Below, one piece after another: positions 1 through 64,000 of a stretch of 64,000 nucleotides of DNA (position 1 is its first letter; each line of letters opens with the position of its first letter). Source of the stretch: Oryzias latipes (lineage: Eukaryota > Chordata > Actinopteri > Beloniformes > Adrianichthyidae); contig NC_019866.2 of the NCBI RefSeq assembly GCF_002234675.1, positions 13,297,261-13,361,260 on the forward strand, in the 5' to 3' direction. Below the pieces are notes generated by a model. It was given only the letters and a program-made list of their open reading frames with translations. It was not told the origin of the DNA and ran no database searches. The position numbers and the translations under genes were made by a program.

Positions 1-3000
1 TAAAAGTTAAAATGTACATTTCTGCTGTAACTTAAGTTTATTTTTCGTCAGGAAGAATGGTTTCCTGATCATTTGTTTCCCACATCCCAGAGTGTTTGCT
101 GGTTTTATCTGCTTCTTGAAAAAGAACAGAAGAGAAAAGCTTCAACAGCCCGCAGCTGTTGGAGGACGGGTAATGTTCTACTGTAACCTGACATAAACTC
201 CCAACGTTTCTTAATTGGAGACTTTGGATCTTCTAAGCTGAACTTCAGCCATCACAGATGTTCGGTTCCAACAAAATCAATTCAGTCATCTCAGTTACTC
301 TTTTTTTTGAGATATGAATGTCGCCATGTTGGAACCAGAAATAGTCAGCAAGCAGTGATTTGTCCGAGTCAGCATTTGGCACATGGCAACCACTCTGGCC
401 AACGAGGAGTGAGCTTGTTGGAAGTCCACACTCTTACCATTTCAAAGCGGACTCGGGTGAATCTGTCAATCAAACGCTTTGAACAATCGATGCAAGACCA
501 CATTCTTTTATTGAGGTATCTGATTGGTCAGTTCATAACTTGAACTACAGAATGAATATCATGAAAAAATTGAAGAACATGTTAAAAACAGACATCAGAT
601 AAGAAAAAAGGGTATTCTGACAAATAGAATGACGGAGTAATAGCTGTGTATTTCTCATTAGAAGTCTATGGGATTTTGGCTTTGTGGGATCAGTGGGTAC
701 TTCCTGTTTGGAACCCCAGGGAGGAGGGGGTCACTCAGTCCAGTTCTCATAGTCAATTATTCTATTCTGCAGATATATAGTTCACAAAATCAAAGAAACA
801 GATGATTACAAGGAAAAAAGTCAGCCCTGAAATCTCTGAATGGAAGTTAGTAGTCAGTACTTTGAGGTGATGACAACGCGCAGTATGTCAACTTTTACGA
901 TACAGTAAAAACATGGAGGGGTGAGGAGGGGGGGAGGGGGGCCTCCATGGTGGTTTATTTTCTGCCTCTACCAGTTGGAGCCAACAGCAGTCAAAAGCCA
1001 GGTTTTGTGTGGGATGAGCTCTGATCTGTAACTGCATGTAAATCAGCCTACACAAACATAAACTTACAGACTTCTTTGTTTAAATACAGTTAGTCATTTC
1101 CAGCATGTCAAACACTCCAGTCCACTGAAACAACAAGCAACTTGCCGGGGCAGTTCGCATGCGTCAGACGATGAACGCGAGAACAATCGCTTGGTCATTA
1201 CCTCCAACTTTGGGCATTTTGGTACAATACTGGTTGCCAACCATGCATGTGTGACCTGACTGTCCTATGTTGAAATAGGAGAGGGGGTTAAAATATCAAC
1301 TGACTTGTAGGAATTGTTGCTGTCTGTTGCTCACAATCTGATGGCTTGTCTGCGTGTGTAGGCGTCAGACAATAAGTGGTTAGTTCACCGAGGTAAGCCA
1401 AGGTGTGCCCAAACTGGGTGTGTCTACATTTCCTCTCCCCCCACTGTTGAGAGGGGTGCTCCTGGGGGAGCTCCCACACTCTTGGCTTCAGCTTCTGTAG
1501 TTTTCCTTCATTTAGGTCCACTCACCCCCCCCTGTCCCAACACTATTTATGCCCACTTCCTTCTACATGTTCTAACCTGGACTTTCGTCTGCGTTTGAGT
1601 AAATTTTAGACTGCATCCCTCCTCGGTTGTGTGTTTTTCTGTGCCCCTGCTCTGAAGTTGTCCTTATTTGGCTTCTCTTTGAATGGGGGGCAGACTTAGA
1701 GTATAAATGTGACTGTGTGATTGCGTTTCCTCCTGACTGTGACTCACTGCTAGTCTGACTCACGAGTGCTAACAAAAACACAGTTGCCATGGGAACTTCT
1801 ACCCCTCCTCCCCTCACCCAAACTACTCCATCTCCCTCCAATTTCCCTCCGCCCCCTCCACCCTTTGCCAGTCTCTGGTTTCCCTCTTTCTCCTTGCAGG
1901 CATCCCAGGCAGCCCTGGCACTGTTAAATTTGTGTCACTCCTGAAAGGAATAATGACAGTGAGGTTATCATAGGGCTGAAGATCTGGAAACACAAAAAAA
2001 CAAAATAAAGCACCAAAATAAACCTACAAAAGCTGGTTAAGAATTAAAAAAAAAGTCTAAAACACCGCAAGAATAGAAAATGTAGCGTGCGAAGCAATCA
2101 TCTATCATCAGTAAAAAGTAGAGGTTTGTGCATTGACTGAGTCAGGCTAAACAGAAAATGCCCACCTGTGGTTCTATTCTCTGTTTCTGTACTTTTGCTT
2201 TTACTGCTCTGAAATTGTAAACTCCTTTGAACTGCTTCTGTCTTTTGATGTGCTGGCGTCACAACTTGGCCCTCTCATAACCTCAGAGGAGCTTTGTAAC
2301 ACGGCAGCCACGTGTGGTGTTGCAGTATGACAAAAGCCCAGGTAGGGGAACTGAATGTATCCACTACTCTACTACACAAAAGGCTTGTCCCACTTCCTGT
2401 ATGGCAAATGTTGCTCGTCCCCCTAGTGGACGAACAAAGGATCACCGTGCATTCACTTAAACATTAAAGTCTATTAATAAAGTTTTCCATTGTTACTTTA
2501 AATAACATTTTGAACATTATCACACTTATTCTCTCAATAAAAGAGGAATATGTTGACTGACGAATTTTGTGACGAAACAAAAGTTTATTATTGTCGTTCA
2601 GAAAATCACTAAAGTACAATTACGTATTTGTGTCCTTTTAGAAAAAAAACAAAACAAAAATCAAAGTAATACAAAAATGCCTTGAATTTTGTCCTATTTT
2701 CGTCACATTTTGTTTGAGCGGCCTCTGTGGTTTGATTACTGTCAAGATTCCTAACCACCGATAAATGTTCTGCACAGACTGAGAGTAAATTACGTTAAAC
2801 AAGTGATCAGGAAGAAACAATATGAATGTAACTGATAAATCTATGTTTATTACTGCAAAAAAACAAGTAATTAAAACAAGTAATTGAAGACTACTCTTTA
2901 GTAATTAAAGACTACTTCTGAATTTGTATTTTTATCAACCTGTATTTTAAAAATATAAAAAAATATTAAAAAGTTTCATTACAAAATGATCTTACTTCAG

Positions 3001-3440
3001 AACTGTTCTGCAACATTTATGAAAAAGAAGCAGTGATTAGGTTTATGATAAAACATGCAGGAAATAGGCTGAGATAGACTAAATACTGTGGCCTTTGTTT
3101 GGACATTGAAGACCAACTTGAAATAAAAGGCCAAATCATGCACTCCTACATGCACACAACCCCACTTTTGACCCATGTTTAACCTTTGTGTGTCCAAAAA
3201 GCTCCCAGCAGCTGGCTGATGGGGAACGCTGAGAACAGGATGAAACTAAACGCCAACATAATCCTCGGCCAGAGGGGGACAGAGAGGGCACTGACAGGGA
3301 AAGAGGGGAAACAAGAGCAAAAAAGGGATACTGTAACAAAAAGTGGGCCCAGAGAAGTCCCAATAAAAAGTGCTGCATGTGTGAGGAAAAAAATGAGTGT
3401 GAGAACAGAGGAAGCATAAAAATGGTGCAAAAAAAAATTG
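1..3440. other. Intergenic region downstream of nherf2, no gene seen
   Basis: I find no reading frame here with recognisable protein features. The sequence is AT-rich with purine and pyrimidine runs (for example a G-rich stretch near 915-945 and C-rich stretches near 1800-1860). Positions about 655-725 share a short interspersed repeat, in inverted orientation, with 30960-31035. The remainder shows nothing I can name. Confidence 0.6.
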
Positions 3441-3452
3441 CTATTGTCACAC

Positions 3453-3458
3453 TTTATT
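3453..3458 (-). terminator. Candidate distal poly(A) signal for nherf2
   Basis: On the minus strand this reads AATAAA, followed within about 10-30 nt by a T/G-rich stretch. It lies about 2.2 kb downstream of the nherf2 stop codon, so it could end a long 3' UTR. Another AATAAA on the same strand lies inside the repeat near 4852-4857. No transcript evidence is available, so which signal is used is unknown. Confidence 0.35.
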
Positions 3459-3634
3459 GAAAAATTCAACTTGACATATACAGTTTCCTGTCAGCTTTAA
3501 TGTACATCAAGCCATGTCAACAGAAGTAGCAGTGAGCCTGCTGCTAGCAGTCTGGGGTTCACATATAAATCAAGAGGCTGAATGGAAAACACAGGGTGTA
3601 AATGAGTACAAAAGAGAGCAGACTTCATTCCACT

Positions 3635-3873
3635 CTAATACGCTACATTAACATCGATGGGAATGTGACATGTATACCTTCTCTGCGCACAAACATGCGT
3701 AAGCATGTGTATGACAGCTGTTCTATATGTGAAATAATCCTCGGTAATCTCCATGGCTCCCACAGTCTCTTTCACAATATCCTCTCGAGCATCTTTGACC
3801 TCGCTGAGAGTGTCTCCAACCTGCCACACACGCTGCCCTCGCCGTAGATCATCCCATACCTTCACATCTGTGG
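3635..3873 (-). other. Unexplained coding-like segment (possible exon)
   Basis: The minus strand holds an open stretch of about 78 codons with no ATG at its start. It is preceded by a plausible splice acceptor (ACCACAG near 3868-3874). The translation is rich in charged residues and aromatic residues (it contains VWDDLRRGQRVWQVGD and DAREDIVKETVGAME) and looks less random than most short frames here. I do not recognise a family. It could be an exon of an unseen transcript, part of the nherf2 3' UTR, or chance. Confidence 0.22.
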
Positions 3874-4465
3874 TTTATCTTCACTTCCCTTACATCCGTT
3901 GATTGAAATGAATGGTTTCTTAAAGGACTCAGTCTGCATCTAACGCCAGAGCAGTTTCAGTTCCCTTTTTTTTTTTAAACATTCCACTAAAAGAGACCAC
4001 ACACTAACTGAACATGCGTCCTCTGAAAAATTCCCTTTAAATTCCTTCCAGTTATTTTGCAATGAGCAGCCAACTGCTGCTTTTACAATCTCTGATCTCA
4101 TAAATCTGACACAAAAGAAAGACCAAACTTAATACTGACTTCTGAAAAGTACACTACAATTCAGTTTTCCTTCCTCTGTGGCTGCTGAAATTATAACATA
4201 CCATCATATTTAATGAGTAGCTGTAAAATTGAAATCAAACTCCGACCACATAAATATGATTCAGCCTACTTTCAAATCAATGCCTCTTCGTTTTGTCTAA
4301 GTAACAGATGGGTGCACAGCATTTTCACTTGGGGGGGAAAATACAATACAGTAGGTTAAGCTAAACTGCTTCTACATTTGTGGGTCAAGCCTGCCACCTG
4401 CTGCTCACATCAATAATATTCTTATTTTTTTCTCATCTAGAAATGCTTAAAAATTCTTCTTTCTA

Positions 4466-4949
4466 TGGTGGCCCTGAAGTGCACATCCCACAGACAAATC
4501 ACTCAAGGCAAAAACATATTAACGATCACAACAAAAATTAAAAAAGATAAAACAAATGATAAAACATAACATTACATTTAAGAAATCAAAACTAGAAACT
4601 AGAAAAGGTATGTCTATGGGTCACCCCTAATTAAATGCTGACGTTTAATTGTTTTTTTTAAATGTGTCTTCAATGCCTGAATAAATACTAATAAAAGCTT
4701 TATGATTATATCCAGGATCGCTTAATACCAAATAACTTTTGGCTGAAATGATGGACACACTTCATCATCCAATCAGTGATGTCCCATAGTACCTGCATTT
4801 TCTGGTTTCTTTTTTTCCCCTGGAATTTAGTTTTACTTTCTATGTTAAGTTTTTATTATTTGTTTTGGCTTTTTGAAAAGTCTTTGGGATGCTTAATACA
4901 TTTTTGCACCGAGTGATTTCTTGGTGGGATTTGCCCTTCAGGGCCACTG
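4466..4949. mobile_element. Non-autonomous DNA transposon (MITE) with ~58-bp inverted ends
   Basis: The two ends are inverted copies of each other over about 58 bp, starting TGGTGGCCCTGAAG on the left and CAGTGGCCCTGAAG on the right. Both ends are flanked by TA, which fits a Tc1/mariner-type target duplication. The 484-bp interior has no coding capacity. It lies between the nherf2 stop and the distal poly(A) candidate, so it may be transcribed as part of the 3' UTR. Confidence 0.75.
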
Positions 4950-5693
4950 TATCTTTCACTATGCTGGTGTCTATTATTTCCTTTACAATTTCCTGTTTTT
5001 TATGCCATTTAGCAGTAAAGCTCCTTCCGTTTTTGGCTTAGTGATTTACTAATGAGTGTTAGTGAATAGCTAAATGAGTATAAAATTCTTTCTGATAAAG
5101 GCGTTAAAGTGTACACAGATGATATCTTTATGAGTCAATGCAAAATCAGATGTAGGACACAAAGTACACAAGGATACTTCTCCAAACAGGGGTGGATTGT
5201 CCTTGACTCTTTCACAGTGGACTGTCTGTCAGCTTCTGACTGGAGGAAAAAACTTTTTTGTAATCCAAAATCACTGATGTCACAGTGTCCAGGGAATTGA
5301 TTGAAGGCAGTCCTCTGTTGTTTTTTTTTAAATTGTTTATACATTTTAAATATACAAAAAGCTGCTGAATAAGTCTTTTGGAAAAATGGCATCGATAGGA
5401 GCAGAGGAAAAGGCTTCAGTTCACCTTCGTTGGAAATCCTTTCTCCAAGCTCAAAACGTCTGAAGCAAGTTTTATAAAAGAGTTTCTGCAGTCGTTAAGC
5501 TTTTAAATTCATGGCGAGGGAAGAGTAGATGTTGAATTTTTTTTAAAGTTGCTTCAATTAAAGCCATTTGGTCACCTTCATCCTCTTAATACCATAAACT
5601 GGTGATCGTCTGTTTTAGGAATAAGTGGCAAACCCCCTTAGGAGCAGAGGTCGGTCTTTTGGTCTCTCAGCTTAAGTTGTGGATTCCATTGTT

Positions 5694-5858
5694 CTAGAAA
5701 TTACTAAAGAGCTCATATTTCTTCATCCAGTCCATCTGTGGAGCCTTCCTCTTTTCCTTGGCATGAACCTTCATCTTTTCCTCCGCTGCTGTTGCGCTCA
5801 GGCTCAAGCCCATCTCAGCGAAAGGGTCCATGTGGAGGCTGCCATCATCATCTGCCAG
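5694..5858 (-). CDS. nherf2: nherf2 coding exon 6 (ezrin-binding tail, stop)
   Basis: These 165 nt include the TAG stop and encode residues 327-380. The exon carries the conserved ERM-binding helix [16 protein letters not shown] at the very end. The acceptor CATCCAG at 5859-5865 keeps frame. A second AG a few bases further on would shift the frame, so it is excluded. Confidence 0.93.
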   Translation of the reverse strand: MADDDGSLHMDPFAEMGLSLSATAAEEKMKVHAKEKRKAPQMDWMKKYELFSNF

Positions 5859-8800
5859 CTGGATGCGTGACAAGAAAGTCGTGGGAAAAATGACATAACA
5901 GATTGCATTTTTATGTCAAAGACTTCAGAGACGATCACATCATTTCATGCTCACCTGTGTGCTGTTGCCCTGGCTGCTAAGGTCAGAGCGCGTGGACCTT
6001 ATGGACTGTGTGGTGGAGCTGCCGTTAATTTGAGCGTTAGATGGTCCGTTGGGTATGGATGGACCATCGTAATCTGTAGAAGCAAAAGGTTCGGAGTGAA
6101 GCTCACATCAAGACGTATCGTCTCAACTTGATGTTGCAGTCTTTGGAACCAAATGATGGAATCAAGAACTAAAGGTCAGCAGGGGTGGTTGTCTCTGTAG
6201 CCAAAAAAACATAGCTTACTTTAATTTATAGCACACGTCCATGTTTAAATGTGTCCCACCTTTGACGTGACTTAGTGTTGGAACCACTCCCATCCTCTTA
6301 AAGTGTTCATCTGTGTCTGGATCCACCACCAACAACCAGGTTTGATCTCCTCCTTTCTTTATGAAAGCCACGACCTCCGCGTGACGCATGCCCTCGATGT
6401 TAACACCATTAACCTGATGAAGAAAAAACAACATTTTTTAAAATCTAAGTCAAAAAACAACCTCTCCAAAACACTGGATAGTTCTTTGTCAATGTTCCTC
6501 AAGTGAGTTATGTGGCTATAAAACTCATAAAAACAATCAGTTGGTCTTACGGCATAACAGGGGCATAAGAGTTGGAGAAATTTTGCTCATAAAATTGAAC
6601 TCAATACTAATATTAATCAACAATTCTGATTCTCATTTGAAATAAATTTTGCGGTTGTTCCTGCATCCATCCTGCAGAGGGAGCCACAACACACAAATAA
6701 TTTTGCAGTCGCCCACGTGTTTTTAGGTCATGTCATCACCTTAAGGGCTTTTCTCAAACTTGTTAAAATCCCTAAATTAAATTAATGGGAAACTTATAAA
6801 ACCATAACAGAGAAAAAGCAAAACTTTAAAGTTTTTTTTTTAATATTAACAGATAAGAAAAACATTCTGCAGCAGCTACATTTGAGTTTTTTTTGGATAT
6901 TTTCTGCCGCATTTATTGGAATCCTGCCGTAGTTTTAGTCTTGATCTGTGCTCAGACAAGGTTACACCTTTTGAATTCTTTTAGATGTTATTTTTCCACC
7001 AAGTCTAGACCTTGCTTGGTAGGACACAACACGCCAAGCCGGTGTTGAAACACATTTAATTATTGATAGCGCTCCTGGGCTCCAGCTATAGTACAGGTCT
7101 CAGGTGTCAATGTGCAGAGAGGGAATTTGTTTGAAAATTGTCTGTGTTGTATGTACAAATAGAAAAAGTGTATTTGGATAGTAAAATGAGACAAGCGGAC
7201 TGAATGTATCTGGTATGAGACAGATTATGAGGGAAAGGAGAAATGAAGGGAAACGACAAAGAGAGAATGAAAGACAACATTGTGGCAAAAGCAATGGAAT
7301 AATGAGAACTCCTACAGAACAGATGGAAAATGGGAAGTGCTTGAGTGCATCTGCTTTATCTCAGAAATCAAGACAGAACAGGGCAGAGGCTCAGACAGAT
7401 TAATCCAGGCAGAGGAAACATCTTTTCATTGTACCAAGCAGCAGGTGTTGTGTCATATTTCACAGACTTCCTTAACAATTCAACCCAAACAAGCCAATAC
7501 TGTTCTCTGTCTAATTAATACACGCTGTAGGAACTGTGCAGAAGCTCATTTCTCACGGGAGGGGTCCCCAGGGAACCTCTTTGTGTTGTGTGTGGAGTGC
7601 ACGTCATGTAGATTTAAAGCATTTGAAGTTACTGTGTGATGTTTGATGCATGGATCAATCTTTTTCAACTTATTTCAACTCCATCTGTGAATATGACGCA
7701 GGAAACTTATCAGTATTTGGTGACAACCAGGCGTGAAAGTAGATTTTTGTATCTGCTAGTACTATAACAAATTACGTAAATCTTTTAAATAACAGTAAAT
7801 GTATATTAGGGGTGTAAAGGTCAATTGATGAATTGATTTATCCAACCAGATTGATCTGTCTGATGCAAGTTGTTAATTAAGTCAAATCAAACTATACCAT
7901 AATAAAATCACTTCAAAATTAAATAAGTGATTATAATTGATATTGGAAATACAGTTTGGATTGAGGCACTTTAGGTTTATTTTACTGTAACGTGAAAATG
8001 ACCAAGTGCATCACAGCGGACAACACACATGTGATGACAGGAAAAAGGATCCAGTCCAATGTGTGGAAACACACAGTGTAGAAGAATGTTCTAATAATGT
8101 TCCATACCAAATTATTTTGATGTGAGAAAACAACAGTGGGCTGAACTTTATGGAACTAAAATGTGAATGGATTTGCTATTAATTCTTGTTTCTCTCACGT
8201 TGTTTAGGGAAGTGAGAGAATTAGTGGATAAAGTGAAAGTAAAGAGAGGGACATAAATTACAATTTGTAGCGATGATAAGATACTAAAAACCACAGAGAT
8301 GCTAAAATGATGAGATAAAGTGCTGCCTGGTTCACCGTTTTGGCGGCATCAGCCTGCAGCTGCCTTTGTATGAGTGTTAAAGCAGCAAAGAGCGGCCACA
8401 CAGATGATCTTCCAGCCGGTACGGCGCACCTCCACCTGATCTTATACCAACTGACATTCAGACCTGGTCACAACTTCCACCTGTGTTTTGGCAGGTTTGA
8501 GACTGTTTGGATGAAGTGGATCTCTATTTGAGGCAGTCACGAAGGTTTTCCTGACATTTCTCCTGCTCAGCAGGTCAGATTAGTGCATGTTTGTGTTCGT
8601 CGTGAAAGTTTAAATGGTTGCTCTGTTGAATGCAGCGACTGATGAAGCGTTCACTGCTGTCAGGGATTCTGCCAACCATCAGCAGAAAGCTGAGCTCTCA
8701 TTATGGCCTTAACAACTCTTGCTGCTGATACACCTCAGGTGCAATAGGGCGTAGGAAGGGGAAAAGATGGTGGGACATAGAGCCATGTCATGGGTGTTTA

Positions 8801-9167
8801 CCCTTTTCAAACAAGCTGCTGACAGAAACACAAGCGATGTCATGATGGATGCTTGATACATGCATGATGCATGATAGATGCAACTGTAATCATTGTTAAA
8901 AACATAAGAAAACAGCATGGTTTTGCCCATTGAGACAAAGCATCTTAACAATTTGGTGCAGAGCATGTATTGACCAAAACTAATGCTACGTTCACACCGT
9001 GCATGTGATGTGCATTCAAGAACACGCTAAGCAATAAACTTGAAAACATTCTGGTTTCTGAGGCTTTATGGAGTTTATTGCCTTATTCATTATTAATGAC
9101 AATTATGGGTTATTTTTGTTAAAACACATTTTCTTATATTTAAGGACATGTATTTTTAGGGGTGTGT

Positions 9168-9214
<47 letters not shown>

Positions 9215-12200
9215 TTACCAATAGGTGAGCCCAACCAAGTGACCTAGCTTTCAGAACACTGTTATTGCGAATAAGTCAAAATTAACGTTCCCACTCCAGG
9301 TATAAATAATGAACCACTGCAAAAGTATAGTTAGACTATTGGTTAAAAAATGTACATTAGTGCACACACTTATTAGCCAAAAAGCTCAAACATAGAAGAT
9401 ACAAAAGTACAGAGAGATTTCAGGCAGAATTCAGTGCTAGACATGCACGTTAAAAATTCTATTCTCTAAATAAAAACATTTATCCAAGGAGGCCCATATA
9501 AAACCCCAATAGACTGCATTTTACAGTAAAACTTGAGCTGAATGTATGTACAAGGAAGTTGTAACATTTTAGTGAAAGCACTGCAGCGATCTGTGTGCAA
9601 CTATCATATACGTATTCATAAACTTTTCCAACTTTGCGAAGCTCCGACTCATGGTATGAATTACGGTATTTTGTGCCGTTTTGTGCTCTGGTGTAATTTT
9701 TCTGGAATGTTTAAGGCTGTGGTTCCAACCATGCTGACTAGAGCTGGATTGTAGGGCTACCAAACTCTAGGCCACTGATTGGCCAGAAAGTGAAATGTGT
9801 TAGAAATGTGTCTGCTGTTTATTGTCTGTGGAATGACAACCAAGGAAAAAAAAAAATCGAGACCCCTGGACTCTTCTTACATATAATGACTTTAAAATAG
9901 ATTTTTTTAATTCACCGCTTTACTGCAAAGCTGAAAAAATGAGACCTGCTTATCTACCTCAGTTTCTTCTATTGTTGTGATGAGACGCATTGAAAAAATT
10001 AAAAGAAAAGTGTCATCATAATTTTCTGATACTTTTAAGATATTTTGACAGTAATCAACATTCATCTAAAACCAAACGTTGCTGTGGCTCTTAGAGTGAA
10101 ACCATGTAATGGACAAGTGGCTCAACAGGTCTATTATTTAAAGCCAACTTTAGTTGTTGGCCAACACTAAAACAAGAAGATTGAGGGAATGACTGTCAAG
10201 TCCAGTTATAGCCATACTGAATACACACAGCATAAATCAAACCCAAATTGGGCTGGGCACATTGACTTGAGTTTACTCCACCCATCTCATTATGGTTCCA
10301 TTAACGGCTGATTAGAAGACACACAATAAACTTAAAGTTTTGTTGAGTCAACTCGCCTGCCATCAATAAAGATATCTCCGCATGCATAAATCTGAGCTCT
10401 CAAATGATTTAACCTGCTTATTTAGTCCCTCCAAGAAGAAGGGTCTAGTTTAGTTTAAGAATCAGCCATTGTATTTTATGACTGATTTTGCGTTTTGAAC
10501 AATTACCGGTGAGAAGCTCCTTATGACTACTGTGGTGTAATATTGGGCTATGTGAATAAAACTGAATTGAATTATATTTAACCACTGGCGGCCGTGGTGC
10601 AACGGTAGGGCGGTCGACCCATGATCATAATATTGCAAGTTCGATTCCCGCCTTGCACGCCCATGAGTCAAAGTGTCCTTGGGCAAGACACTGAACCCCA
10701 CCTTGCCTATGGTGGGAGGCTGGCGCCAGTGTTCGGCAGCAGAGCCGCCATCAGTGTGTGAATGTGTGTGTGCATGGGTGAATGGGACTGTGACTGTAAA
10801 GCGCTTTGGGCCTTCAAAAGAGGGTAGAAAGCGCTATATAAGTATACGCCATTTACCACAACCATTTAATCTTCCCTCCTCTTTCAAAGTTGTCAAAAAT
10901 AGAAGATAGAGTTCTAAATATTGATACAGTTCTATCACAGTACTGTACATTATTAAAGTTTGGTATGAAGTTGAACAGTTTAACCTGGGAGTCAATGGGA
11001 AATGAGTCTCATCTGAAACCAGCATTCAGTAGTCATTTGAGGAACTGCACCAGTCATTATTTTCAGGGGTTTATAGGTTTGGGTTCCTAAATCAAGCCTA
11101 TAGTTTCTGTATCAGACATATTTAAAAATGCATAAAACTGGGTCTAGGTTAGTTCACTACAGATAGCCTTGTTTCCACTGAGTGGTCCGGTCCAGTTCGG
11201 AATGGTCCAAGCAATTCAGGTCAGCGATTCCACTCAAAGTTGGACCGTCACGTCGTATGCAGGGGGAAACTAACAACAACAACAACAATGAAGGTCATCT
11301 AGCAGCTCTTTTTTTTTGGCTTGGCTTTTGGTACTTCGCATATAAAAAGCATTTAATGTTGTTAGAGAGCAGATTGTGGGCGGCAAAGAGAAATACAACC
11401 ACTTTCTTAACGCTTTCTTTTGTTTTAATGACCTTCAGAGAATCATTGGGTTTTAAAGGTAGCTTCTTCTTAACCATTCCGTTTCATTCTTCTATGGACC
11501 TACAACCAACAAGGGCCCAAAAATGGTACGGTTCAGTCTAGCTTAATGGGTGCATTTTACCATGCAAACGCTCCAAATACCATACTGGACTGGACTGGAC
11601 CGTACTGCTCAGTGGAAACACGACATTAGTATCCACTATCCACTATATCCACCATCGACTATAACTTTAACCCAAAACAATTCTGAAAACCAGATTCAAG
11701 CCTTTTACCCAGGTATACCTGTTTTATCATTCCGCTTCAGTGTTTTTGCTTGTTCTAATGTTTCAGTAAAATCTCAAAGAACAACCATCAGTAACTCAGT
11801 CCTGTTCTAAAAATGGATTCAGTAGAGAGTACATTATTCTCTCTGGTCATTTTAATGTCATATGTCTCTGATAACATTTTGCTCATCAGTCTCCAGTTTT
11901 CTCAGCCCTGCTGAGTGGCCGGGACCCGGGTGCACAGCCGGCAATGTCAAAGGTCTTGGGAATGAAGGGTGACAAATGCGTGCATTTCCTCAAATGAAAA
12001 CTGCTAGTAATAATTGTGAACGTAGGGTTTTATGTATTTGTTTATCAAGTGAAAAAGGTCACTGAACACTCAAGCTCAAATTTTCCACTTGAAGAAACAT
12101 CAATTAGTATTTATAAAAGGCAGTTCAATCCAGTATAACTCATCGCGGATACAGTAGAGCTGAAACCACAGCAAAAACTTTTTAACATTTTCTAAACTTC

Positions 12201-14235
12201 CCAATCCTACTCAATCAAAAAGCTGTCAATGTCCAGTCTACTGACTTGTTGTAGAGTTAGGAATTGTTTTCATGTGTCAATAACTGAAGAAGAGTGTTTA
12301 CCTCCACTTTTTTTGGGAGTAAAACCTATTTTTTTCAACTTACTTTTATTTGGATTTCAGAAAGAAAACCATAATGAGAAAAAAACTTCCTGAAAGCTGA
12401 ATAAGTGAGTTAATTTTTTTTTGCATTTCACACAAAAATCTAACTTATGAATCTAAAACAGGTTAATTACTAGCAGTGTCGGGTCACATTAAACCAGATT
12501 AGATTCAAGAGACCACATTAGTCTTGGGGGTTAAAATCAAATAACTGTCTTACTGATCATTTAGGTTCCACATTCCTACCTCAATAAGCCTGTCTTGTGG
12601 TCGAAGCCCGGCACGATCGGCAGGCGATCCAGGATCCAAGGAGCGGATGTATTGGCCGGGCCGGGAGCGATCACTGTGGAGGTTGAAGCCATAACCGGTT
12701 TCAGATCGGACGAGGTGGCACAGACGCGGATTGAGCTTGGATGGGTCAGTGTGGGGAAGAGACTGGACCTGGGCCTCGGAGTGAGTGTCTGCCTCCTGCG
12801 TCAGGACCAGAAAGTGTTCTTGTTTAGTTTTTCCATAAAAATGACAAATAAACAAACAAATAATCTTTTCTACAAACTGTATTACCCAACTTGATTTTTT
12901 TTGCTTGTGCTTCATTTACATTTTTTGTTTTCTGGCAATAAAATATAAATTTAAGACTTTTATTTGTAATTGTATTAAGTTAAGTCACACTTTACTGAAT
13001 AATTAACACTTTCGGCAAGAGCAATAACTCAAAATTAAATGTGAATGCAAAAAATAATGTTTTATTAAAACAAATGTACACTGCATCTATACAAACATTT
13101 ATAACACAGAAATATTAAATTACAGGGTTTACACTGGGGCAAAATAGTATTTAGTCAGCCTCCAATTGTGCAAGTTCTCTCACTTAAAGAAGTGAGGGAT
13201 AAAAAGACAAAAAAAATCCATAAAATTACATGCCGAAAGTCTGATTTTTAAAGAATCTATTTGTAGAAAGATTGTAGAAAATAAGTATTTGATCACCAAC
13301 AAACAAGTAGATTTCTGGCTCTCACAGACCTGTAACTTCTTCTGTAAGAGGATCCTCCATATCTGTATTAATGGCACATGTTTGAACTCATTATCTATAT
13401 AAAAGACACCTGTTCACAGCTTTAAACAGTCACACTCCAAACTCCACTATGGCCAAGAACAAAGAGCTGTCTAAGGACTCCAGAAACCAAATTGTTGACC
13501 TGCACCAGGCTGGGAGGACTGAATCTGCAATAGGTAAGCAGCTTGGTGTGAAGAAATCAACTGTGAGAGTAATTTTTAGGAAATGGAAGACACACAAGAC
13601 CACTGATAATCTCCCTCCATCTAGGGGTTCCCACAAGATCTCACCCTGTGGGGTCAAAATGATCACAAAAATGGTGAACTTAAATCCCAGAACCTCACAG
13701 GGGGACTTAGTGAATGACCTGCAGAGAGCTGGGACCAAAGTAACAAAAAGACTACCATCAGTAACACTCTACAGACTCAAATCCTGCAGTGCCAGACGTG
13801 TCCCCTTGCTAAAGCCAGTACATGTGCAGGCCCGTCTAAAGTTTGCTAGAGAGCATTTGGATGATTAGGAGAATGTCCTGTGGTCAGATTAAGCCAAAAT
13901 GGAACAAATTACTCATCGTGTTTGGAGCAGAAAGAATACAGAGTTGTATCCAAAGAATACCATACCTACTCTAAAGCACGGGGGTGGAAGCATCATGCTT
14001 TGAGGCTGATTTTCAGCAAAGGGAACAGGACGACTGATCCATGTAAAGGAAAGAATGAATGGGGCCGTGTATCGTACGATTTAGAGTGAAAAACCATTGA
14101 ATACTTACAGAAAACATTTGAATGCTGTCATTGCCAACTAAAGGATATAACAGTATCGACTACAGCTGTGACGGTGTCGAATTTTTCATCACCGCGGTGA
14201 TGAACCACCAGGGGGCGCGGTGTCGCGGTTAACCG

Positions 14236-14266
<31 letters not shown>

Positions 14267-17200
14267 AAAAACACAAAATCCCCCGGCGGCCGCATCGGAA
14301 ATAAATACAGTTACAACGTACTATTCTTTGTTAAAAATGACAACAACTAACAACTACATATCTAACTTGTGAACTAACTATAGGTGTTGTAGATTGACTG
14401 TGTGTGTGAGCGCGGAGCGTGACATAGGAGGAAGGTGCGCACACGTGTGTTAGGGGTGCGTGTTGATTCTTCTGCAGCGGACCGCTCTGGAGCTGCACGC
14501 AAGTTTCACCTGTGCTCTCTGGTACAGACATTTTCTCAGAATATTATTTATTGCCCAGTAATAAACAGACTGCAGACACTGTCACCTTTCCGGTAGCAGT
14601 GAAGCCTGACACCCATGAAGAACACGGGGCAGGAGGCTCCGCCTTTGTTTATACAGACACGTAACGTAACGTTACGCTGCAAAAAATAGTTCCCAAACAA
14701 AACATGTAGTGATTTTCATGGAAATCTAACAGCGCGCGTTCATGTTTGGTGTTACGGATTGAAGGAGGACAGTAAGACCCCCCCCCCCCCCTCCAACACA
14801 AAATCCTCCGGTGGGCGGCCGTGTCGCGCACTTAGGAACGCACGCAGCTTGTAATGGAAATGAATACAATGGAAATTAATAATTAGAAAGCAGTAAATTT
14901 GTCGTATTTTCTCACGAGACGGAAACTTCTGTTGTAGAATAAGGATGTGTGCTTCTGAAAGCGCGCGCCTGTTTGTGTAAAGGGAGCCGCGTGCCACGTG
15001 CAGCGCGAAGGCAGACACTGAGAGCATGCGCGGTGGGAGAAAAGGAGACAACAGTCTGAAAGAAAGTCCGAACACAGGACTAGCAGAAAAAGGAAATTAT
15101 CAGCAAAGATGAATGTGTTTATTATAGTTCCAAACACGCACCATATGCAAAACGTAAAAAAAAAAAAAGTGCGTAAAAAAAGTGCGGTGATGCGGTGATG
15201 AGGTCATCACCGCGGTGATGCGGTTATCGTCACAGCCCTAGTATCGACTATTGAGTTAAACTTTTGTTATTGACCAAAAACTTATTTTCCACCATAATTT
15301 AAAAATAAATACTTTTAAAATCAGACAACGTGGTGTTCTGGATTTTTTTTTTCTCATTTTGTCTCTCATAGTCTAAGTATACCTATGATGAAAATTACAG
15401 GTCTCTCTCATCTTCTTTAGTAAGTGAACTTGCACATTGCTGGCTAACTAAATACTTTTTTTTACCCCACTCTATATAGTCGTAGAGTTAAAAAATCATT
15501 GAATACATGTCAAGATTAAAGCCAATAAGAAATATTTCACTCTAAACTTTAAGGTTGGAGATAGTTTCACAGCATTCATTCATCTTCTGTTTATTCCCTT
15601 TCGGGGTCACGGGGCTGCCGGAGCCCATCCCGGCCACTTGTGGGCGAAGTTGCAGGGTAGAGTGTCCACAATCACACACCCACGCACTCTCACATTCACA
15701 GCTAGGGACAATTTAGAGTAACCAATTAACCTATGAAGCATGTTTTTGGACGTTGGGATGAAGCCAGAGTCCCCAGAGAAAACCCACGCATGCATGGGGA
15801 GAACATGCAAACTCCACACAGAAAGGTCCCCCATTGATGTTCTAGTTCAGGTCCCCCAGCCGGGACTTGAAACGGGGGCCTTCTTGCTGTGAGGCAAGAG
15901 CGCTAACCACTGCCCCACCGTGCAGCTCACACATTTTCAGCATTTTTAACCCAATCTGGCAGCTGGATCTACAGGAGAGGAATAGGAGATTTATGTGGAC
16001 CTCTTGTTTAAATGACAAAGGAAACAGACATCTGGAAGAAAAAAATGCTAGAATCTATGTTTCAACATCCCTTTTGGGTTGAAATGTTTCTAATATTTAA
16101 AAAACAAACAAAACTAAAGTCTGTTCTTGTGACATGTTCAATACACAAGATAAAAGGTTCTGAATGAATTTGACCCGACAGCTCATCGCAGTGGTGCTGT
16201 TGGCCAGTACAATGTGTTCCAGTATAATGAGGGTAAGTGAATCTCTGAGGTTTTATGACTTTAGATCAGCTTAAATCAAAAAGCATAAAAAAAGAAGTAT
16301 GACTGTAACACATGTAGGAATATATTTAACAAGGAAATACTGTTATCTCTGATGTCAGATGTTACCCTAGCTAATTTTTTTCAAATTGTTGTGATGCGCC
16401 ATGACTTTAGCTGTCTATAAACCGCAAAACTGAAACAACTCATTTAAAAAAAAAGAAGAAGAAAAAAAAAGATCTCAAAACAAGATTTGGTCCACAGCCG
16501 GTACTTCTTTTATCAGTGGTATTTTCATTAAATTGCTATTTCAATAGATTTTCCAGCCTGACAGACATTTATAAAACCTGCATAATTGAGCCTTGTGTGA
16601 TAACAGTGACTCACCACCCACACAGCCCCAAAGAACTGTGCAGCAGCCTTGTCTGATATCATCACAGACAGGTAGAGAATGCATTAAGTGACATGCAACA
16701 TGCCAAGCAAATAGGACGATGCGCCAATATCCAGTCATGTTATGTAAGAATAATTTCTGCAGCATATGTTGTGCTTAAAGCAGGGTCTGGCTTGTGCCTG
16801 CTGAAAATCCCACTGTCAAGGAGAGACAAAAAAGTAAAGACAAAGGCAATGTGATGGTTGATGACTATCATCAATTTGAACTTTTATCACAGCTCTTGCA
16901 ATTGCACAGCCGAGTTTCAGTCCTGTGAATCCTCTTCTAACAATTCTTCATTTCAAAGAGGTTAAAAAGAAAGCACATTTTATTCAAGGTCCAACTCCAA
17001 TCCTCTCCTGATGTATTGTAAAGATGTTTGTTTATTATTTTTTAGGACATAGTTTATGCAGAGCAGCAGGAGTTCATTACAAATTTGCCTCCAAGTTGTG
17101 GGCGGGACGTCTGGCGCAGAGTAAGCCCGTCATCCATCTGTTTACACGCTCTCCTGTTAGCTTCCAGCCCCTCAAAATCCCCACCTAACATTACCGGTGC

Positions 17201-20200
17201 AACAAAATGGCGAGCAATATTGCAGCTATCCAGCTGTACAGTTATGTTCCAGATGCCAGCTCAGACGTGGAAAATGAAGACGTACACTAATCTATTTGTC
17301 AGCAAGTGGATGGATCAGAATGGAGCAGAGGAGGGAGGTTGTGGCCCACCCACTTTAGCGTCTACATCACAAACCCAACCTTTTTCAAACAGCATTAATT
17401 GTCTGGTCCCGATTCACAAGAAATTGAATTAAAAAATGCTTAGAAATGTTATTTTAAGCTTAATCTTTTTTATATGTGTCCTCCATCACAAAAATGACAC
17501 AAGAACATGTTACAAACACAAAAAACACATCTTTCATTAGAGTGGGTCTTAAAGGAATCAAACTTGTTCATTAAACAGTGATTTGAGCATATTCTTAACA
17601 CATTGGAGACAAACAGCAAATAATCAGACTAATCATCCTCAAAACACTGCAGATCAGCCTTTCAATGCTGGAGAGAAGAAACTCCTGGTTTTGGCAGCAA
17701 TGGTAGATCTTCCAGGGGGGCAGAAGAGATTTAAAATCTGTATTTTTGGCTCTGTGTCACTGTGGGAATAAGCAAAGGAGCGCAGAAACTGACAGGCAAG
17801 AACTGGGAGGGTGTGTGGAGGTGGATTAGAAAATTGGATCTGAAGAAAAAGATTTGGGTTTAAAAAAAAAGACCTTGTAACTGGTTGATCAATTGATAAA
17901 TAAAGTTAGAGTACAAAGACAAATTGAGGTGACAAGCTTCCAGTAAGTGATGCTTGTGCAGAAAAGTCTGCAGTAGAAAAGCTTTAACATAAACACAGAG
18001 AGCAACACAGCTGGCAGTCATTATGCAGGGGAGACGCAAGTGTCTGCCAGCCTAACCTCCGAATGCCTTTCAATGCCTGTCTACTCTCTACTAATCACCC
18101 CCCAGGGCATAAACTCTGCCTGCTTGACTGAGAATGCGTTTAGTGCACATTTACTCTATTATGTTTTTGTTTTTTGTTTTTTTGGCACTAAAGCATCTGC
18201 TGTCGGTGACCATACAGACTCCACATCTGAAACTATGGTAGTGTCAATCAAACAGACTCTGAGGTCCTGAAGTTACCACACAAATGCTCAAAAACAGTAT
18301 GGGCTGGAATGAAACCCAACCGCCTTGTTTGTTTGAACCATGTGTTGAAAACTCCATGGGGCTCCAGGGGAGAGTTTTGACAAGTGGGGGGACAAAAAAA
18401 AAAAAAATCAAGGGGGTTGCAATGTTTTCCCCTTCTGTCAGCAAAATGACTTGTCACCAGGAACATTTTCAGTTATCAGCAGAGGATGCTTTGTTTTTTG
18501 CTTTTTTTTATTTTTACAAAAACTGAGAGCCACATGTGGGGAGAAGTAGCAGGAACAGCTGGAAACCAATGAAAACAAAAACTTCATTTTTTGCTTGCTC
18601 ATGTGGAAAATTCACCCACAAATCAGACTTAGAGGAGAAGAAACAAAACAAAACATATGGAATGTTTCTCCACCACAACAAAACATTTTATTTTCAGCTG
18701 TAAATCTATGCATGTTCTGACCACAGTGACCTTATTCCATAAGAAAGTGTTGCTTCTATTTTGTTCACTGTTAGTGTACATATGATGAAGAAAAATGTTC
18801 AAAATCAAACCAAAGCTCTTATTTTACTTTGTATTAACGTAAAACTTGTTTTTAAACAGAAATATCCATCCCAGATGGCCAGATACCTTCACTTTTGGAA
18901 TAAAATGTTTAAAGTCCCACTCCAATCATCTTTTTATTTATTTTAAAAGTGTTCCCAGTGGTTTTTCAATTACGATTCTGCCATTTTTAGCCAATATCAA
19001 CAAACCTGCGTGGTTTTCTTGGACATAGTTTCTGCAGAATGGCAGTGGTAAATTAGAGATTTGCCTCTGAATTGTGTGCGGGACTGTTGGAACAGAGCCT
19101 GTCTATAATCTAAATGAAGAAATGCTCAGAAAATAAATTTTAAGCGTAACTATCTTTACATCATCTCCATCATCAGAAAAATGGCAACACGAACACGTTA
19201 AAAACACCAAAATCATCACTTTCATTGGAGTGGATCTTTTAATGAATGCAGAGAATTTAGGATATTTGCAGAATAAACTGCTACCTTAAGGAGATTTGAA
19301 ATTATTTACAAAAAACTGCAGTTTTGATTTTAAGTGTCATTACTGCTTTTTTTTTTGCTGTTGTTGGACATGTGGAACTGAACAGAATGAAGCAGGTGTA
19401 GAAACTAGACGAAACAATGAGGGCTCTTTGTTTAACATTTGGCTCTTAAATAAAAACTGTTGAGTGAAAAGTGAGCTGTGTAGAGGCAATGGGAGCTGTG
19501 CTTCCACATTAGGGAGAGGTCAGTTGATAATCTTTTTATCTTAAGAAGTTGTTTTTAAGGATGTTTCCTTTTGTCTGAAATGCAGCTGGAAAAAAACTCA
19601 GATCCTGGAGGCCGGTGTGTTCTCCATGGAGCATTTTTTGGAAGGAATCAAGTGGTTTCTGGAAAAGAGGGTTATTCATGGGGATCCTCAGTGGCTTTGG
19701 TACAAGACATATGGTGCAGCCTCTCCTATGTGCACACACGGGAAGCAGATGAGAACTTTTCTACTGTTTTAGCGCTACTAAAACTGGAATAAATGTTTTA
19801 TTGGTCTTGTCATCGACGAACAGCTTGTTAGCCTTGATGGTTGTAAAAATCAGCTTCTTGTCCAGATAGACGGACTGATCCATTTACATCTATGTAATCA
19901 GTAAACATGACAAGGCTGAAACACAGGAGTATGAAGTGTTGAGGTGATGCTGAAAAGAGGACATCTTTGGCAAATAAAAACCAAATTGAAACGTCATGCA
20001 GCTGCAACAGCTGCTCGGTTGGGATTGAAAACAAGTAAAACAGCTTGAAGAAGAAAAACCAGTTAGTCCTGGTAGTCCTCTGACCATCATTTAATAAACA
20101 TTTTCACCAAAACTGCCAGTTAGATATTTTCTGACTTTTTCTTATTTAATAGTTTATTGAATTCACATTGTGCACTGTTCTTTTCTTCCTAATCATGAAT

Positions 20201-23200
20201 TTGAATCACCTCATCACCTTAGTTTGCTTTGCTTTATGAAGACCATTTCGTTTACTGAACTGAACCAGGCTTAGTTTTCTCAACAAGACCTTTGGTTCGG
20301 GAGGTCCGCAATCTGAATCGAACTGTGCCTGTTTGGCTTGTGTCACAGGTCGGATGAACTTTTAGACCAGTGTGAAAGCATATTATAGGTTTGTAAAGGG
20401 TTGTTTGTGACAAGTTGGAGATAAAAAAAAGGAGAATTTGACGCTTAGTCTTGCACAATAAGGTCAAATCTGAGAGTCAATGTAACATTTTTAACAAAAC
20501 AAACTCAGCATATATAGTAATAAAGTTGTCTTTTCTAATTTATTGTAGGGATGCACAGTAGTGTAGTGGTTAGCCGTCTTGCTTCGCAGCCACAAAGGGT
20601 TGAATCCCAGCTGGGATATTTTTGTGTTTTTTTTCCTGGCACTCCAGCTTCCTCCCACAGTCCAAAAACATACTGCATAGGTTAACTAGTTATTCTAAAT
20701 TGTCCCTGGATGTGAATGTGAGCATGTGGCCCTGCGACAGACTGGCTACCTATTCAGGGTGTACCCAACAGTAGCTGGAATAGGCTCCAGCAACCCTGTG
20801 ACCCTGAAAGGGTTAGAGCCGGTTTGGAAAATGGATGGATGGGTAACGCAGTCAAGTGAGATACCAGCCTTAGAGAGGATGGTACTGACTGCAAAACTAA
20901 AGTCAACAAAGAGCAGCTCAGAAACCTCTATGTGTTCAGGTGGGTCAGAGTCTCTGCCTTCTTCTACAGACTTTCTGTAAACAGACTGATGTGTCTAAAG
21001 TCAAACAGTAATTTGCGTAACTGTAAATCTGTTTGCCTGCAAGAGAACAATGTGTAGTTTTAAAACTCCATCAGTAAAAAGTTTAATAAAAGGACAACAA
21101 AATAAAACAAAAAGCATTGAAGTTAGTTTGTGTGTCTGCACTCATGCAATGTTTTCATTTCCTCTCCTGAAAGCAGCTGCTGCCAGGAGCTTTGACAGGT
21201 GATGAAACCAGATCTCAGGTGGCTGAATAATTAAACGGTGGCCTACTGTGATGGATAGATCGTGACCGCTGTTAACCCTTTCACAGCCAAGGATCACTCA
21301 CTCACTATTGGCTCACCATGCCATGAAGTTTGCTTGACCATGCATGAGAGCATGTGTGTTCCTCTGATGCCTACCCTTGATTTTCTAAGAAGACACAGGA
21401 AAAAGTCTGCTGAACCCCTTTGATTTTTACTTTATTACTTTATGAGGCAAATAAAAGATAAAATGTCAAAAATGTAAATAATAGCTAAAGAAAAGACTTA
21501 TAATGTATCAAATATAAAAGATGAGTCGATCATTTGGCAAATTTGACTATAACTTCAATCAATTCATAATAAAGCAAAGTTGTTCTGCATGTAAAAACTT
21601 AGCTCTGAAAACTAACATAATCTTTTTTCTTTGCTACCGTCTTCCTGTACAGGCTCATGTGGGTGCTGGAGCCTATCCCAGCCGTAATCAGGACTGTGAC
21701 AGGAAAACACCCTGGCTGGCTACAAAAACGACTTGTTTTCCAACTGAGTTTATGATGGAGAAACTGCAAAATATATAAAAAAAGTTGAAAAACAGCATTA
21801 ATGTTAAAATTACGACCATTTTCCGATCTTCAGCAGTGTGATTACTAAATATATACCTAGGCCATAACTTAAAAAAAAAAAAAAACTTAAAATAAAGTTA
21901 ATAATAAATAATTAATAAAATAGGCTTTCCCTTTTTATAGATGAACCTTTTACTTGAGAGAGGCGGTTTTCATAGTCTCAGCATTGGGATTCATATTTAG
22001 GGCTTCACTGTCGTTTTACATTGAGTCATAGTTATTAAATAAAATAATGTGTGTGTAAAGACTAATTTCTTTATTTTCAACCCTATTAGATACACTATCC
22101 GTCTTCAAAAAGTGCAGAACCCAAAAGCAGATGGTTCAAAACAGCTTTATCAAATTTAGAAAATTGATATCTTAAGATTTCTGACCTTGAACCTAAACGG
22201 TAAGTCTCGATCCTACATGCAGCTGCTTCATTATTTCTCAATCTGAAGGAGGGAAAAACTCAGATCTCACAGTGAGCGAGAAAGACACAGAGAGGAATTG
22301 ACAAACAGCTGGACAGAGGCAGAAAAACAAATATAAGAAAAGTGAGATTTGAAAAAAAAAAGGGTTTAAAACTCTTTAGAGAGGAGAAGGGTGTACCAGG
22401 TACAAAAAAATATGGCAGAATTAATAGAACACCAAAGTCTGGGTACAGATCCCAAAAACCAGCACTTTTTCCCACGTGTGTTGTTCTGCATTGCATAACA
22501 GCTTTGTGATAAGACAAACAGCTGCTTGAGTACTGCTCTACCAGGACAGAGCTAAAGTGGGGATCTGTTAACAAAGTCCCATGCTCCTCTGCAGCATGTG
22601 TGCATCTACCTGCCGGGTCAGAGGAAGGAATGCTGAAGTAGAAAGAAAAAAAGCAGAGTAAATGGATGTACCAGAACAAAAGATGGAAAGACGAAGCAGG
22701 AGCCAAAACAGATGCACAACAGCTCTTATAAATGTTTGCTTAATGGTTTTTTGAGGTTATTACATGAACTCAAACCAAGAATTTGAGCATGATGGATCCA
22801 GAAAGTTATAGAATTAAGACTTGAACTTAAGTTTCAAATTTTGGACAGCTGTGTTTGCTCCATTGTCATACAATAAGAAGGCATAAAAAAAGGAATCCTG
22901 CAAAAACAATATCTTGACAAGTTCACAAAGTATCTTATAAATTCTTACAATACTTACAATTGTGCCTAAAAAAACATTTGTTTGAATTTTATCTCTGAAA
23001 GCTGACCAGATTTGCTGAAAAGTTCATTAAAAAAAGGCATACTTGTGTTTTTTTGTGAACAACACGTGATGCTTTTGAATATTTGAATAAATGAGGTAGT
23101 ATTATGCTAGCTGTGCTGCATTTGAACACTCAGTTGCAATGTTTAGGTAAGGGTAAACATGCTCTGAGCTAAGATGACATATAGATCTTCTGCTAAAAGG

Positions 23201-26200
23201 AAGACTGCTCCAACATAACAGGTTTGCCTCTAAAAGCTGTTTGTGGTTTATCCCTGGATCTGTGGAGTCCAGATAAACGGCATTCAAAACCAGGCTGCAT
23301 GTCTTTTGATTATTGATTGAATGCAGATATTTGGGTAACAAAAAAGCTTATCATTAACGAACAAAGTCTCTTGGTTTTGAGTTTGTGTTCAAACAAATGC
23401 TTCCTCGTTCTTGAGCTACAGAAACCTCAACAGAACTTCAAATATCGTAGTTTTTTGTTTGAATGTCTATTAGTAATTGTCTCATTTTCTAAAACGGATA
23501 AATGCATGCTAGTGGACAACAAATAGTCATGGTAAATTCAAATTAAAATGGATAACAAACAATTAAAACAAAAACACATGTCATCTTGCAAATAGGATAA
23601 AGAAAAAGTCACAGGCAGCTTGCATGACCTGAATGTGTGTTGGAGGAGTTGCTAAAGCAGATTTTGGTTGTCATTTCATGCACGGTTAAGATTCCTGCAC
23701 CATTTCATTTCTAACGAGATCTGTGTAGTCTAGAGAGCAGTGGTCCCAAACCGTGGACCGGTAAAAAAGAGTGACATGTTTATTTTTTTATCTGCAGCCC
23801 AGTACCAAACGACCCAAGGACCTGCACAGGTCGGTGACCCAGGGGTTTGGGACCACTGATCTAGAGACCAAACCATCACTGAGTAAAGAAAATACATTTT
23901 TAATTAGCTACACAGATGATTGTGTCACTCTCTCTTTTACTAAAAATGCTGCTGTAACTAAGCCAAAAGTCAAATTAAAAGAGGTTCATATGCCACTTGA
24001 GAGTTTTAAAAGTGTGCTTAAGTTTTAAAATTTTTCCTTTTGTATGAACTCCAGATCTGGTGCTAACCAGGACATCAGTGCTCCATTCAGTCCTTCAAAG
24101 TTCAGATTGCCTAAAAAACAGCTTTTAGTGGACAGCTTTTTGTGCTGACACATCTGTCTGTCGACAGCAGCATTGTTTCCTCAGAGTGCATGATGGGTGT
24201 CACTTAGAAGCAGCCACATCAGTACGCTGCCGGTTTTCCGGTTTTAGTATTAGTGATATCATGCAAAAACAGAAAAAGAAAAGCAGACAGGTGATTTAAA
24301 GCCATACGGCCAACGTTCATCCGAGCCTTTACACTCCCCGCCCCTTATTTTTTCACTTCTTTTTAGTCTTTCAATGGCTCAAAAACACATTAGTTCATTT
24401 GCATTTGAAGGCCTGCTAACCTGTCTGCACTGATTACTTTCTGAGCAGGCTGTTGTGCAGCCTAACTACTCCCTAGAGAAAAGTATGTCTGTTTTTTTTT
24501 TTAATATGCTGCCTGTTTTTCATAAGGGATGGGAAACCTGGCAGATGACGGTGATACCATGTTCTGGGTGTGTGTGCGTCCACACCCGTGTTATCAGTGA
24601 GTGGCAGATATCCTCTGGTACACGTGGTGGAGAACTGGCAAAAGTTCTCATTTTGTTCAGGATGCAGAACGGCCTTTTGCATCTTTGCCCAGACGCATTG
24701 GAAACCAATTATTTTTCATTCATCAAATTATTTCACCAAAACAAGTTTTTTATAGTTTGACTGAAATGTAAAAAAGAAATGGTAGAAATGTTAGATATTT
24801 CAGCTCTCTCCTGCGTATCAATTGTGCTCAAAGATTTTAAATAAGATTTAGGTGTCTAAATATAGTTGCAATCCTCTGTAAAGTAGTCGGGAAAAAATCT
24901 AGACTATAATAATTAAAGGCAGCAAAAATATTTATTAAAATGAAAGAAAATAGGTATGTCTGAATTCCCAGTCTAACCTCTATATAGTGCACTTTATAGT
25001 GCTTTCGCCATTTTGTAGTGCTGTCCGAATCTACAATTCCAAAATCCAGTGCTCTGGAAATTTTCCAGAGGTGCATCGATGCTCACCAGATCGGCGAAAT
25101 ATAGACCACGATGCATTGCGTTGGAACAAACTTTGACCAAAAACATGTATTTAAATGTATTTTTTTTGATAAACTATCAACGTTTTTATCTTCAGAAGAC
25201 AGTGGACTCATAAATAATCGTCGCAAAAGGCTCATTTTACTTTTATTTTAACTCTGTGAAATCGTTGACGTCATATCTGCCGTAAAAAAAAAAAAAAAGA
25301 TGTAGTGAGAACGGTGTCCGAATTGATTCTAAAATTCACGGCACTACATAGTGCCGCACTATATCGTTTTTTAATAGTTAGGGGTTAGGGTGGGAATTCG
25401 GACACAACCAATGTCTTAAAAAATAGGAGCATGTCATGGTAACAAAACCCCCCCCCCACAAAAGGTCAGGCCCCATATGGAAACACAATTATAAAAAACA
25501 AACAAAAAAACTTATTTGGGGGATTTGGGAGGATTTACCAGAAAATAAAGAAAACTAACTGATTAAAAGCCCCTCCCATCACCTTCAGGGACAGATCTAA
25601 TTCATGTAGGTTGACGTTTTTTTGGAAGAAAACGACTCGTTGAGTGTGAGAGTAGCAGGCACCAAAGGGGCTGAGTATGGTGAGTCTTGGAGGGGAACAA
25701 GTGACTGAGTGTAACTACGCATTTTCAAAAGCAAGCTGAAGTGGCGAGTGCTTCAGCACGCCACCCCATGATCACAACCCGCAGACTGCAGGGGTTTAGT
25801 TTACGCAGTTTTGCCTTGTTCTAATGCATTTTTGTACAACTTATGTTGTTGTTTATGTGTTTAGAGTTTCTCTTTTTCTTTCCCGGTTTTACAGATTCGC
25901 TGGCAGAGCTTCTGCGTGGGCAGCACATCGATCAATCCTCAGTTTGGCTGAAGCCGACCCACACTCCTCGGCTATTTCCATATCTAACAAGTGACATTCA
26001 GAAAACCAGACCAAGAAAATCAAAGAGAAAGATTCTATTTACAAGAATAAACCTCAAAGCTTTTTACCAAGGAACTGATAGACTTCTTGATGACTGAAAG
26101 GCAGAAGTTTTTCTGACCCAGTAAAGGCTCCACAAAAGTAGTGCAAACTATAAATATTGCTGTCATTTGGGTCAAGCATTTGAGATGTTAAAGATGCTTC

Positions 26201-29200
26201 TGCTGTCATCCAAATCCCACCTAACAAGCAGGATTATGACAGTTTAAAAAATATAAAAATAAAGTCAAATTAAAACGGAAAATAAATAATAGAAAGTGGT
26301 CAAAATTGTTCAGGAGAAATATTTATGTAAATATTTATCTCCTTTCAACTGATATAATTCTAGATTTTGTTCTTTATGCAAGTAGCAAAAGAGCAAAACC
26401 AAAGGTGAAGTTGTTTTTGGCAAAGCTGAAATTTAAGAAAGCACATAGTTGCTGTTGCAACCATAAAATGAGGCGATGTTAGTTTGGTGCATGAAGACTG
26501 AACAAGAGCAACATTTCAGAAGTCTACATTAAAAAGTGGGGCATAAACTCAAACGTTTCTCCTCAGAATGACCACATTAACACTCAGAATTATTGGTTAT
26601 TCTGAATTTATATGATTGTTTTTTTACTAAAACATATTTTTTTATTTCTTCAAAAAAATGTATAACAATTTTGTTTAGATCTCCTTGATATTCCGTAATG
26701 ATGCTCTTAAGCAACAACACGGATAAAAACGTCAGTATTTTTTCTGCATATGAGCTGTTTCGTTCTTCATTATCCTTTTAGAACATCTATAAACACCCAA
26801 ACCTGTTAAAATGTCTCTAAATTAATTACAAAAAGGGCTCTTAATGAATGTTTCTCATCCAAAGAACATTATTACATAGTGATGACAACTTTAACAAGGA
26901 AATGTAAACTAGGAATTACATTTTGTGTCATACATCCACCAATTTTTGTCCTTTTATGCACTAAAAAGTTAAACCCAACTGTGACTTGGTTTTTGTTTGA
27001 TAAAATAGTTTAATAATCAGTAACAGTTATTCTATTTACAAGGTCACTTGAATAATTTGATAACTTGAGAACCTTGATTATGATTGGATATGTGGCTTGC
27101 ATGCAAATGAGCTGGACGTCAAACCTGCTTTTCTTCATATTTTTTCTTCCCTTCTGTTTTTCTATCTTTTTATGACTACATCTCCTGATTACCCAAGACA
27201 GCTAACTTATAAGTACTTCTGGAGTATTTCTGAATCATCATGAAATTGCAGCGTGCCAGTGACCACGACTGGAGCCCTCCTACAATAATATTTCTTCTGA
27301 TTTAGTATTTTGAATGTCTGCAGAGAACCAGTGAGGTCAGCTTCCTCTGGGTTACCAAGGGTAACATTTAAATACATTCAAGCTCTGCACGGGGAGATAA
27401 TACATAAATGTTCAGCTGTGCTCGCTCTCACATACCAACCCACACACCATTAGCACAATACATGCAGTTGTTCCTGTTTTTTGCATCGTATTATCTCCAC
27501 CAAAGTCCACATACATTAATTTGTAGAACACACATTCTCCAAGATTTGACCCTTTCCACATCCTCCATGTTTTCCCATCAGGAATGTGGTTGACTCTTCC
27601 TGCCTCACACACAAACTGAATGAAAGCCCCCTGATGTCACAGCATTGGTATTCAAAGCTGGGGGGTGTAGAGTAAAAATTCTAGTACAACTCCAGATGTT
27701 TTTTAAAAGGAGTGTTTTCTCACCCCCATCAGTCATTACAGAGCTATACTCTCACATATTTTTTCCTTTCATTCAAATGTTTGAAAACTTTCTATATTAG
27801 AAGATATTTGTCCACAATAAACAATGAGCTTTTTACTCATTAGTCAAATTTCAAATGAGATCAAATGAATAAACAGACATAAGTCTGAAAAAACAAACAG
27901 GTAAAATGCTTTTATCTTTAACAAAAAGCCACCTCCTTTATGACCGATCAAGCTGACTGGAGTTCTGACTCTTTCCAGACACTTCCTGGGAAGTGTGTTC
28001 CGCATTTGAGCTGACAGTCAACATCTTTTCTCGATTATCCCAGGGAAAACAAGAAACTGAGCCGGGGAACAGGAAGAAAACAACACGGGACTCCCACAGA
28101 GTCAGAGTCCTGACATACCTTTTTTTTTACAATCACAAACCAATAAACAGAGAGGATCGTTTTTTTCTTCTTCTAGGAGACAGCATCAAAGCCGCATGCA
28201 AAAGGAGTACTAAATGAGACATAGGAAAGACTTTGTTAATAAATAGAGACTATAAACACTGTCACAAATATTTGTTTTTATGTCAGTTATAAAATAATCT
28301 GTAAAAAAATCGATTAGTTTGGGTTAAACTCAAAAACTTTTTTGCAGGCTTCTAGCTCCATCCCCTCTTCTGTAAGTACTTTTACACGTGTTCATAATCC
28401 ATCAGGATTAGAACGCTTCTATCTCATGTGCATCCTCACAAAAAGACGTTTATGTAGACATATTACAACTCCAAAATATGCAGGTAACAGAATTATCCAT
28501 CTGGAATTCAAGTACTAGAAATTTTTGTGGAGAAAAAAGATGCACTTAACCTCATTGTGAGGTTTTTTCAATCATTTTGTCAAGATTTTTTTTCCTAAAA
28601 CACAAAGTGGTCACTCAGTCCCAATCCTTGCTGTAACCATAGTGATGACTTTCTGTGTTCCTCCTCACAGGCTCTGCGCTAAAGCAGCCAGAGCTTGTGA
28701 GGAGCAGCGCGGGAAAGAACAACAGCATAAAGAACAAAAAAAAAATCATCTCTGTCTGTTATGTGCGGACGAGTCAAAAACAAACAAAAAAATGAAATTT
28801 CTGATCAGGACCACAATGGAAGGAGAGAAACAAACAAACAAAAATTCCTGTTAAAAAACAACATTTTACATAAATTAAGGGAGAATATGGCAGTTTGTGC
28901 CTGAGAAGTGGAAAAGATTTGGCATATGCCTGACTCTAAACTTATTAGACAATCTTAAATGAAAGCCTCTGAGCTAATTCATGCATATTTATAATGTGCT
29001 TGTAAAGGTTAAAACACTTGCACCTCATTCCAAAAGAGAAACTGAGAAAGTTAAGCACACACAAGAAAATAACAAATAAAAAAGTTTGCCTAAATGTGTA
29101 AGGTTTGTCCCCATCTACAGATGATAGGCAGGGCAAACTGTCTTTAAACTAGGTAAAATTTGCAGACAAGATGGCACCTGACATTACTGTCCAGAAGCAG

Positions 29201-32200
29201 AACTTATACAATTTACCCTAATCCTAACCAAAAAGTCATGAGAATTGTACGAAAAAACGTTTATTGAAACGGAAAGCGGGAAAAACGGTACCTGTAAAGG
29301 TTGCCAGTTAAAATTATGTTTTTTAAGCGATATTGGGGACTTCTGGTTCTGGATTTTGATGTCTGTAGCCAGGTGGTCGTGAAAAGCTGAATTAACTCAG
29401 AATACCTCAGGTCATCATACTGTACTTTCCTCAATCAGGTTTCCAGGATAGGAAAATTATGAAAAACTGCAATTATGCTGCAGATATGTGATGCAGCCAG
29501 TGAAGCAAGTCGACCTTTTGCTGAGGGAGGTGTGTGTGTGTGTGTGGACATACACAGCTAAGTGTGTGTGCGCTTGTACCTGTGTGAGTTCAAAAAAGAT
29601 TCTGGTGAGAAAGTGGCACCTGACACCTTATCTGAAGCGTGTTAATGATGCATTACTGTAATACGCTTTGGCATGGATGTGTGTGTGAACGAGGGGGAAT
29701 AGCAGGGCTGGCACACTTTAGCTCAAACATCAGTCTTTTCCTTGGATGTCTTTTATCTGTTTGTCACTGGGCCTTGGGCTAAAAAAAACTGGTTTCTTAA
29801 AAAAATAGAGAAAGAATTTCAAATTAGATCTCACTTTGCTGACAAAAATGGGGGTTCGCCTCTATAATATGTTCCATATGTCTCTGTTAGGAGGTCCAAG
29901 TCCACATCTGGGGTTGGATCAAGAACACTGGTGTGGATAAATGTGCACATTCAGCCTCAAACAGGCAGTCATGAAGGGAATATAAATCCTTCCTAAACAT
30001 GTGACAAACAAAACGGCTGTAAAACAGAAGAAAAAGTGTTGTGTCGCTTTGGGGAAACAGAAATTCATTCAATCTGAAATGTGAAGTTTTATTAGATTAG
30101 TGTGCAGGCGGTTGTGGCGGAACAAAAACCCGCCTGTGTGTAAAGTCTGTGGGTCCCATGAAAAGCCAAAATTAAAATTACAGCCGCAGTTATGCAGTTG
30201 TTTGATTGGAAAAATGAACAAAACTGTTAATGTTTAAGAGTAGGAAGATGATGACCTCACAGCAAGAGAAACTGTCAAAAAATGAATAGGGCTAAAATCT
30301 CATTGGACTCAAAAAAACCCCCCAAAAAACTAAAAATCAAGTAACGAAACTAAACCAAACATGTTGACAATATCCAAAGGATGTCAAAACTGATTACGGG
30401 ATGGTCACAGGACCCATGGCTTGGCAGCCATTTTCCAGGAAATAGCTAAGTTTTTCTAATTTTCACATTTTAAACAAATGGGAAAAAAACTTGTTTGAGC
30501 AATCTTCGCAAAGTTATTACACACATACCACCCTCTTAAGTGTACAACAGAAAAAAATCCCCTGTAGTGCCAGTTACAAATTTAAACTTCTTCGATAGGG
30601 ACTTTGATCATTTGGCTTCTCACTTCTCTAACATCATTTAGAAGCTACTTGAGAGAAACTGTCAGAAATAAAGTTTGTAGTTGGCATAACGAGCTCACAG
30701 AAGTGACGTTCCCCTTTTGCTCAGATATTTTTTACTGGAATGTTGGTACAAAGCAGTACCAAACAATATGACATATGATATGAACATATTTGGAATGTGG
30801 CTGTGGTTAACAGAAAACCATAGTTGCCAATGAAATCCAAAAACTTACTTTTGCAAATTCTTTGGAAAATTACATCAACCTGTTTGCCAATTGACTAAAG
30901 AAATAAAATGGTTGCTATGGAGATAAAACCATTGACTCCTGACAGAGTGATCCCTCCTCCCTTGTGTTCCAAACAGGAAGTACCGGTTGGCACCAAAAAG
31001 CCAAAAATCTGTAGACTTCCATTGTTTTTATTTTATTTTTATGAATTTGTTCCGCAACTCTGGCCAGGGTGGCTAGGGGAGAAAGAGAGAGAATAAGGGG
31101 CGTGTAGCAGCCACTCAGCCAATGGCTGTGTTAAGTGTCTGGAGACAACTTGCAGCTTTAATTTTTCACGTGAAGAATTAATGATCTCCAATAGGAGTCT
31201 GTGGGATATTGTGTTTCGCATAAGGAACAATTGTTCTCAGTATGCCAGGCAACACTGCAGTTGACATGAGTTTAGAAATATGGCTAAGCTGCTTTTATTT
31301 TCATTCTTTTACTTCATAAATGACATTTTAGGTCAGAATTTTTTATTTTTTGCAAGTGACTTTGTCCCTTCCTAATAGCATCAAATGAAAGTATTAATTC
31401 TTGTTTTTTTTCGAGGATGTCAGCTGTTTGTCTTCCAGCTAAAAGTATACATTCATTTTAGTTTTCCACTGGTTGCAAGGAAAGATTTAGACGGAAAAAA
31501 AATAACAAAAATTAACCCTTAAACAACCCAGCCAAGCCTTTTCTGATGCATATTGTCCATAGGGGAGTAATGCACACAATTAAAGTTTTTAATAATATAT
31601 TATCTAAATGTGATCTAGTTGAACAGGGTTAAGGAGACTTTCTGATACAGTTTCCAGCAGCATCTCACTCATAGGTTGCAGAGTCAGACACTGCTTTTTT
31701 CCCTGCAACCATTGCTACCTTGATATACTTTTCTAGTCTAATATGACAACAGACACAACAAATGCTGCTCATTTGTGCTACTTGACAGCTGGATGATGGT
31801 GGGTTTCCACAGCCCTCCCTTACACTCTGCAGACCTCCACTTCTCCCACACCCCCACTGGTGGCCTACTTCCTGAAACCTCTAGCAAATCTGCTCCCACT
31901 TTCTGGTTCTCCAGCCTAAATTACATGGGCTATCTCTGCACCCCCCCACCCCCATACATCTTCTCTTATAAAAAAAAGGTACGACAGGAAATCTGCTGAA
32001 CCCAGCATTTTGCAGAAGAAGTCAGGCATTTTTTTTCAGAGCAGACAAATTTTCTTTAGTTTAATTTTCATGGAAAATTGACTTGTGTGCTGTGTCACTG
32101 CTGACTAGGCACATTTATTTCACTAGTTCAAACTAAAGGCAGCTGGTGTTCAGTCACACTGTCTTTGCAGACAAAACAGACTGTTTTTTTTTTAATATGA

Positions 32201-34858
32201 GTGCATTCTAGCCTTTGTCAGGCAATCAGCTCATTTTAGGCAATGCTTTGGCTCTCCACAGGACCCAATCTAAGAGCTGCACAAGGACACACACATTTTC
32301 ACTGCTGGTGGAGGAAAAGTCCCAGAGTGCTGTTTGCACACTGGCAGAATAAACCTAAGTGAAAACACGTGTCCTTTAAAAGCAGAAAGTGGAAGTTGAG
32401 CAGTCTCAACTTTGAGATTGAGGCCGCGTGAAACCGAATCCGATCACAGAGTGGATGGAAACACATCCTGTTTTCCATGTCATCATGGAATAACTGAATA
32501 AAACAAACAAACCACACAAAGATATGTGATTTGTTTAGACTTTATCAGTATAGGATATTGGTACCAGTCAATTTTTCCCTAATACTATTAGTGCACAAAT
32601 ATGATTCTTCTGAATTTCAAGTTCCTTTTTGCACCTTCAACACATTAAAAATGCTTCCAACTATAAGTTATCTGTTAGCACACACTTGTGAAATGCACAG
32701 CTCACATGCATTAAAACCTGCATGATTCCTAATCTGAAACAGGCACAGCAGCCTGATAACATGTCTCTGAGGAGAGAATGCGTGAAGGCAGGTGACCCAC
32801 TGCCAGCCAGCGCTCCATCTGAATCCAATATCCAGCTTACCTTCTTTGCAGCCTTTGATGGCGACCTCCTGGTGGGCTTCTGCACCTGGCCGCTCTGCTT
32901 AGACACTGAGCCATTCTCTCGTTTTTTTGCGGGGGACGAAGGGGTTGATGATGGTGCTGGGGAGGGGGAGGCTTGAGGAGTGGAGGAGGTGGGAGCACTG
33001 CTCCCTAGAATGGCCATCTCCTCTGTGGCCGTGAGGCGCAAGCTGCGGAGATTTTCGTGTGTTTCGTTGTCGACCACCAGCAGCCTGGTCTCGTGGTCCA
33101 CTGCTTTGATCCGCTGCACCACCTAGGAGAAAGCAATTAAAGCAGACACAAGTTTTAAACAATAAAATAAACTCTGATGGGTTTAGAAAACCCTGAAATT
33201 TGCCTTAAGGTCCCTTTCTGATCATCCTTTGATTGATTTAAAAAAACTTCCCAGTGGTCTTTTAATTTAGGTAAAATTGGGGGGAAAAAGAGTCGTTTTC
33301 AAGGACAGTTTCTGCAGAGCGGCAGTAGTTCATTAGCAATTCACCCCTGAGTTGTGGTCCGGACTGTTGGTGTGGAGTAAGTCCACCCCCACTTCCTGTC
33401 ATCCATTTGTTTACATTCTCTGCTGCTAGCTTACAGACCCTCACAACCCCAACCTAACATTAGTGATGCAACAAAAAAAGCAAGATTGGAGCTATCCAGC
33501 TGTTCAGTTATGAACCAGATTCCAGCTCAGACAAGGAAAACAAAGACATACATGGATCTATTTGTCTGCAAGTGGATGCAGCAGAATGGAGCGGAGCAGA
33601 GAGCTTGTAGCACCTATGTCAGAAATACAATCTTTTTTCCGTCTGCTCCTGATTCACAGCAATCTGAATAAAGAAATTGTCAGAAATGTCATTTTAAGCT
33701 TATTCTTTTTTTTACATATGTCCCCATCATAAGAAAAAGGCCACAAGAACATGTTAAAAACAGCAAAAACACTATTTTTTATTAGTGTGGGCCTTTAAAT
33801 AAGAGTAGAGTTATAAGTAAGACCTGATTGACTTTTTTAAACCGGTAAGACACATACTGCAATGATATCATAACAAAGCTGCTCTCTGCATTTTTGACTT
33901 ATTTGTTGAATCGAATCTTGAGTTTTTCTTTACGTTGTCATCATTTTATAACGAACGGTTGTTTTTGCTCTGAGAAATGATCAAAATGAACATGAGGAAT
34001 GGAAAGCAGCATGTGTTTATTGGTCCTTTTTATGTTTTTGAATGTAAATAAACATATATTTTTGTACTTTTCCACCCGTTTTGTAGCAATATTAGTCTAG
34101 ACATAATCAGGCATCATTTTACCAGCTTTCATTTGATCCATAAAATGACAAGTTCTACCTGAGAGCCTGTAATGGTTCAGATTAGCTGTGGGGGAAAACT
34201 TCATGATGACAATGTCTGACAACTTGACAGTTTTTAAAATGAAACAACACAAAGCAGACAAAGCTGGAGAAACTTTTGTTGTTGTTCACAATGACAGCTT
34301 GCTGTCCAAACTGAAATGATGCCCTGGTACACACTAAAACTGACAACAAAAGATGTTTCTGAGTGAAGTTTTAATCATTTCTTTAAATCCCCTTTAAGTC
34401 ATTTAATGGATCATGACACTTAAAGTCTCAGAAAAGACACAAAACAAAAGAAAAGGATTAAAAATGTTTTTGGTGTCTGAATAACGACTATCAATCCAAA
34501 AATCTACTAGTTCCACAGGAAGCGTTATGGCATGGGGGTTGCAGTTCACATCATACCCAGCCGGTGTGACCTGTTGATGCACCTTTGCGGGCAGCTTGTC
34601 CTGTAACATAAGTTCAAATCATAAATATATGAATGCACCTCTCCAACTTGCCTGGTGGTGCGTTTCTCTCTCCACGTTCACTCCATTCACGGCCACCACT
34701 CGGTCCCCAGCCCGCAGCCCCGACGCCTCTGCGGGGGAACCTGGCTCCACTTTTCGGATGTATTGCCCACTTTTGCCCTTCTCCCCGTGCAAGTGAAATC
34801 CGTAGCCGCCCTGGCTTTTTGCCATGACGCACAGCCGCGGCTTCAGCTCCTTGGCCAT
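5694..34858 (-). CDS. nherf2: NHERF2, Na+/H+ exchange regulatory cofactor, two-PDZ scaffold (six coding exons)
   Basis: This is a PDZ scaffold of apical membranes that tethers transporters and GPCRs to ezrin and actin. The coding exons are 34858-34652, 33122-32841, 12795-12580, 6413-6260, 6073-5955 and 5858-5694, which join in frame to 380 residues. PDZ1 is about residues 6-87 (GYGF loop at 18-21, class I His at 67). PDZ2 is about 184-268 (GYGF at 197-200, His at 246). A Ser/Pro/Ala-rich linker separates them, and the ezrin-binding tail ends in FSNF (about 362-380). The residues VVQRIKAV after the first splice and the ending SNF match NHERF2 better than NHERF1. Human NHERF2 has 337 residues; the extra length is mainly in the inter-PDZ linker. 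The start is the first ATG ahead of PDZ1. Intron 1 uses a GC donor. The older symbol is slc9a3r2. Confidence 0.95.
5955..6073 (-). CDS. nherf2: nherf2 coding exon 5 (inter-domain linker)
   Basis: These 119 nt complete codon 287 as Asp and encode up to residue 326. The acceptor is TTCTACAG and the donor is GTGAGC. The translation begins [20 protein letters not shown] and contains [11 protein letters not shown], resembling the NG- and SRSDL-containing linker of NHERF2. Confidence 0.9.
6260..6413 (-). CDS. nherf2: nherf2 coding exon 4 (rest of PDZ2)
   Basis: These 154 nt encode residues 236-286 plus the first base of codon 287. The acceptor is TTCATCAG and the donor is GTGGGA. It starts [20 protein letters not shown] and includes [15 protein letters not shown], which closely matches the NHERF2 family PDZ2. 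Confidence 0.95.
8985..9050. repeat. Short repeat fragment shared with 53143-53713
   Basis: The string GCTACGTTCACAC followed by a TTCAAGAAC-type segment resembles the end of the inverted-repeat element in sstr5 intron 2. It is probably a solo or truncated end of the same family. The similarity is short, so the call is tentative. Confidence 0.3.
9163..9214. repeat. (GT)n microsatellite joined to a poly-G run
   Basis: A GT dinucleotide tract runs directly into 17 consecutive G residues. It is expected to be length-polymorphic and prone to sequencing error. The G run could form a quadruplex. Confidence 0.95.
10587..10858 (+). mobile_element. tRNA-derived SINE (family 1)
   Basis: The head has an A-box-like GTGGTGCAACGGTAGGG and a B-box GTTCGATTCCC, which are internal RNA polymerase III promoter motifs. 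The tail ends with AAAGCGCTTTGG and AGCGCTATATAAG, the L2-type 3' end common to fish SINEs. It inserts into nherf2 intron 3 opposite to the gene. Confidence 0.8.
11166..11624. mobile_element. Non-autonomous inverted-repeat DNA element
   Basis: The left end GTTTCCACTGAGTGGTCCGG is matched by an inverted right end, GTTTCCACTGAGCAGTACGG, followed by CAGT-rich sequence. The 459-bp interior has no transposase. This terminus type is common in fish non-autonomous elements, but I cannot assign the superfamily from sequence alone. Confidence 0.7.
12580..12795 (-). CDS. nherf2: nherf2 coding exon 3 (first part of PDZ2)
   Basis: These 216 nt encode residues 164-235. The acceptor is TGACGCAG and the donor is GTAGGA, both in phase 0. 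It carries [20 protein letters not shown] with the PDZ2 carboxylate-binding loop, then [19 protein letters not shown], and ends at DRLIE. Confidence 0.94.
13449..14087 (+). pseudogene. Tc1-like transposase remnant
   Basis: The first 139 codons (13449-13868) encode the N-terminal helix-turn-helix region ([28 protein letters not shown]) and reach the approach to the catalytic domain. A stop follows, then recognisable downstream pieces with more stops. The first catalytic Asp survives in VLWSD, but a stop codon follows it immediately. The segments carrying the second Asp and the Glu of the DDE triad are missing, so it cannot encode an active transposase. Confidence 0.88.
14161..15240. mobile_element. 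hAT-type non-autonomous element nested in the Tc1 copy
   Basis: The ends read TACAGCTGTGACG and, in reverse, TAGGGCTGTGACG. They are flanked by a perfect 8-bp direct repeat GTATCGAC (14153-14160 and 15241-15248), the hallmark of hAT insertion. Subterminal ATCACCGCGGTGATG palindromes lie near both ends. The 1080-bp body encodes no transposase and holds two related blocks, each starting with a poly-C run (14236-14256 and about 14778-14791) followed by ACACAAAATC and GGCGGCCG. Confidence 0.9.
15570..15928 (-). mobile_element. tRNA-derived SINE (family 2), minus orientation
   Basis: Read on the minus strand, it begins with a tRNA-like head (CACGGTGGGGCAGTGGTTAG) and continues into the body motif GGAGTTTGCATGTTCTCC. 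It ends with the segment matching GGATGGGCTCCGGCAG. The copy at 20549-20846 is the same family in the opposite orientation. Confidence 0.75.
16986..17552 (+). mobile_element. TTAA-flanked non-autonomous element, copy A
   Basis: It has inverted ends of the type AGGTCCAACTCCAAT / ATTAGAGTGGGTCTT. The right flank is TTAA and the left flank is a mutated TTCA. An internal ATG at 17207 starts a short frame reading [16 protein letters not shown], also found in copy C at 33488-33545. TTAA target sites suggest the piggyBac or Kolobok superfamily; which one is not settled. Confidence 0.75.
18909..19242 (+). mobile_element. TTAA-flanked non-autonomous element, copy B (internally deleted)
   Basis: TTAA lies at both borders (18909-18912 and 19239-19242). 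The inverted ends are AGTCCCACTCCAAT and ATTGGAGTGGATCT. Compared with copies A and C, it lacks the central segment that carries the short coding-like frame. Confidence 0.8.
20549..20846 (+). mobile_element. tRNA-derived SINE (family 2), plus orientation
   Basis: The head contains GTAGTGTAGTGGTTAGCCG (A-box region) and GGGTTGAATCCC (B-box). The body has CTTCCTCCCACAGTCCAAAA and CATAGGTTAACTAGTTA. The 3' end reads CTGGAATAGGCTCCAGCA and closes with a short ATGG-repeat tail. A related 3' fragment is visible near 21650-21715. Confidence 0.8.
23737..23859. mobile_element. 123-bp hAT MITE with perfect 8-bp duplication
   Basis: The inverted ends CAGTGGTCCCAAACC and GGTTTGGGACCACTG are perfect over 15 bp. 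Direct repeats TCTAGAGA flank both sides (23729-23736 and 23860-23867). This is about as small as a hAT derivative can be, being little more than its two ends. Confidence 0.88.
24957..25404. mobile_element. MITE with TGTCCGAATTCCCA-type inverted ends
   Basis: The left end is TGTCTGAATTCCCAGTCTAAC and the reversed right end is TGTCCGAATTCCCACCCTAAC. Subterminal ATAGTGC motifs repeat in inverted order. The 448-bp body is non-coding. I cannot assign the superfamily. Confidence 0.75.
30960..31035. repeat. Interspersed repeat fragment shared with 655-725
   Basis: The string TTCCAAACAGGAAGTACC followed by AAAGCCAAAAATC and TAGACTTCC occurs here and, inverted, at about 655-725. The copies are diverged and I do not recognise the parent family. 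Confidence 0.5.
32841..33122 (-). CDS. nherf2: nherf2 coding exon 2 (end of PDZ1, linker)
   Basis: These 282 nt encode residues 70-163. The acceptor is TCCTAG and the donor is GTAAGC. The exon starts [18 protein letters not shown], which closes PDZ1. It continues with a low-complexity Ser/Thr/Pro/Ala linker and a basic patch ([13 protein letters not shown]). The linker is likely disordered and carries several possible phosphosites. Confidence 0.93.
33123..34651 (-). other. nherf2: nherf2 intron 1 (GC-AG)
   Basis: The intron begins GCAAGT and ends CCTAG. The GC donor keeps an otherwise perfect consensus (CAG before, AAGT after), as is usual for functional GC-AG introns. The intron contains one TTAA-flanked element (33205-33798). 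Nothing else in it is recognisable. Confidence 0.8.
33205..33798 (+). mobile_element. TTAA-flanked non-autonomous element, copy C
   Basis: TTAA lies at both borders (33205-33208 and 33795-33798). The body aligns by eye with copy A throughout, including a frame reading [14 protein letters not shown] around 33488-33545. It sits in nherf2 intron 1, opposite to the gene. Confidence 0.75.
34652..34858 (-). CDS. nherf2: nherf2 coding exon 1 (start codon, most of PDZ1)
   Basis: These 207 nt encode residues 1-69, beginning [10 protein letters not shown] and ending at ETHHQ. The ATG is at 34858-34856. A frame open upstream to 34876 has only a TTG, so the ATG is preferred. The donor is CAG followed by GCAAGT at 34651, a GC donor that matches the expanded consensus of U2-type GC-AG introns. 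The exon ends in phase 0. Confidence 0.93.
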
Positions 34859-35500
34859 GTCTTCCTGCTGCACCAAAGCCCCTGTAATGTTCAGTTACTT
34901 GATGATGGGAGTTTAGAAGCGCAGCTGCGGGACCAAACTTCCAGTTTGAGAAACCATATCTGCAGAAAATGTAATCCCTTCAGAGCAGTGCGCAATGCAT
35001 CCAGACAGTAGGTCCAAATGCACAGTTATAGAAGAAACCCAACAGAGACGCAGAAAAGATACTTCATGGCCAAAATAATGCAGCCAGTCCAGCAGATCGA
35101 GTGTCCAAACTGGGGCGCGCGGCTGGCAACTCCAAAACGGATCCGTGGCAGTGCGCAACCGCAACAGGGCGACTTTAAAGCTGCTCCATAAGTTTTCTTT
35201 CAAGTAAGGATAATCAGCATGCTCTTTGTCTCTGCACATTTATCCATTAAAAACTCCCCAAAGAGCGACGAATCAAAGAGCTGTCGCTGGTGCAGAGTCT
35301 GGAACGTGTGCGCAACAGCACCACCTTCCTTCCGACAGTCTACCTGTAGGAAAACTGAAAGTCCGATCAAGAAATTGGACGTGAAACAGCAGGCAATATC
35401 GCCACCTCGCGGCAGACATTGGTTCAAGAGCAATTTCGAAGCCAAGATGCAAGTGGACCGTGACGTTTATGTTTTCTGATAAATAAAATAACATCCAAAG
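34859..35500 (-). promoter_or_regulatory. nherf2: Probable nherf2 5' UTR and promoter region
   Basis: This stretch lies directly upstream of the start codon and is locally richer in CpG than its surroundings (around 35110-35170 and 35300-35410). I see no clear TATA box. The short frames here lack conserved features. The transcription start cannot be placed from sequence alone. Confidence 0.4.
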
Positions 35501-35929
35501 CGCACACGTTTTCAGTAAGAGGATTGGTATGCGTTAAATAATCAATTAACTGTTAAAACTCATTAATTATTTGATAGATTAACGGTCCCTCCCTGATGTT
35601 TGGAGTTGGGATTTCAACAAAAACACTTCTATACATTTATTTAATGTCAAAAGTCAGCAATCAGCTAATTTAAACAATTTTACATTATCTAGAAATTCAG
35701 CACCTGGATCACATGGATCACCATGACCATACCTAAATGTGTATAAAAAAAGTCTGATTTTCTGCTGGAACATCCTGATCGTTTTATTTTCCATAACAAA
35801 AAAATGATGGACTCATCCATTTGCCTCTTTCCATTTGGTCTGAACCATGGAACACTTCAATGCTCCAAGATCTTAGAGGAATTTTCCAACACTGTTTTTC
35901 TATGCCTCATTGAATCAGGATGTCCTGAG

Positions 35930-36330
35930 GTCTACTTTATCCTTAGTATTAACGGACTATAGACTACAAAGATTTACTGGATATCTAAATCACCTCAGTC
36001 TTAACCTTAAGCAGCAGGTGATCGCACACCTGGACATCACATTTTGGGTTATATTTTCCTTAATTGGGGCAGTCAGAAGTCAGAGCTCGGTCTCCCCCTC
36101 TGATCACCAGCCGGAACCGTCTCCAGAGTTCTAGACACATTTCATCACCCAGCAACCCCAGCGAACATTTTCTGGATGCCACACAACTGACTTTCATTTG
36201 CAATCACTTACATCATACTTAAACACTGCATTGAACCTCACTCAATGCGACGTATTGTTTGTGCCACTCTGCCTGCATTACAGAGTGTTACATTCAGTCT
36301 TGATCTTCTGATTTCCATGCGGAAACAGCA
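35930..36330 (+). repeat. Interspersed repeat or LTR-like remnant, left part
   Basis: This block and 37080-37275 look like two halves of one retroelement terminus. The left half ends in text such as GTGCCACTCTGCCTGCATTACAG. The right half carries AATAAA followed by the ending CCGTCTGCCTGCTTTTGTGAC. The halves are split by a 0.75-kb block holding the fold-back element and the 28S fragment. The LTR assignment is an inference from the poly(A) signal and ending. Confidence 0.4.
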
Positions 36331-36487
36331 AGACGGACTTATTTTTCAATTGAAAGCAAAGTGTAAGAACTGTCATTCAATTTATATGTATAAACCGCCC
36401 CCCCCCCGATATATGATTATAGTTATATATTTATCACTAATGTGAAATTTCAAAACAAGACCCAATTAAATTTTATGTTGACAAAGG

Positions 36488-36781
36488 TGTAGAAAAAAAC
36501 CCTCCTAGTTTCCACAGCGTCATTTATTTCACTGATTAGGTCCCACTTGGTGATGTCACAAAATAAGTTTCAGACGGATATGATGTGGAATTTCAAAATA
36601 AAAACCAATTGAAATCTGGTGTGAATATGGCAATTACATATTTATACCAAATTTCTGTTGGGTTTTATTTTGAAATTACACATCAGATACATCTGAAACT
36701 TTTTTTGTGACATCACCATAAGGGACACTATAAGTGAGAAGTGAAATGACTCTGTGGAAACTAGGAGTTTTTTTTTCTACA
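36488..36781. repeat. Fold-back (near-palindromic) element
   Basis: Two arms of roughly 130-140 bp are inverted copies, starting TGTAGAAAAAAAC on the left and in reverse on the right. They share inner blocks such as CTAGTTTCCACAG, GGTGATGTCACAAAA and AATTTCAAAATAAAACC. A transcript would fold into a long hairpin. Partial copies of the arm sequence lie outside on both sides (about 36429-36475 and 37010-37050), in the orientation expected of an outer fold-back copy. Confidence 0.8.
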
Positions 36782-36860
36782 CAGTGCTCTGAATGTCAAA
36801 GTGAAGAAATTCAATGAAGCGCGGCTAAACAGCGGGAGTAACTCATTCTTTTAAGGTAGT

Positions 36861-36901
<41 letters not shown>

Positions 36902-36928
36902 GAACGAGATTCCCACTGTCCCTACCTC

Positions 36929-36960
<32 letters not shown>

Positions 36961-37001
36961 TTTGGCAGAATCAGCGGGGAAAAAAGACCCTGTTGAGCTT
37001 G
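36782..37001 (+). pseudogene. 28S rRNA gene fragment spanning the R2 target site
   Basis: The sequence matches the universally conserved 28S segment from CAGTGCTCTGAATGTC through GTGAAGAAATTCAATGAAGC, TCATCTAATTAGTGACGCGC and GATTCCCACTGTCCCTACC to GACCCTGTTGAGCTTG. It includes a slightly altered R2 insertion region (TTAAGGTAGTCAAATGCC). A handful of substitutions and a small indel near 36841-36851 distinguish it from functional rRNA as I know it. It starts at the base after the fold-back ends, and its right border shows a short duplication of TTGAGCTT. Confidence 0.9.
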
Positions 37002-37079
37002 TTGAGCTTTCCATCTGAAGCTTTTTTTTGTGACATCACATTATGGGAAATAAAAATAAAAATTATTTTTGGAAAAATA

Positions 37080-37275
37080 TTATGTTTGACTCTGTTTGCC
37101 TGCCGCCTGCCCCGAATCTCTCCTGGATCATGACTATTCACGTCTCTTCTCTGATGCTCCCATGCTCATTATTGACCTCTGCCTGCCTGACCCTGATTTA
37201 GCTTTGTAGACCTTTAGCTGATCTAATAAACCTGCTGCAATTGGAACCGTCCGTCTGCCTGCTTTTGTGACAGGG
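37080..37275 (+). repeat. Interspersed repeat or LTR-like remnant, right part
   Basis: This appears to be the continuation of the block at 35930-36330. It contains CTGACCCTGATTTAGC, a poly(A) signal in CTAATAAACCTGCTGC and the terminal GTCCGTCTGCCTGC. See the left part for the reasoning. Confidence 0.4.
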
Positions 37276-39000
37276 GCCTTGTGACTACAGTTTTTAATGT
37301 GCCTGGTTAGATCAGATGAGCTCGGGTCTTAAGAGGTTAATGCCTGACAGTCTTCTATGAATTCGAGCAACTCCCAAATATCACGAAATACCAAAAAGCA
37401 TACATTTTCTAAAAATTCAATTTTATGGCATACAAAAAATGCTTCAACACTAGTATGAAAGAGTTAGAAGTGGTTGTTATTAAGTGTTTAAAGGAATTAC
37501 CAGAGTAAAAAAAATAAACGTTTCTTGTCTACGATTAAATAAATAAATAAATAATATGTACCAACTCTATGTTACGGTAAATTAATTTGTTGAAAGTTTC
37601 ACTAATCCCTACGTTGTAGTTCTCATTTTCATACCACTGGAGGGCAGAAAACACCCTTATTTTATAATTTGCTTTTAAAGTAAAGCTACATAAATGATCA
37701 AATTGGACATAAATCAGGATATTTACATATATAAACATGTAAATATTTAACAAATAGGCGTATGTAAATACCCATTTAAAACCTTTTCATTTAATCTCTT
37801 TGTAGTTCACTTTATTTTGGATTAGGTAGTTATATTTTTTCCTATCATCTTTGATTGCCTTTCTATGATAGGTAATTTATTGCTTAAGATGTGTAAATGT
37901 GAAATAAATTGTACTGAGTGCAGTTTTTATCACTGTGAAGAGACCACGACTGTGGCTTTGTGAACTCCTGGTCCTTCTAGGAACTGTTTTAATTTGACAG
38001 CCCACATTTATTGTGAATGCATTCACAGGAACTGTTTGCGCACAATTATTTATACCCTGACTCTGGAGCAGGAACAGGTTTGACTGCTCACTAGAAAATC
38101 TTCAAATTCAAACAGATTTTTTAAATTAATGTTGTTTTAGTGAAAGTTGTTTTTTTGTCTGTTTTTGACCATCTGATGTTGGTTATTAGTATTTTTTTAA
38201 ATCCTCATCTGTGTCAGACCATAAACATCAACATTCACCCAGTAAGATCTAGTTAGAGCGCCAAACCCCATGCATGGAAAAACAGATGGCCGTTTGCTGC
38301 TGCCATTTGTATAAATGTGTCTGAGTTGTTACACGGAGCCACACATCTTCCTGCTCTCCACGATGGTTCCAGTGACTCTGAACATCCTTTCCCCTTCCCA
38401 GCTCCCACAGGAGAACACACTAGAAGATCCAAACACACAAAATGATCCTCCGTTGTTCATTTCTGTTTCAACCGAACGCCTACTCATTCATGGATCATGT
38501 GAGCTCCATGACCGTTCTGTTTAATACACAGTTTTCCTGTCAATCAGGCCTGCTGGTGTAGTGGTTTTCAGGAGGCAATTCAATGGATTTAATTGCAGCA
38601 GAGGGAACACAGGGACAGACCTCTTGTTTTGCATTATTTGATTCTGAGACATTTACTGTTTTTTGAAACAGTTTGATTTATCCTTATAGGAAAAAAATAA
38701 AACCACAGTTTTGAGACTTTTCATTTTACTGAACCTTGTAGAAATTGACTGCAAACAAAAAAAAGAGGACAAAGATGCTTCCTTTTCTCAAATGTGCTGT
38801 TTTAAAACCACACAGCAACAACAAAATACTTTTTTTTTACAGAAAACATTGAATGACACTTGGTTTATAGCTAAGAAAAGACTTCTTATGATTAGCTGAA
38901 CCTTAAAAAATATGTTTTGCAAAAGGCGTGTTTATCTTTTTCCTTGACATCATAGCACAAGTATTTGGCAGCAAAGGAAACCATTCACTAACAAAACAAT
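37276..39000. other. Intergenic, nothing recognisable
   Basis: The stretch is AT-rich with an AAAT tetranucleotide tract near 37538-37555. I see no gene, clear repeat family or conserved block. Confidence 0.5.
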
Positions 39001-39282
39001 AAAGATTACGTTTCAAAAATCTAAACTAAGTAGCCGTCCATTCACTACGTAACATAATTTTTGTACCTGGCTTCTAAGTGTTAAATTCAATAGCGTATGT
39101 CGAAAGTATGTGAAAAAATGAGCACAAATAAGCACAAACTTTGCTTTCATGACAACAGCACGAAGAAAACTAGAAATTTGTGAAAATAAGACGATTTTTT
39201 TAAAATTTGGTCATTATGATCAGGTAACAACAAAAATTGCACAAGGAATAGACAAACACAGTTGGAAACCACTCAACAAGGT

Positions 39283-42156
39283 TTAGAAACGTGTCGATTT
39301 TCTTGATTTACCATTGTACTGTGAATCACTTTCTTGAAGTAGCCCCCAAATGTAGTCCCCCATCATGTTTTCATTATACTGTCCTTGGTAACGACGTTCA
39401 AGGTCCAATATATCTTGATGAAAGCGCTCTCCTTGCTCGTCAGAGTAAGCTCCCATGTTCTCCTTGAATTTGTCGAGATGCGAATCAAGGATTTGGACTT
39501 TCAGAGACATTCTGCATCCCATTTTGGCGTAATTCTTTATGAGAGTCTGCACCAACTCCACATAGTTTTCAGCTTTGTGATTTCCTAGGAAGCCATGAAC
39601 AACTGCAACGAAACTGCTCCAAGCCGCTCTCTCCGTCTTCTTCAACATCTTTGCGAAATCCTCACATTCTATGATCTTCTTGATCTGTGGTCCGACGAAG
39701 ATACCAGCCCTGACCTTAGCCTCGGACAGTTTTGGAAAAAGATCTTGGAGGTATTTAAATGCTGCTGACTCCTTGTCAAGAGCAGTGACAAATTGGTTAA
39801 GGAGGCCTAACTTGATGTGCAGCGGTGGCATAAGCGCTTTATGAGGTTCTTCACATTGCTCTTCCCAACAGAAAACTCGGTGGCCAGTCCTTTTTGCAAT
39901 AATGCGCCTTAGTGTCACGGCTGTCCCAGGGACAGAGGAAACAAGGAAATTTCGTGAAACCTCCTTGAAGACCCATGAGGAATGATACCATTTTGATGTC
40001 ACCGATGACCTCCCATCCATAGTCGTCACACTTTAATGCATTCAGCAACATCTTGACACTGGTGTAGTCCTCTTTGAGATGCACAGAGTGGGCCATCGGG
40101 AGAGACGGATAGTTGTTTCCATTGTGAAGCATCAAGGCTATGAGGCTCTGGGATGAACTGTCTATGAATAGGCCCCATTCAATAGGATTACGTGTGATAC
40201 CTATAGCCTGGAATAGGCTCCGTGCACGTAACTAAGGAGTTCTACTTCCACCGCCTTGAGTGTGAGGCCGACCATTTCCGGTTTGCGACTTCTATAGCAG
40301 CGACACGGCAGATTTTGTTTGCGAAAGATGGCATATTTCACCCGTTGTCTGCAAGGTCTCCCGAAAATCGACGTGAACGACATCTACAGGATTGTCGACC
40401 AGTGCGTGGTTACATGGGCAAAATATCGTGTCGAAAAAATATAGTGTCGAAAATACCGGAAGGGAAATGTGTCCCGTTGTAAACAAACCTTTGCTGTGAC
40501 ATATATTTATGCAGCAGCTCGGTAATATACGAGGCGATCTTCCAAACGTGCTTTTATTAATGTTATGAATATTGTGAAGTGCATGTTCGCTCATCATTTT
40601 ATATTTAATCCTAGTGGTCAGTGCTTTTTTTGTGGAAGAAGTACGGAGCTGGAAGAAGAACCCAGTATTAGGATAGGCTAACAACATTAGCCTTTTGATG
40701 GACAAAAAATCCAGGACAAACCATGTGGGAAACGCTGCAATCTGCATCCTGGCTGCACGTAAATGTCTGGGAATAACATCAGCCTTTATTTTGTCGGGGC
40801 ACAACTGGAAACACAGTTCCGTGTGATTTTTTGAACAGTTTCTAAGGACTGAGCGGCATTTCTGCCCGGAAAAGCTCACACACTGTATGCTCTGCTCTAT
40901 CCTCGCGAGTCCGGCAGCCGCTAACCCAGAGCGGCGGTTCGGCTCGCAGTCCGAATTCTCACACATAACAAAACAACAAAACGCACACGTAACAAAGCAC
41001 CCTCCCCTCAAACACATTAATAAATCCAGCTGCTCTGCTCAGAGAGGTTCACTCGGTCCACTGGCACCGGAGCCCGAATGCAGAGCTCGGTTGATGCCGG
41101 GTCCAGACGTCAGTGGGCACGGATCCCCCCCGCATCTCCCTCGTGAGGGGTGAAAGAGAGGGGAGAGCCAGCGGGGCGAGAACAGAGCGGCTGGTTGGTC
41201 CCGTATGCGCTCCAAAGCTTTCTCTCAGCGAAACACCGTCTATGCATGACGTAAACCAGAGCAGTAGTGACACACGATCGGAATGACCGTTTACATGAAC
41301 AACGATCGGTATAACCCAGCTATCTCGATCGGAAAGAAATTTTGATCCGAACGAGTCTGACCGGGGCAGAGTATTCCGAACGGTGTGTTTACATGACGCA
41401 TGTTCTTTCCGATTGCTGCAAATACGAAACACGACTCGTCTTGCTTGGGGCGGTCCTCCCGCCGTGTTCACCATCCATTCGGCTCTCACCGACACATATA
41501 CTGGAAAGCTATGAAAGCTTTTAGTACTGTTGTACTTTGACAAATTCGCACACGGGTACACAACAATGTTGTGATGTCTTTGTCATGCGTTGAAACAGCA
41601 AACGCCTGTCTTTTACCCGAAATCCCCTCCTATTTACTCAAAACTAGCAACTCAACAAAACTCCCCACAACAATAACACGACCAACAGGAAGTTGTCGGC
41701 CTTACACTCGAAACAAGGAAGTTAACCGGAAGTTCTATCGTACATCGTTGCAGAAGCACAGCCCATCACGGTGACTGAAGAAGTTTGAGAATATTTGATG
41801 CCGCTTCCTCTGATCCGTGACATGTACACTATCATCAACCAAGTTCCACTGTTTGAGCCTGGATATCAGAAGCTCAGAATTCGATTTCGTAAGCCCGAGG
41901 TCTCTAATTAAATCGTTCACGTCTTTCTGGTTAGGGAAGCTTTCTCTCTCCAACTTCATCTGCGGAGTCGTAGTCCATCTCTCCAGTATCTGCCTCACTA
42001 TCTGACTTGCTGCTGTCTCCTGAAGATGGCCGATGCTGCCCAGGAGGAGTCTGAACAGGCAGATCGGGGCTGTGTGGTACTGTCTCTTGTCTTTAGGAAT
42101 TGTCCGCACACATAGCAGAATGAATCAGCTGGATGCAAACAACCTCTTGATGCCAT
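39283..42156 (-). pseudogene. Decayed transposon-like gene, family unassigned, interrupted and frameshifted
   Basis: Read on the minus strand, it starts at ATG 42156 with MASRGCLHPADSFCYVCGQF (a CxxC motif). An internal deletion and frame shifts follow, then NQKDVNDLIRDLGLTKSNSE and SRLKQWNLVDDSVHVTDQ. A 1.5-kb insertion (about 40225-41747) splits it. It resumes with MAHSVHLKEDYTS, GGFTKFPCFLCPWDSRDTK (CxxC), two more frame shifts, and a 248-codon block with MPPLHIKLGL, SDEQGERFHQDILDLERRYQ and the stop at 39283. I recall closely similar multicopy proteins from arthropods and other animals, which suggests a mobile family, but I cannot name the superfamily. It is broken here. A strong heat-shock-type promoter lies directly upstream. 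Confidence 0.75.
40225..41747. mobile_element. Inverted-repeat element inserted in the transposon-like gene
   Basis: The ends are imperfect inverted copies that share GAGTGTGAGGCCGAC on the left and GAGTGTAAGGCCGAC in reverse on the right. Host coding sequence stops at CNDV on one side and resumes near LFQAIGI on the other, which locates the insertion. The middle (about 40880-41220) is GC- and CpG-rich. Several short frames are open here, but none shows a known domain. Borders are accurate to about 20 bp. Confidence 0.65.
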
Positions 42157-42245
42157 ATCAAATAAATAACTTCTCTTCAACTAAGAATCGTTATCCTTTC
42201 AGTCAGCAATAACACGAATTGGAATCTTGGTTCGAGACACCTGTG

Positions 42246-42253
42246 CTTTTATA
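42246..42253 (-). promoter_or_regulatory. TATA box of the transposon-like gene
   Basis: On the minus strand this reads TATAAAAG. It lies 18 bp from the near end of the heat-shock-element array and about 90 bp upstream of the ATG at 42156. That predicts a transcription start near 42220 and a 5' UTR of about 65 nt. Confidence 0.75.
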
Positions 42254-42271
42254 CTTGTATAGCTACTTTTG

Positions 42272-42364
42272 GAACGTTCGAGAACGTTCTAGAAATTTCT
42301 GAGAGTTTTTCGAAAGTTCTGGAAGTTTCTTGAACGTTCTAGAGTGTTCAGGAGAATTGCAGAA
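42272..42364 (-). promoter_or_regulatory. Very long heat-shock element array
   Basis: GAA and TTC triplets alternate every 5 bp in strict register across 93 bp. GAA falls at 42272, 42282, 42292, 42312, 42322, 42332 and 42362. TTC falls at 42277, 42287, 42297, 42317, 42327, 42337 and 42347. Only five of 19 positions are degenerate (42302, 42307, 42342, 42352, 42357). This is the binding pattern of trimeric HSF (nGAAnnTTCn), and most known elements have three to six units. Confidence 0.85.
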
Positions 42365-42428
42365 ACATATGTACAACTAGCAGTTAAGGGATATTCTAGG
42401 AGGAAGCTCGGGATTGAAAGCAAATCGA

Positions 42429-42441
42429 GAATTTTCTCGAA
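42429..42441 (-). promoter_or_regulatory. Second, separate heat-shock element
   Basis: GAATTTTCTCGAA is a perfect three-unit GAA-TTC-GAA element, out of register with the main array and 65 bp further upstream of the transposon-like gene. Confidence 0.6.
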
Positions 42442-43650
42442 GACACGCGATTTTCAAAATGTCACTGTCCCCGTCAGAGAAGCAAAGTTTTTCTGGAATA
42501 ACAGCGATTTCCTTTCTGTTCTAGACATAGAGGTTTAGGAAAACACACTTTCAACCCAGGAACAGAACAAAAGTGAAAATTTGTTACATAGTGTTATTAA
42601 TATGAGACTAATCAACTTGAGGCAGCCTGTGACTGCAGCCTGAGGAGTAAGCTGCATGTGATTTAAAGAGTGACAGCTGGAAAATGTCAGCTGTGGCGAT
42701 GCTGCAGCCATTTGGATGTCAGTCACTTGTTGGCGTGTTATTCTTAGAGATGCGCAGGGATGGGATTTATTCAAGTGCACTGATGGAGGAAGGAATTAAA
42801 CACTTTTCTTTGTAAGAGGACCCGGGATAAGAGAATGTCTAAAGTTAAAAGTAACCGACAGCCTAACTCGACAAAGAACTCAAATGATATCCAAAACAGC
42901 CCAAACTCTGGGGTTGGATGTTCATTTTGCAGTAGACCATCGCAAAAGCTTAGTAATGCATCTTAAATTCAACAATAATAATTTCAATAATCCTGAATAT
43001 ACTCCAAATTTTAGACTTAAAAAAAACGTTTGAGCCATTTACCAACGAGTTACAATAAAAACAACATATTTTTACACAGCAATCATGAGTTTTCATTTTG
43101 GAAATCACACCAGCATGTGGTCCTGGCTAAATTTATTAAGCTGCCATGTCTCTGATGTGTTCCAAATCAAAATTGTGACATTTTTTGAAGTCTTGAGCTT
43201 TTAGTTGGAATTAGAAACGTCTGGCTTTGACACACATATTGATGAATTTCTTGGAATGAAAGAATAATAACTGGTGCTCTTCATATTCGGCTAACTTTAC
43301 GCTCCTTTCTGACTTCCATTTTTACTTTAGGGAAAATAAAAATTTCGTTTAAAAAAAACCTCATAATACATGAGTAAAAAAAAGGTGGAATGAGATAAAA
43401 GGCTGTTTTTTGTTTGTAATCCCCCTCTATCAGTGTTTTTGTTTTTTTATTTTTTTATCTTTCCAGACATTGCTTTTGTATTCCTGCTTAAAACATTTTA
43501 TAAAAAAGGGTACAGTTCACCCAGTAGGGAGGGGACGTTGTTAGTCAAGCAAGGTAATCTCCATTAACTCCCATGTTTAGCAGTCCAACATTCTAACAGA
43601 AATAAGCATATATCAGTCAGACAACTCATGCAGTAAATATATTTATTTTC

Positions 43651-43791
43651 ACATTCTTTTAGTTTGGCATTTACATCTTTTAGCTTGGCATTCACTTTCA
43701 TTAGCTTGGCATTCCCATACTTTAACTTGGCATTCCTACTCTTTAGCTTTGCATTCCCATTCTTTTATTTCACATTCTTTTAGTTTGGCAT
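43651..43791. repeat. Minisatellite of about 21-bp units
   Basis: About six to seven diverged units of the type CTTTTAGCTTGGCATTCCCAT follow one another. The first and last units both contain ACATTCTTTTAGTTTGGCAT. Confidence 0.85.
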
Positions 43792-46700
43792 AAGGCTCCG
43801 TACAATTCCTTGGAAATTTTTTTCCATAAATCTTTAGGGTAATAACTACCCCTAATGGAGCTCACAGGTGGAGGAGGGTGGGGTGATGAACGCAGCGCTG
43901 CGGTAAAGAAAGAGAATGAACAACTTACACACCTGGACTTAAATAGGACGCCGAACAGGTGAGTTGATTAACTGGACCGCCCTAGGGGAGTAACTGCATA
44001 AAACACTGCTGAGTAATCTGCCTGAAAAGCGACCAAGGTCGCCCATTTCCATTATAGTGGAGAAACCTTTTTTTTTACTGCATGCATAGCAATTGAACTG
44101 AAGGTGAACTTTTACAATCCTCATCATATATTTTTTTGTATTAGATATTTAATTTGCAAATAAACAGGGTTGTTGTCTTCTCATTTTAAGTTAACCATCA
44201 AGTCATTAATAATCAGATATTTTTGAGCTCTGTCTTCTGTATTTTAGTAGTAGAAGGGACAATATAAGCCCTTACTACCAGTTGACATCTCTGAGAACTT
44301 TAATTGTCCAACCAATGAGAACTTGAACATCTCAAAAACATCATGTTTACTGTCTGCTAAGATGTCTGCCATATTTTCCCACATTTTTCATTTTCACATG
44401 ATGGACAGAGAAAGGGTGAATACTGTAAACAGTCTCCCTGCTACATACCTGTATGACAGCAGTGTCAGCAGGTCAGGGTGCTGACTGTGATTTTTGGCTA
44501 AAACAGCACTTCTATTCCAAAGTTAACAGGGCTGAACGTGCACACGTGCGACTCCAAGGTTTTTGATCTGTCACTTGGTTGTTCTTTTAGGCTAAATTAA
44601 TGGACTGTTTTTTTCTATAAATTATCTAAACTCAACATATTCAGTTTTTTAGGCGTGGGGAGATGTTGACCCGGACACACTAACAGAGACTTAGAGAGCG
44701 ACGCAATCACTCAGTAGCAACTTGGGACTGCCAGTCAACTTAGCCCTGTGTTTCTGTGAGAGAAAGTTACTGGAGAACAGCCAAAAATGCACAAAATTTT
44801 TGAAAAGGAGACACACAAAAAGCCCCTGTTAGTTATTCAAACAAGTTTTCTTGCTTTTAGACTAAAACATCCTAATGTGGTCATGTTTTCGTCCCCTCAC
44901 TGTACATTTTTGGCACATAAAACAAATCTTTTTCCCCTTTCAGTTGTTTGAGACTGTTACTTTGACCTTGAGTTGTACTTTCTGTCTGAGACCTGACTTG
45001 TAAAAATGACTTCTGAGGGGTGTCAGGTTAACCACGCACAAAAAGCATGAGAACATTTAAAATAGCTGATTTTTAATATCATATCAACTAGTCACAAGCA
45101 TGTTTACAATCAGATCCATCTATGATAAACCTGGAAAAATGTCCTGACTAACCTCACAGCCGCAGCAGCCTTTAATAGATGCATGACCTTTATAATAATT
45201 AACCCAACTGTTGCTGTTGTTTGGCCATGGAACACAATTCTCTGACGATACGAGCATGAGACAAGGAGGAAAGAATGTCACATTTAATATTAAGAAACTT
45301 ATCATTATTGGAATTTCAGATGTGGGAGAGGAAACAAATGAGTTTTGAGTGTGGAGAGTAAAATAGTCCTTTTTAGGGGAAAAAAACATAGATTGTCGAT
45401 GATTTGTTGTGGGTATATAACAATTTAGGGTCCATAGAGCGTGTGTCATCAAAACTGAAGAACAGGGACCCTGGACCAGGTTTGCAGAAAAAGTTAAACA
45501 TTAGAAGCTGTGTGTTTAGTACTATGTATAAGGATTCTACTGAAATGCATCAGCCTGTGTAATCATGTTGAAGCCTACCAAAAAATTAAATAAAAAAATA
45601 GCAAAAATGATCAGGATGAAGGCAAAATTCAGAGCTACACCCTGTACCATTTTTATTTTTTTTCCTTTGGAATGGACTTGTCATTGGATTTTGGAAAACA
45701 CTTTACAGTTTGGGAATAAAAAAAAAGGAACTGACTTTCTTTGGAAAGCCCTCAGGGCCGGACTGAAACCCCTAATCCACTTGTGACAGGTTAATTAACA
45801 AGCTTTTACTGCATATCTCTCTTTGCTTTGGAGACTTTTATTATTTTCTAGGAACAGGTGTGTTGTGTACTTTTGCATCTGCTCAACCTTCTCTCTAACT
45901 CAAACATCAAAGCTCACAAGGTCACCAGAAGCTGACCCAGACAGAGTTTCCCATAATACCTTTATGGCTGGAAGCAGTTTGTCTCCAGCTACACTTTCAG
46001 ATGAAAGAAGAAGTTTGTGTGACACAAATGAGATTCTGTGAAGCGCAAAACAGTTCCTAAATTTTGACTAATTTATGATTTATGTACTTAGTTATATCAT
46101 TTTTTTCTCTCTAAGCAGGTAAATGCCAGAACAGCCGCATCTGTGCACACACCGTTTTATTCCAAAAGCAACCAAAGTGTTTTTATTTCCTCTTAAACAA
46201 ATACTTTGAAAACCCTACATTTGCCACATGACTGATCTTCCTAGAACCATCCGTTCTGAGAACGGAGCCTAAACTCTGGTCTAACTTGATCTGTCTTCTG
46301 TTCTGTACTGTTTTCTCTTTCCTTTTGACATTGAGGTTGATGGAACAACAGTGGCATGACCACAAACAAAACAAGGCAAGGAGACCCTGTAGAATGCGCA
46401 GTGTGTGTTTTCACCTATACAAGCCAACGCAAAAAACAGGTTTTCAGTAAACATGTTCGCAATAAGGGCTGAACAAGGGAGAATAATACACAACTGTTGA
46501 GAAATGCCTGAAGAAGGCATGACAGGAGCCTGGTGAAAAAGAAACACAAGTGTGTTGTTATTATTTTCACATATCGCACAAATCTGTTGAAATAAAGTGA
46601 AGAAAACAATGATGGCATTCAAATATTTCAGATTTTTACTATGTTTTTATTTTACACTCTGAGGTAAAATTTCCCAATAAGGGGAAAATCAAAACACAAA

Positions 46701-47588
46701 TACATTAACAACTAAAAATGAATTAAATTTGAGTTGAACTACAGACTAGAAAAAATAATTCTACATTTTGAAATCTGTTGTTGAAACGTTTTTGGTAGCT
46801 ACATCCTGGGAACACTGTTCTTCAACCCGTCTTTGAAATGCAAACTCATATAGGCGAAAAATGGGCAAACCTTTTATGGGGCACGCAGGCAGCCAACACA
46901 AAACATCAAGGTCGTAGACCACTCAAAGAGCTCATGAGGCAAAAATGAGCCTCAAAGGAACTGGAAGGTATGCCTCCACTTATGATGAGCCCCTCCTCTA
47001 TACAACCCTCTATGGGACGGGACAACCCAAAAAGCCTTTGCACCTTTACGGGTCAACCCTTGTAGGGGTGCATGTGACATGAAGGTTTAATCAAGAGGAC
47101 TTGATCCAACATGCTTTCTTTGTTTTGCAACACGCATGAACAAGGCACTTAAGATTTAAAAAAAAAAAGATGTAAATGTTTCTGGAGCAGTAAAGAAGAT
47201 GAAGGAAGGGCGTGTCACTTTTAAAATCTCTTCAAAAAAGTATTTGGTACAGTTTGGTTTTTATCTTAGAGGCAGAAATAAGAAAGTTCAAATATATTCA
47301 GGGATTTCCAGATTTTTCAAATGGTTCAATGTAGTTATAATGTTAATTCCTCACTATAAACAAGCCCAAGGAGGTATTTTGATCCATTCATGCATTTCTG
47401 AGTATTCCTCTCAAAACCTGTGCTCTGAGCAGCAGCCCCTCCCAACCCATGAAAACGAGCGGTCCTCACATTGTGACGTAGATAAGTGAGAAACAGCCCC
47501 TTCCAGGAAGAGTCTGAGTTGTGAGCTCTGCCCCCAGGCTAACACACACACCCACTTTCTCCATGGAGCTAGAGGTGATCGATTGTAA

Positions 47589-47777
47589 CCCTTGTGCTAT
47601 CCTATAGGGTCAAGATGACCATTGACAAGTCCTGCCATGACAAAGGTGGAGAGCATTTCATGTAATCCATGGAAACCAGTCAAAATCATAAATCATGAAG
47701 CAAAAAGTTCAGCGCACTGTCTAGTGGGTCTAGATGACCTCACTCGCAATGTCAAAGTGCCTAAGATAGCATAAGGG
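47589..47777. mobile_element. TTAA-type MITE, copy 1
   Basis: The ends are CCCTTGTGCTATC and, in reverse, CCCTTATGCTATC. The right flank is TTAA and the left is a mutated GTAA. CCC-starting ends next to TTAA fit piggyBac-type elements. It is the same family as 50440-50644 in the opposite orientation. Confidence 0.8.
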
Positions 47778-49539
47778 TTAAAAACACTTTTGTAAGGCTC
47801 CAAAATATTCTCATCTGTCTTTGCAAAAGTTTGGATGTTGTTTGCTTTCGTGGGCGAAACATAGACATGCTGCTTCACCCGACTCTAGGGTAAAGACATT
47901 AAAATGTGCCAGTGTCTAAGAGATCCAGTCGTCTCACTTCCACGTTGAAAAAGGGCTGCGTTAACAATTTATACAGGGTATTTCATTTAAATGACTGTTC
48001 TTTAGTGTACCAAAGGTAATATATTATCATACACATGGATATAGTTTACTCTGAAAACCTTAAGAAAAGCATGATATAGGCCTTTTAATTGATTTTACTC
48101 TTTATTCACTGGTGTTATTAATGGTTCCATTGTTTCTTCTTGAGTTTGTCAAAAACCAGTAAAAATATTTTCTGTTCCATCCTTTTCTGGACAAAGGTTG
48201 ATGAAAATGAATAAAAAAACAAAATCCACAGCACTGTTGCTCAATTCCCCACTGAGAAAGTAAAAATCCACTTAAAAAACGTTTTTCCATCACTTTTTTT
48301 CCCAATAAGCTGTCTTATGTTTCTAATAAATGTGCAGAAAGAGGTTTGGGAAAATCTAAAGAAAGCCAGCTGGAACAAAAACTCCATCGGAAAAGTGCAA
48401 AGGATGTGTGGTCAAAGGGGATGAACATTGGAGCCTCCAGCCGTTGGAGCCAGCAGGACTCCCTTCGGGCCTCATTTTGCATCTTGGTCAAGGATTTTAA
48501 AAATACCTTTAATTGTCTGCTCCCCTTTCAAAGCTGTAAAAATAGACCCCTCTCCAGCTTGTCCACATTGAAGTGAAAAGGCTGCTGGAGAAACTGAACA
48601 GGAACGAGGCTGCAGGCCTCTAAATGTTGAGAACGCTGGCGCTCCATAGCCACTAATGGGCCCCAAACTCTTATCTTCAGCCCTTATGTAGAGGAATTAA
48701 AATTACTTGTCTTTATCTGTGGGCTGCAGCTGTCTCATGTGTTTGCTAAATTCCCAAGACAATTAAAAATAAACACGGTCAAGCTGACAGAAGCAGCAAT
48801 GATAAGCTGTGCTTTGTATTTGTCAAAATTGCTTGACCGTTCTGTCCCACAGGAAGTGAAATTAATGGAAAGATTTGACACTATCCATCAACCACAATGA
48901 TTGTTGTGGGCCAGAAAAATGGAAATACATGAAGGGAACGAAACAAGAAAATGGTCAAAAATGACATTAAGGACATTATTCCTACTCTTGAGCTAATTGA
49001 GGATTACTCTGGGGATTACTCTTTTCAAATCCAACTGTGAGTTACATCGTCATGTTTTGTTAGCTCATGAACCCAACTTTAGTGTTTGGGGGCTGGCAGA
49101 GTGAAGTGAGTAACACCAGACCCGCTTTGTCAGATTACAGCAAGGGGGGGGGTTAGTGTTGTGCAGATGTCAGCTACGCCATTGTCCAGATGAAGTTGTC
49201 TTTTAAACACGTGACACTTAACATTACTTTAAGATTGCCAACAAAACTGATTTAGGTTTGGAATGTGGGTCATACACTCAAGCATAATAATTTTTTAAAA
49301 TAAAAGAACGATGAATACTTCCAGTCAATATTTAATTCATTAAGTTACGCTATTAATTTTCTGTTTTTGTGTGGGTCCTAACATATTGTTACTATATTTT
49401 TTTAATTTATTTTTTTAATAAAACTGTTTCTGCATATTATTCAGTTGATCTTTGGCCTATTCACATCCTCTTAGGTTGAAGATGTTTCTCCTTCAGTGAC
49501 AACCTCAGTTATGTTTTTTTCAGTAGTTGGGGCACTGAA

Positions 49540-49740
49540 ATTCAAATTCAAATTCAGATTCCTTTGAAATTGAAAATAAAATTTACATGCAATTTCAAAT
49601 TTCTATGCTGATTCCCACTCAAAAATTTAAAATCAAATTTAAATTTCAACTTCCAATGAAATTGAAAATAACGTTCAAATTCAAATATAAGTTTCAATTC
49701 CATTTGCCATTAAAATTGATGATACAAATTTAAATTCAGA
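49540..49740. repeat. Degenerate AAATTC-rich array
   Basis: The motifs CAAATTC, AAATTTAAATTTC and TGAAATTGAAAATAA recur over about 200 bp in an irregular tandem and inverted pattern. It looks like an eroded simple satellite. Confidence 0.6.
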
Positions 49741-50439
49741 TGTTCTCAGTCACATTCATAGACAAATGCAGTGTGACGTGCAGTGAAATGTTTTACCCAA
49801 AATCGCAGAGGTTTGATGTACTGATGAAGCCACTTGGATGATTGGAAGAAAGAAGACATAAAGTCCAGATGCTATGATTCCACTGGAATCTCTCTATCAC
49901 AGTTTGTCAAAGATAGCGTCACCTCACATCACTTTTAATAGGGCTGACACAATTAGAAATAGTCTTGTCAGGTACCTTTTGTCCTCTATTTTTTCTTAAG
50001 AATTTATAAGTTTTACAGTTTAGAAAGGATGATTTGAGCTGTATTTTAAAATAAAAATCACTCAATCACATATGCATCCCATATCATAAAGGTCCTGGAG
50101 GAACTTAGAGAGTTTACACATGGGAGAAAGTAAAACCCCTCTGGACGGGGTTTAATTTAGCTGCTGCTTAAAGTTTTAAGTAAAGCCTCATTTAATTTGA
50201 ACAAACGTCCAGAACTTTGAGGCTCACCTTTCCATTCGTTGTCTTAAGTCGCTGTCTCTTGTGAGGGATCATGGGGATCACTAAAGCCTATCCCAACTAT
50301 TTTGTGTCAATATTTTTGGTAAGTCCTTTAAACATGATCCAGCACTAACATACCAGAGGCAAACATTATAAATGCTTCTACTGAATGTATTAATTGACAC
50401 CTGTCAAACTGCAGTTTTTCTGAAGACTGAAAGACTTAA

Positions 50440-50644
50440 CCCTTGTGCTATCCTAGGCACTTTAACATTGGGAGTTGGGTCATCTAGACCCATTAGACAG
50501 TGCGCTGTATCTTTTTTCTTCAATGATTTGTGATCTTCACTGGTGTCCATGAATTACATGAAATCTTTCCACCTTTATCCACCTTTGTCATGGTAGGGAG
50601 AACACGTCAATGTAAGGGTGGGGTCATCTAAGATAGCACAAGGG
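50440..50644. mobile_element. TTAA-type MITE, copy 2
   Basis: The ends CCCTTGTGCTATCCTA and, in reverse, CCCTTGTGCTATCTTA are flanked by perfect TTAA on both sides (50436-50439 and 50645-50648). The 205-bp body is non-coding and runs inverted relative to copy 1. Confidence 0.9.
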
Positions 50645-51235
50645 TTAATGGTCGGGATCAGAAGAAAATGTATTTCACCTGAAGAACAACAACTGGATCC
50701 GATGTTTTTCTTCAGCAGAAATATGAAGGTTAGTCTGCATTTGTTGCATCAGAGTTGGATGGGATGCTGAGCACAGAACTGGTGAACAAGACAATAACAG
50801 ATTTAAGAGCATCTATTACACTCATCTTCCTTCCTGGGGGAAGACGTGGAGGAAGACAATAAATACCTGGTCGCTCGGCTAGACGGAACACTAAACCCAC
50901 GACCCTACAGCTGTTTCCTAAAAAGGACAGAGCAGAGCGCTCTTGTTGAGAAAAGCTAATTGCTTGAAGTGAGATGTTTGCTTTTCTTCTACAGACCCGT
51001 GGTGAGTGCAGTTTTATATGCAGGCGGTCTGTCAAAGAAAATTAACAAGCTGATAAGGACGGAAGACAGACACCTGGACACCTTCCGCACAATAAAATAC
51101 TAAAGTAAATAAATCAGTCACAGGTCTTCAAGGGGTTCTGCACCATGTCATGTTGCATCACTGTTTATTTTTAAGCACTTTTTACTCTATTAAAAAGCTG
51201 TTTTTTATCTTTAAAAAAGCACAATTAAAGGAATA

Positions 51236-51345
51236 CAGGGTTGTGTCAGGAAGGGCATCTAGAGTAAAAATATCTGCCAAACCACTGATTCGCCATGGCG
51301 ACCCCAGATGGGGTGTGCCGAAAAACAATAAGAATAAGTGAACAG
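51236..51345 (+). repeat. Retroelement 3'-tail-like fragment
   Basis: It contains GTGTCAGGAAGGGCATCTAG, ATATCTGCCAAACCACTGATTC and GGCGACCCCAGATGGGG. This text is typical of the 3' ends of some fish LINE or SINE families. I cannot name the family. Confidence 0.45.
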
Positions 51346-51718
51346 CTTTATACTGTGACATTCAAATGTGAAATATATTTTTGTTAAAATAAAAATAGAA
51401 TTAGTACTTGTCACTGTGCTCAAGTTAAAAAAAAAACCACTAAAAAAAAAAATCTTTTTATGTGAAAAGGGTAAGAGTTGTTTTTTTGGACAGTTCATTT
51501 TTGTTGCAGCTTTCTTCCTAATATGGTTCAGTGGCCTGCCCTGTCAGGGAATCAAACTTTAATTTGCATGTGCAAAAATTAGGTTCAGGAAGGTTCCAAC
51601 TGTAAAGGATAATCAGGATTTGTTTTTAAAAAGCCTCCAGTGCTCAATCTGTTTTAAAAATGTTAAAATCCTCCAGCTGCAGAGATGAGTTCATGTGAGT
51701 CGCACCTACAGCAAATAC

Positions 51719-51724
51719 TTTATT
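51719..51724 (-). terminator. sstr5: Candidate distal poly(A) signal of sstr5
   Basis: This is AATAAA on the minus strand, about 870 nt downstream of the stop codon in exon 3, followed by a GT-containing stretch. It fits the end of the spliced three-exon transcript. Confidence 0.45.
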
Positions 51725-52590
51725 TACATTCACAACAATACATTTATGTTTGGTTTAATGTCGCTTATTTGATGCATAAAACTTAGAATGACCTATTATT
51801 TCACATTTCACAGTGTTGCAAAAAAAGAAAAAAAAAAGAAAAGTGGTTTTAAATGCCCACTTTGTTTTTTAGACATGTTCAAGGTCAGTACAATGTTCGT
51901 GAGAAAATGTCTTGGAGGGCTCAAGTAAAAAAAAACAAAACACGTAATTCATCCACTAAAAAATGAGAAATAAAAAGTTATAACTGATATAAGAAAACAT
52001 TTTGCTTCAGCTGCTTGACAACATTTTTACATTACAAATCAAAAGCTCTTTCACAATAACCAGAACCAGAAACAGTATTTTGAAATATTAATAGCTAACA
52101 GTCAAACTCTGATATAAAAAATATCATGTGGGGGAATAAACATTGTTCCAAATGAAATATTTTAATCTTCCTTTCCCCTCATGGCAAATAGACATGACGA
52201 AGCCTGAGTGTTTCATGACAGGGTCAATAACACTGTAACAGTTGCACATTAACATAAAAAAATGACAGTGTTGATTCAGTTTTTGGGTGGGAAACTCTCT
52301 TTTTTTCTCCTTAAAGAGGAAATGGCATTTTGTTAAACAGAAATTTTAATTAGGAGAGAAAACAAACATTCTTTCCTCCCTATGATCGGTGTGGTGAAAA
52401 AAAAAAGAAGCAGAAAATACAGAAAGTTCCAGCTCCTTTTCAGTCATCTCTCTCTGGTCCTCCCAAATTACACAGGAGAAGTGGGAGTAAAATCCGCAGA
52501 AAACAGAAAATACTAAGAACAATGGGGCATGCAGGTGAATTGCATGTTGGGTTGTTGGGTGCAGACGAGTACGTTTCTGATCAGCTGGCC

Positions 52591-52668
52591 TCACTGGCCG
52601 TTCATAGCGGGTTTGGAGGTGATGGGCTGTCGGTCAGAGCTCCTGCAGACCTTCATCTGGACTAACTG
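52591..52668 (-). CDS. sstr5: sstr5 coding exon 3 (alternative C-tail)
   Basis: An acceptor GTTTCAG (with a second CAG directly after it, a NAGNAG site) opens a 25-codon frame, [20 protein letters not shown] then AMNGQ and TGA. It is in phase with exon 2, and a 3' UTR with AATAAA follows. No other gene's upstream exons are visible to the right on this strand, so attachment to sstr5 is the simplest reading. It is inferred, not proven. Confidence 0.62.
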   Translation of the reverse strand, partial: QLVQMKVCRSSDRQPITSKPAMNGQ

Positions 52669-55628
52669 CTGAAACAATTCCAGACAAACAACCTGGTTAA
52701 AAACAATAAACACAGAAACATAAGGAAATATTTAGGGCAAGCTACTGCTTTTCTTTACAGTTCAGCAACACTGGAGACATCATATTCATTTGGTATGTTC
52801 ATGTTTTAATTGTGAATCAAAGTAGTTTATCAGGACTAAAACAGCTTGAGAAGAAGGATGCTAACAGGCGGAGCAGCACTTAAGCTGAATAAAAGTCAAC
52901 AATATCTATCAAAAATAAAATGACAGTGATTCATTTAGCAACAGGTCATTAATTTTTCCTCCTGCTGCTATTTTCCCTATTTAAGTTAATGTGTCTGAGT
53001 CTCGCCTCTTTCCTTTTTTGCTATGACCGATATAATATAGGATGTAATGAACTCAATCTAGAGGGTTAATCTGATTTCAGCATTAGGTCACCTGACCCTC
53101 ATTAATCCTAAAATGACAAAGGTAACTTTTGAAAACAATCTGAAGCTACGAACACACGCGGTTTGTAACGTGAGTTCTTGAATGCGCTGAACACGTTCTT
53201 GAATGCGCATTTACCTCATGGTGTTAACACTACACAAGCAGGGAGGGGCTTCTTCTTCTTGTTCTTTTTCTACTGTTTACAAGCACATGTCGGCCACCTT
53301 CAGATGGAAGAGGCTTAGTACAAAATGTCAAAGCGTTGCAAATCTTGCTCCAGGCTTTTCCTTTCACAGGTTTATTCCAATATATGAAAGAGCTAGTGTC
53401 ATATAATTCTGACTGGGCACAAACTGCAATGTATAATTTCTCCTCCGTGATATTTTTTTTTCATGGTTGGCACTTGGGATGTCATCAAAACATCACTACC
53501 AAATCCGAGTCCCTGTTTCGTCAAAGTTCAACTGGTTTAACTTTTGACTGCCACGCGATTTTGTCATAGAGCCCGAAAATGGTTGTAGAAACCCGCGTAT
53601 AGCAACATGTGAATGACAGCGTTTTGAACATGGAAGCCTGATATGTGCATTTACATAGACTTGTCATTGGGTGCTTGAGCGCACGTTGCCCAGGATGGTA
53701 TGCTTGTAGCTTGACACTGGAAGCATGTTCACTCTGCAGCCATAAGACCTTTTGCATGACAATGTCTTTGTTGGTGCAAAAATATATATTAAAAAAATAA
53801 AAGCTAGATTTATGGGGAACTTCATAAAATAAAAAAGCAATAAATGTCAGATTTCACTGGAATGTATTAATAAATTTCCGCTCTTGCATACATTCAATCT
53901 TTTCTATTTTGAAAATCAAGAATTTGTTTGGAATATAAAAGGATGAGCAGTGTCCAGTTTAGGGTTTTCAACTACAGACCTACAGGCACCAAGTGTTCAA
54001 TAACTTTGTGCACAGGCTGTTTTGCCTGTGCACGGCCTCAACAGCACTATCTCCTTTTTGTTGTTTTGGGAAACATATCCAGCTGGGAGTTACCAATGAA
54101 ATGCAACTTTAAGCTCTTCCATCTGTGGGTGCTGTTCTGCATTAGGCGTGCACACATCAAGTACTTCCTGCAGTAGATTTATGTATTTTCAGTGCATTCC
54201 AGTCTGACAGTCTAAGAGTTAAAATATTCACACTATAGTATTTTTATTACAACTTCAATATATAACATGTAATATACTTTTGTAGTAAAAACATCTGCCC
54301 TGACATAAATCAGAGTATGTCATGTTTGGGGTTATATTCAGAGCTGATACTATTTCTGACGCAATTTTACATTGATTTTGGCTAAGATGTTAAAATACCT
54401 TCCCAGCAACGTCGTTACTTTTTGACAGATCTTTTTTTTATAATTTCACACACTTTGCCCTTTTTATAGAAACAAGTCGGACTATTTTCTTTACTCCCAT
54501 GCATGTCAGATTTGTGAGTAACAGCATAAACGTCATGGTTTACCTTGGCAGCATTCTGTCGACCACTTTTTGGGCTCGCAGCATTATTCAGCTTCCCGCA
54601 TTTCAGTGCTTCCTTCATGTTCTTCTCAAAGTTCTCAGAGAGGAACCCATAGAGAAAGGGGTTGGCGCAGGAGTTGACGTACGTGAGGATGACCAGGGAG
54701 AAGTAGATGGCTGCTGTTGTTTCATTCTCCGGGATCACGTAAAATAGGTTGACAATGTTGGCGGTGAAGAAGGGCAGCCAGCACAGTACGAAGACAAAGA
54801 CGATGATCACCACCATGCGGGTCACTTTACGCTCTGACCGTCTGCGCTTAGTCAGTCCCGCACGCACACTGGCAGACTTCACCTGTAAATGAAAAGGCTA
54901 ATGAGATTTCAATCTGAAAAAATATCACAAATAAAAACAAAAAGTTAATCTCTATGGTATTTTACCTTAATAACAATGAGCAGGTAGCAAAGAGAGATAA
55001 TAATAAGAGGGGAAAAGAAACCCAGAATAGAGGTGTAAAGGATGAAGACCATGGACCATGATCCATGTGGTTCAGGCCAGCTCAAATTGCAAGTCTTGAT
55101 GTTGTCCTGCACATGCGAGTAGATGGTGACTGGCAACACCGTCAGAAAGGACATAATCCATACTATGCCACTGAAGATCTTAGCCTTCGGAGGCGTCCGC
55201 CACTTAGCACTTCGCATTGGATAAACCACAGCCATGAAGCGGTCGATGCTCATCAAAGTCAGGCAAAAAGTGGAGGCAAACTGGCACATGGCGTCAGTAG
55301 TCATAAACATCTTACAAAAAAAATCTCCAAATGGCCAATACGAAAAAACGTTGTTGGTCAGAATGAAGGGGATTCCCAGGACATAGAGTTCGTCTGCGAT
55401 GGCTAAATTGATGATGTAGATGTTGGTTACGTTGTTTAACTTGCCGTAGCGTCCCACTACATAGATGGCAAGTGTGTTACCCAAGAAACCCACAATGAAC
55501 ACGATAGGGTAGGTGATTGCAGCTGTCTTGTTGATGGGCATGGGATCGGTTTCATTTGTGAAATTGGTTATTGTGTCCACAGGGCCACTTGAGGAAAATA
55601 ATGTCTCATTCCAGTTGTGGTGATTCAT
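52591..55628 (-). CDS. sstr5: Somatostatin receptor type 5-like GPCR (three coding exons)
   Basis: This is a Gi-coupled peptide receptor of the cell surface. Exons 55628-54966, 54882-54544 and 52668-52591 join in phase 0 to 359 residues (human SSTR5 has 364). The N-tail has four N-glycosylation sequons (N7, N22, N25, N33). Seven membrane segments follow. The ligand-pocket Asp lies in [11 protein letters not shown]3 ends in DRF rather than DRY, and TM7 has [30 protein letters not shown] and [13 protein letters not shown] match SSTR5 better than SSTR2 or SSTR3. A cysteine in EALKCGK could be palmitoylated. The ATG at 55628 has A at -3; an in-frame ATG further up would add 34 residues. If exon 2 is not spliced out, the frame runs to a stop at 54415, giving 376 residues. 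Confidence 0.92.
53143..53713. mobile_element. Inverted-repeat element in sstr5 intron 2
   Basis: The left end GCTACGAACACACGCG with AACGTGAGTTCTTGAATGCGC is matched, imperfectly and inverted, by GCTACAAGCATACC with AACGTGCGCTCAAG at the right end. A fragment near 8985-9050 has a similar end. The interior shows no domain. Confidence 0.45.
54243..54248 (-). terminator. sstr5: Candidate intronic poly(A) signal of sstr5
   Basis: This is AATAAA on the minus strand, 170 nt past the stop at 54415 and inside intron 2. Use of this signal would give a transcript that ends in the unspliced tail of exon 2. Confidence 0.45.
54544..54882 (-). CDS. sstr5: sstr5 coding exon 2 (third loop, TM6, TM7, start of tail)
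   Basis: The exon follows an 83-bp intron (54965-54883) with acceptor TTTACAG. These 339 nt encode residues 222-334, from [18 protein letters not shown] to SGRQNAAK. The donor at 54543 is AAG followed by GTAAAC, a strong match. The frame stays open past this donor for 42 more codons to 54415, giving an alternative ending. Confidence 0.88.
54966..55628 (-). CDS. sstr5: sstr5 coding exon 1 (N-tail to TM5)
   Basis: These 663 nt encode residues 1-221, beginning [11 protein letters not shown] and ending CYLLIVIK at the cytoplasmic end of TM5. The donor is GTAAAA. Mammalian SSTR genes mostly have this region continuous with the rest of the receptor. Non-coding 5' exons may exist further upstream. 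Confidence 0.92.
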
Positions 55629-58600
55629 CCTGAGGCTGGGCGGGCAGAGTTCAAATGATCTAAAAGTCAGAAAAGACACGTGGTTAATATTCATTAGCAT
55701 CCCATACCAAGAAGCAGAAGAGTTCATCATGTTCTGGATGTTCTTTGAATTTCTGCTTCAGAGAATCCTTGCTATGCCGGGGCTGTGAGGCACTTACAGC
55801 CACCAAGAAATAGGTGCTCTTTTTGCAAATGGCCCTTATTTACTAGGAGACAAGACACTTTCCTCTGAATTGTCCGGGCATGTGGCCAACATGTCATTTC
55901 TTTTGATGGGGTGGTGCACTTTCCAACAGGCGATCATCATTTCACACTGGTGTATTGTCACAGCCGTGGAGCCGGTGACAAGAATGCATTGAGGGGGATG
56001 TTCTGAGTAACCTGCTGAAGTGCTGCAGTCAATCATTTGAATGTGGCAGAGCACTGATTCATAATTCATGATTTATTGCACAGCTGTAATGTGGAATCAA
56101 AATGTTGTGACATCAGTCACGAGGATGCAGGATCTCGAATTTTAGGATATTAACCTATAATTACCCCAAATTACCTTAATTTCTTTTTAAGAAACTTGTT
56201 TTATTTAGGTCTTATTTGAGAAACGGCATTAGTCAAAAAGGTAAAACCTTCAACTCTGTGTTGTGGTTTGAACAGGACCCTGGTGTTTATATGCATCCTG
56301 AGAGCCTGGAATAACTGAAATTCATTTAATTAATTCATGCTGTTGTTGCTGATACAAACCCGCACCTGGTAACTGTAGAGTGACCTTAAATCTTAATAAA
56401 CATCAAATGTCAGCTCATGAACTCACGTCCTTGGCAGGCTGTTGCCTCTCGCTTGACTGGACTCAGTTTGGATGTGACCCTTTTGGTGTAAAGCAGGTGC
56501 AGATAATGGCGGATGGACGTGTAACTGTCACCTGTCGGACGCTGCAACCTGAGGCCGCGGAAACGTGTTGCACAAATAAGTAGTTTGACGTGAAGAGTCA
56601 CTGAAGCGCGCTCCAAAACAAGGGAGTGACGTGAAACCCACAGCTTGTTGTTGAGAAAGCAAACAGTCGAAGCCCCTGTCCCCTTGAGGCTGCAAGGGGC
56701 TTGACATTTTTACCCACTAAACTATAACAGCTGTAATCTGCCGCTATGAGGACCACTCTTCATATGTTCTGCTTGATTTATTATTGTGTGTGTGTCTGAA
56801 AACCGATACTCTATTATTTCAAACCCTCTCCGGGGACCACAGAAGATGGGACATTGAGGGGTCCCACTGGTTACATTTTTGATTTAAAAAAAGCCAAAAC
56901 TCAGTCCTGCTGTGTGGGAATGAAAGCATCATTGCATTTAAGGGCTTATAATGTAAACTATGACTAAATTTATTAGACTGAATGGACAGAAATCTGAAAC
57001 GATAAACCACAAAACTCAAATATTTGAACAAAAAGCTGTCTTTAAAGGTTTCGTTTGTTATCCTTTTAAAATTTCGTGTTCTAATTCTTAATTATAAATC
57101 TTTGGGTCTGCATTACTCAATTACATCAATTGTATTAATTAAAGTTAATTATAAAAAAACAAACAAACAATTTCGTCTCACATGTTTAAGAAAATGCAAA
57201 TGGCAGTTTTTATCTTCAGCTTCTCTTTATTTCAAGCTTCAAATGTAGATAACCTCACTGACAGCTATTTTGCTCATTCAATAAAGATTTTTTTTAAAGA
57301 TTTGCTTAAAAATCTTAAAGAAATGTGGTTTTATTTAAAGCTAGATTTCTTTGGCATCCTGTTTCTTTCCTGGATGCATCTAAGTCATTTTTGTTACAGC
57401 ATAAAAACAAATTGATTCCAGGCTGCTTCTTTTGGATAATCACTCTCTTGTTGTATCAAAATTGAATTAAAATAAATGTGTAATATAATTAACATTACAT
57501 AGACTGCAGGCAAGTGGAGAACATTTTTCCATATGACTCTGTAAAAATACGGATAAAATAGCACAAAATTTGTTTTAAGTAATACAATGTAAGACGTTGC
57601 ATTTTTGTAATATTTTCCCAACTCATTTTATGCATCAGCAAGAAATTCTTTTTTTTTTTGTTTGGATTGTATCATTTTGTTTCTTTTCACTCTGAACTGC
57701 TGGGATGTAACTCACAGGGTTGCTTCTGTGTGTCTCTGCGCTCTCCACGGACGTGATGCGCGTCTTTCCTGCTATTGGTCCAATTCTGCAAAAGTCCTCC
57801 TTCCCGGTTCCGATCGGTTCTGGTCCCCAGTTCTTCCAAAAATACACCACTTAGCGCTTAGTCTTTCATTTTGGGTTATTTTTCTCAAATCAGCGCGCTG
57901 AAATTTCCATTCAGACATGATCAACAGGTGGCCATCTCATCAAAGTTCAGCCTCGTGGTGCGCCTGGAGGAACCTGTGCGCGCTCGGGACAAGTACCCAG
58001 GAATGAAGCAGAAGCGCCGCAAAACCGGAGCATATATCTGCAGGAAGACGTCATCCAGCCGTCAAATGTGAAAGTCCCACCCATGATGGTATCAACTCAC
58101 AGCTCAGACTAGTGTTGGTGTGAAGGTATTGTTTCCCTTTTATAGACCCCCCCTGTAATCATATAACTTTTAGGACACACACTAGTGGAGGCTTTTCCTA
58201 AATCAGCCTTGATGATTTCTATGGTTCTATGGTTTGGAAGTGCGCATACAAGCTTTGGTCATTACTTTTATAATGCCCTCATCCAAGTCAATGCTTAATT
58301 AACAACAGACTTTTGCGCACAAATATCATAGTGTCACTTTTCACCAGTTTGAAGGAGGATACAAAAAAGAAGACAGTCAGTTAAACAAATCCAATAAAAA
58401 GGGTTTTCTTTAGGAGATCACCTCCTCTTTGTGGTGATGATCAGTCAGTTTATCAAACCTTTCCTTCTAAAGCAAAACTATCATATTTCTTTAAAAATCT
58501 GAGGTTTAAAAGTTTTGGAAACACAATAATTTTTCATAAATGCTGTTTTTTTAGTGTAAACATTACAACCTGCACTTATATAACAAAATGCAATTAATTA

Positions 58601-61430
58601 CATGTATAGGTTAAATAAAAAAAATCGTATTGTCTTTCTTGTAAAGAAGCTGAATTTTCTGAATATCTTTAAAAAAGATTTATTTGTCATTCTCTTTTTG
58701 TCCACAAGTGGGCGCTGTACGCTAAAGGCTAATTTGGCTCTCATGTATTTACTTTCATTTTGCTTGCTAATTAGATTTAATGAATTTCCCAACTATATGA
58801 TATGATATGAGGAATTACTACGTAATTTTAGACAAAAGTTATTGGGGTGATTTAAATGCTCACAGACAGTTTGATTTGTATGTGAGAAACTTTTGGGCTT
58901 TACAGATTTTATATTAAAAATATACTTTTTTGTCTCTTAAACTGTCAGACTGTCCTTTGCACAGATGTGGCACTGTGGCTTAAAGCGGTCCATATTCTGA
59001 CTATGTGATGTCAGTCTAATACATGACAACAACAAGCTGTCAGGATTCATTTTCTGTGTTCAGGTGCAAAAGAAAAAAAATAGAAAACCAAAAAATGTAT
59101 AGAAATAAGTTTCTTTGAAGTTTACAATGTAGTAAGAACGTAAAAAAACAAAACAAAGACGTGCAAAAGTGTTTAACATTTAACTCCTCACAGATTCGGC
59201 GAGAAAAAAAATGTCTAGAATCATTTAGTTAAGGAACATGGAAATTTAAAATGACCCATCTTTTGTTTTCTTCCTAAAACAGCTAAATACTAAGTAGCTA
59301 AATTTGAACACCAGAAAGGTCATACAGATTTTTGCTTGTGGCTCTTGTGCCTGAAGCTGCAGGGGTCGCCATGTTTCCTGGCAGATGCTGCTGCTTGTGA
59401 CAAGGAAACAGCATTTGGGCAAACACTTGCTCCAGCGTACATCATATAAAAAATATACAGCAAGCTGACAGGAGAAGTTTTTTTCTTCTTCTTAGTGTTT
59501 TACGGATAAATAACCTTCCATTCTTTAAAGTTTAAAAAGAACATTTCAGAAACCATAGTATCAAGTAATAATGTTTGTTTTGCTACCTTAAGGCAATTAT
59601 GATGTTTTTGGGGAAATATCAATCATATTTCTGACAGAAGGTTGTTTCCTTTTGGCCTCCTACAATATTATTTCAGTTAATCATTCCTATTTGTTCACTT
59701 TTCTTAAGAAAACATTATCAACATGCAGAATCTACTATTCTGCTCCAATGTTTGCATTGATATCTGTAACTACTAAGGTAAAGAAAAAAAAAATTTCTGC
59801 ATTTTTAAATTGTGACCAGAAAAAAATCAAGAAGGACGGAATTTTGTGGCAGGTGGGCAGTGAATCTTGGACAATGTTGATTTAGATCTTGTGGAACTAT
59901 GAATGTTCCACACACTTGTGTTTTTAAAAATAAAACTGGAATACACACTTGTGTCAAAATAAATATCTGTGACACAGTAAAATGTTGTCAAAACCAGCGC
60001 AACAAAAGTTGCACAGTTGCATCATTGTCCTCTGGGTGGCTCTAGAGGCTACAGGATGATGCATTTCACAGGATACGTGCCAAGTTCAGAGATTGTTTGT
60101 CTGAGGAAAAATATTACTAGAGTTTTAAGTAAATTTGATTGCAAACTTGCAAATATATATGTCAACTAGTTATTTTTATATGAGATTTTGTTGTAAAGGT
60201 TTTTCTTTAAAAGAAAATGGTACATCTCCCATTTAATGTCAATTGCAGTTCAAATGAGCACAAATTAGTGAGTCAAAATAATAAAAATAACAAAAACAGA
60301 TACGATTATAGATTAAAGAACCTACCACAATAAAAAACTCAGATTTCGAAAAAAAAATTAAGTTCTAAAATATAAGCTTTGCTTTATTACACAAAATTTG
60401 TACTGACAACACAACAGGAAAAACAATAATAATTAAAACTCTATTTAATAGATTATATTTAAATAACAAAAATAAACATGAAATAAAAAAACTGAAAATA
60501 ATAACTAAATTCTTTCTGGCTTATTGTCTAGGGACTGTTTAAGAACATTAAGATGTACAACTTTTTGGAAACATTGTCTTTCAAAAATATAGAAGAAAAT
60601 TGCACTGTTTTTTGAAATTTATTTTTTGGGGATCTATAATTGTAAATAGAAGAGATGAATCCAGAGGAATGCAAAGTGTCTCCTGAGTAATCAAAGTCAG
60701 GCCTGTCCTTGTGTCTTCACTCCTTTGCCCTACTGTTTTATGTGGTCTATTTACTTAATGTACCGAAAAGAAAACAAGAGCAACTTTTCTATGCTTCAGT
60801 TACTCCATTAGACCTGAGCTCACTCACACTGATTGGTGACGGCTCACACAATGGCTGCAGGACTGCCCGTGAGAACCCAATGACGTCATTTTCTGATTCT
60901 GATGCGTAAAAAACGACAAGAAGTAATTGTGATCATACTTTGCGTCTACTAGACCTTGACAAGAAACAAGTGGAGGTCAAAAGGAGGCTGAGAGTTGTAG
61001 AAAAAAGGAGAGATTACACCTTTCAGGCAACCAATCTCCACTTGCTGCAGCTGCTTCTTTATTGAGGGATTTGCTTTTTGACTTTTCCCACACATGCTTC
61101 CAAAGTCTGTGTCCCCTCATCTCCTCTTTCTCCCTGGGTGTCTGCTTCTCTTCTTTATCAGCTGCTCTCTTTGCCTGAAGTTCTTTATGCCTCGCTTTTG
61201 GTTGCATAGTTGTGTACAAGACAGAAGCAGATGCCATATTTAGCTTGAGGCAATCCAAAAACATGAATAAGCCATAAAAATTCTTTATGCTTCTTTTTTA
61301 TAACAGCAATTTTCTGAAAATCCTTTTTTGAAAATCACAAATTATAGGTGAGCAGATAACATTTGTTTGCAAGACACAAAGAAATAAAATGCTATATTTT
61401 TACGAGTTGGACATAGTTTAATTTAACATT
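55629..61430. other. Region between sstr5 and myadm-like, no further gene seen
   Basis: The first part must hold the sstr5 5' UTR and promoter. A pyrimidine-rich stretch with an AG just upstream of the ATG (about 55660-55670) could be an acceptor from a non-coding exon. A CpG-richer segment at about 57720-58070 has an ATTGGT (inverted CCAAT) and a TGACGTC-like motif (TGACGTCT on the minus strand), and is the best promoter candidate. From 58100 to 61430 the DNA is AT-rich and shows no gene. A lysine-rich frame at 61264-60977 (minus) has no recognisable domain. Confidence 0.5.
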
Positions 61431-61436
61431 TTTATT
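61431..61436 (-). terminator. Candidate poly(A) signal of the myadm-like gene
   Basis: This is AATAAA on the minus strand, about 690 nt downstream of the stop at 62124. Other candidates exist in this AT-rich DNA, so the choice is tentative. Confidence 0.35.
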
Positions 61437-62123
61437 CATAAACTTGTTCTGTTTCTACAAATAAAAAATTAACCAAAAACTTTCAAGTTATGAACATGAG
61501 CTATACTTAACTTGCTCTAAAGGAAAAAGTAGCTTTTTCAAAATAAAAGCGGATCCTCATTTCTGTAAAATACATAATACAAGTGGTAAAACAAATAGCA
61601 TATAAAGTTCTGCAGAAAGGTGACATGTTGACACAATATTGCATGTTTGCACAAAGCGGTGAGAGCAAAGTAACTTCCCAAAATATTATTGTAAAACTAC
61701 AGAAGAGAAATTATTCATTCGTTTGATTGAAAATTAGCTAGAAAATGTCAGAAAGGTTCTGTTTTGTTTAAGTTCAGTCACAAAAAAGCTGGCATACTAA
61801 AACATCTGTGAGTCTTGTGTATTTACTCATGTTTTTTTGATTATCCAGAGTTCACACAGGTTATGTTTCTCCTTTTATAGCCATCCCTCTGTAAAGTTTG
61901 AATCATTAACTGTCTATTGATACGTCACCCTTCATCAGGCGTATATGACGGCGGTGGCATTACATAATACCACTTTGAGTCAACACTTTCATAATATCAT
62001 AAGAAAAAAATCTTAAAAATAAAATATGACCAATATTTAGAAGTTTCCAGACAGAGCGGGGCAATTGTTCTAAACAGAACTCACTTTCTGGCAGACATGT
62101 ACATCATTTTAAATAACCGCAGT

Positions 62124-62978
62124 TCACTCGTTACTGATGCAAAATACGAGACGGATGGCGTACATGGTGTCCAGAGTGTAAACGATGAAGTTAAAGACAG
62201 CCATGACTGTGACGACCACCAGTTTATCGTGGTTACGAACCAGCTGGCTGTTATTCTGTCTGATGCTGAAGCTATACAGCGGCCATAGCACCATGGCCGT
62301 CATGTACATCACCGTCGCCAGGATGTTATAGACAATCGTTAACTTGTCAAAGGAGAAAGGGATGAAAGAGGTCAGCTGTGCGAGACTCAGGAGGACCAAG
62401 ATGATGGCAAAGACAAAGCATAGGGAGAACACGGCCACACACCACTGCATTGGTGGGGAGCCTGAGTACTGCGGCGTCTCCATGGACATGAAGATAATGC
62501 AGGCGATGAAGGTCTCCAGGATCTTCATTATGCCGGGCAATGTGGAGAGAAAGCCGTTAGTCTGCCCCGTTGAGCGGAGACGAAGACGTGTTAGGACCAC
62601 CTCTCCGACATACAAGGCCAAGCAAACCCAGGAAACCACGGTTGCTCCAATCTGCCGATTACACGTGCCGCAGGTGAAGAAGGCGGGGTAAATGATGGAC
62701 GTAGAGAGGCACAGCAGACTTGCCAGGATTGCATGGGCAGCGGTGAAGTCTTCCCAGGCGAAAGGCATCTTGGTGTTGACAGTGGTGAACTCCAGGATGA
62801 CAATAAGGAGCGTAAAGAAGCAGCAGAAGCACCAGCTGAACATGCACCATGCCCAGTATGAGGAAGCTACGTGTCCTGCTGATGCAACCAGGCTGAAACA
62901 AATGCAAGCCAGGATTGTAGCTATCATTCGAATAATCCCCACAGGCTGGGTGACGGATTTTAAATCCACAGAAGCCAT
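62124..62978 (-). CDS. Myeloid-associated differentiation marker-like protein (MYADM family)
   Basis: The single coding exon encodes 284 residues. MYADM proteins are eight-pass membrane proteins with two MARVEL domains that localise to membrane rafts and cell contacts. Human MYADM influences Rac1 targeting and endothelial barrier function. Hydrophobic segments lie at about 14-33, 43-64, 78-100, 111-130, 148-166, 178-201, 213-237 and 252-280, so the two MARVEL halves are about 11-140 and 145-281. Family-like signs are SVTQPVGIIRM at the start, WCMFSWCFCC, and FTCGTCNRQ between TM3 and TM4. The ATG has a strong context (CAGCC then ATGG). A possible splice acceptor (TGCTAAAG) lies about 20 nt upstream, implying non-coding 5' exons. 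Which MYADM paralogue it is cannot be told here. Confidence 0.9.
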   Translation of the reverse strand: MASVDLKSVTQPVGIIRMIATILACICFSLVASAGHVASSYWAWCMFSWCFCCFFTLLIVILEFTTVNTKMPFAWEDFTAAHAILASLLCLSTSIIYPAFFTCGTCNRQIGATVVSWVCLALYVGEVVLTRLRLRSTGQTNGFLSTLPGIMKILETFIACIIFMSMETPQYSGSPPMQWCVAVFSLCFVFAIILVLLSLAQLTSFIPFSFDKLTIVYNILATVMYMTAMVLWPLYSFSIRQNNSQLVRNHDKLVVVTVMAVFNFIVYTLDTMYAIRLVFCISNE

Positions 62979-64000
62979 GGCTGAAGAACAGCCTCTTTAG
63001 CATAAAAGAAAAAAATCAGTTAATCCTGATTGGAGTTCCTTTCCGGTCAACAAGGCCTTGATTTTTTAAGCAAGTCATGAAGAATAAATCCATGTAAGTT
63101 GCCAAACAAACAAGTATGTGCTCTGTAAAACAGAAACTCAGGTGTGGTTTGTATTCTGGAAAAATATCCTGGGCTTGTCTGAGGCGTTTATGGCCCTTGT
63201 CCTGAATCCTGATTGGACACGGGTCAGCCTTTATCTCGTTCCTGTTCGGAAGCTTCCTGGACTGTGGTCCTCAACACACCCTGACTCAGGGTGAGACAGC
63301 CAGTCATGGAGAAAACAGGTTTCACTCTGCATTCATTTTGTTCACAGATTTTAAATAGTACAAATGACCTGGGACACACTTTGCATATTGTATAACTTCA
63401 TAAAAGTGGCACCAACGCTCAGTGGAACATGAAAAAACAGGATCACAATGACTTATTTACAAATAAAGGAATTTATTTAACCATTTTTTCTTGTTTCACA
63501 TAGTTCCATCATTCTGACATCACAGATCTTTGCCGTCGACACAAATGGGGTCAATTAAATGAATACTGTGGTAAAACTGAAACAGAACCAATAGCTATCA
63601 CCGCCACATCTGTTAAATTTTAACTGCAGGATGTCCATTCCCTTATTTGCTGATCATTTGGTCTATAAAGAAGAGCTCAAACAGGACCTGCATTGACGAT
63701 GGGATTTTTAAATGACATTGCCCTGGAGACGATGGTGCACAAGACACCGAACAACGACAAAGATGTAACCTAAGAGAAAGAACTGTCATCCTTGATTTTT
63801 ATTTTAGCTGGAGGAACAACCAATACATTAAGCCTTCCCTCTGTTCATATAGAGTGCTGTCATTTTATTAAAAGACCACTGGGAACAATGTTAAAATAGA
63901 TCCAAACATGGTAAAAGTGGGACTTTAAATCCACTCAGCAGTTTCCAGTGATAAACTGGATTAACTTGTCTTAATAACAGTTTATTGGGTTTATCCAATT
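62979..64000. other. Upstream region of the myadm-like gene
   Basis: A probable 5' UTR exon junction lies near 63000. On the minus strand a CCAATC motif falls near 63205-63215, and an AP-1-like TGACTCA falls near 63280-63286. These are weak promoter hints only. A partial TTAA-type element lies at 63852-63928. Nothing else is recognised. Confidence 0.4.
63852..63928 (-). mobile_element. TTAA-flanked non-autonomous element, copy D (fragment)
   Basis: Read on the minus strand from TTAA (63925-63928), it starts AAGTCCCACTTTTACC and reaches GTTCCCAGTGGTCTTTTAAT. This equals the first 75 bp of copies A to C. The rest of the element is absent. Confidence 0.7.

Follow-up and report, generated by a model that had tools for sequence, protein, structure and literature searches.

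The window, which is the whole 64,000-nucleotide stretch of Oryzias latipes DNA analysed here (C8:13297261-13361260), carries on its minus strand a DNA transposon that we assign to the Chapaev3 type (39043-42593; 3,551 bp with its nested insertion; terminal inverted repeat (TIR) ends CACTACGTAACA and CACTATGTAACA). Read along that strand, the 5' TIR starts at 42593 and is followed by a three-unit heat-shock element (HSE), an array of 19 HSE units, a TATA box, an initiator-like site and the ATG of a transposase gene. The array occupies 93 bp (42272-42364), with its near end some 230 bp from the 5' terminus, and consists of alternating GAA and TTC units that keep register in 5-bp steps. Fourteen units are perfect, as the first-pass annotation had counted, and 51 of the 57 letters fit the pattern. 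The limits given to the feature in that annotation, 42246-42441, are correct for the distance from the TATA box to the three-unit HSE and too wide for the array proper. The TATA box TATAAAAG (42253-42246, minus strand) lies 18 bp downstream of the array and is perfect and on the same strand, as had been claimed; near this core promoter 19 contiguous inverted nGAAn units were thus found where at least three were sought. The sequence CCAATTC (42216-42222, minus strand), with a putative +1 A at 42220, is initiator-like by comparison with the initiator consensus. The start codon lies at 42156 (minus strand), 89 nt past the TATA box; a conserved transposon-like ATG had been noted about 90 bp downstream, and the position indeed matches the starts of the related proteins P0002 and P0021. 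The separate three-unit HSE reported further up was also found, as the perfect GAATTTTCTCGAA at 42429-42441, within the 5' TIR and out of register with the array.

A chance origin of the 19-unit array is excluded. In 200 first-order Markov sequences derived from the window, the best 19-unit stretch contained at most six perfect units, which agrees with the earlier statement that the array is hard to explain by chance. The octamer TATAAAAG occurs nine times in the window on both strands, the promoter one included, which gives a chance of about 0.3% of finding one at most 40 bp away on the right strand. Across the nine decamers of the array, triplet columns hold 1.0-2.0 bits each, against 0.1-0.65 bits per spacer column. 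Because the triplets are rich in information and the spacers are free, the array is no plain tandem copy of one 10-bp unit; the column pattern resembles protein sites and not a copied repeat unit.

The array lies inside the TIRs of the element. Both TIRs are degenerate and were delimited by gapped alignment of the element ends (5' TIR, 42415-42593; 3' TIR, 39043-39202; minus strand). The alignment scored 90.5 against a null mean of 49.5, a value reached by none of 1000 Markov pairs and none of 1000 random real-DNA pairs, for ends (39043 and 42593) that had been picked after a scan. The ungapped 18-bp TIR score of the window ends was not significant, since 80.5% of 200 nulls equalled it; when CACTA was required at both ends, two of 300 nulls were as good. 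The gapped alignment, applied to the copy on C1, had one of 1000 control pairs as good. Independent support for the ends comes from sister copies, named here by contig, that start and stop at the same places: the 5' end is shared by C22a, C22b, C2, C21b and C1, and the 3' end by C10, C21, C1, C21b and C12. The 5' ends of C10 and C21 are truncated and that of C22c is degraded. The termini read CACTACG/CACTATG in the window and CACTATG...CATAGTG in C1. A TWA target duplication preceded by A and followed by T was found in C1 and C21b, with A-TTA before the element and TTA-T after it. The window target site is imperfect (A-TAA at the 5' side, AAT at the 3' side), and C22a and C22b do not show the TTA duplication.

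The protein carries the motifs C(2)C, LH and H(4)H (C336/C339, L384-H385 and H493/H498 in the relative P0123), whose residues are invariant or nearly so across 48 aligned proteins; in the window copy a Q replaces the first H of H(4)H. A model of the transposase has an RNase-H-like DDE fold that is RAG1/Transib-like by fold comparison, in which residues 1-173 are barely covered and the fold alone placed the protein. Judged by termini, TTA duplication, motifs and modelled fold, the element is placed in the Chapaev3 group of the CMC supergroup, near Merrow/Garfield; the first-pass annotation had given the family no name. A plain CACTA/EnSpm or Transib element was considered and rejected, as the TTA duplications and motifs favour Chapaev3. 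Helitrons have a Rep-helicase protein and no TIRs, and a Helitron with HSEs was likewise rejected, given the DDE fold and the TIRs.

The transposase gene of the window copy is dead because of an internal deletion, a nested insertion and a frameshift. Its frame starts with MASRGC... (42085-42156, minus strand; tblastn to P0002 and P0021), which is the native start of the family and recurs in P0005 and P0123. A second piece (41741-42080, minus strand; tblastn) follows after a deletion of about 103 codons, equivalent to residues 25-127 of P0123. The catalytic part (39286-40216, minus strand) was recovered as the tblastn pieces 40216-39860 and 39861-39286, overlaps the open reading frame 39283-40032, is frameshifted near 39860 and shares 80% protein identity with P0123 in its C-terminal part. 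Between the second and the catalytic piece, the gap in the tblastn alignment marks an insertion of 1.5 kb (40217-41740, strand not assigned) whose ends form an inverted repeat and which contains an open reading frame with a weak THAP match below the cut-off. At C22:28.64M (L013), stretches 69-75% similar to this insertion lie just beyond the element copy of that locus.

The 249-aa window frame matched 824 proteins at E ≤ 0.001, and a 434-aa relative used as query matched 1,900 at the same threshold. Within the top 120 of each search, named relatives belong to sturgeon, characins, a sucker, lamprey, frogs, a tunicate, crustaceans, a horseshoe crab, a pseudoscorpion, insects and the sponge Oopsacas, and by sequence similarity the gene starting at 42156 belongs to a large, animal-wide transposase family. 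For 13 proteins checked against Pfam cut-offs, no match reached its cut-off; over 48 aligned family members, zf-AD was the commonest weak match, seen in 18 of them at E ≤ 1 with a best value of 0.00049. A sequence search of the PDB gave nothing convincing for the transposase. No relatives with DNA context were found in the viral contigs or genome contigs searched, and the N-terminal extensions seen in database proteins revealed nothing about the promoter. No complete open frame occurred among the genome matches listed (48 pieces), the best of which spans 273 residues with four stops; the copies found in the genome are broken.

We searched one genome (734,051,031 bases, 25 contigs) for further copies of the promoter. 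In keeping with a ricefish host, one gene of the window has an Oryzias melastigma protein as its best named hit by identity (89%). The promoter query gave 10 matches at nine loci, all of them element copies, and together with the protein search it brought the count to at least 15 copies or fragments. The array is whole in five copies (C8:13339532, which is in the window, C10:23880845, and C22:14900680, C22:23111794 and C22:28644822) and cut in two, C21:15.73M by truncation and C2 by an internal deletion. Two copies keep the 5' terminus and have no array (C1 and C21b at C21:18.14M, with the same deletion junction), and six have no 5' sequence (C17 twice, C16 twice, C12 and C19). All seven copies that retain promoter-stretch sequence, at seven loci on five chromosomes, thus contain the array, and it travels with the element, a point that the first-pass annotation had named as a check. 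The five whole arrays have 14, 15, 14, 14 and 14 perfect units of 19 in the alignment register, and four imperfect unit positions are common to all of them; scanned locally by itself, the C22c array has 16 units, 13 of them perfect. Presence in every such copy, together with the same imperfect positions, indicates an ancestral part of the element that was already in the founder. The remaining promoter features are less uniform: TATAAAAG is intact in four of the six copies with that stretch and has a single change in each of the other two, CCAATTC is present in three of six, and the ATG in four of five (GTG in C22a), the last count leaving out C22b and C2, where the region is absent.

The copies differ from their majority at 12 of 359 triplet letters (3.3%), 10 of 228 spacer letters (4.4%) and 57 of 1306 upstream letters (4.4%). 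Triplets have thus changed at much the same rate as spacers and flanks, so that the array does not seem to be maintained in the copies of today, and no selection on it after the burst is seen in this comparison. The copies have decayed neutrally since insertion, with no sign of the host keeping the arrays. The copies are not fully independent witnesses, because those in the window and on C10 (C10:23876500-23882500, L009) share one internal coding deletion, across which they align collinearly, and derive from one already broken parent that moved in trans. They form a second non-autonomous line that kept the whole promoter and moved with the HSE array. The copies at C21:18143491 (L035) and C1:21868563 (L036) join element position 129 to 811 in different flanks and form a promoterless non-autonomous line moved in trans. 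As each has its own TTA duplication, movement without the promoter was possible.

Across the genome, an exact 5-unit pattern had 53 matches on both strands versus eight for a reversed control; 20 fall in the Chapaev3-type family (six of 19 loci), 20 in one cluster on C12 and 13 elsewhere. A 7-unit pattern with at most two mismatches had 202 matches versus 35 in the control, and the four exact 7-unit HSEs among the matches listed, which were ordered by mismatches, are all in the family. A perfect 6-unit HSE at C3:19215581-19215613 (L021) is unlinked to the element. At C12:438000-443500 (L023), repetitive GAAGGTTCTT-type units overlap a 627-aa open frame and are HSE-like and possibly coding. Tandem near-HSE arrays lie within this C12 region, at C12:439604-441588, and at C3:1964950, with further near-HSE decamer arrays at C14:28247974-28248828, C9:827106-828104 and C1:1592367-1592599.

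For comparison with host promoters, nine HSP70-family loci (L037-L045) were scanned with 1.5 kb flanks for arrays scoring 9 or more. In four hsp70 genes, all on C8, the HSE near the TATA box has four units, three of them perfect, and lies 26 bp from TATAAAG; the other five loci (L041-L045) had no scoring array in these flanks. The host genes thus resemble the element in having an HSE followed by a TATA box, whereas the element has 19 units, not four, and a distance to the TATA box of 18 bp, not 26. Capture of the array from a host hsp promoter was considered and rejected, as the promoter query matched element copies only.

HSF-driven transcription is the best reading of the array. We consider it likely that this cut-and-paste transposon of the Chapaev3 type has a native promoter driven by heat-shock factor (HSF), with the array as its activating upstream part, and the element was probably switched on by the stress response of the host. 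An HSF trimer reads three neighbouring units, and 19 units could seat about six trimers. Several active host HSF trimers would bind the array side by side and set RNA polymerase II going at the neighbouring TATA box and initiator. Because these two sites stand at an hsp70-like distance from the array, the transposase gene is predicted to be strongly transcribed in an HSF-dependent manner. The transcript would have a 5' leader of about 64 nt and encode a DDE transposase of about 560 residues with a RAG1/Transib-like fold, which would cut the element at its CACTA...TAGTG ends and reinsert it at TTA sites. HSF binding, induction by heat or stress, the start site and past transposition under stress are what we infer from this arrangement.

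A transposon gains only from activity in the germ line. The promoter might accordingly serve germ-line HSFs, such as HSF1 and HSF2 in meiosis, without heat, with heat inducibility as a side effect. We regard this as rather unlikely. It would fit the need of inherited transposition for germ-line transcription and the finding that the array belongs to the element; on the other hand, the published HSF5 motif is a single GAA, which makes HSF5 an unlikely reader of alternating units.

Repeated subterminal sites are common among DNA transposons, and the array begins close enough to the 5' terminus, with units that form overlapping inverted repeats, for it to be considered a set of transposase sites or synapsis palindromes with a coincidental HSE shape. 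This is quite improbable, because the 3' end has no perfect three-unit counterpart, the core promoter with TATA box and initiator adjoins the array on its coding side, and the conserved letters are the alternating triplets. Moreover, C1 and C21b have their own target duplications and lack the array. The tandem near-HSE arrays on C12 and C3 might bring to mind a chance array, or a local simple repeat with no relation to the element, the latter named as a refuting outcome by the first-pass annotation. This has next to no likelihood and is refuted by the presence of the array inside the element at seven separate loci, the imperfect positions shared by the whole arrays and the Markov and TATA statistics.

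The Chapaev3 group is known for horizontal transfer among animals, and HSF is conserved across animals, so that a promoter of this kind would be well suited to elements that cross species. A more speculative idea, to which we give little weight, is that this Chapaev3 lineage has the HSE-array promoter as a common trait kept by selection. The transposon would then arrive in a new host with a promoter readable by almost any animal HSF, would fire under stress and would leave behind HSF-responsive promoters able to rewire neighbouring genes, in the window a NHERF2-like gene. Stress activation of transposons has often been proposed, but to our knowledge a defined promoter has seldom been linked to it in vertebrates. 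A legible promoter at several loci, much longer than the HSEs of host hsp70 genes, makes the waking of vertebrate transposons by heat shock directly testable.

The window contains two PDZ-like exons at 34600-34807 and 12560-12696 (minus strand) and a NHERF2-like piece at 32661-33122, from what we take by its motif to be a NHERF2-like gene. The first coding exon of this gene shares the strand of the element and lies about 4 kb downstream of it, and the array could therefore act as a distal stress-responsive promoter of the gene. By eye, the translation of 13386-13868 looks like a fragment of a Tc1-like transposase.

Among known systems, the closest to the element are the Chapaev3 transposons Merrow and Garfield, which share with it, according to the available text of PMC4079192, 5'-CAC...GTG-3' termini, the TTA duplication between A and T (seen here in C1 and C21b), the C(2)C, LH and H(4)H motifs and relatives in lamprey, sturgeon and insects. 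Merrow is encoded by exons of 78 and 484 aa (PMC4079192); the window family has relatives of 562 and 484 aa, and the window copy is deleted across the exon junction. Neither promoter nor heat occurs as a word in the main text of PMC4079192, which describes no HSE array for Merrow/Garfield. The first-pass annotation knew of no description in fish, which the literature search does not contradict: no HSE promoter in a Chapaev element or a fish DNA transposon appeared in the titles and abstracts of the top matches, whose coverage is partial. Close precedents do exist outside fish.

In C. elegans, the promoter of the Helitron1_CE transposase gene contains 14 HSEs, and the element is bound by HSF-1 and induced by heat; among Helitrons, the study found HSEs enriched in Caenorhabditis only (PMC6927752). 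It resembles the window element as a DNA transposon with many HSEs before its own transposase gene, but is a rolling-circle, Rep-helicase element, whereas the fish element has TIRs and a DDE transposase. In Cryptococcus, the heat-stimulated LTR retrotransposons TCN12 and TCN3 have one or two putative HSEs each and so share putative HSEs with the window element while differing in class; for the CMC elements of that fungus no HSE is reported in the text available (PMC12810828). The Arabidopsis copia retrotransposon ONSEN carries an HSF-bound, heat-responsive promoter element, nTTCnnGAAn (PMC3907296). It is likewise a mobile element with such a site in its promoter, HSF binding being predicted for the window element, and differs as an LTR retrotransposon for which the available part of PMC3907296 describes no array of comparable length. 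The array itself is unusual, and the strategy of a stress promoter has precedents in worm and plant transposons.
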